Below are positions 1 to 64,000 of a stretch of DNA of 64,000 bases, piece by piece (within the stretch, counting starts at the first letter, position 1; every line of letters starts with the position of its first letter). The notes beneath the pieces were generated by a model, which was not told where the DNA came from, did no database searches, and saw nothing but the letters and a program-made list of their open reading frames with translations. Source of the DNA: Opitutaceae bacterium (GTDB lineage Bacteria; Verrucomicrobiota; Verrucomicrobiia; Opitutales; Opitutaceae); assembly GCA_030648295.1 (NCBI GenBank), contig JAUSID010000253.1:1-64000 (forward strand), given 5' to 3'. The position numbers and the translations under genes are program-made.

Positions 1-90
1 GCCGTCGCACGGCGCACTCGACTTGTCTTGGTCTCGAGACACACTCGTTCCGCTTTCGCGTGAACCCGTCGTAAACCGCATTTTCCCGGC

Positions 91-2394
91 ATGGCCGAGT
101 CCCGCCGCCAGTTCTTGAAACAATCCGCCGCTGCCGCGGCCGTGTGGGCGGGCATCCGGGCGACCGGTTTCGCCGCGGTTGCGCCGCGGGCATCCACATC
201 GCCAGCCGGAAGTTCGGCGCAACCGTGGTATCGCCGCACGTTGCGCTGGGGCCAGACGAACATCAACGAGCTCGACCCCACGCGCTACGACGTCGCGTGG
301 TGGCGCGATTACTGGAGGCGCACGCAGACGCAGGGCGTGATCATCAACGCGGGCGGGATTTTCGCGTATTATCCGAGCGCCGTCCCGCTGCATCATCGCG
401 CGGAACACCTGGGCAATCGGGACCTGTTCGGCGAGCTTTGCCGTGCCGCCCACGACGATGGTCTGGCGGTGTTTGCGCGGATGGACTCGAGCAGCGCCCA
501 CCAGGAATTTTACCGCGCCCATCCGGATTGGTTTGCGGTCGACGCCAGCAAAAAACCGCACCGCAAGCGTGAGCTCTATGTCGCGTGCATCAACGGGCCG
601 TATTACGACGAGCACATCACGGCAATCCTGCGGGAGATCGTCGCGAAGTATCGACCCGAAGGTTTCACCGACAACAGCTGGACCGGACTCGGCCGGAACC
701 GGATTTGCCATTGCGCGAATTGCGAACGGAAGTTTCGCGCGCGCACGGGCCAGCCGCTGCCACGCGCGACAAATTGGAACGATCGCACGTATCGCGAGTG
801 GATCCGCTGGAATTACGAGCGACGGATCGAAATCTGGGACCTTAACAACACGGTGACGCGCGCTGCCGGCGGACCGGACTGCATCTGGTCGGGAATGAAC
901 AGTGGCTCGGCTTCGTCGCAGGCGCAGCAGTTCGTCGATCTCAAAGCCATCGGCGAGCGTGCGGCGATCATCATGCTCGATGATCAGGCTCGTCGGAATG
1001 AAAGCGGTTTCCAGCGCAACGGGGAGGTCGGCAAACTCGTGCACAGCGTGCTCGGCTGGGACAAGCTCGCGCCGGAAAGCATGGCCATGTACCAGACGCG
1101 CGGGCCCGTGTTCCGCCACGCGAGCAAACCCGCGCCGGAGGCGCGGATGTGGATGCTCGAGGGCATCGCGGGCGGGATCCAGCCCTGGTGGCATCATGTC
1201 GGCGCCTACCAGGAGGATCGCCGGATGTTCCGCACCGCCGAGCCGATCCTGCGCTGGCATCAGGCCAACGAGGAATTTCTCGTCAATCGGACACCCGTCG
1301 CGAACGTCGCGGTGGCGTGGTCGCGCGACAACACGGATTTTTTCGGCCGGGACGATCCGGCGTTGCGCGTCGACCTGCCCGCGAATGGTTTCATGCAAGC
1401 GCTGGTCCGCGCCCGCATCCCGCACCTCCCCGTCCATCTCGATCACCTCGATCGCGACGCCGCGCAATTCCGCACGCTGGTGCTGCCCAACATCGGCGCA
1501 ATGACGGATCAGCAGGCCGCGGCGATCCGCCGTTTCGTCGAGCGTGGTGGCGGGTTGCTCGCCACCGGGCACAGCAGTCTCGGCAACGAATGGGGTGATC
1601 CGCGTGCCGATTACGCGCTCGCCGATCTCTACGGCGCGCACCTGCCCGAAAAGCATGGCGCGCGCGATGAGACGACGCGCGATCGGTGGGCGACAGAAAT
1701 TGAGCACAGCTATCTGCGGCTGGCGCCCGAATTGCGCGCGCGTGGTTCCGGCCCGCATGCGCCGGGCGAGCCGGCCGCGAGCGGAAATCGCCACCCGGTT
1801 TTGCACGGGTTTGACGAGACGGACATCCTCCCCTTTGGCGGCATGCTTCAACCGCTCAAGCTCGCTGCCGCGGCGCAGGTGATCGCCACGTTCGTCCCTT
1901 CCTATCCTGCGTTTCCGCCGGAGCAGGCATGGATGCGCGAATCCAAGACCGACATCCCCGGGCTCGTGTTGAACGAGAAACGCGGCGCCGGGCGCGTGGC
2001 GTTTCTGCCGGCGGATCTGGATCGTCGCTACGCCCGTGACAATCTGCCCGACCATGCCGACCTGCTCGCGAATCTCGTGCGCTGGACGGCGCGCGAAGAA
2101 ATTCCACTCCGCGTGACCGGTCCGGGGCTGATTGACTGCCATCTTTACCGCCAGCGCGAACGGCTGGTGTTGCACCTGGTGAATCTCACCAGTGCCGGCA
2201 CGTGGCGCGCGCCGGTCGAGGAATTGATTTCCGTCGGCCCGCTGCGCGTGCGTGTGAAGCTGCCTGAAGGCGTGCGCGCCGGGAACCTTCGGCTGCTCGT
2301 GAAACCGAGTTCTTCCTCACTCACGATCGAGAACGGATGGGCACAGTTCGAGGTACCGGCCATCCTCGATCATGAAGTGGCGGTGATTGGCTGA
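91..2394 (+). CDS. Tat-exported GHL6/beta-galactosidase-like glycoside hydrolase
   Basis: 767 residues. The N-terminus has a Tat motif (RRQFLK, residues 5-10) followed by an Ala-rich hydrophobic stretch, so export in folded form is likely. Residues about 55-400 resemble the TIM-barrel of hypothetical glycoside hydrolase family GHL6, including the Cys cluster CHCANC near residue 215. Residues about 405-560 resemble the beta-galactosidase trimerisation (GATase-like) domain, and the last 120 residues form a beta-rich tail. The likely role is hydrolysis of an oligosaccharide in the periplasm; the substrate cannot be read from the sequence. It stands alone on this strand and is followed by a hairpin. 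Start chosen at the ATG directly before the Tat motif. Confidence 0.8.
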   Translation: MAESRRQFLKQSAAAAAVWAGIRATGFAAVAPRASTSPAGSSAQPWYRRTLRWGQTNINELDPTRYDVAWWRDYWRRTQTQGVIINAGGIFAYYPSAVPLHHRAEHLGNRDLFGELCRAAHDDGLAVFARMDSSSAHQEFYRAHPDWFAVDASKKPHRKRELYVACINGPYYDEHITAILREIVAKYRPEGFTDNSWTGLGRNRICHCANCERKFRARTGQPLPRATNWNDRTYREWIRWNYERRIEIWDLNNTVTRAAGGPDCIWSGMNSGSASSQAQQFVDLKAIGERAAIIMLDDQARRNESGFQRNGEVGKLVHSVLGWDKLAPESMAMYQTRGPVFRHASKPAPEARMWMLEGIAGGIQPWWHHVGAYQEDRRMFRTAEPILRWHQANEEFLVNRTPVANVAVAWSRDNTDFFGRDDPALRVDLPANGFMQALVRARIPHLPVHLDHLDRDAAQFRTLVLPNIGAMTDQQAAAIRRFVERGGGLLATGHSSLGNEWGDPRADYALADLYGAHLPEKHGARDETTRDRWATEIEHSYLRLAPELRARGSGPHAPGEPAASGNRHPVLHGFDETDILPFGGMLQPLKLAAAAQVIATFVPSYPAFPPEQAWMRESKTDIPGLVLNEKRGAGRVAFLPADLDRRYARDNLPDHADLLANLVRWTAREEIPLRVTGPGLIDCHLYRQRERLVLHLVNLTSAGTWRAPVEELISVGPLRVRVKLPEGVRAGNLRLLVKPSSSSLTIENGWAQFEVPAILDHEVAVIG

Positions 2395-2398
2395 CCTC

Positions 2399-2416
2399 GG
2401 CGGCTGGAAAGCCGCC
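2399..2416. repeat. Hairpin after the glycosidase gene, family A-like
   Basis: GGCGGC-TGGAAA-GCCGCC, a perfect 6-bp stem a few bases after the stop codon. The core resembles the family A palindrome near 5490 and 59260. It could act as a weak terminator, but there is no T-run. Confidence 0.4.
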
Positions 2417-2595
2417 GCTCCTCCGGAAACTGGTTCGCCGCTAAGCGGAGTGAACCCGCTTAATTCCGCAGCTGCGCCAATTCCCTGCGCACGCGCGCAA
2501 ATCGTTCCCGAATTGCGTCCGTGGCGTCTGACCATGATTCCGAGCGTACTTGTTCACCACGCGGCGCGCTCCTCCAAGCCCACACGCCATTTGAT

Positions 2596-2744
2596 TCAGG
2601 CCGCGCCAAGCACCTGTTCCACCGCGCCGGCCAGGCCAGCAATCGCTCATCGTCGCTGCGGTCGGCCGCCAGTTGAATCCCCAGCGGTAGCCCGGCCGCG
2701 CCGCGGCCAGACGGCAGTCCGAGGACCGGAAATCCGTGCTTGAA
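2596..2744 (-). pseudogene. Relic of an amidase C-terminus (frameshifted)
   Basis: On the minus strand, about 37 codons from 2744 read FKHGFPVLGLPSGRGAAGLP and continue LGIQLAADRSDDERLLA, the pattern of the C-terminal part of amidase-signature enzymes (GxPxxxLPxG...GLPxGxQLxG...DExLL). The reading frame then has to shift by one base to continue LAGAVEQVLGAA and stop at 2596-2598, so one base appears to be missing. No upstream amidase catalytic region (the GSS motif) is left; an in-frame stop lies just upstream. This is a decayed fragment, not a gene. Confidence 0.65.
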
Positions 2745-2771
2745 TCAGCTCACGAGTCTTTCCGCCTCTCT

Positions 2772-4382
2772 TCAGCCCACCCAGATCGGACTCGCCCAGG
2801 CGACGTGACCGTTGTGCTGGCGGACGCGTACATAGTAATAGTCCGCGGCGGTTCCGCGTGGCTTCCGATCCTGCCACCGGATGCGCGCACTGGTCTCGCT
2901 CGGGCCCACCAGCCGCTCGATGATGAAACTCTCGCTGGGGAAGCGGCCGGTAATCGTCACGACGTTGCTCTCCACCAGATCGCGCAATTTCGCGGTGACG
3001 ACTTGCTGCGAGGGCTGATGGATTTGCACGGACAGCTCCGCGTCGGGTCCGCCGTTCAGGTCGCACACGATCGCTTTGGTGGGATCCTCGCGGTACGCTC
3101 CCGGCCGGGTCGTCGGCGACTGGAGCCGCAGCTCGGTCGGCGAGATCATCGTAAGCTTGTCGCGAAACGCCTCCCCGAAGGGCGCGTGCTGGAAACATCC
3201 GAGCGCCCGCTGAAACGTGCCGCCCTTGAGCCGGACGGTCATGTCCCACTGGCAAATCCGGTCGAGCGCGAGCTGGCCCCACGGTCCCCAGCCGTAGCGA
3301 ATCCGGCACTTCGCGGGGCCGGGCAGCCGCAGCGCGCCGGTGATGTGGTCCTCCGGGAAATGGCGCTGGATCACGCGGCCATTGCGCAGGAGTTCGACCA
3401 TCTCGACCGGATCCTGGCCCTCGACGCGCACGTCGATCTCGCGTTCGCCGGCGAACGGCAGTTCGGAACCCATCGGCTTTCCGTTCAGCGTCACTTCGAG
3501 CAGAATCCGGTCGCCGCTGACGGCATAAGTACGTCGCGCGCGAACCGCCTCGAAGAGGCTTTCCGCGCGAAGATCATTCGCCCAGACGCCGAGCACCCCT
3601 TCGCCGTACGCGCCGGGATAGCCAAGATGATCGTCGGTCGACGCGACAAAACCGAACCGCGTGCCCAGGGCGAGCCGCGGCGCGACCGTGTTCTTCGTCC
3701 AGCGGCCGCCCTGACTGTGCGTGATGTAATCGAACGGTCCGCGATCGGTTTCGGTGCAGCCGTGCTCCGACATGATCTCCACCACGGGCGAAACCTTGCC
3801 GCCGCGAAAATACTTCCAGTTGGCGCCGCGCCAGCCTTCGAGGTAGCCGAGATGGTGCGGAATCGCGAGCGCGCCCTTCGCCTCGGCGAAGTCGAGCAGC
3901 TTGTTCACATGGTCGGGAAGGAAGAGTTCCGGCTGATCGCGATCGAAGAGCATGCAATAATCGCCGAAGAAGCTCGAGTGCCACTCGTAGCCGAGAATGG
4001 CGGTGAACTTGTCCGTCGTCGCCTCCTGCAGCAGCCGTCGTGTCTTGTTCCAGTGCTCCGCGTGTGCCTTGAACCCGTTCACCCACACCATGTGGCGATC
4101 GCCTTCCATCTGCGGCATGTCGTGCCAGGACGCATGGCCGGTGAACGCGAAGAAATCGAGATGCGCCCGCGCGAGATCGATCGAGCGTTCCAGCGAGCCT
4201 TTGGCGTAGCCCACCGCGTTGTGGTTGTGCAGGTCGCCCCAGAAAAGCTGGTGCCTCGAAGCCGTCGCCGCCGCCTGCAGTTCGCTGGTCTGGCGCAGTC
4301 CGGCGAGGACCGTCGTTGCCATCGTCGCGCCGACGAACTGGCGGCGGGTCAGACCGGGACCGTGATCATGGGAATGCGACAT
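2772..4382 (-). CDS. DUF3604-family PHP-type secreted protein
   Basis: 536 residues from the ATG at 4382; a longer reading to 4439 would put 19 residues before the Tat signal and is less likely. The Tat motif TRRQFVG is followed by a short hydrophobic region. The PHP-like metal-binding pattern is visible: WGDLHNHN near residue 47, then FTGHASWHDM, GYEWHSSFFGDY, IPHHLGY, EIMSEHG and ASTDDHLGYPG. These His/Asp clusters match the DUF3604 family, whose substrate is not established. The C-terminal third is beta-rich. It is the only minus-strand gene here, divergent from the 4592 operon. A hydrolytic role on a phosphate or other ester is inference. Confidence 0.8.
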   Translation of the reverse strand: MSHSHDHGPGLTRRQFVGATMATTVLAGLRQTSELQAAATASRHQLFWGDLHNHNAVGYAKGSLERSIDLARAHLDFFAFTGHASWHDMPQMEGDRHMVWVNGFKAHAEHWNKTRRLLQEATTDKFTAILGYEWHSSFFGDYCMLFDRDQPELFLPDHVNKLLDFAEAKGALAIPHHLGYLEGWRGANWKYFRGGKVSPVVEIMSEHGCTETDRGPFDYITHSQGGRWTKNTVAPRLALGTRFGFVASTDDHLGYPGAYGEGVLGVWANDLRAESLFEAVRARRTYAVSGDRILLEVTLNGKPMGSELPFAGEREIDVRVEGQDPVEMVELLRNGRVIQRHFPEDHITGALRLPGPAKCRIRYGWGPWGQLALDRICQWDMTVRLKGGTFQRALGCFQHAPFGEAFRDKLTMISPTELRLQSPTTRPGAYREDPTKAIVCDLNGGPDAELSVQIHQPSQQVVTAKLRDLVESNVVTITGRFPSESFIIERLVGPSETSARIRWQDRKPRGTAADYYYVRVRQHNGHVAWASPIWVG

Positions 4383-4591
4383 TTTCAGTTCGGGTTGGCG
4401 GTGGAACGGTTGACAGCGCCCGCCGGGGTGGGAAGACACTGGGCGGTTCTTTCGACGGCAAAACTTCGGTATCGGTCGATGCGCGAGTCAAACGTCATTC
4501 CGCCCGGCCAAAATGATTTTCCAGACATGCCAATGACGGCGCGGCAGATCCGCTGATAGCATCGCCGCACCATCCCACGTCACCCCAATCC

Positions 4592-5473
4592 ATGCGCGCT
4601 ACCTCTCACGTTTTTCGCTGGATCGGCCGCCACGGCCCGGTCCTGCTCCTCATGGTCCTTGCCGCCGCAAGTCCGGCCATCGGGGCCAGTCCTCGTCCGC
4701 CGGTACGGTTGACCCAAAGCGCCGCGCTGCCCAACAGCGGAGCGGGACTCGATTTCTACAAAATTGAAACCGAAGCGGCCACGTATTACCTGGAAAAATA
4801 CGGCGCCGCGCTGGCGTCGATGATCGATCGCGAAGGCCACGACTGGATCAGCTTTCGTTCCCAATCCGGCTCGCGCGCCGCCGGCGAGTTCCGCGGGTTT
4901 CCCAACGCCGTGCATGGGCAGACCCCCGGCTATTTTCACCCGCGCAATCAAAACACGGGCGAGGCTGTGACCAAGGTCGAGCGCGCCGGCCCTGAGCGCG
5001 TGACGATCTCGGCGGTGTCCGGCGGCGGATTATGGGCGTGTCGCTATGACTTCCTCCCGACGCACTGCACGTTCACGATGACGAAAATGCCGCCGGAGCA
5101 GAAATACTGGGTTCTCTACGAGGGTACTCCTGGCGGCAGTTACGACGACACCGACTGGTGGATGACGTCGGCGGTGAAGCAGCCGCAGGCGATGACGGTT
5201 AATCACGAGGGCGACATCCCGGCACCGGAATGGATCGCCTTCGGTGACCCAAAGCTGAAGCGCGTCATCTTCCTGCTGCATCACGAGGACGACCAGCATC
5301 CGGATCGGTTCTACCAGATGGACCGGCAGATGACGGTATTTGGCTTCGGCCGGATGCGCGGCGAGAAGCATCTGGCGACGGTGCCACGGCAATTTTCGAT
5401 CGGGTTTCTCGAAACGACGGCGCACGCGGAAATCGGTCGCGCGATGGAGAAGTTCGGCAAGCAGGCACAATAA
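4592..5473 (+). CDS. Secreted protein of unknown function, first gene of the sulfatase cluster
   Basis: 293 residues with a classical signal peptide (hydrophobic core LLLMVLAAASPAIG, cleavage after GAS or nearby). The mature part is rich in aromatic and charged residues (DDTDWWMTS, EWIAFGDPKLKR, FYQMDRQMTVFGFGRM) and appears beta-rich. No catalytic motif could be named with confidence. Its stop codon shares a base with an in-frame ATG of the next gene, so it is probably co-transcribed with the sulfatase and may act on the same polysaccharide. Confidence 0.7.
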   Translation: MRATSHVFRWIGRHGPVLLLMVLAAASPAIGASPRPPVRLTQSAALPNSGAGLDFYKIETEAATYYLEKYGAALASMIDREGHDWISFRSQSGSRAAGEFRGFPNAVHGQTPGYFHPRNQNTGEAVTKVERAGPERVTISAVSGGGLWACRYDFLPTHCTFTMTKMPPEQKYWVLYEGTPGGSYDDTDWWMTSAVKQPQAMTVNHEGDIPAPEWIAFGDPKLKRVIFLLHHEDDQHPDRFYQMDRQMTVFGFGRMRGEKHLATVPRQFSIGFLETTAHAEIGRAMEKFGKQAQ

Positions 5474-5489
5474 TGGCCGCGAAGAACAA

Positions 5490-5542
5490 GAGTGGCTGCG
5501 GCTTCCAGCCGCAGGATCACCGGCTGGAAGCCGGTGCCACTC
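5490..5542. repeat. Palindromic repeat family A
   Basis: A long imperfect inverted repeat with two nested hairpins: CTGCGGCTTCCAGCCGCAG followed by CGGCTGGAAGCCGG, all bounded by GAGTGG and CCACTC. Related copies occur near 59257-59282 and 59335-59360. It lies between the first ATG of the sulfatase frame and the Tat signal, which argues that the longer start is wrong. Confidence 0.75.
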
Positions 5543-5553
5543 GGAATTCCACC

Positions 5554-7137
5554 ATGCCGCGCCGCGACTTCATCGCGACATCCGCCGCAGCCGCCGTCAC
5601 GGGCGCGTTGCTTTCGCCCCCGGCTGCCGCGGCTCAGCCGGCCATGATTGCATCGCCGGCCGCCGCGACCACCGGCGCCGGCTCGGGCGGGCCGCGGCAA
5701 AACCTCGTCATCTTTTTTCCCGACCAGCTCCGCGCGGAAAATCTCGGCTGCTACGGCCATCCGACGATCAAGACGCCGAACATCGATCGATTCGCGGCGG
5801 AGGCGACGCGGTTCAGGCACTGCGTCTGCCATCCGCTCTGTGCGGTTTCACGCACCAGTATGTTCACGGGCTGGCCGGCACATGTCCGCGGCCATCGCAG
5901 TTTTCAACACCTGCTCGCCCCGGACGAACCCAACCTGTTCCGCTACCTGAAGGAAAGCGGCTACGACGTGTTTTGGTTCGGCAAGAACGACGTGCTTTCA
6001 TTCGAGCGGTTCGGCGAGAGCGTCACCGAGTGGGCCTTCTTCGCGCCGGGCGCCGAGTGGGACGCGAAGGACAATCCCTGGAAATTCGGCGACCCGCTTT
6101 ATTACAGCTTTCTGTTTCAGCCGGGAAAGGGCGACCGCCGCAGTTTCCCCGACTACACCCGCGTGCAGGCGGGGATTCGGGTTTTGCAACGGCAGAGCGA
6201 TCGGCCGTTCTGCCTCTTCCTGCCGCTCTGGTATCCACATCCGCCCTTCACCGGCCCAGCGGATTTCTTCAACCTGTATGGGCCAGACGATGTCCCGCCG
6301 CTGCGACCGCCGACCGCGGGCAAGCCCCCATTTTATGAAGCCATTCGGCGCAGCCGCGGACTCGAGCGGCTGAACGACCGCGATTTCCGGCGGATCAACG
6401 CCGCCTATCTCGGGCTCACCAGCTACACCGATTGGTTGTTCGGTGAATTCCTTGCCGCCCTCGACGCGAGCGGTCGCGCGAACGACACGACCGTGATCTT
6501 TTCATCGGACCACGGCGACTGGGCGGGCGATTACGGGCTCGTGGAAAAATGGTCGAGTGCGATGGACGACTGCCTGACGAGTGTGCCGCTGATTATTCGC
6601 ACGCCGGGAGGAGCGAAGGGACACGTCGTCGACGGGGTGACGCAGCTCTACGACGTGATGGCCACGTGCCTCGAACTCGCGGGCGTGAAGGCGCAGCACA
6701 CGCATTTCGCGCGCAGCCTCGTGCCGCAGTTGCGCGGTGCGGCCGGCGATCCGCGCCGTGCGGGGTTTGTCGAAGGCGGCTACAACCCGTACGAACCCGA
6801 GTGCTTCGAAAACCTGCCGCTCAAGCCCGAGCACATTTATTACCCGAAGATCCGGCTGCAAAATGATCAGCCGGAAACAATCACGCGGACGACGATGATG
6901 CGGACAACGGATTTCAAACTGGTGCTCCGACCTGATGGCGTGAGCGAGTTCTACGACTTGAAGAAGGATCCCCGCGAGTTGCAGAACGTGTATGGCCAGC
7001 AGACCTACGCCGCCCAGCAGGCGCGGATGGAGCGGGCGATGTTGGACTGGTATGTTCGCACCTCCGACGTGACCCCGCGCGGCCTGAAAGACGACCGCGA
7101 CCTGCCAAAGGACAATTTACGGACGATCCGAATCTGA
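5554..7137 (+). CDS. Type I sulfatase with Tat signal
   Basis: 527 residues from the ATG at 5554. The earlier ATG at 5473 would make the protein begin with a translated palindromic repeat before the Tat signal RRDFIATS, so it is rejected. The formylglycine signature is CAVSRTSMFTG at residues 96-106: Cys96 is the modified residue and Ser99-Arg100 are present, but the usual Pro/Ala at the third place is Val. The N-terminal metal site reads FPDQLR (about 55-60) and the second metal site SSDHGDWAGDYG (about 315-326). It hydrolyses a sulfate ester, probably on a polysaccharide or oligosaccharide. Activity needs a formylglycine-generating enzyme or anSME, not seen in this window. Confidence 0.9.
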   Translation: MPRRDFIATSAAAAVTGALLSPPAAAAQPAMIASPAAATTGAGSGGPRQNLVIFFPDQLRAENLGCYGHPTIKTPNIDRFAAEATRFRHCVCHPLCAVSRTSMFTGWPAHVRGHRSFQHLLAPDEPNLFRYLKESGYDVFWFGKNDVLSFERFGESVTEWAFFAPGAEWDAKDNPWKFGDPLYYSFLFQPGKGDRRSFPDYTRVQAGIRVLQRQSDRPFCLFLPLWYPHPPFTGPADFFNLYGPDDVPPLRPPTAGKPPFYEAIRRSRGLERLNDRDFRRINAAYLGLTSYTDWLFGEFLAALDASGRANDTTVIFSSDHGDWAGDYGLVEKWSSAMDDCLTSVPLIIRTPGGAKGHVVDGVTQLYDVMATCLELAGVKAQHTHFARSLVPQLRGAAGDPRRAGFVEGGYNPYEPECFENLPLKPEHIYYPKIRLQNDQPETITRTTMMRTTDFKLVLRPDGVSEFYDLKKDPRELQNVYGQQTYAAQQARMERAMLDWYVRTSDVTPRGLKDDRDLPKDNLRTIRI

Positions 7138-7144
7138 TCACGCC

Positions 7145-8509
7145 ATGAATGATTTCTTTTCGACGCTGAACCGAATCGGCGAACGCTGGTTTTGGGTTCT
7201 GCGTTTTGGGTTCTGGGTTCCATCGGCCGAACCCAAGACTCAAAACCCAAACCCCAAGACCAATTTCGGAAACGCCGTGCACACCTGGATACGATGCTGC
7301 GGAGTCAGTGTACTTTGCGCTGTCACGTCCACCATCGCGCACGCCGCCGCGCCGGCCGGCCACTTCCCAACCTGGAAACACCTCTCGAGCGCGAACGGCG
7401 ATCTGCCGAAGCCGAACGGCGGCAAGAACCAGACTTCGCTGCTGGTGCTCGATGTCGATCGCGACGGTTTGAACGACATCGTTGTCGCTGAACGGTCCGC
7501 TGCGCCCGCGGTCGTCTGGTTGCGCCGGGACAGGAGCGGCTGGACGCGCCACGTCATCGACGACGGGAAAGCTCCCATCGCCGCCGGGGGCACCTTTGGC
7601 GATGTAGACGGCGACGGCGATCTCGACGTCGTCTTCGGGTCCTCGGGTGCGGGCAGCAACGTGTGGTGGTGGGAGAATCCGCTGCCGCGCGGCGATCCGA
7701 AGACGCCGTGGGCGCGTCACGTAATTACGAATACGCAAAAGGGCCAGCACCATGACCAACTCGCCGGCGATTTCCTCGGCACGGGCAGGAACCAGGTTGT
7801 CTCCTGGTTTCAGGGCGCCGGCGAGCTTTCGCTGTTTACCGCGTCCGGCAATCCACGCGAGGCCACGGGCTGGTCACTCATCACCGTGGCGACGGGCCTG
7901 AAACGGGCTGAAGGCCTGGCGGCCGGCGACATCGATGGCGATGGCCAACGCGACATCGTCGGCGGCGGCCGCTGGTTCAAATACCTCGGCGGATCGAAAT
8001 TTGCGACCCATCTGATCGACGACGCGCAGACGCCCGGCCGTGCGGAGGTTGGCGATCTCGTGAAAGGAGGTCGTCCCGAAGTCGTGATGGTCATCGGCGA
8101 CGGCATCGGCCGTTTGAAGTGGTATGAGTGCGCCGGCGATCCGATGCAGACGGACGCCTGGCGCGCGCATGATCTGCTCGGCATCGATGTAAGGCAGGGC
8201 CACAGCCTGCAAATAGCGGATATCAACGCGGACGGGCACCCCGACATCTTCTGCGCGGAGATGACGCAACTGGCGAACGCGCCGGCCAACCCACAGTCGA
8301 AGGCATGGATTTTCTATGGCGACAGCCAGGGCAATTTTACCAAGACCGAGATCGCCACCGGGATTGACTTTCACGAAACGAAAGTCGTTGACGCAGATGG
8401 CGACGGCCGGCTCGACATCGTGAGCAAACCCTTCGTGTGGGAAACCCCGCGCATCGACGTGTGGTTGAATCAAGGTCCCACCGGCATGCCCAAAAAATCC
8501 AACGAATGA
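7145..8509 (+). CDS. Secreted FG-GAP/VCBS beta-propeller protein
   Basis: Open from ATG 7145 (454 residues), but codons 15-40 translate a tandem-repeat hairpin. The GTG at 7277 is directly followed by a good signal peptide (hydrophobic GVSVLCAVTSTIAHAAA), so the true start may be 7277 (410 residues). The mature part has at least five Ca-binding loops of the VCBS/FG-GAP type (DVDRDGLND, DVDGDGDLD, DIDGDGQRD, DINADGHPD, DADGDGRLD) spaced as in a seven-bladed propeller. No catalytic residues are evident; a binding or scaffold role outside the cell is likely. Its stop overlaps the start of the next gene. Confidence 0.8.
   Translation: MNDFFSTLNRIGERWFWVLRFGFWVPSAEPKTQNPNPKTNFGNAVHTWIRCCGVSVLCAVTSTIAHAAAPAGHFPTWKHLSSANGDLPKPNGGKNQTSLLVLDVDRDGLNDIVVAERSAAPAVVWLRRDRSGWTRHVIDDGKAPIAAGGTFGDVDGDGDLDVVFGSSGAGSNVWWWENPLPRGDPKTPWARHVITNTQKGQHHDQLAGDFLGTGRNQVVSWFQGAGELSLFTASGNPREATGWSLITVATGLKRAEGLAAGDIDGDGQRDIVGGGRWFKYLGGSKFATHLIDDAQTPGRAEVGDLVKGGRPEVVMVIGDGIGRLKWYECAGDPMQTDAWRAHDLLGIDVRQGHSLQIADINADGHPDIFCAEMTQLANAPANPQSKAWIFYGDSQGNFTKTEIATGIDFHETKVVDADGDGRLDIVSKPFVWETPRIDVWLNQGPTGMPKKSNE
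7188..7262. repeat. Inverted pair of 7-bp tandem-unit arrays
   Basis: Left arm 7188-7222: GGTTTTG, GGTTCTG, CGTTTTG, GGTTCTG, GGTTCCA. Right arm 7229-7262, read on the minus strand: GGTCTTG, GGGTTTG, GGTTTTG, AGTCTTG, GGTTCG. Both keep a strict period of 7 and together form a long imperfect hairpin. Confidence 0.85.
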
Positions 8510-9735
8510 ACCTCATGAAAATACCTGCGTCGATGGTGCGAACCGCGATCCTGCTTGGTTGTCCGCTGCTCCTGGCCGCGGCCGGTGGAGCCGTGAAGGT
8601 CGGCAAGGCCCGGTTCGGGCTCGATCGCTGGACCTACATTCAGGCGGACAACGAACGCGTGCCGACTTCCAAGAAGAAGGGCAGCTTCGGCATCGGGTTC
8701 GCCTACGTGAACGGCGACGGCAAAGCCGACATCGCGTCCGGCGCGCATTTTTATCGCAACCCCGGCGGCGACATGAGCAAGGCGCCGTGGCCCCGGGTCG
8801 ATCTGCCGAACAGCCCCGCGACCGGCAACCCCGTCGACGCCGGCTTGCTTTTCAATGTCAAGGGCGCGGGCCCCGCTCGTGACATCATGGCGGAGGATCT
8901 GCCGAATATCGTGTGGCTGCACACGGATGACCCGCAGGGAGGGAAATGGACGGCCAGGGTTGTCGCGCAGATGCCCCCGCCGCGCCATGGCAACGGCCGG
9001 ATGATCAAACTCGCGAAAATCACGCCCGGCGCCAAACGCCCGGACATTCTGCTCACCGGCGGCGGCGGCACCTATTTGCTGCAAGTCCCCGAGCAGCCAG
9101 AGGCCGGGAACTGGCCGATCACGAAGATCACGCACACCGACGCCGACGAACAGAAGGCAATCGGACTGGGAGACATCGACGGTGACGGACACGTCGATCT
9201 CGTGTTGGCGGTTGGGATACGGCTGCCCGACATCGAGTGGTGGGGAAATCCGGGCGATGGATCGGCCAATTGGAAAAAGCATCCACTCGGCAAGACGATC
9301 AACATGGCGAAGATGATCGAAATGGCGGATGTGAACGGCGACGGCCGGCTGGATGTGGTCGCCACGGATTCAGAGCACGTCGACAGCGGACTGTTCTGGT
9401 TTGAGGCCCCGGCCGATCCGGTCAAAGGCAAATGGATACGACACGACGTGGCGAAGGGGTACAACGGACTCGACAGCATGTCGGTCGAGGACATGAACGC
9501 AGACGGCCGGCCCGACATCGTGATCGGCGAAACCAAGGACAAGCTGCGCCTGGTCATCTACGAGAATGTCGAGGGGGAAAAGTCGTGGAAGGAACATCTG
9601 ATTTCCGAAGGCAAGGAGAGCCACAAGGGCGCCAACGCGGTCGATCTCGACGGCGATGGCGATCTGGACCTCGTGAGCATCGCCTACTTCGGGTTCAAGG
9701 AGCTGCACGTCTGGCGGAACGACAACGGCCGATGA
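8506..9735 (+). CDS. Second secreted FG-GAP/VCBS beta-propeller protein
   Basis: 409 residues from the ATG at 8506, which overlaps the preceding stop as ATGA, a sign of translational coupling; ATG 8515 is an alternative. The signal peptide (MVRTAILLGCPLLLAAAGGA) is clear. Ca-binding propeller loops include DIDGDGHVD, DVNGDGRLD, DMNADGRPD and DLDGDGDLD. It resembles the preceding protein in architecture and is probably an ancient duplicate. No catalytic motif is visible. The position behind the sulfatase suggests a role in binding the same glycan. Confidence 0.8.
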   Translation: MNLMKIPASMVRTAILLGCPLLLAAAGGAVKVGKARFGLDRWTYIQADNERVPTSKKKGSFGIGFAYVNGDGKADIASGAHFYRNPGGDMSKAPWPRVDLPNSPATGNPVDAGLLFNVKGAGPARDIMAEDLPNIVWLHTDDPQGGKWTARVVAQMPPPRHGNGRMIKLAKITPGAKRPDILLTGGGGTYLLQVPEQPEAGNWPITKITHTDADEQKAIGLGDIDGDGHVDLVLAVGIRLPDIEWWGNPGDGSANWKKHPLGKTINMAKMIEMADVNGDGRLDVVATDSEHVDSGLFWFEAPADPVKGKWIRHDVAKGYNGLDSMSVEDMNADGRPDIVIGETKDKLRLVIYENVEGEKSWKEHLISEGKESHKGANAVDLDGDGDLDLVSIAYFGFKELHVWRNDNGR

Positions 9736-9829
9736 ACCCCGCGCGCAGCTGATCATCAGCCCGCAATGCTGCCACGAACGCGCGGTGTGCGACTTGGATG
9801 CTGACGGGCGAAACGAAGTCGTGGCGTGA

Positions 9830-12340
9830 TCACGGAGCGGAGAATTGCAGCGAGTAGAGGCTGGCTCCACGTAGTCGAAATTCGAGCTGCACCGTCCGGG
9901 CGGCTAATGCGGACACGTCGGTTCCACGGCCCAGCCACTCGACGGTGCAGGCGACCGAGTTCGTGTTGATGTACACGCAATCATTGGTCGCGAACCCGGG
10001 GATCGCGGCGCCGTGCTCGTCGAGAATTCCGACCTGCGCGTAACCGAGCGCGCCCGTGTCGATGTTCAGCACGAGTTGCGAACCCTTGAACGTGAGCAGC
10101 CGCGTGCGAATCGAAATCTCGCGGTCATAAGGCGCGTCGGCTGATACGAAGCCATCGAGACGCTGCACGGCGCGATAGATGCCGTTGCCCGCCGGATTCC
10201 GCTTCACCGGCGAGTGGTATTCCTCCTGGCCGTAGAAATACTGCCAGATTTCGTCGCCGCGCCGCACGAGTCCTTCGGCCATGTAAACCTGGTGCAGGTC
10301 GCGTCCCTCGTAGCGCCCCATCGGCACGTAGGCCGGCCGCGGGAATCGCCGCCAATTCACGCCGTCGCGACTCACCGCAAGTTGCACTTCCAACGTGCCG
10401 GAGCCAAGCCCTCGCGCGTTGTCCATCAAAGCCGCGCGCGTCCGCGGTTCCGGATCCTCGTAGTGAAAATACATGCAGGGAAACGCGACGTAGGCGTCCG
10501 GGGCCCACGGATACTTCGTCGCCTTCGGCACGTAAACGCCGCTGCCCGGTGGATCGATCGCGGGATCGGGGGCGAAGACGGTGGGCAATTCGACCCCGAA
10601 ATCGCCCGGCGTGAGCGGTCCGTTGTCGAGCCACCACGGCTGCGGCTCGCGCAGCGGGCGCGTTTTCGCGATTTCCCAAACCTGGGCCTGCGTCAGCGGA
10701 TTCACCGGCCACGGCCGGAACAGCGTCGCCGCCTCGGACCGCACGTATTCGCGCTGCGTGCCACCGGTCGGCAGCCGCGGAAATCCGGTGCGATGATAGC
10801 CGACATACAGCCCGCGCTGATCGTCGTAGAAGAAACTCGACTGGGAGCCGGAGCGAAACGGCAGCACCGCCGTCCGGTGTCGCGTCCACTTCCAACCGTC
10901 GGGCGAGGTATAGAGGTAAACGCCGCGGCCTTCGTGGCCGCTCACATATTTCCAGCGCGTTTCGGGCGGGCCATTCGGATCGATGATCGGCCGGCCCAGC
11001 GGCGTACCCTCGGCAATCACGATGTTTCGCCGGCCTTTATGGTGGATGCCCGTGTCCGGCGACTCGAAGTGCACGCCGTCGCGCGACACGTGCACCATCA
11101 AGTAGTCGTCCGGACCGGCGTTGAAGATCCGGATCAGTCCCATCTCGTCGTCGACCGCGGTGAGGTGTTTGCGGAACTGGCCTTCGATCTTTTCCATCAC
11201 GCGCTCCACGCGTCGCGGCGGATGCGCGGTGAACGTCAGTCCGTCGGCGCGCGCCAGCAATGCGTCGTCGAAAAACAAATACTTCCGATCACCGAGGGGC
11301 ACGACGTCGACCCGTGGCGCCTCGCGGCCAAAGAGCAGCGGTGGTCCACGCTGCGTTTCAATTCGTGGCTCCGGGATCGCATAGCTTCCCGGTGGCGTGA
11401 ATCCAGCCGTGTAGACGCGGCCGCGTGATAATCGCAACTCATCGAGTTCGCCGCTCAGCGGCCGGGCCCAGCGACCGTCGCGGCCGAGCGACAGATACGC
11501 TTCCTCGCCGCGCGGGAGCCGGTGCAGCTTCGCTGACACCGCCGATCCCGACGGCTCGCCATCGACGAACAAGGACAGCTCTGCCGCAGAGGCGTCGTAG
11601 ACCAGCGCGCAGTGATGCCACGTTCTGCTGCTCAGTTCGCGCTTCACCGGCAGTCGCGCGGTGAGCCCGGCCGGTTGATTGTGCAGTACGAACGCCCGCG
11701 CACCAGCTTCGAGGCTGAGCCGCGTGACGATCCCGTTTTCGCCGCGCGGGCCGGTGCCGATTTCGAAGACGGTCCCCTCCTCCGATGACGTACCGCGGAG
11801 TCGCAGCCAGAATTCGACCGTCCAATCGAAGTCACCGAGATTGAGATCGTTTGCGGTTGGATTGACGAACGAGACCTCCTTGCGGAGGTGTCGCTCACCG
11901 CCCGTCATCAAGGCGCAAAACTGCGCGTTGTGCCATGTGAGCGGTTCCTGCGTCCGGCCGGCCGGCACGGGTAGCCGCGCGAGCGAAGCGGTTCGTTCGC
12001 CGCGCGCCGGGATTACGACCGGCGGATATGGTTCGGTCGAAAGCGCGTTGCCGAATTTTCCCGGCACGAGCCGGCCGCCCAATCCGAGCACGAGCGGCGC
12101 GTCGACCCCCGCCGTCGAATCCATCACGTGGCTCGGATAGAGCCATTCCGGTTCGTCGAACGTCCACTGCGCGATCGTCGTCGCGGCGGATGTTTCCCCG
12201 ACGCTGAATAACAGCAGGCCAGCGATTACTCCGCGTACGGTGTAGCGGAACGCGTGAGCGTTTCGTGGTTCGGCGAAAAGCTCATGCTTTCCGCTACAGC
12301 GAGAGGGGGCTCCAAAAATGCCACCCGCTCTAGCGATCAT
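9830..12340 (-). CDS. Secreted LamG domain plus five-bladed beta-propeller-like protein
   Basis: 836 residues from the ATG at 12340, which overlaps the upstream gene by 11 bases (translational coupling). Codons about 15-32 are encoded by palindromic repeat family B and precede the signal peptide (GVIAGLLLFSVGETSA); no ATG, GTG or TTG lies between repeat and signal, so the repeat seems to be translated. Residues about 55-290 form a LamG/concanavalin A-like domain (FDWTVEFWLRLRG, WHHCALVYD, SLFVDGEP, ELDELRLSRG). Residues about 340-700 carry repeated short motifs of GH32/43-like propellers (FFDDALLA, DGVHFESPDTG, SPDGWKWTRH, YVGYHRTGFPR, SRDGVNWRRF). Probable glycan-binding or glycoside hydrolase-like protein. 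Confidence 0.75.
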   Translation of the reverse strand: MIARAGGIFGAPSRCSGKHELFAEPRNAHAFRYTVRGVIAGLLLFSVGETSAATTIAQWTFDEPEWLYPSHVMDSTAGVDAPLVLGLGGRLVPGKFGNALSTEPYPPVVIPARGERTASLARLPVPAGRTQEPLTWHNAQFCALMTGGERHLRKEVSFVNPTANDLNLGDFDWTVEFWLRLRGTSSEEGTVFEIGTGPRGENGIVTRLSLEAGARAFVLHNQPAGLTARLPVKRELSSRTWHHCALVYDASAAELSLFVDGEPSGSAVSAKLHRLPRGEEAYLSLGRDGRWARPLSGELDELRLSRGRVYTAGFTPPGSYAIPEPRIETQRGPPLLFGREAPRVDVVPLGDRKYLFFDDALLARADGLTFTAHPPRRVERVMEKIEGQFRKHLTAVDDEMGLIRIFNAGPDDYLMVHVSRDGVHFESPDTGIHHKGRRNIVIAEGTPLGRPIIDPNGPPETRWKYVSGHEGRGVYLYTSPDGWKWTRHRTAVLPFRSGSQSSFFYDDQRGLYVGYHRTGFPRLPTGGTQREYVRSEAATLFRPWPVNPLTQAQVWEIAKTRPLREPQPWWLDNGPLTPGDFGVELPTVFAPDPAIDPPGSGVYVPKATKYPWAPDAYVAFPCMYFHYEDPEPRTRAALMDNARGLGSGTLEVQLAVSRDGVNWRRFPRPAYVPMGRYEGRDLHQVYMAEGLVRRGDEIWQYFYGQEEYHSPVKRNPAGNGIYRAVQRLDGFVSADAPYDREISIRTRLLTFKGSQLVLNIDTGALGYAQVGILDEHGAAIPGFATNDCVYINTNSVACTVEWLGRGTDVSALAARTVQLEFRLRGASLYSLQFSAP
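12242..12297. repeat. Palindromic repeat family B, copy 1 (inside a coding start)
   Basis: Left arm begins GTAGCGGAACGCGTGAGCG and right arm ends CTCATGCTTTCCGCTAC, an imperfect inverted repeat. The same arms occur at 18241-18309 and 25412-25506. Here it lies between the only start codon and the signal peptide of the LamG protein. Confidence 0.8.
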
Positions 12341-14783
12341 TACGCGGCAGCATTTCACGATAAACTTCTCGCGCCTGCTCGAGGTGGGCGGCGACGTGCA
12401 CCCTCCCCGTGTCCATCCGATCGCGCTCGAAGAGCAGTCGCTCCAGCCGATCGATCCACGCCAGGAAGTACCGCGCGCTCGCGGCACGGTCCAGCGGCCG
12501 GTCGCGAACCTCGACGTAAACCGGATTGGTATGCGCGCCCCGATTCCCGCCCTGCCAATACTGCGCCGGCGGACCGGACGCACGTAGCGCGATCCAGCCG
12601 GTGCGATCGATCGAAACATCCTGGTCGATCGTTGCGCTGAGCTTGTCGCCCGAAAGCGTGGCACTCGCGACCACATTTCCGTTGCAGATGACATCGACAC
12701 TGCGGAGTGGAAACTGCGAATCGGCGCGGCCGCGGATCCGGACGTTCCCCGGAGCCGCGAGGGAAATTTTCTCCCCCGGCGATTTGTCGCCGGCCGAGAA
12801 TTCCAGGACCGGGCCGTTGCTGACGAACGACCGGCCGGCCTTCAACCCCGCGATCCATTTCGCGTAGTCCAGTCCGTCCGGCAGATGCACGTACACGCGG
12901 CCGTACCCGGGTGGGGCGGAGCGGACACGATTCAGAAAAGAATCCGTGCCGGCGGCGGCGGGTATCCGGAATCCGCAATTCAGCACGTGATACCACACGG
13001 GCAGCGACGTCTCGTACACACCGCCCATCACGTCGATCGTGTCGATGCGGCCGAGGGCGACATCGACCGGCAGCCCCTTGGCGGAATAGGCGTGCAGGAA
13101 AATGTCGTGCGCATTGTTCGTCGGATGCGTGTAGCTAGTCACCCCGCCCTGCGCAGCGGTGCGGATCGCGATCTCCGCCGTCGTCGGCACATCCCATGGG
13201 TTCGTGGTACCACGGAAGCCGGTGAAGATCGGTTCCACCAGCCGCGTCAGATTGAACAGCGTCATGTGCCCCCACAGCGTGCTGCGGAATTCCTGGTTCC
13301 AGTAAATGATTCGGGCTCCCGTCGACAGTGGGTGCGGCCGGCCGCTGAAGAACTCGCGATCGAATACCGCCTCGCCGTCGGAATTGGCGACCACGAGATT
13401 GCTCACGCGCAGATCCTCGCCCTCGCACTGGTCGAGGATTGTCTGCGGGGTCACATACCACGAGCCGTAGCCGTAGTTCGCGTGAATGTGATTCTCGCCT
13501 GAGTACCAGCCGCGCGCAGCGGTGTCAGTCCAGCGTTCGAGCGGCACCGAAATTGACTCGGATTGACCAGCCCGCACTTCGAATTCGCTGCGATGCACCC
13601 GATACTCCGGGCCGTGAAGCGCATGCAACTCGTAGCGTCCAGCGGGCAGTTCTAGCCGGGTTTCGCCGCGAGCGTAGAAATGCGCGAGTCCGGCGGTGAT
13701 CCGATACATCGCGTCCATGGGGGCAAGGAACTTGCCGCCCAGTTGTCTAATCGAGAGCCGTCCGACCGGTTCGCGCTCGCTCCGGTCTGTCAGCTTTAAC
13801 CGCACCATTCCCGCCGGCACGCCGAAATCCACCCGCTCAACCGGCACAATGCCGAAAACGCCGGTTTCCGTATTCCGCGCGATCAGCCGCGTCGGCCCGT
13901 TCGAATTCTCCGTGTGCACGAGCCAGTTTCCACGTGCATCGGTCGTCGGCGCATCGTCGTCGGCCTGGCTGAACGTGAGCTTGCGCGCGTCGCGTTCCGC
14001 CGCGACGAACGGAATGTGCCAGATGTCGTTGTGGGACGCGCCGAAATCGGTGACGGCATACACGCCGCGATTTCGGCCATCGCTGCTGAGCGCGTAGATT
14101 CGCGCTGGAAAAGTGACGACCCGCTCCGCCTCGCCACCCGTGGCCGGCACGCGAAACAACTCAGCTTGCGCGCCGTTGTCGCCGGTCTGCTGGCCGGGCA
14201 AATCCTGATGGACAGCGAAGAAAATTGCGCGACCGTCGTCAGCGAGCGCGTAAGGCGTCAGCTGCTGCTGCGCGATCCGCCCGTCCGGCGCGCCGACCCG
14301 GAGCGGCGTCACGGTCAACGTCTGCATGTCGACCCAGCCCAGCCGCACGCTGGCGGCAGCGCCGAAACGCCCGAGCAGCCGCCGACCATCGGGATGAAAC
14401 CACAGCGGCCCCCTGGCATTCAACTGGGTTGGCAACACGACCGGCGTCCCCGTGCGCGCATCGATGAGTCGCAAGCCGCCGAAGCCGCGGCCGCTGCCGA
14501 GCGTTGCATTCACATAGGCGATACGCGTGCCGTCGGGTGACCACGCCGGGTCGGAGTCCCAGCCCTCGTCCCGCGTGAGCACGATCAGCGGGCCGCCGGT
14601 GCGGCGGACCTTGGCGATCGTTCCCTGATATGAAACGGCCACCCAGTCGCCGTCCGGCGACAGGCGGGGCGTGAGCATTCCTTCGACGGCAGCGATGGCC
14701 GGCAGGGTCAAGGTGGCGGCCACCAGCAACGCTCGCATCGCTGCTCCCGCCAGCCGCGGTAAGGTTGATTTGATCCGGCTCAT
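12330..14783 (-). CDS. CehA/McbA-like PHP metallohydrolase with TolB-type propeller
   Basis: 817 residues from the ATG at 14783; the GTG at 14819 would overlap the upstream gene and place extra residues before the signal peptide. After the signal (AMRALLVAATLTLPAIA) comes a WD40-like/TolB propeller with LSPDGDWVA, WSPDGTRIAYV, WFHPDGRRLLG and LSSDGRNRG. Residues about 425-700 form the PHP-type domain: SGENHIHANYG, VANSDGE, GHMTLFNL, YTHPTNNAHD and PAAAGTDSF supply His/Asp/Glu ligands. The propeller probably binds substrate while the PHP domain hydrolyses it; the substrate is unknown. Third gene of a minus-strand operon. Confidence 0.8.
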   Translation of the reverse strand: MSRIKSTLPRLAGAAMRALLVAATLTLPAIAAVEGMLTPRLSPDGDWVAVSYQGTIAKVRRTGGPLIVLTRDEGWDSDPAWSPDGTRIAYVNATLGSGRGFGGLRLIDARTGTPVVLPTQLNARGPLWFHPDGRRLLGRFGAAASVRLGWVDMQTLTVTPLRVGAPDGRIAQQQLTPYALADDGRAIFFAVHQDLPGQQTGDNGAQAELFRVPATGGEAERVVTFPARIYALSSDGRNRGVYAVTDFGASHNDIWHIPFVAAERDARKLTFSQADDDAPTTDARGNWLVHTENSNGPTRLIARNTETGVFGIVPVERVDFGVPAGMVRLKLTDRSEREPVGRLSIRQLGGKFLAPMDAMYRITAGLAHFYARGETRLELPAGRYELHALHGPEYRVHRSEFEVRAGQSESISVPLERWTDTAARGWYSGENHIHANYGYGSWYVTPQTILDQCEGEDLRVSNLVVANSDGEAVFDREFFSGRPHPLSTGARIIYWNQEFRSTLWGHMTLFNLTRLVEPIFTGFRGTTNPWDVPTTAEIAIRTAAQGGVTSYTHPTNNAHDIFLHAYSAKGLPVDVALGRIDTIDVMGGVYETSLPVWYHVLNCGFRIPAAAGTDSFLNRVRSAPPGYGRVYVHLPDGLDYAKWIAGLKAGRSFVSNGPVLEFSAGDKSPGEKISLAAPGNVRIRGRADSQFPLRSVDVICNGNVVASATLSGDKLSATIDQDVSIDRTGWIALRASGPPAQYWQGGNRGAHTNPVYVEVRDRPLDRAASARYFLAWIDRLERLLFERDRMDTGRVHVAAHLEQAREVYREMLPRNDR

Positions 14784-14793
14784 GAAGCAGCGC

Positions 14794-16422
14794 TCACCGC
14801 TTTGGGTCGAGCCGTTCACGGAGCTGTTCGAGTGCGCGATCGAACAGGCTCACCGCGTGAAGGCGATCCGCCTCCGTCCGATAGCGGGCCTCCTTGTCGT
14901 AGAAATCGCGCTGCCGTGTGATCGCCCCAATCAGTTGTGCGACGTCCTCCCGTACACGAACCGGCTTCCGGTCCACCAGCACGCGAATCACCCCCGTGTG
15001 CGCGCGGGCGTCGAATCCCTGCGAGGGAATGCGCGCCCCCGTTCCTGCGGCTGCAATCCAGCCGCTGGCCGTGAACGTCAGCCGCTGCTCGATGGTCCAC
15101 TCGTCGATTTCGCCCGCCTTCCTGCGCCGGACATCCGCGGGGAGCGGTCGCCCGTTGTGGATGAGTTCCAACCCCTGAAGCGCTTGTGGCGAACGCAGCC
15201 CGGCTCGAATCAGAACGCTGCCGCCGCCCGCTGGCAGGTGGATGGTTTCGCCAGGACCCTTGCCGTCCACTTCGATCCCGATCAACGGGCCGCCGGTGAC
15301 GAACACCCGGCCGGCGGCGACGGCGGTCTTGAACGACGCGAAGTCGGTCCGGCCGCCCGTCTGCACGTAGGTGCGCACGGAGCCCAGCATCGGCTGCCAC
15401 GGATCGCGAAACGGATGGTTCGGCAGATCCGTGCCGGCCGCCGGAGGCAGGAAATAACCGCAGTTCATCAACCGGTACCACGCCTCCGTGCTGTAAATGA
15501 AACCGTTGCTGATCTCCCAAAAGTCGAACGCCCCGAGCACCGCATCCGCCAGCGCGGTCGGCATCCGACCCAACGTTCCGCCATGGGCCGCCCCGGTGAG
15601 CCCGCCCAGCGTCTTCGCCTTGACCAGTACGTCGTGCAACGGCGGAAAATTTTCCGCGACCGCCGGCGTACCCATCCCGCCCGTCGAGATGGGTTCGATC
15701 ACTTCGCCCAGTCCCAGCAAATTGACATGCCCCTGCGCCGAGTCGCGGTATTCCTCGCCCGGCACAATCAGTCTGCCGCCACGGGCAATATACCCCCTGG
15801 CGCCGTAGGCATGCTGCGCGGCCCAGATTCCCGGCATCATGCCGCCTTTCGCCACCATGAAGTGGCCGGCGGCCAGCCCGTCCGCTTCGAGCAGCGTGAG
15901 CCACATTGCGTCCGCGGCGGGATCGAGCCGGTCGTAATGGAGATGCTCTTCCACCGCGATCCACCCCGCGGCCTCCAAATCGCTCCAGCGGCGCATCGCC
16001 ACTCGCGCGGAAAAAACTTCGCCTTCCACGCGAGCCGACGTTTCGCCCGGCAAATACTCGAATCCCCGCGCCGCCACGATCTCCACCCGGCGCGCATCGC
16101 GCGGCAGACCGACGACCACCGGGCCGTCGCCCCGTGCATACAGCGCGGTGAACTCCTGCCTTTTCGTTCGGTGGATCGATTTGAAGCGAATGCCGCCCGC
16201 GTCGATCCACGCCGGTTGAAACGTCTGTCCGTCAACCTCGAGACTGAAGCGCGCCGCGAGCGGCTTTCCTGTGTCGGCGTCCACAAACGTCAGCCGCAAC
16301 CGCGGCCCCGGCTGCGGCACTCCCGCCTCGAACGAATGCGTGACCGGGCTTGCCTCGTGCGCGAACGATGCCGACATACCGGCCGTCAGGGCGCCGCAAA
16401 TCCAAAGTTGGGGGATGTTCAT
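14794..16422 (-). CDS. CehA/McbA-like PHP metallohydrolase, short form
   Basis: 542 residues from the ATG at 16422, which gives a good signal peptide (LWICGALTAGMSASFAHE). A GTG at 16473 overlaps the upstream stop as GTGA and cannot be excluded. The ligand motifs are EEHLHYDRLDP (about 156-166), PGEEYRDSAQGHVNLLGL, GLTGAAHGGTLG and LPPAAGTDLPNHP, in the same order as in the following gene, but without its propeller. The two are paralogues that may share or divide a substrate. The stop is 11 bases from the next start. Exported to periplasm or cell surface. Confidence 0.8.
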   Translation of the reverse strand: MNIPQLWICGALTAGMSASFAHEASPVTHSFEAGVPQPGPRLRLTFVDADTGKPLAARFSLEVDGQTFQPAWIDAGGIRFKSIHRTKRQEFTALYARGDGPVVVGLPRDARRVEIVAARGFEYLPGETSARVEGEVFSARVAMRRWSDLEAAGWIAVEEHLHYDRLDPAADAMWLTLLEADGLAAGHFMVAKGGMMPGIWAAQHAYGARGYIARGGRLIVPGEEYRDSAQGHVNLLGLGEVIEPISTGGMGTPAVAENFPPLHDVLVKAKTLGGLTGAAHGGTLGRMPTALADAVLGAFDFWEISNGFIYSTEAWYRLMNCGYFLPPAAGTDLPNHPFRDPWQPMLGSVRTYVQTGGRTDFASFKTAVAAGRVFVTGGPLIGIEVDGKGPGETIHLPAGGGSVLIRAGLRSPQALQGLELIHNGRPLPADVRRRKAGEIDEWTIEQRLTFTASGWIAAAGTGARIPSQGFDARAHTGVIRVLVDRKPVRVREDVAQLIGAITRQRDFYDKEARYRTEADRLHAVSLFDRALEQLRERLDPKR

Positions 16423-16469
16423 TTCACCGGAAGGGATCGCGGCTGGATGGTTGTGGGTTTCAATTTCCG

Positions 16470-17780
16470 TCACCGGCCCGCCGCCCGATACCGCACGGTC
16501 AAGGCCGGCCCGGGCCAGTGCACCTCGAGCATGTGTTGGTCGGTATCGGAGCTGATGGTGAAAGTGTTCTCCCCGGCGCGCAGCGCGGAAGGCGGAATCG
16601 GGTGAATATCGTAATCGAAGTGGTGATTCTTGCCGCCGTTCGGCTGCGTGTAATCGTTGAACCGGAAGGGATGATGGTGACCGTCATATCCATGCCACGT
16701 CCGCAGATGCAGCCCGGCTTCGATCACTTTGCCGGGATCGAATTCGCGTGGAATCGGAATCGGACAGGACTTGGCCTGCTTCGCGCGCACGCCGAATCGC
16801 AGCGGCAGCTCGCCGGCGCGGAATAACCGGACGCTCTCGCCCTCCCGCCGCAGGGTGAGGTTCGCCACCGCGGGCGTGACGCTCCAGTTGCCGCCGGAAT
16901 CCTGGATTCGCGCGACCAGCTTGATGGCACGGGGCTGCTGGTCCGGCACCCAGCGTGTGTCCCATGTCAGTTGATACGGTGCCCGCCAGGCCGTGCCGAC
17001 ATGTTCGCGCAGCTCCGCCGGCCGCCCGCGAATCGCCTGAAAGTTGCCGCCGTGCCAGTCGAGCCATACGCCGTCGCCGTTTTCATCGTAACCCTCATAC
17101 CACGCCAGGATGTCGACGCGGGCGACGCCCTGCACCGAGTTCGCATCCACATCGATCCGGGGGTTCTCGCCGATGGTCGCGCCGTCGGCCGGCGCCACAA
17201 TCCGGCCGGTCGGATGCGGTCGCTTCGCGGGGTCGTAATAGACCCGCAGGATCATCGAATAGAGACCCCACTGGCCCCAGCCTTTCGGGTTCGCATGGCT
17301 GGTGGTGCCCTCGAATGTGTTTTGCCCCTTTTTCAAATGCTCCAACGGCACCGCCAGCACCGGATTGTCCTGGAAGTAGTGGGCTTCGTGCTCGCCCGGT
17401 CCGGGGGGAACGAGCGGTGGCGGCACATCGAGCCAGCCGTTGCCGTTGAACCGGATTTGCGGCCGTTTCGTCTGAACATGGCCGCTCCATCGCTCGAGCA
17501 TCGCCTCGGCGCGCACGGCGGCATCCAGCGTGTCGATCGCAAACGCCAGCACGGGATTCGGCAGGTGCCGGCGCGCCCGCTCCGTCTCGGCCTGCGGATT
17601 GGTCACCCGCCAGTCATCGCCGCCCTGGTAGGACGCGAACTCGCGGTAGACATCGCCGGGTTGAGGGCCGCGTGCAACCTGCCCGTACGCCCCGCTAAAA
17701 AGCAACGCCAACGCCGCCGAAACGGTTATCTGGTGACACGCCGCACGCCCGGAAAGAACGCTTGGGAGTTTTGTTTTCAT
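16470..17780 (-). CDS. Secreted protein with Ig-like region, unknown function
   Basis: 436 residues. Signal peptide MKTK...VSAALALLFSGAYG is clear. Residues about 190-320 read like an Ig-like/Bacteroidetes 'bac_Ig' region (GRIVAPADGATIGENPRIDVDA, IKLVARIQDSGGNWSVTP); quoted motifs are separate pieces. The C-terminal part has a His-rich stretch TWHGYDGHHHPFRFND and ends with a jelly-roll-like NTFTISSDTDQHMLEVHWPG. No catalytic motif is recognised. It heads the operon with the two PHP metallohydrolases and the LamG protein, so a carbohydrate-binding role is plausible. Confidence 0.7.
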   Translation of the reverse strand: MKTKLPSVLSGRAACHQITVSAALALLFSGAYGQVARGPQPGDVYREFASYQGGDDWRVTNPQAETERARRHLPNPVLAFAIDTLDAAVRAEAMLERWSGHVQTKRPQIRFNGNGWLDVPPPLVPPGPGEHEAHYFQDNPVLAVPLEHLKKGQNTFEGTTSHANPKGWGQWGLYSMILRVYYDPAKRPHPTGRIVAPADGATIGENPRIDVDANSVQGVARVDILAWYEGYDENGDGVWLDWHGGNFQAIRGRPAELREHVGTAWRAPYQLTWDTRWVPDQQPRAIKLVARIQDSGGNWSVTPAVANLTLRREGESVRLFRAGELPLRFGVRAKQAKSCPIPIPREFDPGKVIEAGLHLRTWHGYDGHHHPFRFNDYTQPNGGKNHHFDYDIHPIPPSALRAGENTFTISSDTDQHMLEVHWPGPALTVRYRAAGR

Positions 17781-17825
17781 GGGGAAAGGATGATGAAGCC
17801 GCCTGCAGCAAGGGCCCGGTGGTCC

Positions 17826-18220
17826 TTACAGCGGAATCTCGATCGGGTTCTGCGGCGTGACTCCCCTGACATCCTTGTATGACAGCCGGGCAAGCACTTT
17901 CTTTGCCCCCGCCGGCGCAATATACTCGTGCTGGATCTTGTATGGCTGCGGCGTGGACCAATTCTTCCCGTCGGCGAGCGCCTGATCGAGGTTGCCGGAG
18001 CCGCGGGTCTCGCCGCCGATTCGGCGACAATCGCGAGCGTGGCACCGCTCATCTGGACGACAATCTGGTGAATCCGTCCGGCCGCGGCGCGCGCCTGGTC
18101 GGAGCCATCCGGCACGATCAATACGGCGGTGGGACGACCGTCCTTGGTTAACTGGGCCGCAGACGCCTGCCCGGAGGCGACCACAAGACAGAAGGACGCA
18201 ACTGCGCATCGTAAGACATG
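17826..18220 (-). pseudogene. Remnant of a secreted protein, N- and C-terminal ends in different frames
   Basis: In one minus-strand frame a signal peptide-like stretch (CAVASFCLVVASGQASA) leads into TVxx-like sequence AVLIVPDGSDQARAAAGRIH and IVVQMSGATLAIVAESA, which resembles the N-terminus of DUF4838-type proteins. Near 18000 the sensible frame changes to DQALADGKNWSTPQPYKIQH and onward to GVTPQNPIEIPL and a stop at 17826. Neither frame gives a complete protein and no start codon precedes the signal; repeat family B sits directly upstream. An internal deletion that joined two ends is the simplest reading. Confidence 0.6.
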
Positions 18221-18240
18221 CCCGGTGAAAACTCGGCGGC

Positions 18241-18309
18241 GTAGCGGAAAGCGTGAGCTTTTCGCGTCGTTCGGAGGGAAAATGGCGAAACGCTCACGCG
18301 TTCCGCTAC
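18241..18309. repeat. Palindromic repeat family B, copy 2
   Basis: Arms GTAGCGGAAAGCGTGAGCTT and CGCTCACGCGTTCCGCTAC with a G-rich loop. It lies at the 5' end of the broken gene and may mark the breakpoint that removed its start codon. Confidence 0.8.
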
Positions 18310-18461
18310 GTTCGTCGTACGTTTTCCCGTCTGCCGCCAGGTCTTTACACCGTCTGTCACGCGCAGAAGAACGCCAGCTCATGAGGTTTTGAATCCAAAT
18401 CTGTGGGATCATGAAAATCAGGGTTCGTCGGGATTACCGGTGGCACCGGGCTTCAAGAAAT

Positions 18462-20417
18462 CTAGCGGGCCGGTTTCGGCGCCGCGGATTCCGCGGCCCG
18501 CAGCCGTTTCAGCGGATTGAAACTGTTCTCGCCGTTGGCGCGGACCCACAGATAGGAGAGCACGAAATCCTCGCGGTGCTCCTCGACGTAAGCATCGCGC
18601 TCACGCCAGAGATCGAGCGCGCGCTCGAGCGGCCGCGGGTCGGTCCCCGCGGGCGCCGCCGAACCCGGTTTCCAGCCGGCCTTGACGAACGGATATGTGG
18701 CCTCGGTCGCTGCCATCGTTTTCTCGACGAACTTGAATCCGTCGCTGACGAAAGCGACCCGCCGGCGGTCGTCGCCCGTCGCGAGCCGCATCGCTTCGTC
18801 GAGATCGCGACGACCGGCAGCGAGCAGATCGCGCGGATACGCACGCAACACCTCCTCGTAGTTGTCGAACGCCAGCATCCGCACGGGCGACGACTTCTGC
18901 TCGCGCCAGCTCGCGATGAACCGGTCGTGGTAGCGCGCCATCGCGGGCGCTGCCGGTCCGAACGCTTTCTGCACGTAGTCGTCCTGAATCGCCTTCAAGT
19001 CAGCGGAGGGATCCCACAGCAGCCGGCCGAGCACGTAAAAGTTGAGCCCGTTCACCGCAAAGCCGTTCCCCGCTTGCGTGTGATAATGCCGGATACCCAG
19101 TCGCTGGAGCTCCTTCAACTCGAGCTGAATCAGATCGGGCACCAGCCGGACCATGTCGGGGAAATTTGTCTGCGTCTGGTATTCATAGACGGCGAGCGTG
19201 GGTGTCATGCGCGCCCAGCCGGCGAGTTCCTCGAAGGCTTTCCGGCGCGCCGACTCGTTCCAGAATCCCGCGCAGTTTACGGTGTAGGCCATCACGACAT
19301 TCTCGCGCACCTTGGTCCGCTCCGGCGGCTCGTGAAACTGGCCGTAGCCGTAGAACAGGACCCTTTTCCCCGGGTGCGTGCGGGCGACGCCCTCGGCGAC
19401 CTGGTTGGCGAAAATTACCATCCGATCAGTGATGATGCGTGTGCGCGCCGAACGAAGCTGCTCGGGGTCGACGCCCTCGACGCTGTATTTGCCCGTGTCG
19501 AGCCGCGTGCAGTTTTCGCACTCGCAGAAACTCCGGCCGTCGTTCGCGGCGATCGAGATGCCATCGAGCTCCGGATTGGCGTCGAAGTGAGTCTGGCAAT
19601 ACTCGATCGTCTTCCGCACGACGTCGGGGTTCGTGGTGCAGAACTGGCAGCGGTGCTTGCCGTTGAAGTTCTCCCAGTCGCGCTTGCCGTTCACGAGCGC
19701 GAAATACTCCGGGTGCTTCGGGCCCCACACCATCGGCGAGAGGATGTCACCCCACGCGTGGCCACCCTGAATGTTCGCACCGCCGAAACGGTTGCGCCGC
19801 TCCCACAGCTTCATGGCCGCTTGATGCGCCGTCGAAATGCCGAGTTCCCGCTCCTTCGTCCACTTGTCATGTGGCCCCCACAACGACCCACCAGGCCCGA
19901 GCCAGCGCCAGACAAAAGCCGGTTCCCTGGTCAGCGACATGCCGGCGGCCACCAGCGTGGTGACTCGCGGCACCACCTCGCCGACCTCCCCCGGCCAGAG
20001 CCAGCGCACGCCGGCGACCCGCTCCAGGAATTCATAGACGGCGAACCGCGTGCCGTCGCGGCCGTTCCCGGCGAGCACAATCGTGTCACCGCTGGCTTCC
20101 ATTGCGTAACCGTCGGCGGCAAGTCGGGCGAGGGCTCTTTGCACCGCCTCCGGCGCCAGCGACCTTCCAATTACAATCGCCGGCTGGCCGCGGGTACGCT
20201 CCGGGCGGATCGCAAGATCCGCGCCAGTGGAGCGCTTGAGAGTGCGCACCAGTTCATCGGCGGCGGATTTTTCTTCGACGGTCGCGTTCGCCGCGACGAT
20301 GACTTCGGCCCTGGACTCTCCGTCCTCGACCAGAGTTACCGCCGCCGGCAGGGAGCTGAGGGCGAGAAACAAGCCAAAGGCGAGCAATGGAACTCGTGGA
20401 AGGCGTGGATTGTTCAA
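18462..20417 (-). CDS. Secreted DUF4838-domain protein
   Basis: About 651 residues from the TTG at 20417; the frame is open to 20681, but the extra residues have no signal character and overlap a relic of another gene. TTG 20384 is an alternative. Signal peptide LLAFGLFLALSSLPAAV. Residues about 25-140 resemble the N-terminal alpha-glucuronidase-type domain (AADELVRTLKRSTGADL, FAVYEFLERVAGVRWLWPG). The DUF4838 core holds GHAWGDI, CQFCTTNPDVV, GISIAANDG and FCECENC, and AYTVNCAGFWNESA. This family is widespread in polysaccharide loci and is thought to act on glycans; activity is not established. It is the only intact gene in an eroded operon. Confidence 0.8.
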   Translation of the reverse strand: MNNPRLPRVPLLAFGLFLALSSLPAAVTLVEDGESRAEVIVAANATVEEKSAADELVRTLKRSTGADLAIRPERTRGQPAIVIGRSLAPEAVQRALARLAADGYAMEASGDTIVLAGNGRDGTRFAVYEFLERVAGVRWLWPGEVGEVVPRVTTLVAAGMSLTREPAFVWRWLGPGGSLWGPHDKWTKERELGISTAHQAAMKLWERRNRFGGANIQGGHAWGDILSPMVWGPKHPEYFALVNGKRDWENFNGKHRCQFCTTNPDVVRKTIEYCQTHFDANPELDGISIAANDGRSFCECENCTRLDTGKYSVEGVDPEQLRSARTRIITDRMVIFANQVAEGVARTHPGKRVLFYGYGQFHEPPERTKVRENVVMAYTVNCAGFWNESARRKAFEELAGWARMTPTLAVYEYQTQTNFPDMVRLVPDLIQLELKELQRLGIRHYHTQAGNGFAVNGLNFYVLGRLLWDPSADLKAIQDDYVQKAFGPAAPAMARYHDRFIASWREQKSSPVRMLAFDNYEEVLRAYPRDLLAAGRRDLDEAMRLATGDDRRRVAFVSDGFKFVEKTMAATEATYPFVKAGWKPGSAAPAGTDPRPLERALDLWRERDAYVEEHREDFVLSYLWVRANGENSFNPLKRLRAAESAAPKPAR

Positions 20418-20434
20418 CCGGAATAGGGGTTTGG

Positions 20435-20600
20435 TTAACGTTTTCGCAGCGCGAAAACCTCGACGTCGCCGAACGTCACGTCGGAGTGATGCGCGACCAG
20501 CAGCAGCGAGCCGGATTGGACATCCTTCTCGCCATCGATCGCGACAAGATCCCAATCCTCCAGCCAGGATGTGGGCGCAGGGGACGAACGCGGCGGGGAA
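20435..20600 (-). pseudogene. 3' relic of a secreted glycan-active protein
   Basis: About 54 codons ending at the stop 20435-20437 read ...SWLEDWDLVAIDGEKD and on to SGSLLLVAHHSDVTFGDVEVFALRKR, a sensible beta-strand pattern of a jelly-roll or concanavalin A-like C-terminus (similar to ends of 3-keto-disaccharide hydrolase/LamG families). The frame has no start and no recognisable 5' part. It lies 18 bases upstream of the DUF4838 start, as an upstream operon gene would. Confidence 0.45.
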
Positions 20601-20731
20601 TAAATTCATGACCGAATCAACGCAACAGGGCAGAAAAGACGCCGACGCGGCCAACCGTGTTCGTTCAATCGCTCCGCGCAATTCGATTCATTCGAGTTCA
20701 AAATAATCGATCGGCGCCCCGGCGCGTCAGC

Positions 20732-20893
20732 CTAGAATTCGAAGTTGGACGTCAGCCGCCACGTGCGCGGCGGCTGCACGACATGGCGGAACACCACCGT
20801 CGGATCGGTCGTCGCGTAGCGGATGACCAGCGGCTTCTGCTTATCCAGCACGTTGTAGACGTTCAGCTGGAAGCTCAGCCACGATGAAGGGGC
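20732..20893 (-). pseudogene. 3' relic of a TonB-dependent receptor
   Basis: About 53 codons ending at the TAG 20732-20734 read SWLSFQLNVYNVLDKQKPLV, then YATTDPTVVFRHVVQPPRTW and end RLTSNFEF. A terminal Phe after 'R..L..NF.F' and the 'NVLDKQ' turn are typical of the last strands of outer-membrane receptors; compare NTFNF in the receptor at 33323. The remainder of the receptor is missing; the plus-strand TPP gene starts about 90 bases further. Truncated by rearrangement. Confidence 0.7.
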
Positions 20894-20983
20894 TGAGTTC
20901 AACCGGAGACTCAGCCGGTGCGGGCGACGCTGGCACCGGGGCCGACATTGCCTTTTTCCCGGCCGCTCCGAAACCTCTGCGGC

Positions 20984-21523
20984 ATGGCCAGTGCCCGGCT
21001 TATCATCGAGCAGCTCTGCGGCTGCGGTATCACCGATGTGGTGACACTGCCGGACAATGCCTCGAAGGCGCTTCTGGCCGGGCTGGCGGCGCGGGCGGAC
21101 ATCCGTGTCGTGGGCGTCACACGGGAAGGCGAAGCCTGGGCGGTGGCGTCGGGTTTGTGGATCGGTGGCCGTACCCCCGCGGTGCTGATCCAGAACACCG
21201 GTTTCCTGGAAAGCGGCGATGCCCTCCGGGGCACGGCCATGCGAATGCGCATCCCGCTGCTGTGCCTCCTGACCTATCGCGGCTACGCCACGCTGCCGGC
21301 GACGAAAGAACGGCTGGCATCTGCACCCGTCGACGGTCGGATGCTCAGCCGGCCGGAGATCGACTCCTGCGCGCTCCTGTTCGAACCAACACTCCAGGCG
21401 TGGGGCATGCCGTATGATTTTCTTCATGACGATGCCGACGTCGCGAAGATCCCGCTCACCGTCGAGGTGGCGCGGCTATGTGGGCATCCCGCGGCACTCC
21501 TCATTTCGCGCGACACGACATGA
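20984..21523 (+). CDS. TPP-dependent decarboxylase alpha (PYR-domain) subunit, sulfopyruvate/phosphonopyruvate type
   Basis: 179 residues from ATG 20984 (MASARLIIEQL). It matches the N-terminal pyrimidine-binding domain of ThDP enzymes as found in the alpha subunit (ComD) of sulfopyruvate decarboxylase: GCGITDVVTLPD, then VTREGEAWAVASGLWIGG with the Glu that activates the cofactor, and IQNTGFLESGDALRG. It forms a heteromer with the next gene product, with which it overlaps by ATGA. Known substrates of this group are sulfopyruvate and phosphonopyruvate; which one applies here is open, as no PEP mutase or coenzyme M gene is in the window. Confidence 0.8.
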   Translation: MASARLIIEQLCGCGITDVVTLPDNASKALLAGLAARADIRVVGVTREGEAWAVASGLWIGGRTPAVLIQNTGFLESGDALRGTAMRMRIPLLCLLTYRGYATLPATKERLASAPVDGRMLSRPEIDSCALLFEPTLQAWGMPYDFLHDDADVAKIPLTVEVARLCGHPAALLISRDTT

Positions 21524-22113
21524 TGACCAAGGACGAGGTCTTCGCTCCGCTGGCCCGGGTTCGCGGCGATGCCGTCGTGGTGACAACCATGGGGGCGGTG
21601 CGGCCGTGGGCCCGGCACTCGTCGAGCGCGCTCGATTTCGCGTCCGCGGACAGCGCGATGGGCCATGCGGCGGACCTGGCGCTGGGCCTTGCGCTCGCCC
21701 GGCCGGAGCGGAAGGTGATCTGCCTGAACGGCGACGGCAGCATGCTCATGTCACTGGGGACGCTGGTCACGATTGTCGCCGCCGGCGTGCGCAACCTGGT
21801 GCTGTTCGTCCTGGAAAACCGGACCTACGAAATCACGGGCAACCAGCCGGTCCCCGGCGCAGGTGCGGTCGATTTCGCCGCGCTGGCGCGGGGTGCCGGA
21901 TTCCGGCGCGTTTACGCTTTCGCGGAGGCGAACGATTACGCCGGGCACGTGGCCGAAGTGCTGCAGGGAGAAGGCCCAGTGCTGGTGGTCGCGGCCGTCG
22001 CTCCGGGGGACGACGGCCCGCTCCGCCGGGGCGCGACGGAATCCGAGCGCTACCTCCGGCCCTCGCTGGCGGAATCCGCGCACCAGATGCGGCGCGAGTT
22101 GGAAAAGACGTGA
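21520..22113 (+). CDS. TPP-dependent decarboxylase beta (PP-domain) subunit
   Basis: 197 residues from ATG 21520, overlapping the alpha subunit by four bases; the next codon (21523) is also ATG. The diphosphate-binding motif is complete: NGDGSMLMSLGT (about 70-81) followed by FVLENRTYEITGNQ, the GDG-x(25-30)-N Mg/TPP pattern. MGHAADLALGLALARP precedes it as in ComE-type subunits. With the alpha subunit it should form a complete ThDP decarboxylase in the cytoplasm. The cupin gene follows after about 140 bases. Confidence 0.85.
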   Translation: MMTKDEVFAPLARVRGDAVVVTTMGAVRPWARHSSSALDFASADSAMGHAADLALGLALARPERKVICLNGDGSMLMSLGTLVTIVAAGVRNLVLFVLENRTYEITGNQPVPGAGAVDFAALARGAGFRRVYAFAEANDYAGHVAEVLQGEGPVLVVAAVAPGDDGPLRRGATESERYLRPSLAESAHQMRRELEKT

Positions 22114-22164
22114 GGTCGCGGCGCATGATATGAACACGAGTGTTACTTCGGTACGGTTGCGCCG

Positions 22165-22199
22165 CCCTTTGCCCTTTGCTCTTTGCCCCCTGCCCTCAG
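22165..22199. repeat. 7-bp tandem-unit array (five units)
   Basis: CCCTTTG, CCCTTTG, CTCTTTG, CCCCCTG, CCCTCAG without interruption. It lies between the decarboxylase beta subunit and the cupin gene. Confidence 0.85.
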
Positions 22200-22250
22200 G
22201 CTTGCCGTAATTCCGCGGGCTGCCATGTTCGCGCTGAACCGCATCGCCTG

Positions 22251-22922
22251 ATGCGCCTCCATTTCCTCACCCTCGTGTCTTTGATCGGTTCCACCTGGGC
22301 CGCCGACGTGCCCGTGCCCGTCGTGCAGGAGCCCTATCACAAGACCGTCCTGGAAAATGGATACGTCCGGATCCTCGACGTGCATTTCGGCCCGGGCGTG
22401 ACGACGCTATACCATGTGCACGATGTCGCGTCGGTCGTGGTATACTTGACATCCTCAAAGAATACCTCGCAAACGTGGGGGCAAACCGGCTCGACGCCGC
22501 GCGAGACGACGCCCGGCGACTCGCGCTACGCGCCGTATGATGTGACGCCACTGACCCACCGCGTCACGAACACCGGCACAACTCCGTTTCGAGTGTTCGA
22601 TATCGAGCTGCTGCGCCCGCCATTGGACCAGCCGTTCCCGACGCCGCAAGCGTCGGTGCCGCGCTGGGAACAGAAGCGGGTGCGCGCCTCGAATTTCGTC
22701 GTCGCTCCGGGCACAACTGCGCGGCTGAAGCCCAACTCCTGCGCGCATCTGCTCATCGGCATCCGGGGCGAGTTCTCGGTCGAAGCCGGCGACGCCGGCG
22801 CGGTCGCCCCGGGCCGTCGGCTCGAACCGCAGCAATACCTCTTCTTCGCACCGGGAGCCGGCGCCATCCTGCGGAATCGCGGTCCGGAAAAGGCCGAAGC
22901 CGTGCTGCTGGAATTGAAATAA
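22251..22922 (+). CDS. Secreted cupin-domain protein
   Basis: 223 residues from ATG 22251; an earlier ATG at 22140 would translate the 7-bp repeat array and is rejected. The signal peptide is LHFLTLVSLIGSTWAA. Two cupin-like halves are visible: FGPGVTTLYHVHDVASVVVY with the metal-ligand pair HVH, then a conserved APYDVTPLTHRVTNTG, and a second half RLKPNSCAHLLIGIRGEF with LEPQQYLFFAPG. A dioxygenase, isomerase or binding role is possible. The export signal separates it from the cytoplasmic decarboxylase, so a shared pathway is not certain. Confidence 0.65.
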   Translation: MRLHFLTLVSLIGSTWAADVPVPVVQEPYHKTVLENGYVRILDVHFGPGVTTLYHVHDVASVVVYLTSSKNTSQTWGQTGSTPRETTPGDSRYAPYDVTPLTHRVTNTGTTPFRVFDIELLRPPLDQPFPTPQASVPRWEQKRVRASNFVVAPGTTARLKPNSCAHLLIGIRGEFSVEAGDAGAVAPGRRLEPQQYLFFAPGAGAILRNRGPEKAEAVLLELK

Positions 22923-22991
22923 GCAGCCAGGCCGGGAGCATGCGGGCAGCGAATTGCGGCGACGCAACGGCGTGATGTCCGTTCGGCAAAA

Positions 22992-23023
22992 CTTGCGGGC
23001 CGGAGGCCCGCGCTCCCAGGGAA
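22992..23023. repeat. Palindromic repeat family C, copy 1
   Basis: GCGGGCCGGAGGCCCGCGCT followed by CCCAGGG; the core GCGGGCC-GGA-GGCCCGC is a perfect hairpin. Other copies: 59168-59230, 61823-61887, 63149-63176. Confidence 0.8.
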
Positions 23024-23049
23024 AACCGCTTATTGCCGATTCAGTGGAC

Positions 23050-23197
23050 AACCGCGAATGAACGCGAATGGACGCAAATTCCAGCGGAGGAGGGAGAGAA
23101 TTGCCCAAGTGAAACCATGGTCACCGTTTGGTTGATCGTTTCCATGTACCCCAAAGACGCCCTCTCTATTCGCGTGAATTGGCGTCTATTCGTGGTT
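23050..23197. repeat. Inverted pair of 10-bp tandem-unit arrays
   Basis: 23050-23079: AACCGCGAAT, GAACGCGAAT, GGACGCAAAT. 23168-23197: ATTCGCGTGA, ATTGGCGTCT, ATTCGTGGTT, the same units on the other strand. Single-orientation copies occur at 60085-60114 and 63211-63240. Confidence 0.8.
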
Positions 23198-23262
23198 GAA
23201 CTGAATTGTTCCGGCGACATACGCCCTGGCCCTGACGTGCCAACGAGAACAAATACATCCGG

Positions 23263-23772
23263 ATGAAAAGCATCACGGCCTGCGCCACGGACGATTTGCC
23301 GGCCATGCTGGAAATCATCAATGACTCGGCGCTCGCGTACAAAGGGATCATCCCCGCGGATCGGTGGCATGAACCCTACATGCCGCTCGCGGAATTGCAG
23401 GCGGAGATCACCAGGGGAGTTCGCTTTTACGGATGCGGCGTGGACGGCCGGATGGTGGGGGTCATGGGAATCCAGGACGTGAAGGACGTCACCCTGATTC
23501 GGCACGCGTATGTCCGGACGGAAAACCGCGGGCATGGCATCGGCCGCACGCTCCTCGAACATTTGAGCCATCTCACCAGCCGGCCCGTTCTGATCGGCAC
23601 CTGGAAAGCGGCGAGCTGGGCGATCCGCTTTTACGAGCAGAACGGGTTTACGCTCGTCACCGAAGCAGAGAAGAACCGGCTGCTGCGAACTTACTGGAGC
23701 ATCCCGGATCGTCAGGTGGAGGAGTCCGTCGTACTCGTGAATCCGCGGTGGCGTATCGATGCGTCAGCGTGA
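23263..23772 (+). CDS. GNAT-family N-acetyltransferase
   Basis: 169 residues. The acetyl-CoA-binding motif A is seen as RHAYVRTENRGHGIGRTLLEHL in two parts: the beta-strand HAYV and the pyrophosphate loop RGHGIG (about 88-93). Motif B follows as SWAIRFYEQNGFTLV, where FY.NGF is typical. The N-terminal ACATDDLPAMLEIINDSALA is the usual first strand and helix. Cytoplasmic. The acceptor is unknown; similarity in the first 60 residues (YKGIIPADRWHEPYM) fits the phosphinothricin/amino acid acetyltransferase type. Stands alone. Confidence 0.85.
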   Translation: MKSITACATDDLPAMLEIINDSALAYKGIIPADRWHEPYMPLAELQAEITRGVRFYGCGVDGRMVGVMGIQDVKDVTLIRHAYVRTENRGHGIGRTLLEHLSHLTSRPVLIGTWKAASWAIRFYEQNGFTLVTEAEKNRLLRTYWSIPDRQVEESVVLVNPRWRIDASA

Positions 23773-23902
23773 GCGACGCGTAATCAGCGCGTCGTGGTTT
23801 GGAGCAGGTCGATCTTGGCCTGCACCTCTTGCTCGAACGTCGTTCGCCTGATCGTGGTCGCGTTTTGCTTTGCCGGTAGCAACAGTGCCCGCACTGCGAA
23901 CC

Positions 23903-24313
23903 ATGAAACCATTCTATGTCCGACTGCTCACGTTCGCCGCCGCTGTCTGCGCGGGTTGTTCGAGTTCGCCGTTGTCACGCATCGATCAGGATCGAGCGAA
24001 ATACGAGTCGTGGCCAATCGAGGTGCGGGAGGCGGTGCTGGCGGGAGAGGCCCGCAAAGGGATGACGCAAGAGCAGGTCGAGATGGCGATGGGAAGGCCG
24101 ACGCAGGTCATCCCGCGTTCGGCGGACGAGGAGGTCTGGATTTACCGCAAAAGTTCCGGCGGCTCGAATCTGCTCGGCGGCTCGGGCATTGCCGTCGGCA
24201 CCGGCGGCGGCGGCGTCATGATCGGTGGAGGCAGCGGCCGCCGTGGCGTGACACCGGAGGAGTACGAAATCGTGTTCGCGAAGGGTGTGGTCGTTCGCAG
24301 TACGTCGCCCTGA
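23903..24313 (+). CDS. Small lipoprotein with SmpA/BamE-like motif and Gly-rich C-terminus
   Basis: 136 residues from ATG 23903 (an ATG at 23870 is open but leads to no better signal). The lipobox region VCAGCSSS marks a lipid-modified Cys near residue 19. The segment ARKGMTQEQVEMAMGRPTQV is the 'kGMt.eeV...mG.P' motif of SmpA/BamE-type domains, followed by WIYRKSS. A Gly-rich run (VGTGGGGVMIGGGSGRRG) is inserted before the last strand YEIVFAKGVVV. Likely outer-membrane lipoprotein; its exact role is unknown. Confidence 0.75.
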   Translation: MKPFYVRLLTFAAAVCAGCSSSPLSRIDQDRAKYESWPIEVREAVLAGEARKGMTQEQVEMAMGRPTQVIPRSADEEVWIYRKSSGGSNLLGGSGIAVGTGGGGVMIGGGSGRRGVTPEEYEIVFAKGVVVRSTSP

Positions 24314-24323
24314 AGCGACAACT

Positions 24324-25346
24324 TCACAGCACCACCGGTTGTCCCGTCTCCACCGAACGTGCTTCGGCATCGCAGATCTCGACCGCGCTAACCGCGTCGG
24401 CGGGGGTGACGATGGTCGGCGGGCGACCGGTCTGGATGGCCTCGATCAGGTGCGTCAACTCGCCCACGAATCCGTCTGGCCCGTCGCACGGCACCACGCG
24501 CGCCGGCTGCCCTGCTTCATAAAGCCGCAATGCCTCCGTGCCACGGCGCAGATCATATTCCGCGGTGGCGCGCTCGAAATTCACGAGGTACGACATCGTG
24601 AACCCGAAACCCGGCGCCATCGCCCAACTGCCCTCGGCCGACACCGTCGCGCCGGAGCCGACTTCATATTGCGTGACCACGTGATCGATCGCGCCGCTCA
24701 GCCGCGTGTAGCCGGTCGAATACACCTTGCGCGGCCGGCCGAAACAGAACTGGACGAAGTCGGCGTCATGAATGTGGAGATCCAGCAGCGCGCCACCAGA
24801 AAGCGCGCCATTGAGAAAATTCTCGTGGCCCCAGCCCGGCGGCTCCGCCATGCGCCGGAAATGCGCCGACAGGCACCGGCCATAGGTGCCCGCGTCGATC
24901 GCCGTCTTCAACCACGACCAGCCGGGCCAGAACCGCATGCACATCGCGGGCATGAAGTAGGTCTTGGCCGCCGCTGCGTGGGCTGCGATTTCGCGCGCCT
25001 GGGCCGGCGTGCGCGCGAGCGGTTTCTCGCAGATGACATGTTTGCCGGCCTGCAGCGCTTGAATGCTCAGCGTGTGGTGCGACTGCGTCGGCGTGCAGAC
25101 ATCGATGAGCTGGAGTGTAGGATCCGCCAGCATCTGCGCGTAGTCGCGATACGCCGTCACCTGGCTCATATCGAGCCGCACCGGCTCCGCGTCGCCGAAG
25201 TTGCCGGCCACGTTCGAGAAATCGCCGTCGAGCCGCCGGCCGCTCGGATTGCAGATCGCCGCGATGCGCGCGTCACGTATCTTTCGATACGCCTTGATGT
25301 GTGTCACGGCCATGAAACCGAGTCCGACAATGCCGACGTTGATCAT
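24324..25346 (-). CDS. Gfo/Idh/MocA-family NAD(P)-dependent sugar oxidoreductase
   Basis: 340 residues from ATG 25346 (MINVGIVGLGFM); the upstream GTG-type extension adds eight residues only. The Rossmann fingerprint GIVGLGFMAVTH is at the N-terminus, then IDVCTPTQSHHTLSIQAL and the family motif CEKPLA (about residues 105-110). The catalytic-region pattern SGGALLDLHIHDADFVQFCFG shows the conserved D-x-H-x-x-D pair. It probably oxidises or reduces a sugar or polyol in the cytoplasm. It is followed downstream-to-upstream by a sugar phosphate isomerase in the same orientation. Confidence 0.9.
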   Translation of the reverse strand: MINVGIVGLGFMAVTHIKAYRKIRDARIAAICNPSGRRLDGDFSNVAGNFGDAEPVRLDMSQVTAYRDYAQMLADPTLQLIDVCTPTQSHHTLSIQALQAGKHVICEKPLARTPAQAREIAAHAAAAKTYFMPAMCMRFWPGWSWLKTAIDAGTYGRCLSAHFRRMAEPPGWGHENFLNGALSGGALLDLHIHDADFVQFCFGRPRKVYSTGYTRLSGAIDHVVTQYEVGSGATVSAEGSWAMAPGFGFTMSYLVNFERATAEYDLRRGTEALRLYEAGQPARVVPCDGPDGFVGELTHLIEAIQTGRPPTIVTPADAVSAVEICDAEARSVETGQPVVL

Positions 25347-25362
25347 GAGGAGGGGAAACTGA

Positions 25363-25383
25363 GGGACCAAGGACCAGAGACCG
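25363..25383. repeat. Short 7-bp tandem-unit array (three units)
   Basis: GGGACCA, AGGACCA, GAGACCG directly upstream of the oxidoreductase start. Short, so weaker than the other arrays. Confidence 0.5.
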
Positions 25384-25411
25384 GGGCGTGTTTCTAAACC
25401 CGGACGCCAGC

Positions 25412-25506
25412 GTAGCGGAAGCCGTGAGGCTTTCGCCCTACCGACGAAACCCGCCAGAGGCGGGCAAGCGTTTACCCGCCTTCGGCGGGCTCACGCGTTC
25501 CGCTAC
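25412..25506. repeat. Palindromic repeat family B, copy 3 (with inserted hairpin)
   Basis: Outer arms GTAGCGGAAGCCGTGAGGCT and GGCTCACGCGTTCCGCTAC. The centre contains an additional hairpin, CCCGCCAGAGGCGGG and a related CCCGCCTTCGGCGGG. Lies between the isomerase stop and the oxidoreductase start. Confidence 0.8.
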
Positions 25507-25590
25507 GCCGAGTTTCGGCAACGAGGTTCGTCCAGTCGGCATTGGTTGCGGGGCTTCGGTATGTAACGCCATGCAGCGAATCGCGCGCAG

Positions 25591-26463
25591 TCATTCTTTG
25601 ACGGTGCGATCGCGCGCGGTCGGTTCGGGCCGGCCGAACAGCGCCTCGACGAAACGCCGTCCGCTGCGAATGTCCTCCACCCGCCGGGTGCCAGCTTCGC
25701 GTTCGAAGCAGCAGAACCCTTCGAACCCGATTTCCTCGAGCACCTGGAAAAATGCCGGCCAATCCACCTCGCCCGTCCCGACCGGCACTTCGTCACCCCA
25801 CACTCCCGGCACCCGCGTGCGGTAGGCATCCTTCAGATGACATTGCTTCAGCCATGGTGCGAGCGTCCGCAACGCCGCGATCGGGTTGCCCTTCTCGTAC
25901 AGGATCATGTTCGCCGGATCGAAATTCACGCCGACATTCGGCCGCTCCAGTCGCCGCAGAAACGCGGCGAGCGTGTCCGCCGATTCCTGGCCGGTCTCGA
26001 GCCCGAGATCGATTTGCCGCGTGGCGAAGACGTCGGCCACACGCCGCAACCGATCCAGCAGTACGAGAAATGCGGGATCGCTCTCATCGTGGGGCAGGAA
26101 ACCCGCGTGAAAGGTCACCAGTTTCAGCCCCATGTCCGCGGCCAGTTCCGCCGTGGGTTGGATGTTCTCCCAGTTCCTCGGCCAGGTCGCATTGGGCACG
26201 ATTCCGCCCGTGCGCCGAATCGATTCCATCGTGCTGTAGTCCTCGCCTTCGCAGCCGAACATCCCGGAGGCGAAGGTGACGCCGGCGCGGCTGCACTCAT
26301 CTGCGAAACGGCCCCACACCGCGGGTTTTTCCCGGATCGGATCGAGCGCGCACTGCACGCGACCAATTCCGATTGCCTGCAGTTGCTGGAATAATTCGGA
26401 CGGATCACCTGGTTGCAGGGACCACGTGCAGACAGCCAGACGTTCGAGGACCGATGCTTTCAT
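25591..26463 (-). CDS. Sugar phosphate isomerase/epimerase (xylose isomerase-like TIM barrel)
   Basis: 290 residues from ATG 26463; the open frame further upstream has no supporting features and would cross the divergent gene. Family features are AVCTWSLQPGD at the first strand, LVTFHAGFLPHDE, LGLETGQESADTL (Glu ligand), VGVNFDPANM (Asp ligand), QCHLKDA (His ligand) and VPVGTGEVDWPAFF. These supply the divalent metal site of the AP endonuclease 2/xylose isomerase-like fold. It probably isomerises a sugar or inositol derivative. It pairs with the oxidoreductase downstream; the secreted RraA-like gene diverges from it. Confidence 0.85.
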   Translation of the reverse strand: MKASVLERLAVCTWSLQPGDPSELFQQLQAIGIGRVQCALDPIREKPAVWGRFADECSRAGVTFASGMFGCEGEDYSTMESIRRTGGIVPNATWPRNWENIQPTAELAADMGLKLVTFHAGFLPHDESDPAFLVLLDRLRRVADVFATRQIDLGLETGQESADTLAAFLRRLERPNVGVNFDPANMILYEKGNPIAALRTLAPWLKQCHLKDAYRTRVPGVWGDEVPVGTGEVDWPAFFQVLEEIGFEGFCCFEREAGTRRVEDIRSGRRFVEALFGRPEPTARDRTVKE

Positions 26464-26552
26464 CGCCGCCGAATGTGACAACTGGCGCCCTCCCGCGCCA
26501 GCGCGGACTTCGTTTCCCTTGTGTGCTGCGGCCCAATGACGAGAATCGCCGC

Positions 26553-27455
26553 ATGAAACTCCATCGTTATCACTGCCAGAGTTTCGCCGCAGTCTTGCTG
26601 CTCTTCTGCATCCGCGCTCCGGGCGCCGAAACCAAAGCAAACGCTTCGGGCACCGGCATGGTCACGCCTGAGATTCGGCGGATCCTGAAAAACAAAACCT
26701 TCGACGACAGCGACGCGGCGCGCCAGCAGATCCTGGATCTGTACAAGGACCTTCGCGTCACCGACGTGTGCGACGGCCTGGACGCCATCGGCCTGCAGGA
26801 CATCGGTGCCATGGACCGGAGCATCCGCTCCTTGTGGCGCGACCCCGTGAATTTCAGTCATCGTATCGTCGGTTTCGCCGTGACGGTGCGCTATGTGCCT
26901 GCCCAGTTGCGCGTCGGACAGAATTCGTTTCCGGGCTACGATGAATACAGCAAGTTCAAGAGCGCCCAGTATGCTCAGTCGACCGAGAAGGCCTGGACCG
27001 ACTTGGGAAAGCGGGGCAATTCCGTCGTGGTCTTCGACGCCGACGAAGTCGGTTACGTCGGTTTCATCGGATCCAACAACAGCCTCAACTGGGCCCGGAA
27101 CGGTTTTGTCGGCGCGGTTACCGATGGGAACGCCCGCGACACCGACGAGATCGTCAAGACCGGCCGGATCCCGGTTTACGCCAAGGAAATCGGTGGTGGT
27201 GTCCGGCCGGGGCGCATTTGGCTGGACTCGGTGAACGTGCCGATCAACTGCGGCGGCGTGCTGGTTTTTCCCGGCGACATCATCGTCGCGGACGGCGACG
27301 GGGTGATCGCCGTGCCGCGGGAACATGCCGTGCGCGTGGGCGAGATTGCCCGGCGAATTTTTGACGGTGACCAGCGGTCCCGACTCACCCACTACAAGGA
27401 TCTGGGCATTCCACTCGATCAAACTGTCGCTCCGCCGAAGTCCGGGGCACCTTGA
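26553..27455 (+). CDS. RraA-like protein with an N-terminal signal peptide
   Basis: 300 residues from ATG 26553; earlier in-frame codons run through the divergent isomerase start and are rejected. The mature region shows the RraA/HMG aldolase fold: VTDVCDGLDAIG, GFVGAVTDGNARDTDEI (about 183-200, the metal-site loop GxxTDGxxRD), PVYAKEI and NCGGVLVFPGDIIVADGDGV. Members are usually cytoplasmic (4-hydroxy-4-methyl-2-oxoglutarate aldolase, oxaloacetate decarboxylase, RNase E inhibitor RraA). Here residues 1-25 (SFAAVLLLFCIRAPGAE) form a signal peptide, which points to export. Confidence 0.8.
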   Translation: MKLHRYHCQSFAAVLLLFCIRAPGAETKANASGTGMVTPEIRRILKNKTFDDSDAARQQILDLYKDLRVTDVCDGLDAIGLQDIGAMDRSIRSLWRDPVNFSHRIVGFAVTVRYVPAQLRVGQNSFPGYDEYSKFKSAQYAQSTEKAWTDLGKRGNSVVVFDADEVGYVGFIGSNNSLNWARNGFVGAVTDGNARDTDEIVKTGRIPVYAKEIGGGVRPGRIWLDSVNVPINCGGVLVFPGDIIVADGDGVIAVPREHAVRVGEIARRIFDGDQRSRLTHYKDLGIPLDQTVAPPKSGAP

Positions 27456-27598
27456 AACCCGGTCCGTAACGGCTGGCCGAGATCGAATCCGTCAGTGCGA
27501 CGGCCAGGGCACTGCCGATGGGTTCTTCGTATCCGGCACCTTCCGCGTAAATGCGGCATGGTCCCTCGCCGCAATCCGTGCAGCGTGGTTCAACTCCG

Positions 27599-27895
27599 AT
27601 GCCCACCGCACCCGACGACCTTCCACCCTGTGCCGGTTGCGGCAATTGCTGCCACCTGCTGGTGGAACTTGCCCCGCACGACGACGTGCCGGACGAACTC
27701 GTCGTCGAACATGACGGTGTCCGCTGCCTGGAGCAGGGGGGCGACGGTGCCTGTGTCGCGCTCGATCCCATCACCCGGCTTTGCTCGATTTACGAGCAAC
27801 GGCCGCAAGTCTGCCGCGACTTCAACCGTGGCGAATCACTTTGCCGGCGCGCCGTCTCCGGCCGTCGCGGCTCACTCGCGCTGGTGGGAGCCTGA
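27599..27895 (+). CDS. YkgJ-family cysteine cluster protein
   Basis: 98 residues from ATG 27599. The family pattern is complete: CAGCGNCCHLLVEL at the N-terminus, CLEQGGDGACVALDP in the middle and LCSIYEQRPQVCRDF towards the end. Seven or more Cys suggest binding of zinc or an iron-sulfur cluster. The function of the family (Pfam CxxCxxCC) is not known. It stands 140 bases downstream of the RraA-like gene and upstream of the methyltransferase. Confidence 0.85.
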   Translation: MPTAPDDLPPCAGCGNCCHLLVELAPHDDVPDELVVEHDGVRCLEQGGDGACVALDPITRLCSIYEQRPQVCRDFNRGESLCRRAVSGRRGSLALVGA

Positions 27896-28046
27896 GTTCC
27901 CGCGCGAGCGAGACCAGGTCGGCGTCGGTTGGGACGCGAGTTACTTCCCGCTCCGGTTCAGGTTCGCCGTCCATGCGGTGCAAGCTTCGTTGCTGGAAAA
28001 ACGAAACGACTTGCTCATCCGCCGACGATTCGAATCTATCCGATCG

Positions 28047-29096
28047 ATGTCCGCCCGCTCAAAGCCATCGCGTCGTACCGCGAAAACGCCGTCCAAGGGC
28101 GGAAAGGCGGCCGGGCGACGGAAAACATCCAAAGAACCGCCGGTTGACGTGGCGTCACCGGGCGTCGGAGAAGCAGCGCAATCTCCCTACCCGGCGGAAA
28201 TGCGCGCCCGGCGGAACGGCCAGCTCGAGTTTGCAAACGCGCTTGAGGTACCGGTAGCGATGCCCGAGGCGCAGCCGTTTTTGAAATGGGTCGGCGGAAA
28301 GGCCCAGCTCTTGAAACAGTTCGACCGGTTGTTTCCCCACCAAATCGACCGGTACTTCGAGCCGTTCATCGGCGGCGGCGCCGTCTTTTTTCATCTCAAG
28401 CACCGGTTTCCCCGGATGCGCGCCCGGTTGTGCGACATCAACGACGAACTCATCAATACGTACCAGGCGGTGCGCGACTTCCCGTCGGAGCTGATGCAAC
28501 GGCTCGACGAGCACCTCACCCAGTACAATCGGGATCGCGAGCGGTACTATTACCTCGTGCGGAGCCAGCATCATCTTCCGCGCAACGAAATCGTGGAGCG
28601 CGCGGCCCGGATGATTTTTCTCAACAAGACGTGCTTCAACGGGCTCTGGCGCGTCAACGCGCGCGGTGAATTCAACGTGCCCATCGGCTCGCATAAGAAT
28701 CCGGCCCTTTACGACCGAACCAACATCCTCGCGGCCAGCGCGGCGCTCCACGGTGTCGAGCTGACCACTCGGGATTTTCGCGACACCCTGATGGAGACAC
28801 AGGCCGGAGACTTCGTGTATGTGGATCCTCCCTACGTCCCCGTTTCGCTCACCGCCAATTTCACGTCGTACGCGAAGGAGGATTTCGGCGTCGCCGAGCA
28901 GCAGGAACTTTCCGCGCAGGTCGCCGCCGCGGCCCGCCGCGGAGCGCGGCTCATGCTTTCGAATTCGGACGTTCCGTTCGTCCGCAATCTGTATCGTGGC
29001 TTCACCATTCACACGGTATCGGCGCGACGGGCGATAAACCGGGACGGCGCCAAGCGCGGTGCGGTCAACGAAGTGCTGGTTTGCGCTGGAGATTGA
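28047..29096 (+). CDS. Type II DNA adenine methyltransferase (Dam/DpnM-like alpha class)
   Basis: 349 residues from ATG 28047. The frame is open from 27495, but that part translates the antisense and overlap of the YkgJ gene. Residues 1-70 are a basic tail rich in Lys/Arg/Ser (RRTAKTPSKGGKAAGRRKTSK region). Core motifs: PFLKWVGGK (77-85), motif I YFEPFIGGGAVFF (103-115), CDINDELINTY, then FLNKTCFNGLWRVN and motif IV DPPY at 260-263. It transfers methyl from SAM to N6 of adenine. The endonuclease gene starts four bases after the stop, so this is the protective half of a restriction-modification pair. Confidence 0.9.
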   Translation: MSARSKPSRRTAKTPSKGGKAAGRRKTSKEPPVDVASPGVGEAAQSPYPAEMRARRNGQLEFANALEVPVAMPEAQPFLKWVGGKAQLLKQFDRLFPHQIDRYFEPFIGGGAVFFHLKHRFPRMRARLCDINDELINTYQAVRDFPSELMQRLDEHLTQYNRDRERYYYLVRSQHHLPRNEIVERAARMIFLNKTCFNGLWRVNARGEFNVPIGSHKNPALYDRTNILAASAALHGVELTTRDFRDTLMETQAGDFVYVDPPYVPVSLTANFTSYAKEDFGVAEQQELSAQVAAAARRGARLMLSNSDVPFVRNLYRGFTIHTVSARRAINRDGAKRGAVNEVLVCAGD

Positions 29097-29100
29097 ACCG

Positions 29101-30411
29101 ATGCCGATGGTGATGCCGTTCGAAGCGGCGTGGGAGAAGATCATCAGAGAACGGGTCGATACGACTCGTGATCTCGCCACGATCACGAAAGCGGATATCG
29201 AATCGGCGACGGGAAATGAGCTCCGTTTGATGGCCAAAGTCGATTCGTCGGCCGAGCTCCCCGATGCATTGCGGAGGCATGGGTATTTCATTCTGCCCGT
29301 AAAAAATGGCGAATACCTGCTCGTGCGTGGTGATGGATTTCACGTGCTTGAAGCCTTGCCCGAGCCGCCCACCATTTTTCGCCCCGAACTGGATTTTGAA
29401 CTCACGACGCTGAGCATCGGCAACAGTGAGTCACAACACCTCGATTATTCATACCATGTCGGGCTGATCGAACACTTCGCCGGCGTTGCAGGCCTGCGGC
29501 AAACAATCCGGGGCCGAAAGCGGATGCCCACGATCGAGTTTCATGTCGGGACGATTGGTCCAATCCGCAGCGAAGCTGGCGTGCAGGTCGAGGTCGATCT
29601 CGGCTGCGAGGGCCGTGACGAAATCATCCTTATCGAAGCCAAGGTTGGTCAACCACGCGACTTCATCATTCGCCAACTATATTATCCCTACCGCAAGTGG
29701 CGGATGGAGATTCCCGGCAAGCGGATTCGACCGTGGTTTTTTTGCTCGCTTGAGATGGCCGGCCGCCGGCTCTATCGGTTCTGGGAATACGAGATCAGCA
29801 ACGAGACGCAATATTGCTCCCTGCATCTCAAGCGCGACGAAAGTTTTCTGATCGATCCCAAGGTAAAGCGGCTCACGGTCGATCAACTCCTCCACCTTCA
29901 TCGTGGCGCAACTGCGGCGGCACAGCACTGGAACGTTCCGCAGGCCGATTCGTTGTGGCGGGTCGCCGAGATGCCGTTGTTGGTGAACCAAGGCATTAAT
30001 ACCGCGGCCAAAGTGGCGCTGCATTACGGATTTGATCCCCGGCAAAGCAGTTATTATCGGCAGGCCGCGGAGTTTCTCGGACTGGTGACGCAGGGCGATC
30101 GTGGCACCTACAAACTGACTGGGCTCGGAAGGGAATATGTTCTTCGTCCCAGTGATGAACGCCGTGAATTGCTGGCCGGTTTGCTTGCCCAATTTCCGCC
30201 GGTGCGAGCCGCGCTCGAACTTGCCGTACGAGCGGGCTCCCGTGGCGTGTCGCGCCAGGAAATTGCTGATCTCATTGCGCGACATTCGACCATTTCGAGC
30301 AGCACTCCGGCGAGGCGTGCGTCGACTGTCCTTTCCTGGCTGCGATGGATGCAGGAAGCAACCGGTGCTGTTCAGACGACCGAATCCGGTTTTTCCCCTT
30401 CCCTTGGGTAA
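29101..30411 (+). CDS. Type II restriction endonuclease, PD-(D/E)xK fold with winged-helix tail
   Basis: 436 residues from ATG 29101, four bases after the methyltransferase stop. The nuclease core is visible as VQVEVDLG (Asp166), then IILIEAKVG (Glu179, Lys181) and RQLYYPYRKW, the D...ExK...Q pattern. Residues 1-90 may form a DNA-recognition part. Residues about 290-436 read as winged-helix units (VAEMPLLVNQGINTAAKVAL, YKLTGLGREYVLRP, STVLSWLRWMQEATGAVQTT). The architecture fits endonucleases with DUF6996/DUF6997-like domains. The target sequence cannot be deduced. Codon use looks less GC-biased than neighbours (TTATTATC, AAATGG runs), which suggests transfer. Confidence 0.8.
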   Translation: MPMVMPFEAAWEKIIRERVDTTRDLATITKADIESATGNELRLMAKVDSSAELPDALRRHGYFILPVKNGEYLLVRGDGFHVLEALPEPPTIFRPELDFELTTLSIGNSESQHLDYSYHVGLIEHFAGVAGLRQTIRGRKRMPTIEFHVGTIGPIRSEAGVQVEVDLGCEGRDEIILIEAKVGQPRDFIIRQLYYPYRKWRMEIPGKRIRPWFFCSLEMAGRRLYRFWEYEISNETQYCSLHLKRDESFLIDPKVKRLTVDQLLHLHRGATAAAQHWNVPQADSLWRVAEMPLLVNQGINTAAKVALHYGFDPRQSSYYRQAAEFLGLVTQGDRGTYKLTGLGREYVLRPSDERRELLAGLLAQFPPVRAALELAVRAGSRGVSRQEIADLIARHSTISSSTPARRASTVLSWLRWMQEATGAVQTTESGFSPSLG

Positions 30412-30700
30412 CGTTACAGCCGGATCAGCCGCCGGATAGGTAGGCGGCGCAACCGCATGGATCTGATTCGACTCCCAGCCGCATCCGTCGCTGCGCGTAG
30501 CGAGTGGGGAGATATCCGTTGATTCTGAAATGGGGCCGCTTTGTTACCCGAATCGTTCGACGGCGCATGGGGGGGGGTGAAAACCCCCTTCGGGCCTCCA
30601 GACCGAACCTCAGGGGTTAACCCCGGTCACTCACTCGGGGCAACCACCAGCTTCCGTCCCGGAAGCCGTTGCACCCGTTCCGGCAGACGCCGGCCATATC

Positions 30701-31165
30701 ATGAATCCCTCCACACACCGCTCCCCCTGCCTTCCCTTCGCCCTGTTTGCCGCCGGAGCGCTCGGTCTCGCCCTCCTGCCGGCCTGCTCGAAAAGCGACC
30801 AGCATAAACTCAACGCCTCGATCAAGGACAGCTACGACGATTCCAAGGCCGCCATGGCGAAGTCGTGGGACAAGGCGAAAGACTACTCCTTCGACAAACG
30901 CGACGCCTTCAGCGCCGACGCCAAATCGCTCGGCGCGCAGATGGACGTGCATATGAGCGAAATGCGCGCCAATTACTCCGAGGCGCAGGCGAGCGCCAGC
31001 CGCAAGGCGGCCATGGCGGAGGTCAAGAATTCCGAGGCCGATTTCAAGGAGAAGACCGCCGCGCTGGGTAATGCGACCGCCGCGACTTGGGACAGCGCCA
31101 AAAAGAACACGATGCTCTCGTGGGACCGGCTCCAGGCCGCTTACTACAAAGCGCGCGCGAACTGA
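30701..31165 (+). CDS. Small Ala/Lys-rich helical lipoprotein
   Basis: 154 residues. The lipobox LLPAC places the lipidated Cys near residue 29. The mature part is almost wholly alpha-helical by composition (repeated Ala, Lys, Asp and Ser; DSYDDSKAAMAKSWDKAKDY, SRKAAMAEVKNSEADFKEKT), similar to apolipoprotein- or LEA-like amphipathic repeats with 'W D . A K' recurring at about 11-22 residue intervals. The role is unknown; a periplasmic or outer-membrane stress or spacer protein is possible. No partner gene nearby. Confidence 0.7.
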   Translation: MNPSTHRSPCLPFALFAAGALGLALLPACSKSDQHKLNASIKDSYDDSKAAMAKSWDKAKDYSFDKRDAFSADAKSLGAQMDVHMSEMRANYSEAQASASRKAAMAEVKNSEADFKEKTAALGNATAATWDSAKKNTMLSWDRLQAAYYKARAN

Positions 31166-31739
31166 GTCGTATCCATTCAGCACCGACGCGGAAAACGCGT
31201 CGGGTCCGGGACCGCTAGCCGGGGAATTTCTTAACGCGGCACGGGGCCGCAACCAAAAGGGGTTACTCGGGTTCTTTCTCTTTCCTCTTTATCTTAATCT
31301 TTCTCGTCGAATGGTTCGTCCAAGCCGGAGAAAGAGTAAGATTAAGAGTAAGAGAAAGAGGAAATCGCCTCAAAGCTGCACGATCTGAATCGATATCAGC
31401 ACCCTCTGCTCCGCTGCGAACGCATAGCGTGTTCGCTTGTGCCGTGCGCTGGCGCGCGCTCCACCATTTCCCGGCTAAAGGGCCGCCGAAGAACCCAGTG
31501 GCGCGTCCGGCTCCGAGCATCGAGCTGGATTCTTCGCCAAGCCTCAGAATGACAAACCGGGAATTGTGTCGGGTCGCCGGGTAGTGCCGGCCGTTGGCCG
31601 CGACATCCGGCTCGTCGGGGGATACTTTCTTCGACGCGGCCACCGGCGCGGCATTGCACCGCGGCCGCGGGATGGGCAGCGTTGCCGGCACCAACGCCAA
31701 GGGAACGCCGAATACACGCAGGCTGGAAAAAAATGCGGG
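31166..31739. other. Gene-free region with repeats
   Basis: No convincing gene. Contains the 6-bp array hairpin (31272-31363) and, near 31530-31560, an ATTCTTCGCCAAGCCTCAGA element followed by ATGACAAA that resembles scattered short repeats in other bacterial genomes. The remainder has no feature I could name. Confidence 0.6.
31272..31363. repeat. Inverted pair of 6-bp tandem-unit arrays
   Basis: Left arm 31272-31305, pyrimidine-rich (TCTTTC/TCTTTC/CTCTTT/ATCTTA-type units). Right arm 31328-31363, purine-rich: GAAAGA, GTAAGA, TTAAGA, GTAAGA, GAAAGA. The arms are complementary and the unit length is 6. Confidence 0.8.
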
Positions 31740-33242
31740 CTATCGCTCACCCGCACGGCTGGACGCGCCACGCCTCCACGCCGGACCCACGTCGGCCTCC
31801 TTCAGTGGGCGAAAAACGATCGGAGCGGCGGACAACTGATCGCAGCCCGCGTCCTTCGTGGCCGGACGTGGCTGCCCATCGATGTCGTCGATGACTTCGG
31901 GATACGAGTCCGTCGCCGCGCCTACGACCGGACTATCCGGCAGCGGCCGCCAGCGGCCTTCGCGGTCGCGCGCCAGCCGCGGATCGATCGCGTCGGAACG
32001 AAGTTCGTCGCGCACGCCCGCTTCGGCGCCAAAAAAGAAATTTCCCCGCCACGTGCAACCCGCCGGAGCCGTCATGATCCGCACCAACGGTCCGGCGCTC
32101 CCCACGACCAGATTGTGGGCGAAGGTGGAGTCCTGCGGCGCCAGCGTCGCCTCCCCGCGAATAGCCGACTGGTAGCCGATCACCAGGCTTTCCCGGCAGT
32201 GCACCACCGTGTTGAAGGCGACGAGCGCCCGCCTGACTTGATCGTAACCGGCCAGCGGCGAATTCGGGATTCCATTCATCAGGCAGAGCGCGGCGAACGG
32301 CCCTTCGCCCGTGAGATCGGCGAGGTAGTTGTTCACGACCCGCTGGTCCTCATTGATGATGCGGATACCGCCCGTCTTCGGCTTGCCGTGGCCAAAAAAG
32401 AAATTTCCCTCGACCACGTTGCGGTGGCCGTGCCGCAGCGTGAGCGTCCCCTCGCAGTCGACAAACGTGTTGTGGCGATAGACGTTCTCGCACGACTTGT
32501 TCGAGATGATTTCGACCTCGCCGTTGCACGCGGTGAAGAGATTAGCCTCGACCATGCACCGGGCGTTGAGCTGGGACGTCGTGCTGTCGCCGACGCGAAT
32601 GGTTTCGCCGCCGTTGGTCCCCAGCTCCCGCCGGGGACCGAAATGATTGTGGTCGATCCGGTGTCGCACCGGCCCGGCGTCGAGCCACACCACGAGCGAG
32701 GGGCCGAGGTTGGTCTTGCCGGCGAGGTAGCAGTGATCCACGCGGTTGTCGTGACCGAACAGCGACACATAGCGGGTGTTGGTCTTCCTGTCGGGCGGAC
32801 TGCAGTCGACGAAGGAGCAGTTGGTCAGGCGCGAATTTGTCGCGTATCCGCTTTTCCGTGATGTGCTCGTCCGAAACTCCACGACGTCGGTGATCGTCGG
32901 GCTGCCGCTCCCGCACTTTTCAAACCGCAATCCATCCACCACCAGCCATGGCCCCGAGAATCTCACCCGCGAACGGCCGGTGAGCACGACCTGACCCGGG
33001 GTCGCAGCGCGCAGGAAAATCGGCCGGTCAGGTTCGCCGGTGCCTTCGAACACGATGTCGGCATCCGCCCACGTGCCGTCCCGCATCAGGAACACATCGC
33101 CCGGTCGGGCCGTCCGGAATGCAGCATGCAACTCCGCGACCGTGGCGCAGAGCCGTTCAGAGGCGGCGACGGGGCCGCCGCATAGCGTGATGATCACGGT
33201 CAGGAGGACCGGCCATCCCGGGGAGATTGATTTCGTTCTCAT
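31740..33242 (-). CDS. Polysaccharide lyase family 6 (alginate lyase/chondroitinase B type)
   Basis: 500 residues from ATG 33242, with signal peptide PVLLTVIITLCGGPVAAS. Right-handed parallel beta-helix repeats run through the protein (NSRLTNCSF, NRVDHCYLAGK, NTFVDCEGTLTL, NVVEGNFFFG, RVVNNYL). Conserved PL6 segments are RHRIDHNHFGPRRELG and NGGETIRVG (about 194-216), next to the Ca/catalytic site, and TGGIRIINEDQRV. It cleaves uronic-acid polymers by beta-elimination, outside the cell or in the periplasm. It follows the TonB receptor gene (start 36772) on the same strand by about 80 bases and probably forms one transcription unit with it. Confidence 0.9.
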   Translation of the reverse strand: MRTKSISPGWPVLLTVIITLCGGPVAASERLCATVAELHAAFRTARPGDVFLMRDGTWADADIVFEGTGEPDRPIFLRAATPGQVVLTGRSRVRFSGPWLVVDGLRFEKCGSGSPTITDVVEFRTSTSRKSGYATNSRLTNCSFVDCSPPDRKTNTRYVSLFGHDNRVDHCYLAGKTNLGPSLVVWLDAGPVRHRIDHNHFGPRRELGTNGGETIRVGDSTTSQLNARCMVEANLFTACNGEVEIISNKSCENVYRHNTFVDCEGTLTLRHGHRNVVEGNFFFGHGKPKTGGIRIINEDQRVVNNYLADLTGEGPFAALCLMNGIPNSPLAGYDQVRRALVAFNTVVHCRESLVIGYQSAIRGEATLAPQDSTFAHNLVVGSAGPLVRIMTAPAGCTWRGNFFFGAEAGVRDELRSDAIDPRLARDREGRWRPLPDSPVVGAATDSYPEVIDDIDGQPRPATKDAGCDQLSAAPIVFRPLKEADVGPAWRRGASSRAGER

Positions 33243-33322
33243 CGAGGGCTTCGCACCGGAGGAAAGAGAAAGATTCAGAAACCGCCTCTTCGTTGCGGCC
33301 CCCCCGCGGTCGGAAGGCCCAA

Positions 33323-36300
33323 CTAGAAGTTGAACGTATTCGTCAAATACCAGCGCCGCTCCGGCGGAATGCGCGCGGTCGCGATCTCGCCCCAAGGCTG
33401 CACCGTGACGGGAATCAGGTCCCGTTCCGCCAGCAGATTCCGACCGTTGAGCTGCACCTTCCACTTGATCCGGTTCTGCCAAATCGCGCGCTCGTAGCTG
33501 AGCCACGCGTCCACGCTGGTGTCCGCGGGCGCGTAATACGGATGCGCCACATCGATGGTCACGCTTCCGTCCGGGTTGCGCGCCGCCGGGTAGCCGATCC
33601 CAACTTTGTCCTGCCACCGGACGCCGCCGCCGACGCCGAAGCCCTTGAGTCTCGGCCCGAACACCGAGTCGGAGCCAAAGGTGTAATTCGTGATCAGGTT
33701 GCTCCGCCATTTGCGCTGTTCGGCGCTGACGGAGCCGTCGGTGGCAAGCGCGGTCGTCAACGGCACATAGACATTGATATCGAGCCACTGCCCGTAGGTC
33801 TGCGTGTTGGCCGGCAGCGTCGCGCCCGGCTGAAAGCCCACGGGATAACTGCCGCGCGGCACGTTGGCCAATTGATCCCAGACCGGCCTCATCGTCGCGA
33901 CGAACCGTCGCGTGAACGGATACGAGTTGCTCTGCACCGTCTCCTGCCGCGCAACGTTGGCGAGAATCCGCCAGCGCCGGGTGGGATTGAAGACCAGGTC
34001 GACCTCCGTGCCCTTGGCGACGAAATCGCGTGTATCCGTCGAACCCGCTATGCCACTGGTGAGGCGGCCCGAAACCGATATGCCGGGCGCCGTCCCGTTG
34101 ACCCGGAAATCATACAGGTCGCGGTAGTTCGCCGGCAGCGCGCTGAACAACAAGTTGAGCTGCGCCGCCCGCAACGCCGCCAGTTGCGGATTCGTGTTGG
34201 CCTCCACCGCCCAGGTCGCGGCCGTCTGCAGGACGGAATTGACGGTCGCGATCGTGTAATTGGTGGGCGAGCTGCCGGCCCCCACGATCGAAGTCTCGAA
34301 CCAGTTCACGCGCAGTGTGAGCCTGTCCTGCAAGCCGGAGAGATTGAAGCCATACTCCTTCGTCTTGCCGGCGGGCGAAGGCCACGATTCCCCAAACGCA
34401 TTCACCCGGCCGCCCAGCGGGGTGAAGTTCTCCGAGCGGTTGAAAAACACGCTGAAGTCGAGCCCCGCCGGCAACCGCCACCGCGGCCACTGTGACGGCC
34501 AGCGCAGGACCGCGCCAACGCTCTTGATTTCCTTGCTGACAAACGGCGGTGGTGTGCCGCCGAAAAAGGAGAAATCATTGAAACCAAAACGCGACTGGCC
34601 CGGATCATTCCGGTTGGCGGAGTTGGCGGTGAAGGCGATCGGCTGGCTCACGAAGAAATCCTCGTCCCGGCGCCAGCTTAGGGTCGTGATCAAATTCTCC
34701 TTCAGCCAGTAGCTTTGCAGCACGGCGGCCTGCGACTTGATCACCTCGCGCGAGGCGCTGCCCGGGCCCGCGATTTCATCGAGCCGGGCCGGGGCGACCC
34801 TGGTCTGGCCGGGATCCGTCGCATTCGCCTGGCGCTGGAAATAGGAGATATCGGCCGTGGGTCCCGGCACGACATCGCCAATCCGGATCGGCTCCAGCCG
34901 GAGCGGGTTGTTGTTCCCGATCACCGACGGTCCCATGTAGACAAGGAGCGCCGGACGCCGGCCGATGGTATTGAGCGCCGAGGTGGAGAACTGCTCGGCC
35001 GCCTCGCCCTGCACCGTCGTCGGCACACGGTAGTTAATCTGGTTGACCGCGCTTTCCTCATAGAAACCCGTCAGCGTGTGTCGTCCCAGCCAGCCTGCCC
35101 GCACCGGTCCGAGCTCCTTGAAATCGTATTTCAGGAAACCGGTGGCGCGCTTGCCCTCACGTTCCTCGAACTTTTCCAGCCAGTTTGACTGGCCATAGAC
35201 CGCGAACGGCCGGCCGAGGTTGGGGTTGGCGAGTCCGTTCGGCAGCGTGACCGACGTATCGATGTAGATGTGGTTCGAGTTGCCCTGGGAGAAAAACGAA
35301 TTCTTGGAGCGCCGGTCGATTCTCTGCCGATCGTAGGCGAGCTGGAGCCCCGCGTGGTTCTGCCAGAAATCCTGCTCCAGCGTGACGTTGAAGGTGCGGA
35401 AGCTGTCGCTCTGCCGCGAGGTCTCGTCGAGCATCCGGTCGGCGAAATCGAAAGCGCTGTAATCGGTGTAGCCCTGCGCCTTGACGCCCGCCGGCACGAA
35501 GCCCGGCAGCTGTCCCGGCTTGACGTTGGCGGCCGTCCAGAAGCCCGCCGGGATTTCCCAGACGTTTCTCGTGTGCAGGAAGCGGATCGAATCGCTCAGC
35601 AGATTGCGGTTGAAGACGGGATTGAAGACCTGGTTCTTCACCGCGTTGGCGGCGTTGGCGGACGTCGACGCCACCGAGCCCATGAAGCCAAACGACGCGG
35701 CCCTGTCCGTGGGATTTGAATACACGATGATGGGCTGGCTGCCCGCCTGGTTGTTGGCCATCAGGAACCCCTCCGTCACCGAGCCGTGATTGGCGGAATT
35801 GGGATTCCGGACGGGGTCGTCGTAGAACCGCCAGTCGTAGCTGGGACGCCCGGACTCGAACCAATACGACGAGGCGCTGTTGTAGGGCGTGAAACTGATC
35901 GGGCGGTTGGCGGACGTGTTGCCGGCTTCGAAATTCGCCCGCAGCGTGGTCGACCGGAACGGTTTCGCCGTCACCGCGCCATAAACCCGTTTCTTTTCCT
36001 CAAAGGCCGGCCGCTGGTTGAACTCCTCCCGGTCGTGCAGCGCGGCGAACCGGAGGGCCAGTTTCTGCTCGACCAACACGCGGTTGAAATCCACGGAGCG
36101 GCGCCGGCTGTCGTTGCTGCCGTAACGCAGCACCACGCTGCTGCGACTTTCGCGCAGATCCGCCAGGAGCAGCGCCGTGTCGACGACGCCGGCCGGGCTG
36201 CCCACGCCAAACAGCGCGGCGTTGGGACCGCGGTTCACCGTGACGGTGCCGGAGTTGTAGGTATCGAACGAAATGCTGGTGGCAAAATAGCCGCGCGTGA

Positions 36301-36772
36301 AAGTCGGTGAGGACAGCCCGCGGGAGCGGCTTGCCGCCTGGGGTTCATGGCGTGCCCCGTTGGCCGACGGCCGCTCGTTGTTCACATCCGCCCCGATGTC
36401 GGCGAAATTGCCGCTCGCGCCCGCCGCCTCCATCCCGGTGGCGAACACGAGAATGTCGCTCGAGCTCGTCGCTCCGAGATCCTCCAGGAGATCCTTGGTG
36501 TAAACGGAAATGGCGGCGGCAAGATCCTTGATCGGGGTGTTGACACGTGTGCCCGCCAGAGTGGTCGCGGCCTGGTAGCCGCTGTCGCGATCGGATCGCA
36601 CCACAAAGGGGGACAGGTCGACGACCGCTTCGTCCGTACTCTCAACTCGAGGACTGGCCGGCACCGTGGTCTGCGCCCAGCCTGGGCTGACCGCGAGCAC
36701 TGCGAGGATAAGTGTCGTCCAGGCTGGCACTCTGAATGACGGGGGGAGGTTGATGCGGAGGGTGGAGTTCAT
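33323..36772 (-). CDS. TonB-dependent outer-membrane receptor
   Basis: 1149 residues from ATG 36772 (a GTG nine bases upstream is possible). Signal peptide TLILAVLAVSPGWAQ; then a TonB-box-like DEAVVDLSPFVVRSD and a plug domain starting GYQAATTLAGTRVNTPIKDL, with TVTVNRGPNAALFGVGSPAG. The long beta-barrel ends in TNTFNF with terminal Phe. No CNA-type (SusC) N-terminal domain, which fits the verrucomicrobial receptor group. It imports an oligosaccharide across the outer membrane using TonB energy; the PL6 partner suggests oligo-uronides. Confidence 0.95.
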   Translation of the reverse strand: MNSTLRINLPPSFRVPAWTTLILAVLAVSPGWAQTTVPASPRVESTDEAVVDLSPFVVRSDRDSGYQAATTLAGTRVNTPIKDLAAAISVYTKDLLEDLGATSSSDILVFATGMEAAGASGNFADIGADVNNERPSANGARHEPQAASRSRGLSSPTFTRGYFATSISFDTYNSGTVTVNRGPNAALFGVGSPAGVVDTALLLADLRESRSSVVLRYGSNDSRRRSVDFNRVLVEQKLALRFAALHDREEFNQRPAFEEKKRVYGAVTAKPFRSTTLRANFEAGNTSANRPISFTPYNSASSYWFESGRPSYDWRFYDDPVRNPNSANHGSVTEGFLMANNQAGSQPIIVYSNPTDRAASFGFMGSVASTSANAANAVKNQVFNPVFNRNLLSDSIRFLHTRNVWEIPAGFWTAANVKPGQLPGFVPAGVKAQGYTDYSAFDFADRMLDETSRQSDSFRTFNVTLEQDFWQNHAGLQLAYDRQRIDRRSKNSFFSQGNSNHIYIDTSVTLPNGLANPNLGRPFAVYGQSNWLEKFEEREGKRATGFLKYDFKELGPVRAGWLGRHTLTGFYEESAVNQINYRVPTTVQGEAAEQFSTSALNTIGRRPALLVYMGPSVIGNNNPLRLEPIRIGDVVPGPTADISYFQRQANATDPGQTRVAPARLDEIAGPGSASREVIKSQAAVLQSYWLKENLITTLSWRRDEDFFVSQPIAFTANSANRNDPGQSRFGFNDFSFFGGTPPPFVSKEIKSVGAVLRWPSQWPRWRLPAGLDFSVFFNRSENFTPLGGRVNAFGESWPSPAGKTKEYGFNLSGLQDRLTLRVNWFETSIVGAGSSPTNYTIATVNSVLQTAATWAVEANTNPQLAALRAAQLNLLFSALPANYRDLYDFRVNGTAPGISVSGRLTSGIAGSTDTRDFVAKGTEVDLVFNPTRRWRILANVARQETVQSNSYPFTRRFVATMRPVWDQLANVPRGSYPVGFQPGATLPANTQTYGQWLDINVYVPLTTALATDGSVSAEQRKWRSNLITNYTFGSDSVFGPRLKGFGVGGGVRWQDKVGIGYPAARNPDGSVTIDVAHPYYAPADTSVDAWLSYERAIWQNRIKWKVQLNGRNLLAERDLIPVTVQPWGEIATARIPPERRWYLTNTFNF

Positions 36773-37001
36773 CGCGTTCACAAGGTTTCGGTTCGCGGGC
36801 GGCGCCGGCAGGATGGTCGGTGTCGGCAGCCAAACCCGATGCTTTGCTAAGCCGCCCCGTCCGACTTCACCAGCAAGATCCGGCCGCCTGATTTTGCGCC
36901 GACCGGTGTGAACTCGCAGGATATTTCATAAAACTCGCGCCCAGCCGCAAGGCGCAGGGCTTGCGCCGGCGGGACAAGATGGATCAGCGTCCTCTTCGCG
37001 C

Positions 37002-38336
37002 ATGAAAACATGGCTGCTCCTCCTCGCTGGCCTGGCCGTCACCGAGCTGTCCGCCCAAGTATCATCCGCTTATCTGGCGCTCGGCCCGATGATCGGGCAT
37101 ACCGGTCCGCGCGACACGCGCATCTGGGCCCGGGCGTCGCAGCCGGCCCGGCTCGCCGTCCGGATCGGCACCGACGCCGATCTCGCGAACGCGCGGGTGA
37201 TCGAGGGACCGGCCCTCGGTGGCGACAGCGATTTCATGGGCCACGTAGTGGTCGAAGGACTGCAGCCCACCACGACCTATCATTACGCGATCATCCTCGA
37301 CGGGAAAACGGCGATGGCGCAGCCGTATCCCTCGTTCACGACCGCACCCGAAACCGGCTCGGCGGGAAAGACGCGAGTCGCGTTTTCCTCGTGCGTCGGC
37401 CGCAGCGGATTCATGACGGCGGCGATCTGGGCGGAAATGTCGGCGCGCCCGCGATTCGATCTCCTGCTCATGCTCGGCGACAACACGTACGCCGACTCGA
37501 CCGTGCCCGAGATTCAACGCCGCCATTATTACGACCATCGCGGCACGCTGGGCTATGCGGAGATCACGCGCCGCGTGCCGACGTATGCGATCTGGGACGA
37601 TCACGACTACGGCCCCAACGACTCCGATCGGACGGCGCAGGGAAAAGAGATCTCGTTGCAAACGTTCCAGCAATTCTGGGCCAATCCCGGTTATGGGCAG
37701 CGCGATGATCCGGGCGCGTATTTCAAATTCTCCCGCGGCGATGTCGATTTCTTCATGCTCGACAACCGGTATCACCGCTCGCCGAACCGCGCGCCCGACG
37801 ATGGCACCAAGACGATGCTGGGCGCCGCGCAACTGGCCTGGTTCAAGCGCGAGCTGCTCGCGTCGCGCGCGAAGGTGAAATTGATCGCGAGCGGCAGCGA
37901 GTGGGAGCCCAACGGTCACCTGGACTCATGGACGAGCTTCGGGCGCGAGCGCGACGAAATCTTTGGCTTCATGCGCGAGCACGACGTCCAGGGCGTGATC
38001 CTTCTCTCGGGCGATCGGCATTTCACGGGCGCGTATCAGATTGGTGGACGCTTCATCGAGGTCACGTCCGGGCCGCTCGGCAGCAGGACGACGAACGGCG
38101 TGAACAAGCCCGACATGTTCCTCAACCTGGTGGAGGGAACGATGTGCTCGGTTTTCGACGTCGATACGACGGCCGCGGAGCCACGCGTGACGCTGGAGGT
38201 TTATCGCGGCGGCTTCGGCCGGATCCACGAACGCACCTTGACCTGGGACGAGATCAACGGCCGGACGAAAATCCCCACCCTGCCGCTCCCGCCGCCGGCG
38301 CCGCCCAAGCAGAAGAAAGACGCGGCAAAAAAATAA
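37002..38336 (+). CDS. PhoD-like alkaline phosphatase/phosphodiesterase
   Basis: 444 residues with signal peptide WLLLLAGLAVTELSAQ. An N-terminal FnIII-like domain (TRIWARASQPARLAVRIG, VVEGLQPTTTYHYAI) precedes the metallophosphatase core: FSSCVGRSG, LLMLGDNTYADS (156-163), AIWDDHDYGPNDSD (about 197-208) and ILLSGDRHFTGAY (about 335). These supply the Fe/Ca ligands of the PhoD family. It releases phosphate from phosphodiesters or monoesters. The C-terminus is Pro/Lys-rich (LPLPPPAPPKQKKDAAKK). Divergent from the TonB receptor with a 229-base gap. Confidence 0.9.
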   Translation: MKTWLLLLAGLAVTELSAQVSSAYLALGPMIGHTGPRDTRIWARASQPARLAVRIGTDADLANARVIEGPALGGDSDFMGHVVVEGLQPTTTYHYAIILDGKTAMAQPYPSFTTAPETGSAGKTRVAFSSCVGRSGFMTAAIWAEMSARPRFDLLLMLGDNTYADSTVPEIQRRHYYDHRGTLGYAEITRRVPTYAIWDDHDYGPNDSDRTAQGKEISLQTFQQFWANPGYGQRDDPGAYFKFSRGDVDFFMLDNRYHRSPNRAPDDGTKTMLGAAQLAWFKRELLASRAKVKLIASGSEWEPNGHLDSWTSFGRERDEIFGFMREHDVQGVILLSGDRHFTGAYQIGGRFIEVTSGPLGSRTTNGVNKPDMFLNLVEGTMCSVFDVDTTAAEPRVTLEVYRGGFGRIHERTLTWDEINGRTKIPTLPLPPPAPPKQKKDAAKK

Positions 38337-38354
38337 AGCCCCAGCACTGGCGGT

Positions 38355-38384
38355 GGTGCGGTGACGTCCACCCGTCACCGCACC
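38355..38384. terminator. Bidirectional terminator-like hairpin between convergent genes
   Basis: A perfect 12-bp stem GGTGCGGTGACG / CGTCACCGCACC with loop TCCACC, placed between the phosphatase stop (38336) and the convergent ThuA stop (38456). No T-run follows on either side, so termination strength is uncertain. Confidence 0.55.
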
Positions 38385-38455
38385 AATGATCGGCACTCGC
38401 CGGTGGCCGCGGCGTTCAGAGGCAGGCGATGTGAGTGAGCGACCCGACGCGGCGA

Positions 38456-39472
38456 TCAACGGGTCTTCAGCTCGCGCGTACCCGGCCGGTCGGCGGGCAA
38501 CTCCGACGCTTTGGGCGCGGGGAGCGTGACCTTCCCGGTTGCCGCCCATTCGGTGCCGCGGGCAAAGGTGCTCTGGAACCCGAGCCCGCTCAGCGCCTCG
38601 ACGGCGTGCCCAAGCGCGGTGTGAAACACCCGGCCCTTCCCGTAGGAAATCACCATCAGCATCGGCTCGTGCTCATTCGTCCGATCCGACAGCGCCGAAG
38701 CGAGCACCGTCACATTCTTCGCCGGACCGCGCAGCCCATGGTACAATTCATCCTTGGGGTGAAACCAGCGCGCCGGCAGCCCGCGCGTGATCGGATGTTC
38801 CCGGTCGCGCACGTCGACGATGAACTCGTGTTGCGGCCCGTGCCCGCCACCCGGGCCCGCCGTGGGATCCTTGATCCAGCCGAGGGCGCGCAGGCGCAAA
38901 TAGGGGCCGGACTTTTCATTGCGGCCGCCCCACCCGCCCAGCCCGATGATTTCGTTGTATTCCGGCCAGTCCGGGAACGCGTTGTTCGCCGCATGATAGA
39001 CGACAAAACCGCCGCCGTTTCGCACATAGTCGACGAACGCCGACCGCACGGCATCCGGCCACCGCTCGCCGTTGTAGTTCGAGATGACCACGGCGTACTC
39101 GGAAAACTTCGGCCGCCATTTCGCCCATTCCCCTGATGAGCGCCGTGCGTACTCCACCTCGTCCGCGGCGAGTCGTTTCAACTTCTCCGCGTGCGCGGCT
39201 TTCTGCCCCGCATTGGCGTCCTTCGCGAGCCGCGGTGCTGCCGGCTTCGCCGCGGGTGAGGTGGAGACATCGACCGCGAATTTTCCGCTGCGCTCGAGGA
39301 TTTCCCGCAGCAGTGGAGTCGTCGTGGCCCAGGCGTGATTGTTCTGACCATCGACAATCAGGACTTTGATTTTCGCCGGCGCCGCGGACGCGCCCGCCGA
39401 GCCGAGCGCGAGCACGATCAATACCGCCGCGGCCAGACGACTCGATGCAAGTGGCAGAGTGAAACGGGACAT
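38456..39472 (-). CDS. Secreted ThuA-domain protein
   Basis: 338 residues; signal peptide LAAAVLIVLALGSAGASAAP. The ThuA/GATase-like fold starts IKVLIVDGQNNHAWATTTPL and continues AVVISNYNGERWPDAVRSAF, NGGGFVVYHAANNAFPDW and HPITRGLPARWFHPKDELYH. These match the trehalose utilisation (ThuA) family, common in Planctomycetes and Verrucomicrobia as secreted proteins. Reported members act in disaccharide metabolism, possibly on 3-keto sugars; the substrate is not known here. It has no co-directional neighbour. Confidence 0.9.
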   Translation of the reverse strand: MSRFTLPLASSRLAAAVLIVLALGSAGASAAPAKIKVLIVDGQNNHAWATTTPLLREILERSGKFAVDVSTSPAAKPAAPRLAKDANAGQKAAHAEKLKRLAADEVEYARRSSGEWAKWRPKFSEYAVVISNYNGERWPDAVRSAFVDYVRNGGGFVVYHAANNAFPDWPEYNEIIGLGGWGGRNEKSGPYLRLRALGWIKDPTAGPGGGHGPQHEFIVDVRDREHPITRGLPARWFHPKDELYHGLRGPAKNVTVLASALSDRTNEHEPMLMVISYGKGRVFHTALGHAVEALSGLGFQSTFARGTEWAATGKVTLPAPKASELPADRPGTRELKTR

Positions 39473-39645
39473 GAGCGCAGCGTGACAATGCCGCCGGCGC
39501 GGGCAAGGTTTCCTCCTTCACGTCCCGCGAGGGCGGCGACAAAAGGGCGTGGGCGATGGGACGGGATCATACGGCGGCGGATGGAGTCGCAGAGCGGGGC
39601 GAACAATTCATTCGAAATCCAGTCATTTGAGACCAACTTCGTGAA

Positions 39646-40965
39646 GTGCCCACGCGACTTTTTCTGCCCCTGCTCCTGCTTCGTTGCTGCCCCGCGATGC
39701 TCGCCGCCGATTGGCCGGCGTGGCGCGGACCATCGGGCATCGGGCTCAGCGAGGAAAAGAATCTGCCGGTGAAGTGGAGCACCACCGAAAACGTGAAATG
39801 GCGCGTGACCCTGCCCGAGCCTGGCAATTCCACGCCCATCGTGTCCCGCGGGCGAATCTTCGTCACCCAGGCGGTCGGCGATCGCCGCACGCTCATGTGT
39901 TTTGATCGCACCGACGGCAAACTGGCCTGGCAGCAGGGCGTGACGACGAATGCGAAGGATCCCACGCACGCCACCAATCCGTATTGCTCCGGCTCGCCGG
40001 CGACCGATGGCGAGCACGTGATCGCCGCCTTCGCTTCCGACGGGCTCTTCTGTTTCGATCTCGACGGGAAGGAACTCTGGCGCCGCACCGATCTGGGGCG
40101 ACAGGTTCACATCTGGGGTGGAGCCGCATCGCCGGTCATCCACGGCGATCTTTGTTTTCTCAACTTCGGTCCGGGCGAAATCACCTACCTTCTCGCGGTG
40201 GACAAGCGAACAGGCCGGACCGTCTGGCGGCACGATGAGGCCACCGGCTACGGCCGACCGCCGGCAGCCGACGTGCGCGTCAGCGCCAGCAGCAAGAATG
40301 CCGCGGGGCACAATCAAAAGGTCGCGACCGACATCGGCGCATGGAGCACGCCCGTCATCATGAACGTCGCGGGAGAGGTCCAGTTGCTGGTGAGCTGGCC
40401 GCGCCGACTCGCCGCCTACGATCCGCGGACAGGCCGGGAGCTCTGGAGTTGCTCGGGCCTCAATCCCCTCGTCTATCCGTCGCCGATTTTTGGTGACGGC
40501 ATTGTCGTGGCGATGGGCGGTTACAGTGGCAGCGCGCTCGCCGTCCGCGCCGGCGGCAGCGGAGACATCACGGCCTCACGCCGGCTTTGGCAGCATCCGC
40601 GCACCAGGCAGCGCATCGGTTCCGGTGTCATTCACGAAGGCCGTATCTACATCCACAACGATCCCGGGATCGCGGAATGCTTCGAGCTCGAGTCGGGCAA
40701 ACTCGTCTGGGAGGAGAGGCTCAAAGGTCCCGGCCGCACGGGCGCAAACTGGAGCAGCGTCATGCTCGCAGACGGCAACGGCTACACCATCACGCAGGGC
40801 GGCGATTGCTTTGTCTTCAAGGCCAGTCCGACGTTCGAGCTGGTGTCGGTGAACCCGCTGGGCGAGCGCAGCAATTCCTCCATCGTGCCCAGCGACGGCG
40901 AGCTTTTCATCCGGACGCACCAGGCGTTGTGGTGCATCGCGGAAAAAAAGGCGGACCGGAGCTGA
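39646..40965 (+). CDS. Secreted PQQ-like beta-propeller repeat protein
   Basis: 439 residues from the GTG at 39646, with signal peptide LFLPLLLLRCCPAMLA. The mature N-terminus DWPAWRGPSGIGLSEEKNLP is characteristic of a large planctomycetal/verrucomicrobial family with BamB-like PQQ propeller blades. Blade motifs: LMCFDRTDGKLAWQQGV, FCFDLDGKELWRR, LLAVDKRTGRTVWRH, LAAYDPRTGRELWSC and ECFELESGKLVWEE. The W-docking residues do not prove PQQ binding. Function may be a scaffold or a sugar/alcohol dehydrogenase-like role. Convergent with the second TonB receptor. Confidence 0.85.
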   Translation: MPTRLFLPLLLLRCCPAMLAADWPAWRGPSGIGLSEEKNLPVKWSTTENVKWRVTLPEPGNSTPIVSRGRIFVTQAVGDRRTLMCFDRTDGKLAWQQGVTTNAKDPTHATNPYCSGSPATDGEHVIAAFASDGLFCFDLDGKELWRRTDLGRQVHIWGGAASPVIHGDLCFLNFGPGEITYLLAVDKRTGRTVWRHDEATGYGRPPAADVRVSASSKNAAGHNQKVATDIGAWSTPVIMNVAGEVQLLVSWPRRLAAYDPRTGRELWSCSGLNPLVYPSPIFGDGIVVAMGGYSGSALAVRAGGSGDITASRRLWQHPRTRQRIGSGVIHEGRIYIHNDPGIAECFELESGKLVWEERLKGPGRTGANWSSVMLADGNGYTITQGGDCFVFKASPTFELVSVNPLGERSNSSIVPSDGELFIRTHQALWCIAEKKADRS

Positions 40966-40978
40966 ACGCGAGCCGCGA

Positions 40979-40992
40979 CGCGGCCGGCCGCG
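40979..40992. repeat. Perfect 14-bp palindrome between convergent stops
   Basis: CGCGGCCGGCCGCG, placed in the 39-base gap between two convergent genes, followed by AAAAGTTT. It might be part of a shared terminator. Confidence 0.35.
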
Positions 40993-41004
40993 AAAAGTTT
41001 GGGA

Positions 41005-43983
41005 TCAAAAACGACCGCGCACGCCGCCGACGAAGCCGACGCCCTGGTTCGTCCGGAAAAAGCGCGGGCCGGTGAGGGCGATGTCGGTCCGCGTCGGTTC
41101 ATCGGTGAGGTTCGATATATCGAGGAAAACATCATAGCCGCGACGGATGCCATATTGCATCTTCACATCGATGAACAACCGCTCGTCGGCGTAAACATCG
41201 ACGCCGCCATTGGTGCTCTTGTACTTCAGATCCGTCCAGTTCACGAGCAGCCGCACATCCAGCCCGCGATGCCGGTAGTTGAGCCCGGCGTTGCCGCTGC
41301 GCGGCGCAAGCTGGCCGAGCTTCGTGGTGGTGGTCGTCGTCCCGAAATTGCCGACTGCCTGCAGGTAGGTGAAGTTGGCCACCGCGCCCAGGCCCTTGAA
41401 TGCGCCCGGCAGAAAACTGAACTGATGCTGGTAGCTCGCCTCGATGCCGCGAATGCGGGCGCTGCCGACATTACGCTGCGTCGTCAAAGTATAACCTGCG
41501 TATAACCCCTGCCCGTCCACGCCCTCGGGGCCGACCGTAGCCGAGGTGGAGCGCGAGTAATCGGAGATTTCCTTGAGGAACACCCCGAGGCTGAACTGAC
41601 CCACCGGCTCGAAATACTTTTCGAGGCTCACCTCGAAGTTGTCCGAGATAAACGGCCTCAATTCGGGATTCCCCATCGACACCGTGTTCGTATCGAGATT
41701 CTCCGTTACCGTTGGAATGAGATTCGCCACCGAAGGCCGCGAGATCGCGCGATTGTAGCTGGCGCGCGCGAGGAGGGAGGCAAACGGCTCGTACACGAAA
41801 TGGACGCCCGGGAAGACATTGCGATACTGGCCGCCGTCGGTGTTGCGGCGCACGAAGGAGCGCTGGGCGCGCGCCGCGTTGGCCGCCACCACCGCCGGAT
41901 CGACGCTGGCGCCGCCGACACTGTTGCCGCCCCAGCTCGCGGTGGTGTTGCGCACCCAGGCCGTGCCCTCGGTCTTCGTTTCCTCGACCCGGATGCCACC
42001 GAGCACGCGCACGCGGCCAAGCCGGACGGAGCCCTGGATATAGGCCGCGCTGATCTTCTCGTTGAATTTTCGGTCGTTGTTCTCGGCATTCACGACGCTG
42101 TTGTAGGCATCGGCCGCGGTTTGCCGCCAGTAGCCGGCGGGAGCCTCGGTCGGCCGGGTGGTATAGGGGATCGGGCCGTAGCGGCCGTCGCCTTGTTTGT
42201 AACGGAGATCCGCATACGGCGCGAAATTGTCGTCCGTCGAATTGGGAATCCTGTCCGCGCCCACGAAGGTCCAGGCCGCGTAGTCGCTGATGCCCTGGCG
42301 CGTGTCGTCGGCGTACTTCACCCCGAGCTTGACCGTCGCGGGCACCGGGAGGGCGAACCGCTTGGTGAAATCGGCGCGGAAACCATACAGCTCGTTCGGC
42401 GCCTTGAACGACTGCCGCGTCATGGTCCGGAGGTTGTAGCTGGCCGGGTCGTAGATATCAGGCCCGCCGATCTGCCGGATGAGCGGGTACCATTCATCCT
42501 GGCCGCGCCGATCGATCTCGAATCCGACGCCGGCAGTGGTGATCGCGCGAACGTTGACATTGCCCGGGTAGGAGATGTCGGCCTGCGACATGTTGCCGCG
42601 CACGAGCAGCGTGGCCGAGCGATCGAAGAGCTTGAACTCGGTGCCGCCGTTGAGGGAGAAGTTGCGCGAGTGCTTGGTGAATTCCGGGCCGGAATTGGTG
42701 ATGCCGACCGACGCGGGATGCGGCAGCATGAACGAGTGCTCGTAGGTGCTGTCGGGGGTGAAATTCGCCACGGTGGCCGCGGGATTGCCGAAGCCGCTGC
42801 GATACGCGATCTGATCCATGTCGTTGAAGTTGATCGAGAACTTCAGAAATACGTACGCATCGGGATTCAGCTTGTACTCGGCGCTGACCCCGGCGTTCTG
42901 CGCCTTGGCCGGATACGCGAACTCGCCGGTGCCCCATGCGCGCGTCAGCGGATTGGAGGTATTGGCATTCAGATACGCCTGCGAAAGGCCGGTGTAGACG
43001 TTGCCGGCCGGGCCCTGTTCATCCTGCGTCGTCACCGCCACGCGCTGGCTGTAATTCACCGCCACGCCCAGGTTGTTCCTGGCCCCAAACAGGCTGAACA
43101 CATTGGAATAGGCGAAGGTGAAGAGGTCGAGATCGTCGGCGCGGTCCTTATACGGGCTGTCGTCGAATCCCCGCCTCTTCCAGATCGTGCCCGCCGTGAC
43201 CGTGATCCGCCGCCCGGGCTGATCGAAGGCGCGGCGTGAAACCAGGTTCACGTATCCGGCGACGGCATTGGCGTCCTGGTCCGGCTGCGGCGCCTTGATC
43301 AATTCGACGGACTCGAGATTGCCCGTGCCGAGCTGCTCGATCTGGTAGTCGCGACTGACGGCGGTGCCGGAGGAGCTGGCGCTGCGTTCACCGTCGACCA
43401 TCAGCGACGAGAAGCCGGTGCCCATGCCGCGCATATATAGTGTGCGCACCTCGCCGCCGACGATCTCGGTGGAAATGCCGGGCAGCCGTTGGATCAACTC
43501 GCCCGGGTTCGCCGCGGGATTGCCAAACGTGTCGGTGGCCGCGACCCACTTCGGATTCTCCGCGTGGCGTTGCGTCTGAATGGCGAGGGCATTGCCTTCG
43601 CGCACTCCCGTGACGGCGAACGCATCCATTTTATATATACCGGAGGTCAGCTGCACGTCGCGGACCGCGGCCTGACCCGCCGTGACGGTCACGGGAATCC
43701 TCGCGGCATCGAGGCCGGAGTAACTCACGATCAAGGTGTGCGTTCCTTCCGGCAGCGACAGAGTATAGCCTCCGCCCCGTTCCGTCGTGGTGCTGATTGA
43801 GGTGCCTTCGACCACGACGAGCGCGCCCGGCAGCAGATCGCCGGTGGCCTGGTTGGAGATCAAACCGGAAACGGAACCCCGCCCTGCCGGCTGGGCCAGA
43901 AGGCAGTTCAGGCCGCTCAGCGCACAAATCGCGCCGAAAACGGCGTGGCAAATGATGACCGCACGATGGAGGGGTACGAACAT
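41005..43983 (-). CDS. TonB-dependent receptor with carboxypeptidase-like regulatory domain
   Basis: 992 residues from ATG 43983; the frame extends to 44139 without a signal there. Signal-like region AVIICHAVFGAICALSGLNCLLAQ. Residues about 35-110 form a CarboxypepD_reg-like domain (GSVSGLISNQATGDLLPGAL, GGGYTLSLPEGTHTL). The plug begins near MDAFAVTGVREGNALAIQTQ with LIQRLPGIST, LYMRGMGTG and ESVELIKAPQPDQDANAVAG. The barrel ends VGFVGGVRGRF with terminal Phe. This is the TonB-dependent receptor group linked to glycan uptake (as in Caulobacter-type receptors). No partner enzyme stands directly next to it; the substrate is unknown. Confidence 0.95.
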   Translation of the reverse strand: MFVPLHRAVIICHAVFGAICALSGLNCLLAQPAGRGSVSGLISNQATGDLLPGALVVVEGTSISTTTERGGGYTLSLPEGTHTLIVSYSGLDAARIPVTVTAGQAAVRDVQLTSGIYKMDAFAVTGVREGNALAIQTQRHAENPKWVAATDTFGNPAANPGELIQRLPGISTEIVGGEVRTLYMRGMGTGFSSLMVDGERSASSSGTAVSRDYQIEQLGTGNLESVELIKAPQPDQDANAVAGYVNLVSRRAFDQPGRRITVTAGTIWKRRGFDDSPYKDRADDLDLFTFAYSNVFSLFGARNNLGVAVNYSQRVAVTTQDEQGPAGNVYTGLSQAYLNANTSNPLTRAWGTGEFAYPAKAQNAGVSAEYKLNPDAYVFLKFSINFNDMDQIAYRSGFGNPAATVANFTPDSTYEHSFMLPHPASVGITNSGPEFTKHSRNFSLNGGTEFKLFDRSATLLVRGNMSQADISYPGNVNVRAITTAGVGFEIDRRGQDEWYPLIRQIGGPDIYDPASYNLRTMTRQSFKAPNELYGFRADFTKRFALPVPATVKLGVKYADDTRQGISDYAAWTFVGADRIPNSTDDNFAPYADLRYKQGDGRYGPIPYTTRPTEAPAGYWRQTAADAYNSVVNAENNDRKFNEKISAAYIQGSVRLGRVRVLGGIRVEETKTEGTAWVRNTTASWGGNSVGGASVDPAVVAANAARAQRSFVRRNTDGGQYRNVFPGVHFVYEPFASLLARASYNRAISRPSVANLIPTVTENLDTNTVSMGNPELRPFISDNFEVSLEKYFEPVGQFSLGVFLKEISDYSRSTSATVGPEGVDGQGLYAGYTLTTQRNVGSARIRGIEASYQHQFSFLPGAFKGLGAVANFTYLQAVGNFGTTTTTTKLGQLAPRSGNAGLNYRHRGLDVRLLVNWTDLKYKSTNGGVDVYADERLFIDVKMQYGIRRGYDVFLDISNLTDEPTRTDIALTGPRFFRTNQGVGFVGGVRGRF

Positions 43984-44175
43984 GTGGGGTGGGAGCTGCA
44001 CCGCGAGCACCAGGCCCGGGGGGGAGGGACGCTGATTGGTTACTAAATGTGTGCCGGCCGGTACTTCAAGGGCGCATTGCACTACGTCGCTCAGATCTGC
44101 GGGAATAACACGTGGGGGTGGAACAAGCCGCGGGTACAACTCATTGACCGGCGACCCATGCGAGCTCGTCCACCC

Positions 44176-46026
44176 TCAGCGAGCCGGCCGTGGGGGCGCT
44201 TTGAGCGTGGTGATCACTTCCTGGTATCGCGTCCGCACGGCAGGGTCGGTCGCAAATTCGGCGCTGACGCCGAGCAGTTCAATGGCCTCGGCGCGCCGGC
44301 CCTCGCGCAGCTGCACCATCGCCACACGGGACGAGACGGACGGAAGCCGTCGAAACAGCACCGTGGCGGCGACCAGCGCCGGAAGATCGGACGCGGCCAC
44401 TCGTTCCCGGCAGCGGAGCCAGGCATCGGCCAGGAGGATGAACACCTCGGGCAACGGCGGGGATTGCGTTGTCGCCATCCGCAACGGTTCGAGGATCGGC
44501 TGAAGCTCCGCGACCGTGAAGCCAGTGTTCTCCGGCACGCCCCGGATGAGCTCCAGCCAGCGCAGCCGCGCGAGCTCGAAGTAAACGCGCGGCCGGATGA
44601 CGCGGTCCGTCACGGCCTGCTCCAGATACGAACGCGCCGCGCCGGCATCCCCGGCATCGAGTTCACACAACCCGAGCGCGGCAAACAGCCGGGGGTCGCG
44701 GTCGCCGCGGCCCACTGCCCGCCGCAGGGTCGTCCGCGCCTGCTCGATGTACTTTGGGAGGAACTCGGGGTGGTGCCGGCGCACAAAAGGAATCTCGAGC
44801 CGCTCCCACTCGCCGCGCAACCGCGCGATTTGCGCGGGCGTCGCGGGCTTGAGCTCGAAGCGCGGGAGCGGCGGCAGCCGGCCGGGAGGAATCCGCGCCG
44901 GCTGCTTCACCGCCACCGGCAGGTAATCGCTGAGCCGCTCCTGGAGATCGGCGTATCCAAAACCAAAGCACTCGATGAAGATCGCCTCGCTGGCCGGCTC
45001 CAGGCTGATTCGCCGGGCGAACCGCCAGAACGATTCGGCGGCGGGCGCATTGGCTGGATCCAGCGCCCAGCGCACGAACAGCGCGGCCTGCAACTGCCAC
45101 GCCGCCACGCGCGTGGAGTGCTGGTTTTCCGGTGTCGACAGCGCATCGGAGGCGAAGAGCTCGTTGACCGGGATCATCACCCGCCGGCTCTCGGGGTCGC
45201 GGAGCAGCCCGGCCGTGTCTTCCGACGAGAGCCACCGCACGGGTTCCATCGTGATCGGATCCACCCGAAAGCTCGATCGCGGATACAGCCGGGAGATTCC
45301 CTCGATTAGCCAAAGCGGGAGCGTCGGCGTGCGGGCGACGAGGCGGGAAAAAACATAATCCGGCGCGGCAATCAGGTTTTCGCGCCGAAAGTCGCGTTCA
45401 TTGAGAAAGGAGAAGACCGCGAGCATGTCGCGGTCGTCCAGCCGGAGATTCGGGAGGAAACGCAACTGGCCGGCCGCCTGCTTCCGCTTCCGGGAGTTTT
45501 CGTCGTTCGCGTCGCGCACCGATTGCTTCGCCGACCGCAACATCTCGCGGCTGACCGCGTCGTCGGCCGCACGTCCCGTTTCGAGCGGCACCAGCAAGGA
45601 CACCGCCGGGACCGAGCTGCTCGCCAGCAAATCGGCCGGGATGAAGACCCGCAACATCCGGCGAATCTCGAGTTGGGCCGTGACGAACGCTCTCGTCGTG
45701 GCGGCCGAGCAGCGCGACAGGTATTCCGTGTCGCCCACGGCTGCATAGAGCCACGGCGGCGCCTTCGACGATTCGGTGATAATCATCGGCGGCAGCTCCA
45801 CCGCTTTCTCCAACTCGACGGCACTTTTTGGCGGCGGCGGCGCGTTGATCGGCGCAGGCTGGAGGGTGACACCCGCCGGCGGTTCAGCGATCGGCACCGC
45901 CGGCAAGGTGATGAGCGGCGGCGCCACCTGGATCGACGGCGCATCCGCGGCGAAAACCGTCGCGGCCATATGCACCGCGAGTCCGGCGAAAAAGCGAATG
46001 CGGGCCGTAATCATTTGCCGAATCAT
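44176..46026 (-). CDS. Secreted protein resembling a peptidase MA-type gluzincin without the zinc motif
   Basis: 616 residues. Signal peptide RFFAGLAVHMAATVFAAD, then a Pro-rich linker (about 30-85). Residues about 225-400 match the layout of peptidase MA/DUF1570-like domains: PLWLIEGISRLYP corresponds to the 'P.WL.EG.A.Y' segment and VAAWQLQAALFVRWALD to the later helix. But the HExxH expected upstream is absent (the place reads YVFSRLVARTPT). The C-terminal 200 residues are TPR-like helices (LFAALGLCELDAGDAGAARSYLEQA, RVYFELARLRWLE). Activity as a protease is therefore unlikely. It lies downstream of the S9-like gene, which has also lost catalytic residues. Confidence 0.6.
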   Translation of the reverse strand: MIRQMITARIRFFAGLAVHMAATVFAADAPSIQVAPPLITLPAVPIAEPPAGVTLQPAPINAPPPPKSAVELEKAVELPPMIITESSKAPPWLYAAVGDTEYLSRCSAATTRAFVTAQLEIRRMLRVFIPADLLASSSVPAVSLLVPLETGRAADDAVSREMLRSAKQSVRDANDENSRKRKQAAGQLRFLPNLRLDDRDMLAVFSFLNERDFRRENLIAAPDYVFSRLVARTPTLPLWLIEGISRLYPRSSFRVDPITMEPVRWLSSEDTAGLLRDPESRRVMIPVNELFASDALSTPENQHSTRVAAWQLQAALFVRWALDPANAPAAESFWRFARRISLEPASEAIFIECFGFGYADLQERLSDYLPVAVKQPARIPPGRLPPLPRFELKPATPAQIARLRGEWERLEIPFVRRHHPEFLPKYIEQARTTLRRAVGRGDRDPRLFAALGLCELDAGDAGAARSYLEQAVTDRVIRPRVYFELARLRWLELIRGVPENTGFTVAELQPILEPLRMATTQSPPLPEVFILLADAWLRCRERVAASDLPALVAATVLFRRLPSVSSRVAMVQLREGRRAEAIELLGVSAEFATDPAVRTRYQEVITTLKAPPRPAR

Positions 46027-46216
46027 CGTCGAATCGACCGCTCACTGGAGACGCGGCGCCCTCGCCGCGTCCGACTACAGAACGTTGTGCTCACCTCCGC
46101 GGCGGGGGCGCCGCGGCTCCATTCACTGGCTGAGGAAGCGCGTTTACGCGGTGTGGCGACCGATGAATCGAGAACTCCAGCCTCGTCACCTCGACTGCTG
46201 CTCTTAACCGCGTCCT

Positions 46217-48397
46217 TCATTTGATCACCTTGGTCGGACCGACCTCCACCTTGTAATCATAGAGGTTCAGGTTGAAGAACTCCTCGATCTGGCGGAGCAG
46301 CTTCGCCCGCGCGCCCGGGATGTTTTCGGCGAAACCGCTGCCGACCTCGACGTATTCGGCCGGCCGGCCGAGTCGCTTCAGCTTCGACCGGAGATCGGAA
46401 TTTTGCGCCGCGATCGTCTGGTCGCGCTGCGGATCAATCACCAGCATGACCGGCTTCGTCAGCTGTTCCGCCGTCCGCACGACCGAGCGCTCGGCCTTCA
46501 GCTGCTGTCCCTGGGCGAGGAACGTCCGCTGGGCCTCCTGGAGGAAATTGATCGGTCGCGGAGGACGGATTGGCCGGCCGCCGCCGAAGCCGGTGTCGAC
46601 CGGGCTTTCCTCCAGCGTGGGCCCGAAATCCTCAAGCGGAGGCTGCAGCCACGCGCGGGGATCGAGCGGCGCCTCGAGCGCCACGGCACAGCGAAACGCA
46701 TTCGGTTCCAACTGGAGCGCGCGCAGCGCGAGGTAACCTCCGAGCCCGCGGCCGAACGTCGCGATTCGCCGGCGGTCGATCGCGTGCTGCCGCGCAATCC
46801 AGTCGATCACCGCCAGCGCGTCGTCGATCGGAACGCGATCGATGCCGGCGTGAATCGCATTGCGATGCTTCAGCCCAAATCCGTCGCCGCCGCGGTGGTT
46901 GATCCGCGCCACGATAAAACCCATTTCCGCGAGCGCCTGTGCGTCGGGATCGAAGCCCGGCAGCGGCCGCCCCATCAACCCGTCGGAGAAATCGATCAGC
47001 AGCGGCGGCGGGTGGAGCCGGGACTTGCGCGGCAGCGTGAGGTGACCGGTCAGCTGCCCGCCGTCCGCGGTCGCGACCGTGAACGACCGGCCGGCATGCA
47101 GGTCGGCGTTGCGCAGCCACGGCGCGCGGCGCAACACCTCGACCAGGACGTTCTCGGTTCGCTGATACACATGATAGCGGCCGGGCTCGATGCCACCGGT
47201 GACGCGGAGCAGGAACCGCTGCCGGGCATCGTCCCACTGGAGGATTTCCACGATGCGCTGGGGAAATTTGCGCTCCACGTCGGCCTGGACGCGCGCGAGC
47301 TCGGGGTCGATCCAGCGCGTGATCGGCGCCAGCCCGACGGCGCGGACGCCGGCGAGATCGCCGCGCGCCTCGTCGAACACGAGACCGGCGCTCGCCTCCC
47401 CGGGCTCGAGCGACACGAGATCGACATGAGGCTCCTCGAGCGCGAGACCGGCCGGCCGTTTGGTCGCGAGATCGAGCGCGTACACGCCATAGGTGTCACG
47501 GCCGACGTTCGAGGCATAGTATAAGATGTTTGGATTCGCAGCGAACCCGAGCGGGAAGGCGCGCTCGCCGTAGTAATTCGCCACCGTGACGACGAAATTT
47601 TTTGCCAGCGCGCCCCCCCATGCGTCATTGGCGTTGAGCCAGCGGCCCCAGGTTCCGCCCGTGTTGTAGTGGAAGCTCCGCGTGTGCGACAGCCGGGGAT
47701 GCGTGTAAATCAGCCGCGCACTCCCCTTCTGGTCGTAGAAGTAGCGGCCGTCGTCATACTCCTCGACGAGCGACTTCATCTTTCCGGTCGCGACATCGAT
47801 GGTGAACAGCGTGGTTGGAATCGGCTCCGCCGGCGGGAAAGTGGGCTGGCCGCGAGCCTCGACGAGCAGCGCCCCGCGGTTGCCGCCCACGAATCCGATG
47901 ATGGTGGTGGGCCGCCGGAGAACCGTGGGCACGCTCTCGGGATCGGCGCCGCCACCGAGCAGCTCGAAGTCAGCGGCCTCCGCCAGGTTTTTCGGCTCGG
48001 TGCCATCGCGATTCACCGCATAGATCGGGGCGATGATGCGGACGCCATTGTTGTATTCCGTCGGCGCAAACACGAGCCGTTGCGGCGAGGCCCACCGCAG
48101 GAACCGCAGCCGCGGCGGCGCCTTGGCCTTGCTGAACGCCACCGCGCGATCGCCTTCGACGACGATCTTGAATTTTTTCTCGGTGCGCTCGACCGCCATG
48201 ATGTAGATCGCCAGCTCGCCGCGCTCGTGGTGGGTGTACGCGATGTGCTCACCGCTGGGCGACAGCGCCACCTGGTCGGCTTGCAGGGGACGATACAGCG
48301 CGGTGATACGTTCCTCGAAGGACGAGGCCGCGCGTCCGGCGACGGCCGCGCCAAGCGCGAGCATCACAACGACCGTAATTCGGCGAACGCGTACCAT
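46217..48397 (-). CDS. S9 prolyl oligopeptidase-like protein lacking the catalytic Ser and His
   Basis: 726 residues; signal peptide VVVMLALGAAVAGRAA. An N-terminal beta-propeller (VALSPSGEHIAYTHHERGEL) and C-terminal alpha/beta-hydrolase fold follow the S9 plan. Where active members have GxSxGGY, this protein reads FGRGLGGYLALRAL (about 545-558): the nucleophile position is Gly. The region of the catalytic Asp reads MLVIDPQRDQTI. Where 'GxGH' is expected near the C-terminus it reads VGSGFAENI: His is replaced. A structural, binding or regulatory role is more likely than peptidase activity. Divergent from the NRPS-like gene. Confidence 0.75.
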   Translation of the reverse strand: MVRVRRITVVVMLALGAAVAGRAASSFEERITALYRPLQADQVALSPSGEHIAYTHHERGELAIYIMAVERTEKKFKIVVEGDRAVAFSKAKAPPRLRFLRWASPQRLVFAPTEYNNGVRIIAPIYAVNRDGTEPKNLAEAADFELLGGGADPESVPTVLRRPTTIIGFVGGNRGALLVEARGQPTFPPAEPIPTTLFTIDVATGKMKSLVEEYDDGRYFYDQKGSARLIYTHPRLSHTRSFHYNTGGTWGRWLNANDAWGGALAKNFVVTVANYYGERAFPLGFAANPNILYYASNVGRDTYGVYALDLATKRPAGLALEEPHVDLVSLEPGEASAGLVFDEARGDLAGVRAVGLAPITRWIDPELARVQADVERKFPQRIVEILQWDDARQRFLLRVTGGIEPGRYHVYQRTENVLVEVLRRAPWLRNADLHAGRSFTVATADGGQLTGHLTLPRKSRLHPPPLLIDFSDGLMGRPLPGFDPDAQALAEMGFIVARINHRGGDGFGLKHRNAIHAGIDRVPIDDALAVIDWIARQHAIDRRRIATFGRGLGGYLALRALQLEPNAFRCAVALEAPLDPRAWLQPPLEDFGPTLEESPVDTGFGGGRPIRPPRPINFLQEAQRTFLAQGQQLKAERSVVRTAEQLTKPVMLVIDPQRDQTIAAQNSDLRSKLKRLGRPAEYVEVGSGFAENIPGARAKLLRQIEEFFNLNLYDYKVEVGPTKVIK

Positions 48398-48555
48398 GCG
48401 GCCCGACGACGATGAAGTACGATCGGAATCGGTGACAGCCCAAAGGCAGTGCTTGGTTATTGAATTTCAAATCCAGCGCTTTTTAGCTTCTGCACGATGG
48501 TGTTACATCCCCACCCCGCCGGGCCCAGCGTACCGGTTCGTTGAATCCGCCCGCG

Positions 48556-51500
48556 ATGCTGCACGCCTTCTTCGAAGATGCCGCCCGCCAGTGGCCCGAA
48601 CGCGTGGCGGTCGACGTTCCGCCGGGCGGCAACCGCCCGAACCGCGCGCTGGTCACCTACGCCGGGCTCGATTTCGCCGCCAACCGGCTCGCGCACCAGC
48701 TGCGCGCCTTCTGCCAGGGTGAATGCGTCGTCGCCGTACTGCTGCCGCGCTCCTCGGCGCATTTGTACATTGCGCAGCTGGCGATCCTGAAGGCGGGCGC
48801 GGCGTACACCTGTCTCGATCCTTCGTTTCCGGACGAACGCGCGCGCGAAATCGTGGCCGATTCCCGGGCGGTGGCGCTGCTGACGGATGGCGCGGGCGTC
48901 AGTCGCATGCGTCGTGGTGGGCTCGCGTCGCTGCCGCTCATCGACATCACGGCCGCGGACGCAACGCCCGCCTCAAATGCCGCGGTGGCGCCGAAGGATG
49001 GCGCGGGTTCCGCAATTTCGCCGGAGCGGCTCGCCTATGTGATTTACACGTCGGGCAGCACGGGACGGCCCAAGGGCGTGATGGTCGAGCACCAGAGTGT
49101 CTGCAACCTCGTCGGATCCGATGTGGAAGCCTTCGGCCTCTCGACCGACGATCGCGTGGCCCAGAATTCCTCCGCGTCGTACGATTCATCGGTCGAGGAA
49201 ATCTGGCTCGCCTTCGCCGCCGGCGCGACGCTCGTCGTAATGGATGAGGATGCGGTGCGCCTGGGGCCGGACATGGTCGAGTGGCTGCGGCGCGAGCGCA
49301 TCACCGTGCTCTGCCCGTCGCCGACGATGCTTCGTGCGATTGGCTGCCGCGATCCCCAAAGCGCGCTGCCGGAACTGAAGCTGCTCTACCTCGGGGGCGA
49401 ACCGCTGGCCGCCGATTTGGTGGACCGCTGGGCCCCGGGCCGAACCATGATCAATGGCTACGGTCCGACCGAATGCACCGTCACCTGCCTCCGCGACCCG
49501 GTGGCGGGCAACGGTCCGGTCACGATCGGCCGGCCCATCCGCGGAATAAAAGCGTGGGTGTTGAACGACGCACTGGAGCAGGTTCACGCCGGCGAAAAGG
49601 GCGAATTGTACATCGGCGGCGCCGGCCTCGCGCGCGGCTACTGGCGTCAACCCGAACTGACGGCCGAAAAGTTCATCACCCATCCGCGGTTTGGACGAAT
49701 CTACCGCACCGGCGATCTCGTGCACCGGGACGCGGTGGGACAATTCTTTTACCACGGCCGGATCGATGCACAGGTGAAACTCCGCGGTTATCGCATCGAG
49801 CTCGGTGAAATCGAATCGCGTCTGGTTGAATCTCCCGGCGTGCGCGCCGCCGCCTGCTGTATCGTGGACGACCACGGCCAGGCCACGCTCGCCGCGTCCG
49901 TGGTGCCGGAAGATTTCGCCTGTCCGCCCTCGCCCGCCGCCCTTCGGGCCCGGCTCGCGCAGTTGCTGCCTGGATACATGGTGCCGGGGAAAATCGGCCT
50001 TCTTTCCGAACTGCCGACCAGCGTCAGCGGCAAACTCGACCGGGCGGCACTGGTGCGACTGCACGCCGGCGCGCGGCGCGAAAAGTCCGGCCACGGCGCC
50101 CCGCCGCGCACCGCGCTCGAGGCGCAAATCCAGGCGGCCATGGCGGACGTGCTGCGGACTTCCGACGAGATTTCCCTCGACGACGATTTCTTCACCGACC
50201 TCGGCGGGGACTCGCTGGCCGCGGCCGTGTTCGTCACCGCGTTGCGCGATGATCCCCGCACCGCGTGGGTGACCGTGCGCGATATTTACGAGGCGCGGAC
50301 CGTGGCGGCGCTCGCGAAACTGGCGCCGCCATGCACACCCGAACCGGAGCCCGGACCCACTCCGGCCGCGACCGACGCGTCGCCGCTCGACCCGCCGTGG
50401 CAGACGACTCTGCTGCAAACGGCATGGATCGCGGCGAGTGTGATGTTCGGTTCCGGGTTGATCTACGCGGCCGCCTTCCACGCGCTGCCCTGGTTGCTCG
50501 CGCACGTGGGAATCCTCCCTCTGGTGCTGTTCGCCCCGCCCGTGATTCTCGCCGGAATTGCGGCGTACGCCGCGGCGGCGCTCGGCTGCGCGGTCGCGAG
50601 CAAGAAACTCCTGATCGGCCGTTACACTTCGCAGCACGCGCCGGCGGGCGGCGGTTTTTACCTGCGAAACTGGATCGTCCAGCGAACCGTGCGGCTGATT
50701 CCGTGGTGGTTGATCGAAGCCACGGAATTCCAGAACGCCGCCCTGCGGGCGCTGGGTGCGCACATTGGAAAACGCGTACATCTCCATCGCGGGGTGGACC
50801 TGCTCCGTGGCGGCTGGGATTTGCTCGACCTCGGCGACGACGTGACCGTGGGCCGCGATGCCGTGCTCGAATTGGTCCGCTACGAGTCGCGGCAGATCGT
50901 CGTCGGCCCCGTTTCCCTCGGGCATGGCTGCACGATCGAGACTCACGCGCACGTGGGCGCCGGCGCCAGGATCGGACCCAATGGCTGCCTGGCGGCGCGT
51001 GCCTCCCTCGCCCGTGGAGCGGAAATTCCCGCCGGCATGCGCTGGGATGGCATCCCGGCGCGTCCAGCCGGTCCGACGCCCGAGCCGCCGTCGCTCCCCG
51101 CCGCCAGCCGCGTAATGGATCCGCCGGTACACGCGGTCTGGACCGTTTTGTCCCGCCTGGCCCTCGCCGGCGCCCTGCTGATTCCGCTCGAGCTGCTGGC
51201 AATCGCGCTGGCGGGGCTGTTCGACATCGATGGCGACATGGTGGCCCGGTGGATGGCCGATCCGGCGATCGATCTTGAGTTCCTCGGGGTCTGCGCGATG
51301 TCGGCGGTGCTGCCACTGCCGCTTTTGCTCGCGACGCAGGCGATTGCCTGTCGTGCGATGGGACGGCTGCGACCGGGCGTGATCAGTACCTGGAGCGCGG
51401 ACTACATTCGCGCCGGCCTCAAGGCCGGACTCGTGGACGCCGGCAGCCGCTGGTTGTACGGCACCCTGCTCTGGCCACACTGGCTGCGGCTGGCGGGCAT

Positions 51501-52584
51501 GAAGATTGGCCAGCGCTGCGAAATCAGCACCCTGATCGACACCATCCCCGAGCTGGTCGAAATCGGAGACCACACCTTCTGCGCCGATGGAATCTACATC
51601 GTCGGCGCGAGGATCCACCGCGGCACCGTGACGCTCGCACCGGTACGAATTGGCCGCGGCACTTTTATCGGCAACGGGGCAATCATCCCCGGCGGGACGC
51701 GCCTGCCGGACGACATCCTGCTCGGGGTGTGTACGGTCGCGCACGAATCGTTTCTCCGCCCCGGGACGTCGTGGTTCGGCCACCCGCCGTTCGAGCTGCC
51801 CCGCCGGGAGATCATCCCGATGGAGCGGCGGCTCACGCACAATCCGGGCGCGGCGCGATACGCGTTGCGCCTCGGCTGGGAATTGCTGCGTTTCGCGCTG
51901 CCGCTGGCGCTGGCCTTGATCTTCCCGGTGTGGTGGGTGCTCGTGGCGGCGGCGGAGGACGCGCTGCCGCCCGCCGCGCTGCTGCTCGCGGCGATTCCGC
52001 TGCTGGGGCTGGGCCTCGTCACGTCACCGGCGTTCCTGATGCTGGGAATCAAATGGCTCGTGCTCGGCCGCGTGCGGCCGGGCGTGCATGCGCTGTGGTC
52101 GAATTGGGCGAGCCGCTGGGATTTCGTGTGCCTCGCCTGGTGTATTTATGTTGGCCATACCGCGGCCATGCTGGACGGGACGCCATGGCAGATCTGGATG
52201 TTGCGGGCGGCCGGGATGCGCGTCGGCCGGGGCGTGGTGCTGGGCAATGGATTTGCCGACGACCTGCCCGACCCGGACATGATCCGGATCGAGGACGGGG
52301 CCACGGTGGACGGCATGTTCCAGGCGCACACGTTCGAGGATCGGGTGTTGAAGATGCACTATGTCACGGTGCGGCGGAACGCCACCGTGGCCCACCACGC
52401 CGTGGTGCTGTATGGCGCGCAGATCGGCGCCGGTACGTACGTCGCGCCGAACAGCGTCGTCATGAAACACGAACGGTTATTGCCCGGACACAGCTACGAA
52501 GGTGCGCCGACACGGCCGATGGCCGGCGAGCAGCGCGTTGCACCGAACGTCCAGCTGGAAACTGCCACCGCCGCAGCGCGGTGA
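48556..52584 (+). CDS. Pls/PosA-type NRPS: A-PCP plus membrane and tandem hexapeptide-repeat domains
   Basis: 1342 residues from ATG 48556 (TTG 48541 possible). Adenylation domain: TSGSTGRPKGV (about 164-174), SSASYDSSVEEIW with the Asp that holds the amino group, GYGPTECT (about 301), YRTGDLV and GRIDAQVKLRGYR (about 400-412). Carrier domain: DDDFFTDLGGDSLAAAV, Ser near 552 takes phosphopantetheine. Then transmembrane segments (about 618-700, 860-890, 910-935, 1110-1180) alternate with three left-handed beta-helix (hexapeptide) blocks (about 730-840, 980-1080, 1215-1315). This is the plan of epsilon-poly-L-lysine synthetase (Pls) and PosA. No condensation or thioesterase domain. It probably makes an isopeptide-linked poly- or oligo-amino acid at the inner membrane; the monomer is unknown. 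Confidence 0.9.
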   Translation: MLHAFFEDAARQWPERVAVDVPPGGNRPNRALVTYAGLDFAANRLAHQLRAFCQGECVVAVLLPRSSAHLYIAQLAILKAGAAYTCLDPSFPDERAREIVADSRAVALLTDGAGVSRMRRGGLASLPLIDITAADATPASNAAVAPKDGAGSAISPERLAYVIYTSGSTGRPKGVMVEHQSVCNLVGSDVEAFGLSTDDRVAQNSSASYDSSVEEIWLAFAAGATLVVMDEDAVRLGPDMVEWLRRERITVLCPSPTMLRAIGCRDPQSALPELKLLYLGGEPLAADLVDRWAPGRTMINGYGPTECTVTCLRDPVAGNGPVTIGRPIRGIKAWVLNDALEQVHAGEKGELYIGGAGLARGYWRQPELTAEKFITHPRFGRIYRTGDLVHRDAVGQFFYHGRIDAQVKLRGYRIELGEIESRLVESPGVRAAACCIVDDHGQATLAASVVPEDFACPPSPAALRARLAQLLPGYMVPGKIGLLSELPTSVSGKLDRAALVRLHAGARREKSGHGAPPRTALEAQIQAAMADVLRTSDEISLDDDFFTDLGGDSLAAAVFVTALRDDPRTAWVTVRDIYEARTVAALAKLAPPCTPEPEPGPTPAATDASPLDPPWQTTLLQTAWIAASVMFGSGLIYAAAFHALPWLLAHVGILPLVLFAPPVILAGIAAYAAAALGCAVASKKLLIGRYTSQHAPAGGGFYLRNWIVQRTVRLIPWWLIEATEFQNAALRALGAHIGKRVHLHRGVDLLRGGWDLLDLGDDVTVGRDAVLELVRYESRQIVVGPVSLGHGCTIETHAHVGAGARIGPNGCLAARASLARGAEIPAGMRWDGIPARPAGPTPEPPSLPAASRVMDPPVHAVWTVLSRLALAGALLIPLELLAIALAGLFDIDGDMVARWMADPAIDLEFLGVCAMSAVLPLPLLLATQAIACRAMGRLRPGVISTWSADYIRAGLKAGLVDAGSRWLYGTLLWPHWLRLAGMKIGQRCEISTLIDTIPELVEIGDHTFCADGIYIVGARIHRGTVTLAPVRIGRGTFIGNGAIIPGGTRLPDDILLGVCTVAHESFLRPGTSWFGHPPFELPRREIIPMERRLTHNPGAARYALRLGWELLRFALPLALALIFPVWWVLVAAAEDALPPAALLLAAIPLLGLGLVTSPAFLMLGIKWLVLGRVRPGVHALWSNWASRWDFVCLAWCIYVGHTAAMLDGTPWQIWMLRAAGMRVGRGVVLGNGFADDLPDPDMIRIEDGATVDGMFQAHTFEDRVLKMHYVTVRRNATVAHHAVVLYGAQIGAGTYVAPNSVVMKHERLLPGHSYEGAPTRPMAGEQRVAPNVQLETATAAAR

Positions 52585-52659
52585 ACGCTGCCTCGCGGCC
52601 ATGGAGATTTCCAGCGAGTGGGGCGCGGCTGACCCACTCAACCTTGGTCGGAAAAACCA

Positions 52660-53652
52660 ATGAATCACGTTGAACGATTCCGTGCGGTGATGAACTTCCA
52701 GCCCGTGGACCGTCTGCCCCGCTGGGAATGGGCCATGTGGTGGAACCAAACCATCGCGCGGTGGCATGGTGAAGGTCTTCCCCGAACGCTTGGCTTTGCG
52801 CAGGTCTTCGACATCGCGCAGTGGTTCGGCCTGGATCCGTATCAGCAATTCTGGTTCAGCACGACCGAGGCCACGATCGAAGCGACCCAACATCATGTGG
52901 AGGGGATTGTCGCCAATATGGACGATTACCGGCGGATTAAACCGCATCTCTACCCCGACCATGCGGCGGCCATCGAACGCATGCGCCCGTGGGCGAAGCG
53001 GCAGGCGCAGGGCGAGGTCGTGGTTTGGGCAACGCTCGAGGGATTTTTCTGGTTTCCCCGTACGCTGATGAATATCGAGCAGCTCAGCTATGCATTCTAC
53101 GACCAGCCGGAGTTGGTTCACGCCATCAACAACGACCTGGTGGAATTCAACCTGGGCCTCGTCCGGCAGATGGCGGCCAGCTGCGCGCCCACCTTCATGA
53201 CTTTGGCCGAAGATATGAGCTACAATCACGGGCCCATGATCTCGCGCCGGGTTTTCGATGAATTTCTCGCGCCTTATTACCGACGCTTGATGTCGGCCTT
53301 GGAGGAGCTGAATGTCCCCTTGATTGTCGATACGGACGGAGATGTAACGCAGTTGGTACCCTGGCTGGAAAGCGTCGGGGTCGCCGGGGTCTTGCCCCTG
53401 GAACGGCAGGCGGGCGTCGACGCCTTCACGGTACGAAGCCAATACCCGCGCCTGCGGATGATCGGCCACTTCAACAAACTCGTGATGAACCAAGGCGAGG
53501 CGGCAATCCGCGCCGAGTTCGAGCGACTCGTACCCCTGATGAAAACGGGCGGCTTCATTCCCAGTGTGGATCATCAGACGCCCCCGGAAGTCTCCCTGTC
53601 GCAATACCGCGTTTATCTGCGCCTGTTGGAGGAATACAGCCTCCAGGCATAA
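52660..53652 (+). CDS. Uroporphyrinogen decarboxylase-like (URO-D fold) protein
   Basis: 330 residues. Start ATG 52660 gives MNHVERFRAVMNFQPVDRLP, the typical beginning of URO-D/MtaA-like methyltransferases ('R...a..g..pDR.P'). Other features: LSYAFYDQPELVHAINNDLV, FMTLAEDMSYNHGPMISRRVFDEF split over the barrel, and LIVDTDGDVTQLVPWLESVG. GGFIPSVDHQTPPEVS replaces the usual GG.i...H.I..d. The true heme enzyme has other conserved residues, so a methyltransferase or corrinoid-linked role is possible. It stands alone behind the NRPS gene with a 75-base gap. No cobalamin-binding partner is seen. Confidence 0.75.
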   Translation: MNHVERFRAVMNFQPVDRLPRWEWAMWWNQTIARWHGEGLPRTLGFAQVFDIAQWFGLDPYQQFWFSTTEATIEATQHHVEGIVANMDDYRRIKPHLYPDHAAAIERMRPWAKRQAQGEVVVWATLEGFFWFPRTLMNIEQLSYAFYDQPELVHAINNDLVEFNLGLVRQMAASCAPTFMTLAEDMSYNHGPMISRRVFDEFLAPYYRRLMSALEELNVPLIVDTDGDVTQLVPWLESVGVAGVLPLERQAGVDAFTVRSQYPRLRMIGHFNKLVMNQGEAAIRAEFERLVPLMKTGGFIPSVDHQTPPEVSLSQYRVYLRLLEEYSLQA

Positions 53653-53890
53653 ACCGCCTGGCAAGCTGGTGTGGAATGGCCGATCCGGAGCGAGGGGAAG
53701 GGAGGAAGTAGTGTTCTGTTGCCGCGTCGCCGAGACCAAAATCGACCTGTCCCTTTCAAATGACTCTCCGACGGTCGCGTCACCGTCGGCAAAATCGGTC
53801 CCTGCCGCCGTGATCGCTTCGTGCTCGAAACGAAGTCCATCGAAACTGGCCGGGACTCGACACAGTTGGAATGTCGACCCAGTACATTCC

Positions 53891-55714
53891 ATGGCCATGC
53901 GTGATCTGCGAAAAGACGCGACTATCCGTCTTGCGTTCCCTGCGGACGCGCGTTCCGCGATCGATCTGGCGTCCCAGCGGATGGCGCTGGCAGAGCGCGC
54001 TGCTGCCCGTCCCGGTGACGACCGCATCGCTTTCGCGCGGGCGGCAACCACTTCGGTGCTGTTGCGGTATTGGTCCAAAATCTGCGCCGCGACTGGACGC
54101 CAGATGCCTATTCGACTCGGGCCGATTGCATCCGTCGAAGTCCTCGCGGATAGCTTCCGCGATTACGCCGACGCGTGCGTCGACCTCGAAACTTTCGACG
54201 CTTTCTACCAAATCGGGGAACTTTATACGTCGCTGCTGCCCGACGACTACCGCACGCGGAATGGCGTCTACTATACGCCGCCGTTGCTCGTGAAGCGGCT
54301 CTTGGACGTTGTGGAAGCGCACGGCATCGACTGGAGAACCGCCCGTGTACTCGATCCCGCCTGTGGCGGTGCGGCATTTGCCGCTTATGTCGCGAGCCGG
54401 ATGCTCACTACCACCGCATCACTTTCGCCAGAAGATCGGCTGCGAGATCTCCAAGCGCGTTTGGTGGGCTTGGACATCGATCCGTTCGCCACATGGCTGT
54501 CCGCAGTGTTGCTCGATGTCGTGTGTCTGCCGGTGTTGCGGCAGGCAAACAGCCTTCTGGACGGCGTTGTCCGACTCGCCGATTCTCTGGCCCAGCCGCC
54601 GCGAAATCTCGGAGAATTCGATCTCGTGATCGGAAATCCGCCGTATGGAAAACTGAAACTCACGCCTGAGCACCGCGCCCGTTTTAGCCGTTCGCTTTAC
54701 GGCCACGCCAATCTCTATGGGCTTTTCACCGATGCGGCGATCGCCTTAACCAAGCCCAAAGGTCTTATCGGTTTCGTGACGCCGACATCGTTCCTGGGCG
54801 GAGAGTATTTCAAGAATCTGCGCAAATTGCTCCTTGCCGAAGCTGCGCCCGTTCACACCAGTTTCGTGGCGGATCGCGAGGGCGTGTTTTCGAATGTCCT
54901 CCAGGAAACAACGCTCACGGTCTTCCGGCGCTTTGCCTCGCCTCGACGTGTCACGGGCGGAAACCTTGGGACGCCGATCGAGGTGGAAACCTTTTCCCCG
55001 GGCGCAAACAAATGCGCGGTTATCGATCCCCTGGGCAGAATTCACGTGGGGGCGAGCGACGGCGCTCCGTGGGTGCTGCCGCGCTCACGCCAGCAATTGC
55101 GGCTCGTGCGCCAGCTCAGCCGTATGCACGCGCGACTGGCCGACTACGGTTACCGAGTCGCCACGGGACAACTCGTCTGGAACCGGCACAAGCCCCAATT
55201 TCGAGACAAACCCGGCGAGAATTGTCATCCAGTGCTGTGGGCCGAGTGTATCCAAGCAGACGGCACTTTTCTTTTCCGGGCCAAAAATCGAAATCACCGG
55301 CCGTTCCTTTGTGTCGGCGCCGACCAGCAGTTCCTGGTAAATCAGGAACCCTGCGTCCTGGTGCAGCGCACGACGTCCAAAGAGCAGGTTCGTCGGCTAA
55401 TCGCCACCACGATTCCGAACTCGTTCATTGTAGAATACCCCGGTTATGTCGTCGAGAACCACGTCAATATGCTGGTGCCGATCCGCATACGACCGCTCGT
55501 TTCTCTTAGCCTGATCGCTCGTTTGTTAAACTCGGCCACGGTCGATCATGCCTTTCGCTGCATCAGTGGCAGCGTCGCGGTTTCGGCCTATGAGCTTGAA
55601 AGCTTGCCGCTGCCGGAACCCCGCGCGCTGATGCGACGAGTTCCGTTATCACCAGCGACCATGCGCTCCTCCACTATCGAGGACGCCATTCGCTCCCTTT
55701 ATCAAGATGTCTGA
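53891..55714 (+). CDS. N6-adenine DNA methyltransferase, gamma class (M.TaqI-like)
   Basis: 607 residues from ATG 53891 (ATG 53897 follows); the frame is open further upstream but without recognisable motifs. NGVYYTPPLLVKRLLD (about 124-139) is the N-terminal 'YTP' element, motif I is VLDPACGGAAFAAYV (about 153), and motif IV IGNPPYGKLKL (about 247). The C-terminal 250 residues resemble the target-recognition domain of TaqI-like enzymes (LVNQEPCVLVQRTTSKEQVR, YVVENHVNMLVPI, LARLLNSATVDHAFR). No restriction gene follows intact; a 55-codon frame overlaps its 3' end. Type II or type IIG-derived orphan methyltransferase, cytoplasmic. Confidence 0.85.
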   Translation: MAMRDLRKDATIRLAFPADARSAIDLASQRMALAERAAARPGDDRIAFARAATTSVLLRYWSKICAATGRQMPIRLGPIASVEVLADSFRDYADACVDLETFDAFYQIGELYTSLLPDDYRTRNGVYYTPPLLVKRLLDVVEAHGIDWRTARVLDPACGGAAFAAYVASRMLTTTASLSPEDRLRDLQARLVGLDIDPFATWLSAVLLDVVCLPVLRQANSLLDGVVRLADSLAQPPRNLGEFDLVIGNPPYGKLKLTPEHRARFSRSLYGHANLYGLFTDAAIALTKPKGLIGFVTPTSFLGGEYFKNLRKLLLAEAAPVHTSFVADREGVFSNVLQETTLTVFRRFASPRRVTGGNLGTPIEVETFSPGANKCAVIDPLGRIHVGASDGAPWVLPRSRQQLRLVRQLSRMHARLADYGYRVATGQLVWNRHKPQFRDKPGENCHPVLWAECIQADGTFLFRAKNRNHRPFLCVGADQQFLVNQEPCVLVQRTTSKEQVRRLIATTIPNSFIVEYPGYVVENHVNMLVPIRIRPLVSLSLIARLLNSATVDHAFRCISGSVAVSAYELESLPLPEPRALMRRVPLSPATMRSSTIEDAIRSLYQDV

Positions 55715-55874
55715 CCAAAACCAGGCCTTCGCTGACCGTTCCGCTGCAGCCTTCCGCAAGTTGGCCGCCGAACTGGCATGGGACACCTTTGCGTGGTTCG
55801 CAGCCGAGCCCGCGCATCTGCTCTGTTATCACGCAAACGCCCGACTAACGGTCCCCGGACTGGACCTCGAGTGA
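55707..55874 (+). CDS. Possible truncated partner gene of the methyltransferase
   Basis: 55 codons, ATG 55707 overlapping the methyltransferase stop (ATGTCTGA), stop 55872-55874 overlapping the start of the esterase (GTGA). It reads MSDQNQAFADRSAAAFRKLA, then AELAWDTFAWFAAEPAHLLC and ends TVPGLDLE. The tight overlap suggests real coupling at the 5' end, and the abrupt end suggests the rest of the gene was lost. It resembles no family I recognise. A genuine small protein is also possible. Confidence 0.4.
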   Translation: MSDQNQAFADRSAAAFRKLAAELAWDTFAWFAAEPAHLLCYHANARLTVPGLDLE

Positions 55875-56737
55875 ACGCTCCCGGCGTACTCCCTTTGGTA
55901 TTGCTGGCCCTGGCGCTCGCGCGTCCGGTGGCGGCGGCGCTGCAGACGGACATCGAGTTCGCCAATGTCGCCGGCGAAAGCCTGAAACTCGATGCGTATG
56001 TGCCGGAGGGCGCGGGGCCGTTTCCCGCCGTGATTCTCGTGCACGGCGGAGGATGGACGGCGGGCGACAAGTCGGGCGGGCCGAAGAAGGCGCTGATTGC
56101 GCCGATGCAGGAACCGCTGGAGCGCGCCGGCTTCGCGTGGTTTTCGATCAATTACCGGCTGGCGCCGAAACACCGGTACCCGGCGTGCATCGAAGATGTG
56201 GAGACGGCCATTCGGTGGGTGAAGGCCCACGCCGCCGGTTATCGCGTCGACCCCCGGCGGATCGCGCTCTCGGGCGAATCCGCCGGCGGACACCTCGTCG
56301 CGCTGGCGGCGGTGCGGGCTGACGAGAGCACGCGGCTGGCGGCAATCGTGCCGTTCTACGGCGTATTCGATCTGCCGGCGCGGGTGCAGCCGGGGGCCAC
56401 GCTGCTCGCGAATTACATCGCACTATTCGGCCGCGAGAGCGCCGATGCGGCGACGCTCGCGTTGCTGCGCGAAGCGTCGCCGCTGTCGCATGTGAAACGA
56501 GGACTGCCGCCGTTTCTGCTTGTACATGGCGACGCGGATACGCGGGTGCCGATTGCGCAATCGATCGCGATGCAGGCGCGGCTTCGTGCCGCCGGCGTGC
56601 CATGCGAACTGTTCACGATCAAGGGCGCCGGGCATGGCATGGCGGGCTGGACGGCCATCGCACCGGATTACAAGGAGCGCGTCGTCGCGTGGCTGATACG
56701 CACCCTCGGCACTCCACGCGCGAAAACGAAGTCGTGA
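55871..56737 (+). CDS. Secreted alpha/beta hydrolase, esterase/acetyl xylan esterase-like
   Basis: 288 residues from the GTG at 55871, which directly precedes a signal peptide (PLVLLALALARPVAAALQ); ATG 55778 would put unrelated residues in front. The oxyanion motif HGGGW is at 58-62, the nucleophile in SGESAGGH (Ser about 137), Asp in LVHGDADTRVP (about 222) and His in KGAGHGM (about 255). This is the BD-FAE/HSL-like carboxylesterase group, often removing acetyl or feruloyl groups from plant polysaccharides. Periplasmic or outer. Linked by overlap to the short frame before it. Confidence 0.85.
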   Translation: MNAPGVLPLVLLALALARPVAAALQTDIEFANVAGESLKLDAYVPEGAGPFPAVILVHGGGWTAGDKSGGPKKALIAPMQEPLERAGFAWFSINYRLAPKHRYPACIEDVETAIRWVKAHAAGYRVDPRRIALSGESAGGHLVALAAVRADESTRLAAIVPFYGVFDLPARVQPGATLLANYIALFGRESADAATLALLREASPLSHVKRGLPPFLLVHGDADTRVPIAQSIAMQARLRAAGVPCELFTIKGAGHGMAGWTAIAPDYKERVVAWLIRTLGTPRAKTKS

Positions 56738-56828
56738 ATGGCGGCGATCTTTACTGGTCGCCGCACATGAAAACCACTGAACCGACGGATCCGTCGAATC
56801 GTTCAGATCCTGCATCACTCAACGGCAG

Positions 56829-56863
56829 CTGGTTCCTGGTCTCTGGTCTCTGGTCTCTGGTCC
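56829..56863. repeat. 7-bp tandem-unit array (five units)
   Basis: CTGGTTC, CTGGTCT, CTGGTCT, CTGGTCT, CTGGTCC, between the esterase and the next gene. Confidence 0.85.
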
Positions 56864-56956
56864 TCGTCCCGCCCCCTCATCCTTTGCGTTGCCTCGCGCC
56901 GGTACGTCCACCACGTATTTCACCCGCCCCAACCAGCTCACCAATCCAGCCCCAGC

Positions 56957-58147
56957 ATGAAACCTCCGCATTTTGTCGTCTCGTTCGCCGCTGTCGCGGC
57001 CGTTTGTTTGCCGCTCGTGCCCTCGCCGGTCCGCGCCGCCGAAATTCCGGCCGGCGTGTGGGTGCGCGACGGATACGAGCTGTCGGTTGCCGTCGAGGGA
57101 ATAAAAATCCCCCGCTTCCTCGCCGTTGGACCGAACAACACGCTGTTCGTCAGCGTGCCGAAGGAGGGGAAGATCATGGCCTGCCGCGACACCGATGGTG
57201 ACGGCAAATACGAAACGCAGACGCCGTTCGTCACGGGCAAGGAGCCCAACACCATTTTGCAGGGGATGCAGTGGCACGACGGCTGGCTGTGGTTCGCGCA
57301 GCTCAATGCGATCTCTCGCGCCCGCGATACGAACGGCAACGGCAAGGCGGACGAGGTGGTGCCGGTGCTGGGCGCCGAGCAGCTGCCGACCGGCGCCCGC
57401 GGCGGTCACATGTGGCGGGCGCTGTTAATCCACAATGGCCGAATTTATACGCAGGTCGGCGACCAGACGAACGTGACGGACGAGCCGATCGAGGCCTCCG
57501 AGCGCAAAAAGATCTGGACCTTCGCGCTGGATGGTTCGGACAAAAAACTGTTCGCGACCGGCCTCCGCAACACCGAGAAACTGGTCGTCCGCCCCGGGAC
57601 CGACGAAATCTGGGGTGTCGATCACGACATCGACCTCATGGCGGCAAAACTGGAAGGCGACCGCAAGTTCGGCCAGCCAATCACCGACCATAATCCGCCC
57701 GCGGAACTCAACCACTATGTCGAAGGCAAATTCTACGGACACCCATGGATCCTCGGAAAAAACCAGCCGAACCTGGCTCTCCTGACCGAACCCCGGCTAA
57801 TCGAGTACGCCAGCATGACGACAATCCCGGAATGGTTGATGGCCGCCCACTGTTCGGCCAATTCACTGACCTTCTATAACGGCGACAAAATCCCGCATGC
57901 GAACGGCGACGTGTTCGTCGCGCAACGCGGCGGCTGGAACTCCACCGCGAAGGTTGGCTACTGCCTGTCGCGGATCCTGTTCGAGAACGGTCATCCCTAC
58001 GGCGAGCAGAAGATGGTCAACTTTTTGAAGAATGGCACCGAGATCCTCGGCCGTCCCGTCGACTGCACGCAGGCCACCGATGGTTCGCTGCTCTTCAGCG
58101 ACGACTTCGGCCACAAGGTCTATCGGTTGAAATATGTAGGAAAGTAG
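56957..58147 (+). CDS. Secreted sorbosone/glucose dehydrogenase-like beta-propeller protein
   Basis: 396 residues; signal peptide VVSFAAVAAVCLPLVPSPVRAA. Propeller motifs fit the soluble PQQ-dependent glucose/sorbosone dehydrogenase family: IPRFLAVGPNNTLFVSVPKEG, a Ca-type loop CRDTDGDGKYET, ARDTNGNGKADE, GLRNTEKLVVRPGTDEIWGVDHDIDLM (in two pieces) and a final TDGSLLFSDDFGHKVYRLKY. Such proteins oxidise sugars at the periplasmic face; the PQQ ligands cannot be proved by eye. No cytochrome domain follows, unlike larger PVC-type homologues. A strong hairpin overlaps its stop codon. Confidence 0.75.
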   Translation: MKPPHFVVSFAAVAAVCLPLVPSPVRAAEIPAGVWVRDGYELSVAVEGIKIPRFLAVGPNNTLFVSVPKEGKIMACRDTDGDGKYETQTPFVTGKEPNTILQGMQWHDGWLWFAQLNAISRARDTNGNGKADEVVPVLGAEQLPTGARGGHMWRALLIHNGRIYTQVGDQTNVTDEPIEASERKKIWTFALDGSDKKLFATGLRNTEKLVVRPGTDEIWGVDHDIDLMAAKLEGDRKFGQPITDHNPPAELNHYVEGKFYGHPWILGKNQPNLALLTEPRLIEYASMTTIPEWLMAAHCSANSLTFYNGDKIPHANGDVFVAQRGGWNSTAKVGYCLSRILFENGHPYGEQKMVNFLKNGTEILGRPVDCTQATDGSLLFSDDFGHKVYRLKYVGK

Positions 58148-58174
58148 CGCGCGGCGCGGCGCAACGCCGCGCGC
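58147..58174. terminator. GC-rich hairpin at the end of the dehydrogenase-like gene
   Basis: Arms CGCGCGGCG (58148-58156) and CGCCGCGCG (58165-58173), loop CGGCGCAA. It starts at the stop codon; no T-run, but directly followed by a 7-bp array. Confidence 0.5.
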
Positions 58175-58216
58175 GGTTCTGGGTTCTGGGTTCTGAGTTT
58201 CGGGTTTCGCGTTTCG
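58175..58216. repeat. 7-bp tandem-unit array (six units)
   Basis: GGTTCTG, GGTTCTG, GGTTCTG, AGTTTCG, GGTTTCG, CGTTTCG, directly after the hairpin at 58147. Confidence 0.9.
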
Positions 58217-58302
58217 CGTTAAAGATTCTGCGCCCTGGATTCTGGGCAGCAGCCGCAGCGCACCGCACCTCGGGTCTAGTGATTGCCTCTGTCCCGCCCT
58301 CC

Positions 58303-58344
58303 GTCGTCTGACCTCTGACCTCTGACCTCTGACCTCTGGCCTCT
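58303..58344. repeat. 7-bp tandem-unit array (six units)
   Basis: GTCGTCT, then GACCTCT four times, then GGCCTCT. It ends just before the stop codon of the minus-strand gene at 58354. Confidence 0.9.
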
Positions 58345-58353
58345 CCGATCCGG

Positions 58354-58965
58354 CTACGCCTTCCGTTTCGCCTTCGGAACGGCACCGCCAGCCGCAGGCG
58401 CCTCGATCATCGTCATCCGCAGGCCCATTCCCTTCGGCGGCGCATCATGAATCGGATGGCCGAGATGGCCGGGGTTGAATCCGACTTTGCGTGGGTCACT
58501 CGCGTCCGGTTTGATCGGCAGATAGGTCAGCACGAACCGGCCTTTAACCGGATCGGTCGGCTCGATCTTCACGCGCTGGGTGGCCAGGAGCTTTGCAAAC
58601 AGCGCGTCGAGCGCGGCGGAATTTTTAGCGTACTCCGGCACCTCGAACTTGAGCGAGACCGTGAACGGCCCCTGATCCATGATCGTCTGTGCGATGAGGT
58701 GACTGGCGATCACGTGCGTGTCGAACGCGACACGCACATAACCGCTTGTCGGCGTGAGTTCCTTCACCCCCGTAACACTCGGCAGCTTTGATATGGCCGC
58801 GGTGATCGCGGCGACCTGGGACGCATTGCTGACGCCCGCGACGTAGAACGTCTTGTTGATCGGATGGGGCACGAGTGCCGTCTTCCCGGCTTTTTCCGCC
58901 GCGCCGGCACCGTGGAGAAACATCAGCGCCAGGACCGCCGTCATCGCGTGCAAAAAAATCTTCAT
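58354..58965 (-). CDS. Small secreted protein with HMA-like fold, no CxxC
   Basis: 203 residues from ATG 58965; signal peptide FLHAMTAVLALMFLHGAGAA. Residues about 30-100 have the beta-alpha-beta-beta-alpha-beta rhythm of heavy-metal-associated domains (NKTFYVAGVSNASQVAAITA, LPSVTGVKELTPTSGYVRVA, FDTHVIASHLIAQTIMDQG), but the metal-binding CxxC is missing. The rest (VSLKFEVPEYAKNSAALDAL) may be a second copy of the fold. The C-terminus is Lys/Arg-rich. Function unknown; a structural or binding role in the periplasm is likely. Confidence 0.6.
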   Translation of the reverse strand: MKIFLHAMTAVLALMFLHGAGAAEKAGKTALVPHPINKTFYVAGVSNASQVAAITAAISKLPSVTGVKELTPTSGYVRVAFDTHVIASHLIAQTIMDQGPFTVSLKFEVPEYAKNSAALDALFAKLLATQRVKIEPTDPVKGRFVLTYLPIKPDASDPRKVGFNPGHLGHPIHDAPPKGMGLRMTMIEAPAAGGAVPKAKRKA

Positions 58966-59044
58966 GGGGATTTCAGGGGATCGGGCCCGACCGTCGGGCA
59001 CCCTGCACGTCGTCGAAATCCGGCGAGGTAGTCAACTGTGAGGG

Positions 59045-59124
59045 CGGAGCGACGGAGGAGCGGAGACGCGGAGGAGCGGAGGAGCGGAGGGGCAGAGGGG
59101 CGGATGATCGGATGATCGGGCGCG
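59045..59124. repeat. 8-bp tandem-unit array (ten units)
   Basis: Ten consecutive octamers beginning with C: CGGAGCGA, CGGAGGAG, CGGAGACG, CGGAGGAG, CGGAGGAG, CGGAGGGG, CAGAGGGG, CGGATGAT, CGGATGAT, CGGGCGCG. The first units are purine-rich; the last ones drift. Confidence 0.9.
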
Positions 59125-59167
59125 GGGTACCGCAGTCTAGGTCACACCGCTCGGAGTCGAGCGGTGG

Positions 59168-59230
59168 GCGGTTTCCCTGGGAGCGCGGGCAGCCGGCCCG
59201 CCATAGCCCTGGCGACGGCGGGTCTCGCCC
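59168..59230. repeat. Palindromic repeat family C, copy 2
   Basis: GTTTCCCTGGGAGCGCGGGC and GGCGGGTCTCGCCCGCAA; related to the copies at 22992 and 61823, in the opposite orientation to the former. Confidence 0.7.
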
Positions 59231-59391
59231 GCAATGGCGGTACGAAACTCCCATCGACCTGCGGCTGGAAGCCGCAGCCACTTTCGGGCCGGCACTCACT
59301 TGGATCATCGAGTCCGCTAAAGCGACCTGTCCGGAGTGGCTGCGGCATCCTTGCCGCAGATGGTTCGGCCCCTCGGTCGCAACGCCGGTCA

Positions 59392-59568
59392 CTACCTTGC
59401 GGATACCGGCGCACCGTCCGCCACCTGCGCCATCAAATCCTGCACTTTCGCGACGATGATTTCTTCGACCGCCGAACCGAATGGACCCGGCCGCCCGAAG
59501 TAAATCATGGCGTCGCCGCCTTCGTAGCCCACGACGGTGCCAACGATAAGTGCGATCCGGAGTCTCAT
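59392..59568 (-). CDS. 58-residue protein coupled to the PAS gene
   Basis: ATG 59568 overlaps the stop of the PAS gene as ATGA. It reads MRLRIALIVGTVVGYEGGDA, then MIYFGRPGPFGSAVEEIIVA and ends APVSAR. The first 15 residues are hydrophobic with two Arg, so a short membrane anchor is possible. No family recognised. The overlap and the same orientation suggest co-expression. Small, so the chance of a spurious frame remains. Confidence 0.5.
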   Translation of the reverse strand: MRLRIALIVGTVVGYEGGDAMIYFGRPGPFGSAVEEIIVAKVQDLMAQVADGAPVSAR

Positions 59569-59954
59569 CGGTGGGTCACCCGCGGAAGCTGCGGCTGAAT
59601 TGCGGCGATGTAGCTGCCGGCGCCGCCGAAAGCGCGTTCGAGCCGAACGCGGACCTCGCGCGGCGGACCGCCCACCACTTGAGCCGCCAGTGGCGCCCAG
59701 TTGTCCATGACCACCGCGCTCAAATCCTTCCACTGTCGCTCGAGTAATTCCGAATTGGATGAATTGGAGCCGGGTGCGAAAAGCGCCGCGAACGGCAAGC
59801 CCACAAAGAATTTGTCGGGGGCGGCCCACAACTGCCGCGCCGACCGGTTGGCCGCGACGACCCGGCCGGAGGCGTCGACGACCAGCACCGGGCAGAGGTC
59901 CGCCTCGTCAATGGCGCCCGTCGCGTCGGCAGGATTGGAACCGGTTTCTTTCAC
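59565..59954 (-). CDS. Stand-alone PAS-domain protein
   Basis: 129 residues from the GTG at 59954 (MKETGSN when read as start). Residues about 20-110 form one PAS domain: CPVLVVDASGRVVAANRSAR, QLWAAPDKFFVGLPFAALFA, then a beta-sheet end RVRLERAFGGAGSYIAAIQP. No kinase, GGDEF or HTH domain follows. It may bind a ligand or partner by itself or be a fragment of a larger sensor. Coupled to the 58-residue frame. Cytoplasmic. Confidence 0.65.
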   Translation of the reverse strand: MKETGSNPADATGAIDEADLCPVLVVDASGRVVAANRSARQLWAAPDKFFVGLPFAALFAPGSNSSNSELLERQWKDLSAVVMDNWAPLAAQVVGGPPREVRVRLERAFGGAGSYIAAIQPQLPRVTHR

Positions 59955-60312
59955 GTTCAGCTAATCCGGCGCATTGGTTGTCAGATTCCCCCGCCAGTCA
60001 ACCGGCGTCGGTGCGCACGCGTTGCCGATCTCGCACCAAAAGTTGGCCGCCGCGGTCGCGGCAGTGATATCCCTTGCCCGCCGAATTCGCGTTTATTCGC
60101 GTCCATTCGCGGTTTCCACGCTGGATTTCGTGGTTCGCTCCGCGGTTCGTCGTCCGGAAATTCGGGGCACAATCAACTCGCCACTGCATGGGAATATCTG
60201 GAATGATCGCGTCACACCCCGCAGACGACCCCATGAACCAGCCGAGCCACCGCCGTGAATTCATCGGTTGTTTCGCGGTGCTCCCCTCCTGTTATCCAAT
60301 CTCGATCACATC
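59955..60312. other. Gene-poor region with a 10-bp array and a Tat-signal relic
   Basis: Between the PAS gene and the oxidoreductase lie a three-unit 10-bp array (60085-60114) and the short Tat-like frame at 60233. Otherwise no feature seen. Confidence 0.6.
60085..60114. repeat. 10-bp tandem-unit array (three units)
   Basis: ATTCGCGTTT, ATTCGCGTCC, ATTCGCGGTT. Confidence 0.8.
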
Positions 60313-60316
60313 ATGA
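60233..60316 (+). pseudogene. Truncated Tat signal sequence
   Basis: 27 codons, ATG 60233: MNQPSHRREFIGCFAVLPSC then a stop at 60314-60316. SHRREFIG is a Tat motif like that of the following oxidoreductase (TRRQFVG). It looks like the 5' end of a lost paralogue. Confidence 0.5.
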
Positions 60317-61803
60317 AGAAAACCATCAAGACGACGGAATCGCACGCAATGACACGACGCCAGTTTGTCGGCCGGGCCTTGACCACGGCCGGGGTTATCG
60401 CCGGGGCGCCCGCCATCCTCCGGGGCCAGAATCTCAACAACAAGCTGAACATTGCGTTCATCGCCTGCGGCGGACGCGGCATGGCCAACCTGCGCGAGCT
60501 CACCCTCGCCGCCGCCGGTCCTGCCGGGGCGAAAAAACGCAGCGCCGCCGAGGGCGGAGCGATGGGGCCGCACCCGGACGAGAACGTCACGGTGCTGTGC
60601 GACGTGAACCAGCTCGCGGTCGACGCGGCCTCAAAGCTGTTTCCGAAGGCGAAAACATACAACGATCTCCGCCACGTGTTCGACCGGCCGAACGATTTCG
60701 ACGCCGTCGTCGTGGCCACCGCCGAGCACACGCACGTGTTCGCCACCTGGCTGGCGCTGACGCATGGCAAGCACGTCTACTGCGAGAAGCCGCTCGCCTA
60801 CAACATCTGGGAGACGCGACTGATCCGGGAGACCGCGGCGAAGTACCCGAAGCTGTCCACGCAAATGGGCAACCAGGGGCACGCCTCGCCGATGCGGCGG
60901 ACGATCAAGGAAATCCTGGATACGGGCGTCATCGGCCCCGTAAAGGAAGTCCATGTCTGGGCGGATCGCGCGTGGGGACTGCAGGACGCCGCCTCCGCGG
61001 AAAAATTCGACAAGCCGCACGGTTTCTACGAGGGCAAGCCAATCGTCGACCGGTTTCCGGAGGAGATGCCGGTGCCACCGACGTTCGACTGGGATCTCTG
61101 GCTCGGGCCGGCGCCGGCGCGGCCGTATCACGCGACGTATTTCCCCGGTCCGCGGTGGTACCGCTGGTGGGAATTCGCGAACGGTACGATGAGCGATCTC
61201 GGCAGCCACGACAACGACGTGCCGTTCACGGTGCTCGATCTGTGGCGGCCGGATGGCAAGGGCGGCCGCGTGCTGGCACCCCTGACGGTGGAGTCGACCT
61301 CGCCCAATGTGCCGGTGGCTCATAAGGAACTCGCGTCGGCGACGATGAAGGCGACATTTCAGTTCGCGGCCGTGGGTTCGCAGCCCGCGCTCAAGCTCGT
61401 CTGGCACCAGGGCGACAGCAAGCCGCCGGGCTGGACCCCCGCGTGGGGCCGCCGCTCGTGCGTGTTCTTCGGCGAAAAGGGCATGCTGCTGGGCGACGGG
61501 AAGCTGCTGCCGGAGGAGCGATTCAAGGATTTCACGAGGCCCCCCGAAAAGCTGCCTCGCTCGCCCGGCCACTGGGTGGAGTGGGTCAACCACGCCAAGG
61601 GCATCGGGCCGGTGCCCGCCTCGAACTTCCAGTACGCCGGCTGGACGACCGAGACGAATCATCTCGGCAACGTCGCCTACCGGGCCGGCAAGAAGATCGA
61701 GTGGGACTACAAGGCGATGAAAGCGAAAAACGCGCCTGAAGCCGCACCGTTCATCAAGCGCCCCGTGTATCGGAAAGGCTGGGACGGGATCCTGAAGGCG
61801 TAG
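60313..61803 (+). CDS. Tat-exported Gfo/Idh/MocA-family oxidoreductase
   Basis: 496 residues from ATG 60313; ATG 60349 would begin right at the Tat motif (TRRQFVG). The signal is followed by AGVIAGAPAILRGQ. Features: LNIAFIACGGRGMANLREL (nucleotide fold), VVVATAEHTHVFATWLALTHG, CEKPLAYNIWETRLI (about 156-170), MGNQGHASPMRR, and the family marker DWDLWLGPAPARPYH. MSDLGSHDNDVPFTVLDLW carries the conserved D/H pair. Such secreted members are common in Planctomycetes and Verrucomicrobia and carry their own NAD(P). It probably converts a glycoside or keto sugar in the periplasm. Confidence 0.9.
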   Translation: MKKTIKTTESHAMTRRQFVGRALTTAGVIAGAPAILRGQNLNNKLNIAFIACGGRGMANLRELTLAAAGPAGAKKRSAAEGGAMGPHPDENVTVLCDVNQLAVDAASKLFPKAKTYNDLRHVFDRPNDFDAVVVATAEHTHVFATWLALTHGKHVYCEKPLAYNIWETRLIRETAAKYPKLSTQMGNQGHASPMRRTIKEILDTGVIGPVKEVHVWADRAWGLQDAASAEKFDKPHGFYEGKPIVDRFPEEMPVPPTFDWDLWLGPAPARPYHATYFPGPRWYRWWEFANGTMSDLGSHDNDVPFTVLDLWRPDGKGGRVLAPLTVESTSPNVPVAHKELASATMKATFQFAAVGSQPALKLVWHQGDSKPPGWTPAWGRRSCVFFGEKGMLLGDGKLLPEERFKDFTRPPEKLPRSPGHWVEWVNHAKGIGPVPASNFQYAGWTTETNHLGNVAYRAGKKIEWDYKAMKAKNAPEAAPFIKRPVYRKGWDGILKA

Positions 61804-61822
61804 GGCGGTCATCACTTCGGCA

Positions 61823-61887
61823 CCTGGGAGCGCGGGCGTCTCGCCCGCAACGGCCTTGAACGCGGACCGGAGGCCCGCGCTCCCGGG
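61823..61887. repeat. Palindromic repeat family C, copy 3 (double)
   Basis: Two units in opposite direction: CCTGGGAGCGCGGGCGTCTC and GGACCGGAGGCCCGCGCTCC. Placed after the oxidoreductase stop and before the convergent gene. Confidence 0.75.
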
Positions 61888-61987
61888 AAACGCACCGTTG
61901 CGAGCGCCCGGAAATTCTCCGGGCGACGATCAGGAGACCATCTCCAAGGCGCTGCACGACAAACTGGGCGAGGCCAGGTGAAGTGAA

Positions 61988-63115
61988 TCAACGCGCGCGA
62001 AGCGGAGCGGATTTCGCGGCTGGCATCAGGGTCGCCCGTCTCGTGCACAACGTATAATTTCCGCCGCCCAGCCCGGAGAACAAGAGCCACAGCGTGCGGC
62101 CGTCGGCGCTCATCCATGCAGGTGGAAACTTGTGGTGAAACGTGACGGTCGGCGCCGACCACGCATCATCGTAATAGAGCGTCGTCCATGGACCCCACGG
62201 TTCCGGCGCGTCGAACACTCCGAGCGCCGCGGTGTGCGAGGCGGCGGTGCCTTTCTTTCGCGGCTCGCCGTCGTCGGCGGCGAGCAGCCGCCCGGCGGGA
62301 CGATGCGAAGTCGTGAGGAGGTACCGCTTCAGTGCCGCGTTGTAGGTGATGCTCGCGCGCTGCGTGCCCCGCCCGTCGCTGAAGATCGGTTTGCGCTGCG
62401 CGATGTCGCGCGACCAGCGCGGCGCCGCGCCGGCATCCGTGCCCGCGAAAAACTCATAGCTCGCGCGCTCCACCACCTTCGCCTCCGGCACCCGCGCCAT
62501 GACCGTGCGCTCGGCGTACGCGTAGGCGTCATCATTGTCCTGCGAAATAACATAAACGAAACCATCGCGCGCGCCTGCGTTGCCCGGCCCGAACTGCACG
62601 AAGTCGGGGACGCCGAATGTATCCGAAAAATACCACTCCGCCCACGTCCACGTCCTGCCGCCGTCGCGCGCCGACGCGAGATGCGAGTGTTTCCAATCCT
62701 CCGGCGTCGGCCGGAAGTTCCGCACGAAAAGGTAAAGCGTGTCGCCCACGGCGATCAGGCCGCTGGCCTTGATGCCGCGCGGTCCCCCGCCTTGCGGCGC
62801 ATCGATGTTGGTTGGCACGTCCTCGCCTTTGAGCGACGGCGGCACGCCCGTGATCCGAGCGAAACCGATCGTGAGCCTGGGATCGCGACCGCCAAACCCA
62901 CGCCCGTCGCCGTAGGCGGCGAACTGCACGTCACGCTCGATCCACGCAATCGGCCAGTTGTCCCCCGTGTGCTCGGGATTCCCGATCCGCACGATTTCTC
63001 CCCACTCGAGTCGCGCGAATGTGCTCGCCGGATACGGCGCGTCGGCCACCGCCGCGACAGTGCGGAGGGTGAAAAGCAAGACCGCGCCGGTGAGCAACGA
63101 TGCGTGGGGTCTCAT
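61988..63115 (-). CDS. Secreted DUF4185-like five-bladed beta-propeller protein
   Basis: 375 residues from ATG 63115; an ATG at 63193 is in frame but lies beyond a family C palindrome. Signal peptide LLTGAVLLFTLRTVAAVADA. The pattern is of DUF4185/sialidase-like propellers: GDNWPIAWIERDVQFAAYGD, GLIAVGDTLYLFVRNF, SARDGGRTWTWAEWYFSD, DGFVYVISQDNDDAYAYAER, YNAALKRYLLTTSH and GRTLWLLFSGLGGGNYTLC. ASP-box-like SARDGGRTW is notable. It may bind or cleave a glycan; the catalytic residues are not evident. Convergent with the oxidoreductase. Confidence 0.75.
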   Translation of the reverse strand: MRPHASLLTGAVLLFTLRTVAAVADAPYPASTFARLEWGEIVRIGNPEHTGDNWPIAWIERDVQFAAYGDGRGFGGRDPRLTIGFARITGVPPSLKGEDVPTNIDAPQGGGPRGIKASGLIAVGDTLYLFVRNFRPTPEDWKHSHLASARDGGRTWTWAEWYFSDTFGVPDFVQFGPGNAGARDGFVYVISQDNDDAYAYAERTVMARVPEAKVVERASYEFFAGTDAGAAPRWSRDIAQRKPIFSDGRGTQRASITYNAALKRYLLTTSHRPAGRLLAADDGEPRKKGTAASHTAALGVFDAPEPWGPWTTLYYDDAWSAPTVTFHHKFPPAWMSADGRTLWLLFSGLGGGNYTLCTRRATLMPAAKSAPLRAR

Positions 63116-63148
63116 GGCAACGGCATGAGCTTCATACCCGGCGAACCA

Positions 63149-63176
63149 TTGCGGGCCGGAGGCCCGCGCTCCCAGG
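63149..63176. repeat. Palindromic repeat family C, copy 4
   Basis: TTGCGGGCCGGAGGCCCGCG followed by CTCCCAGG, upstream of the DUF4185-like start. Confidence 0.8.
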
Positions 63177-63210
63177 TGACGGATCAACCTCATGCCGATC
63201 GAAGCGAGTC

Positions 63211-63240
63211 ATTGGCGTCCATTCGCGTTCATTCGCGGTT
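63211..63240. repeat. 10-bp tandem-unit array (three units)
   Basis: ATTGGCGTCC, ATTCGCGTTC, ATTCGCGGTT, like the arrays at 23168 and 60085. Confidence 0.8.
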
Positions 63241-63252
63241 AATTCTCCGCCG

Positions 63253-63273
63253 ATCCGGTATCCGGTATCCGGT
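63253..63273. repeat. 7-bp tandem-unit array (three units)
   Basis: ATCCGGT three times, ending six bases before the phosphofructokinase stop. Confidence 0.75.
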
Positions 63274-63278
63274 TTCGC

Positions 63279-64000
63279 CTAGTCGCCCAGGCTGATGCCG
63301 AGATCGCGGGCCGTGCGCAGGATGTCGCCATCGATGGGTACGCGGCGAAGTTTTCCGACGGCCTCCTTGATCGGCACGGCGTCCGTGTCCGGCGGGCGCA
63401 AGGCGACCATCATGCCGTATTGCTCCTCCGCGATCAGCCGCACCGCGCGTACCCCAAATCGGGTACACAACAGCCGGTCGAACGTGGTCGGAGCGCCGCC
63501 ACGTTGCAGGTGCCCGAGCACGCACACGCGCGTTTCCTTGCCCGTTCGCTTGGCGATCTCCGTCGCCACGGCCGCGCCGATGCCGCCCAGCCGCGCCTCG
63601 CGGATTGCGCCCGATGATCCCTGCGTCACGAAATCGCGTCCCGCCTCGCGCGCACCCTCCGCCACGGCCACCAGCGTGAAGCGTTTCCCCTCCCCTTCCC
63701 GCTCGGTGATCTTCCGGCAGATGCTGTCGTAATTGAACGGGATCTCGGGAATCAGGATGACGTCCGCGCCGCCCGCGATGCCGGAATGCGCCGTGATCCA
63801 GCCGGCGTAGCGTCCCATCATTTCGCATACGATCACGCGATTGTGGCTCTGGGCCGTCGTGCGCAACCGATCGAGGGCATCGGTGGCGAACGCGACCGCG
63901 CTGTCGAAACCGAACGTGATCACCGTGCCCTCGAGATCGTTGTCGATCGTCTTCGGCACGCCGACGATCGGGATGCCGTGCTCGAGGCATTGCTGCGCGA
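63279..64000 (-). CDS. pfkA: 6-phosphofructokinase, 3' part (5' end outside the window)
   Basis: About 240 C-terminal residues; the gene continues past position 64000. Phosphofructokinase motifs: GIPIVGVPKTIDNDLEGTVI (start of catalytic loop with TIDND), NRVIVCEMMGRYAGWITAHSG (in two pieces), VLIPEIPFNYD, VVAVAEGA-like LVAVAEGAREAG, and GHLQRGGAPTTFDR near the C-terminus. It phosphorylates fructose 6-phosphate in glycolysis. The residue after GVP is Lys (PKTIDND) where E. coli PfkA has Gly (PGTIDND). That Lys occurs in PPi-dependent and 'mixed' clade X enzymes, so the phosphoryl donor is open; the second deciding residue is outside the window. Confidence 0.9.
   Translation of the reverse strand, partial: AQQCLEHGIPIVGVPKTIDNDLEGTVITFGFDSAVAFATDALDRLRTTAQSHNRVIVCEMMGRYAGWITAHSGIAGGADVILIPEIPFNYDSICRKITEREGEGKRFTLVAVAEGAREAGRDFVTQGSSGAIREARLGGIGAAVATEIAKRTGKETRVCVLGHLQRGGAPTTFDRLLCTRFGVRAVRLIAEEQYGMMVALRPPDTDAVPIKEAVGKLRRVPIDGDILRTARDLGISLGD

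Follow-up and report, generated by a model that had tools for sequence, protein, structure and literature searches.

Opposed heptamer arrays downstream of a sulfatase gene

The window analysed here, a stretch of 64,000 nucleotides, lies at the start of a 139-kb contig; the draft genome it belongs to measures 9.1 Mb and has 294 contigs. Between positions 5473 and 9735 it carries a sulfatase gene followed by two co-directional FG-GAP repeat protein genes. Starting 50 bp 3' of the sulfatase stop codon, two opposed period-7 arrays with the ability to pair were read directly from the sequence (7188-7220 and about 7228-7263). The layout is GGTTTTGGGTTCTGCGTTTTGGGTTCTGGGTTCC, then a short loop, then a degenerate inverted copy:

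7188..7220, plus strand: left arm, a degenerate TTCTGGG-family array with its T-rich strand oriented like the sulfatase gene
7221..7227, no strand: loop separating the arms (from the sequence read and the fold)
about 7228..7263, minus strand: right arm, a weaker inverted TTCTGGG-family array (from the segment scan)

The left arm was returned by TRF as unit GGTTCTG in 4.7 copies with 80% matches. It scored 11 in the period-7 segment scan and the right arm only 8. Aligned with the reverse complement of its partner, the left arm has identical bases at 26 of 34 positions, as counted by hand. The RNA fold of positions 7138-7300 reached −54.6 kcal/mol (z −2.81), with 2 of 200 dinucleotide shuffles equally or more stable. 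In a stem scan of array edges no GC-rich stem was found preceding the 7188 array, and the hairpin is built from both arrays. A search of the window gave no match to known RNA families at the gathering score.

The reading frame stays open from the ATG at 7145 across both arrays. The first-pass annotation had remarked that the hairpin decides the start codon of the downstream gene; the remark is plausible, a start resembling a signal peptide being seen by eye at the GTG at 7277, 3' of both arrays.

That annotation had also named five further heptamer arrays in the window. The hairpin and these arrays were borne out by TRF, which gave period-7 rows at all five places, and by the period scans. The arrays, and a stem adjoining one of them (its coordinates worked out by hand from the stem listing), are as follows:

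22164..22186, plus strand: period-7 array, unit GCCCTTT (score 13), 50 bp past the stop of called gene 21520-22113
56829..56862, plus strand: period-7 array, unit CTGGTCT (score 21), 91 bp past the stop of called gene 55901-56737
58147..58174, plus strand: perfect GC-rich hairpin, from the last stop-codon base of gene 57017-58147 up to the next array
58175..58220, plus strand: TTCTGGG-family array turning in register into a TTTCGCG-family array (score 24)
58307..58344, plus strand: period-7 array, unit CTGACCT (score 28), 9 bp from the stop of minus-strand called gene 58354-58965
63253..63273, plus strand: three perfect copies of ATCCGGT (score 14), 5 bp from the stop of minus-strand called gene 63279-63998

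Each of the six window arrays has the stop codon of a called gene no more than 100 bp away. Markov shuffles of the window contained on average 0.35 segments scoring ≥ 10 and 0.015 scoring ≥ 12, compared with 6 and 5 in the real window. At this shuffle rate per 64 kb, the 7188 array is marginal when taken singly, whereas the set of six is not. It is the weakest of the six, and its support comes from the genome-wide set.

Genome-wide abundance and preferred period

Intergenic segments in a 1.13-Mb sample of the genome, selected in part through earlier hits, numbered 80 at period 7, 28 at period 8, 17 at period 9, 12 at period 10, 7 at period 6 and 0 at period 11, with no more than one in the shuffled sample at any of these periods. 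Periods 3-5 showed no expansion in the same sample. At period 7, 11 coding segments were found in addition to the 80 intergenic ones and none after shuffling, intergenic DNA making up 19% of the sample. A held-out part of 318 kb, which contains no TTCTGGG-class array, gave 11 intergenic, 1 coding and 0 shuffled segments at period 7, and 8 intergenic segments at period 9. The comparison with shuffled DNA that the first-pass annotation had proposed recovers a mainly intergenic class far above shuffles; the test named there as able to refute it, by no excess or by arrays conserved as protein-coding sequence, leaves it standing. The exact 7-bp period holds as described but is not exclusive, periods 8 to 10 being enriched too.

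Density is given separately for contigs picked by number (20 kb from the start of each of C1-C24, C26-C42, C44, C46, and C48) and for those sampled owing to earlier hits or to the window (C92, C17, C23, C158, C150, C202, C292, and the rest of the window contig). In the former, 689 kb yielded 24 intergenic arrays of period 7 and shuffled DNA none; this density of 34.8 per Mb extrapolates to about 320 per genome. The latter had 80.2 per Mb. The by-number density is biased low because four contigs with known TTNYGGG matches (C25, C43, C45, and C47) were left out. Three tandem copies of TTNYGGG were matched at 109 places in the genome (overlapping places counted singly), compared with 8 for the backwards control. 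With tandem 7-bp units above chance and an extragenic excess, the arrays belong to the broad class of heptameric simple sequence repeats of bacteria.

Unit families and inverted partners

The 74 merged arrays comprise 37 rotation classes, of which 15 occur on at least 2 of 16 contigs. The arrays had been described as having a fixed period and a free unit; a preferred period of 7 with many units is indeed found, but the unit is not free, as families recur. Within arrays, neighbouring units differ on average at 0.96 of 7 bases and units 18 apart at 3.82, and some arrays pass from one family to another in register (for example L088:19149-19308). Exact strings of ≥ 20 nt are common to 96 of 2419 unlinked array pairs, compared with 43 to 45 when shuffled, and strings of ≥ 32 nt to 7 of 2419, compared with 1.25 for unit shuffles and 2.25 for column shuffles.

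As to the four intact G-runs of a G-quadruplex, considered in view of the G-rich repeats of Xanthomonas and Nostoc, the TTCTGGG family could contribute GGG runs; in the unit list, most other classes lack such a run on one strand. Two candidate rules for the choice of unit were rejected. Avoidance of self-structure gave a mean percentile against base permutations of 0.52 for the units of this genome (P 0.54) and 0.55 for all classes (P 0.08). A T-free strand was found in 44 of 74 units of this genome versus 19.7 expected, yet in other genomes in only 15 of 70 versus 13.7.

Partner tests kept the arrays away from stretch ends (49 of 74, and 5 of 11 held-out). An inverted look-alike lies within 300 bp of 16/49 arrays versus 1/49 at a distance of 2.8-3.1 kb, and a direct look-alike lies near 11/49 versus 2/49. 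Inverted partners among the held-out arrays numbered 3/5 versus 1/5. Seventeen inverted pairs were found and 16 scored, the 7188 pair falling under the cut-off of the partner-match test; partners are more alike than arrays of one family at other sites (mean percentile 0.83, n = 16, P 5e-4). This closer likeness of inverted partners looks new. It fits fold-back copying and equally selection for hairpin pairing.

Position relative to genes

Genes were called by a purpose-written script, a non-standard caller, and 7 of the 74 arrays (2 of 11 held-out) had no gap placement. A stop codon lies within 60 bp of 39/67 placed arrays, compared with 10.9 ± 3.0 expected, and a start codon within 60 bp of 11/67, compared with 12.4 expected. 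Convergent gaps hold 25 of the 67 (10.7 expected) and divergent gaps 4 (23.6 expected). When arrays were kept within their own gap, 41/72 were near a stop, compared with 31.7 ± 3.2 (P 0.0045). Period-8 to -10 arrays in the same genome serve as an internal control for position: 9 of these are convergent and 19 divergent, versus 27 and 4 at period 7 (Fisher P 1.7e-5).

Stop proximity was also seen in the held-out arrays (5/9 versus 1.5 ± 1.1 expected, P 0.008), of which 3 lay in convergent gaps, with 1.1 expected, and none in divergent gaps, with 2.3 expected, each non-significant alone; held-out period-9 arrays were 2 convergent and 6 co-directional. With a cruder gene caller, the convergent excess in this genome was nearly gone (10/37, or 27%, versus 25.6% of gap length), and the divergent share was 16% versus 25.6% of gap length. 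In stretches from other genomes, at least 118 in number, the cruder caller placed 27/89 arrays (30%) in convergent gaps versus 19%, and 11% in divergent gaps versus 24%. Among the stretches listed from other genomes, 78 array edges within 100 bp face a stop and 41 face a start. The closeness of period-7 arrays to stop codons and their rarity between divergent genes, unlike period-8 to -10 arrays, look new.

TTCTGGG-family arrays and their hairpins

Scored along the T-rich strand, a perfect GC-rich stem (score ≥ 15) adjoins the 5' edge of 27/54 TTCTGGG-family arrays and the 3' edge of 4/54, these 54 arrays coming partly from loci fetched by TTCTGGG or junction patterns. Such stems occur in 16.7% of random intergenic windows and 18% of post-stop windows. 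The GC-rich hairpin after a stop codon by which an intrinsic terminator is recognised is present in only this half of the family. The stems vary in sequence, and some have TTCG loops. Gene context was available for 48 arrays: 29 lie behind a co-directional gene (28 of them ≤ 100 bp from its stop), 15 behind an opposite gene (9 ≤ 100 bp) and 4 within a called gene. All 15 hairpin-led co-directional arrays lie ≤ 51 bp from the stop.

The junction TTYTGRG-TTTCGVG occurs 23 times and the reversed order 8 times, the latter counted with a fair pattern (one two bases longer than the forward pattern gave 3). For families defined after viewing the sequences, 44 of 51 ordered pairs over 26 chains fit one order; the chain-flip control gave 39.5 ± 1.6, with a maximum of 43 in 60 trials. 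What looks new here is a polar module of stop codon, GC-rich hairpin (in half of cases), TTCTGGG array and often TTTCGCG array. Some arrays in G004, G006, and G008, three genomes of the same genus, likewise lie behind GC-rich stretches by eye.

As a general rule the hairpin-led layout fails. No hairpin excess was found over all families pooled (17% versus 15%, n = 70, four of the 74 arrays without A/T bias being left out), nor across phyla, where among the stretches listed 8/168 arrays had the hairpin upstream and 12/168 downstream. Strong post-stop hairpins were followed by TTTT in 12/114 cases and by GTT-like sequence in 7/114. After the listed hairpins of the TTCTGGG family, viewed by eye and uncounted, GGTTCT or a similar sequence usually comes next, with no run of four or more T.

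Distribution in other genomes

The comparison with related genomes for gain and loss, also proposed in the first-pass annotation, found genus-mates with no families, few families or different ones. Matches to three copies of TTNYGGG numbered 17 in G008, 12 in G004, 10 in G006, 2 in G003 and 0 in the other 22 genomes of the genus. Three copies of CTGACNT were matched 154 times here, 55 times in G022, once in G017 and never in the other 24 of 27 genomes, and G022, with its 55 matches, has zero matches to TTNYGGG. Stretches of eight genus-mates (700 kb) contained 9 period-7 segments, mostly of other units; measured in the same way, 689 kb of the present genome contained 30. Gain and loss of unit families between species is supported.

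Genomes from many phyla carry four copies of RAACCCR, in at least 118 stretches altogether. By record titles, the matches listed include Bacteroidetes, Planctomycetota, Kiritimatiellae, Lentisphaerae, Verrucomicrobia, Chloroflexi, Acidobacteria, Proteobacteria, Actinobacteria, Cyanobacteria, and others. With the matches themselves masked, these stretches (at least 118) held 72 more period-7 islands, many with other units, as well as 11 islands at period 8 and 7 at period 9; shuffles gave none. Since this pattern occurs in many phyla together with islands of varied units, the combination of a preferred period and varied units is broad in bacteria, and it is unusually dense in this genome. Four copies of TTYYGGG were matched in 5 of 387 genomes of a phylum sample.

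Several further occurrences were recorded. RAACCCR arrays of four copies are present in 28 stretches of contigs classed as viral (L297-L324). In G265, of the same class, TTYYGGG in four copies had 0 matches and its backwards control 14, which suggests another heptamer family. G254, of the same phylum, has dense period-7 arrays at L174:7704-7802 and L174:15726-15844, and one of these arrays changes from AAACCCG-type units to units of the GAACACC type while keeping its register.

Origin and possible role

We give about an even chance to these being lineage-specific heptameric repeats that grow by register-keeping slippage, are copied between 3' gene ends and are partly folded back. The 7188 pair would then consist of inverted degenerate TTCTGGG-family arrays, one of several lineage-expanded period-7 families. 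Replication slippage would add units in steps of one unit, and the period would therefore be kept while substitutions spread locally. Blocks would be copied onto other 3' gene ends, a block sometimes folding back through template switching to give an inverted neighbour, and selection would clear coding and promoter DNA of arrays. At 7188 the sulfatase and FG-GAP genes would be left with a long, imperfect hairpin between them, which may end or weaken transcription, incidentally or usefully. In favour of this reading are the period spectrum, the in-register drift of units, the long strings common to unlinked arrays, the nearness to stop codons, the inverted neighbours and their mutual likeness, and the lineage specificity; the loss of the convergent excess with the cruder caller counts against it. 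Plain slippage leaves unexplained the recurrence of unit families at unlinked sites and the preferred family order.

The 5' placement of GC-rich stems in the TTCTGGG family, the 28 of 48 arrays within 100 bp past a co-directional stop (9 near an opposite gene), the stop proximity and divergent-gap rarity at period 7 that are absent at periods 8-10, and the fold of 7138-7300 would also be expected of functional 3'-end elements, in which a hairpin plus array, or paired arrays, terminates transcription or sets mRNA 3' ends. The array would replace the U-tract, and inverted pairs would work bidirectionally between convergent genes. We consider this possible but rather unlikely, given that the hairpin excess is absent for pooled families and across phyla, that U-tract terminators coexist in this genome (the 12/114 above) and that genus-mates mostly do without arrays. 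Slightly more doubtful is a new polar modular 3'-end element of stop codon, sequence-variable GC hairpin and ordered heptamer modules (TTCTGGG, TTTCGCG, CTGACNT, then others), which would spread as blocks and govern transcript ends, its period coming from the copying machinery and not from the sequence. A hairpin-array module acting at transcript ends would be an unusual, expandable 3'-end element.

Movement in trans by a transposase, as REP elements are moved by RAYT (Y1_Tnp) proteins, is improbable. The arrays are dispersed, often inverted and lineage-specific, and 11 Y1_Tnp matches occur in this genome, but among genus-mates the number of such matches does not follow that of TTNYGGG arrays (23 versus 2 in G003, 1 versus 17 in G008, and 13 versus 0 in G022), and similar flanks, in the first 40 of 337 rows, were other repeat arrays. 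Passive expansion through lost mismatch repair would suit a repeat-rich genome among repeat-poor genus-mates; it is the least probable account, since loss of MutS was rejected on a full MutS_V match here (E 1.2e-86), some match exists in 25 of 27 genomes of the genus, and periods 3-5 are not expanded. In a genome where dozens of unit classes have one period in common, what causes the period can be told apart from what causes the sequence.

Relation to known repeats

STRR heptamers are known from heterocystous cyanobacteria, where, as here, there are several heptamers per organism; the units of the present arrays are degenerate. REP elements have a conserved palindromic core. REP and BIME elements resemble the arrays in being dispersed intergenic inverted repeats, but in the present arrays it is the period that stays constant, the sequence differing between families, and array counts do not follow Y1_Tnp number; an identity as REP elements with RAYT was rejected on these two grounds.

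The accessible part of PMC4692102 describes, for Xanthomonas and Nostoc, a single heptamer family in each organism (GGGNATC / GGGGA(C/T)T), inverted heptamer pairs numbering 70 and 75 in two genomes of Xanthomonas, and, as cited work, three Calothrix heptamers and a 2007 observation of heptamer excess with the idea of polymerase slippage. Those repeats share with the present ones the period of 7, dispersal, a mainly intergenic location nearer the upstream gene, scarcity between divergent genes and the occurrence of inverted pairs. They differ in that one G-rich family prefers four units, whereas here there are dozens of classes, drift between families and a hairpin-led polar module; GGGNATC and GGGGAYT are absent from the 37 rotation classes. 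Heptamers are the favoured long simple repeat of bacteria.

TAACTGA repeats of Beggiatoaceae, Cyanobacteria, and Bacteroidetes are likewise intergenic heptamers, patchy across phyla, but as far as the available sections go they have one fixed unit with single-base variants rarely repeated and lie mostly just before start codons, whereas here units vary and lie mostly 3' of stop codons (PMC4679880). In the Nostoc trnL intron two heptamer classes form one stem by pairing of arrays, different units serving a single structural role; this is a single locus, and the sections available contain no description of a hairpin-led 3'-end layout (PMC4476775). Neither many one-period families per genome nor a hairpin-led polar layout appears in the accessible portions of PMC4692102, PMC4679880, PMC12699852, PMC4476775, PMC9879509, PMC4060949, or PMC4666352. 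In openly licensed literature no paper on heptanucleotide tandem repeats of Verrucomicrobia was found, and matches to the unit strings were, by title, on immunology or plant telomeres.

The proposal of a new element class is only partly right, heptamer arrays including inverted pairs being published (PMC4692102) and RAACCCR arrays occurring in the at least 118 stretches above. The feature is real and of a known kind, and the variant, many unit families in one genome, looks new.

Arrays of other periods

In the window, period-10 arrays with a CATTCGCGTY-type unit lie at 23053-23079, 60085-60111, and 63210-63237; this family, defined after viewing the sequences, has 23 places in the 1.13-Mb sample. 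A degenerate period-8 array with a unit near GAGGAGCG occupies 59040-59122, and a period-6 array with a unit near GAGTAA occupies 31326-31365. Elsewhere in the sequences scanned, L010:10337-10425 and 14 more islands are period-9 arrays with TCTTCCNNG-type units, some of them with inverted partners.
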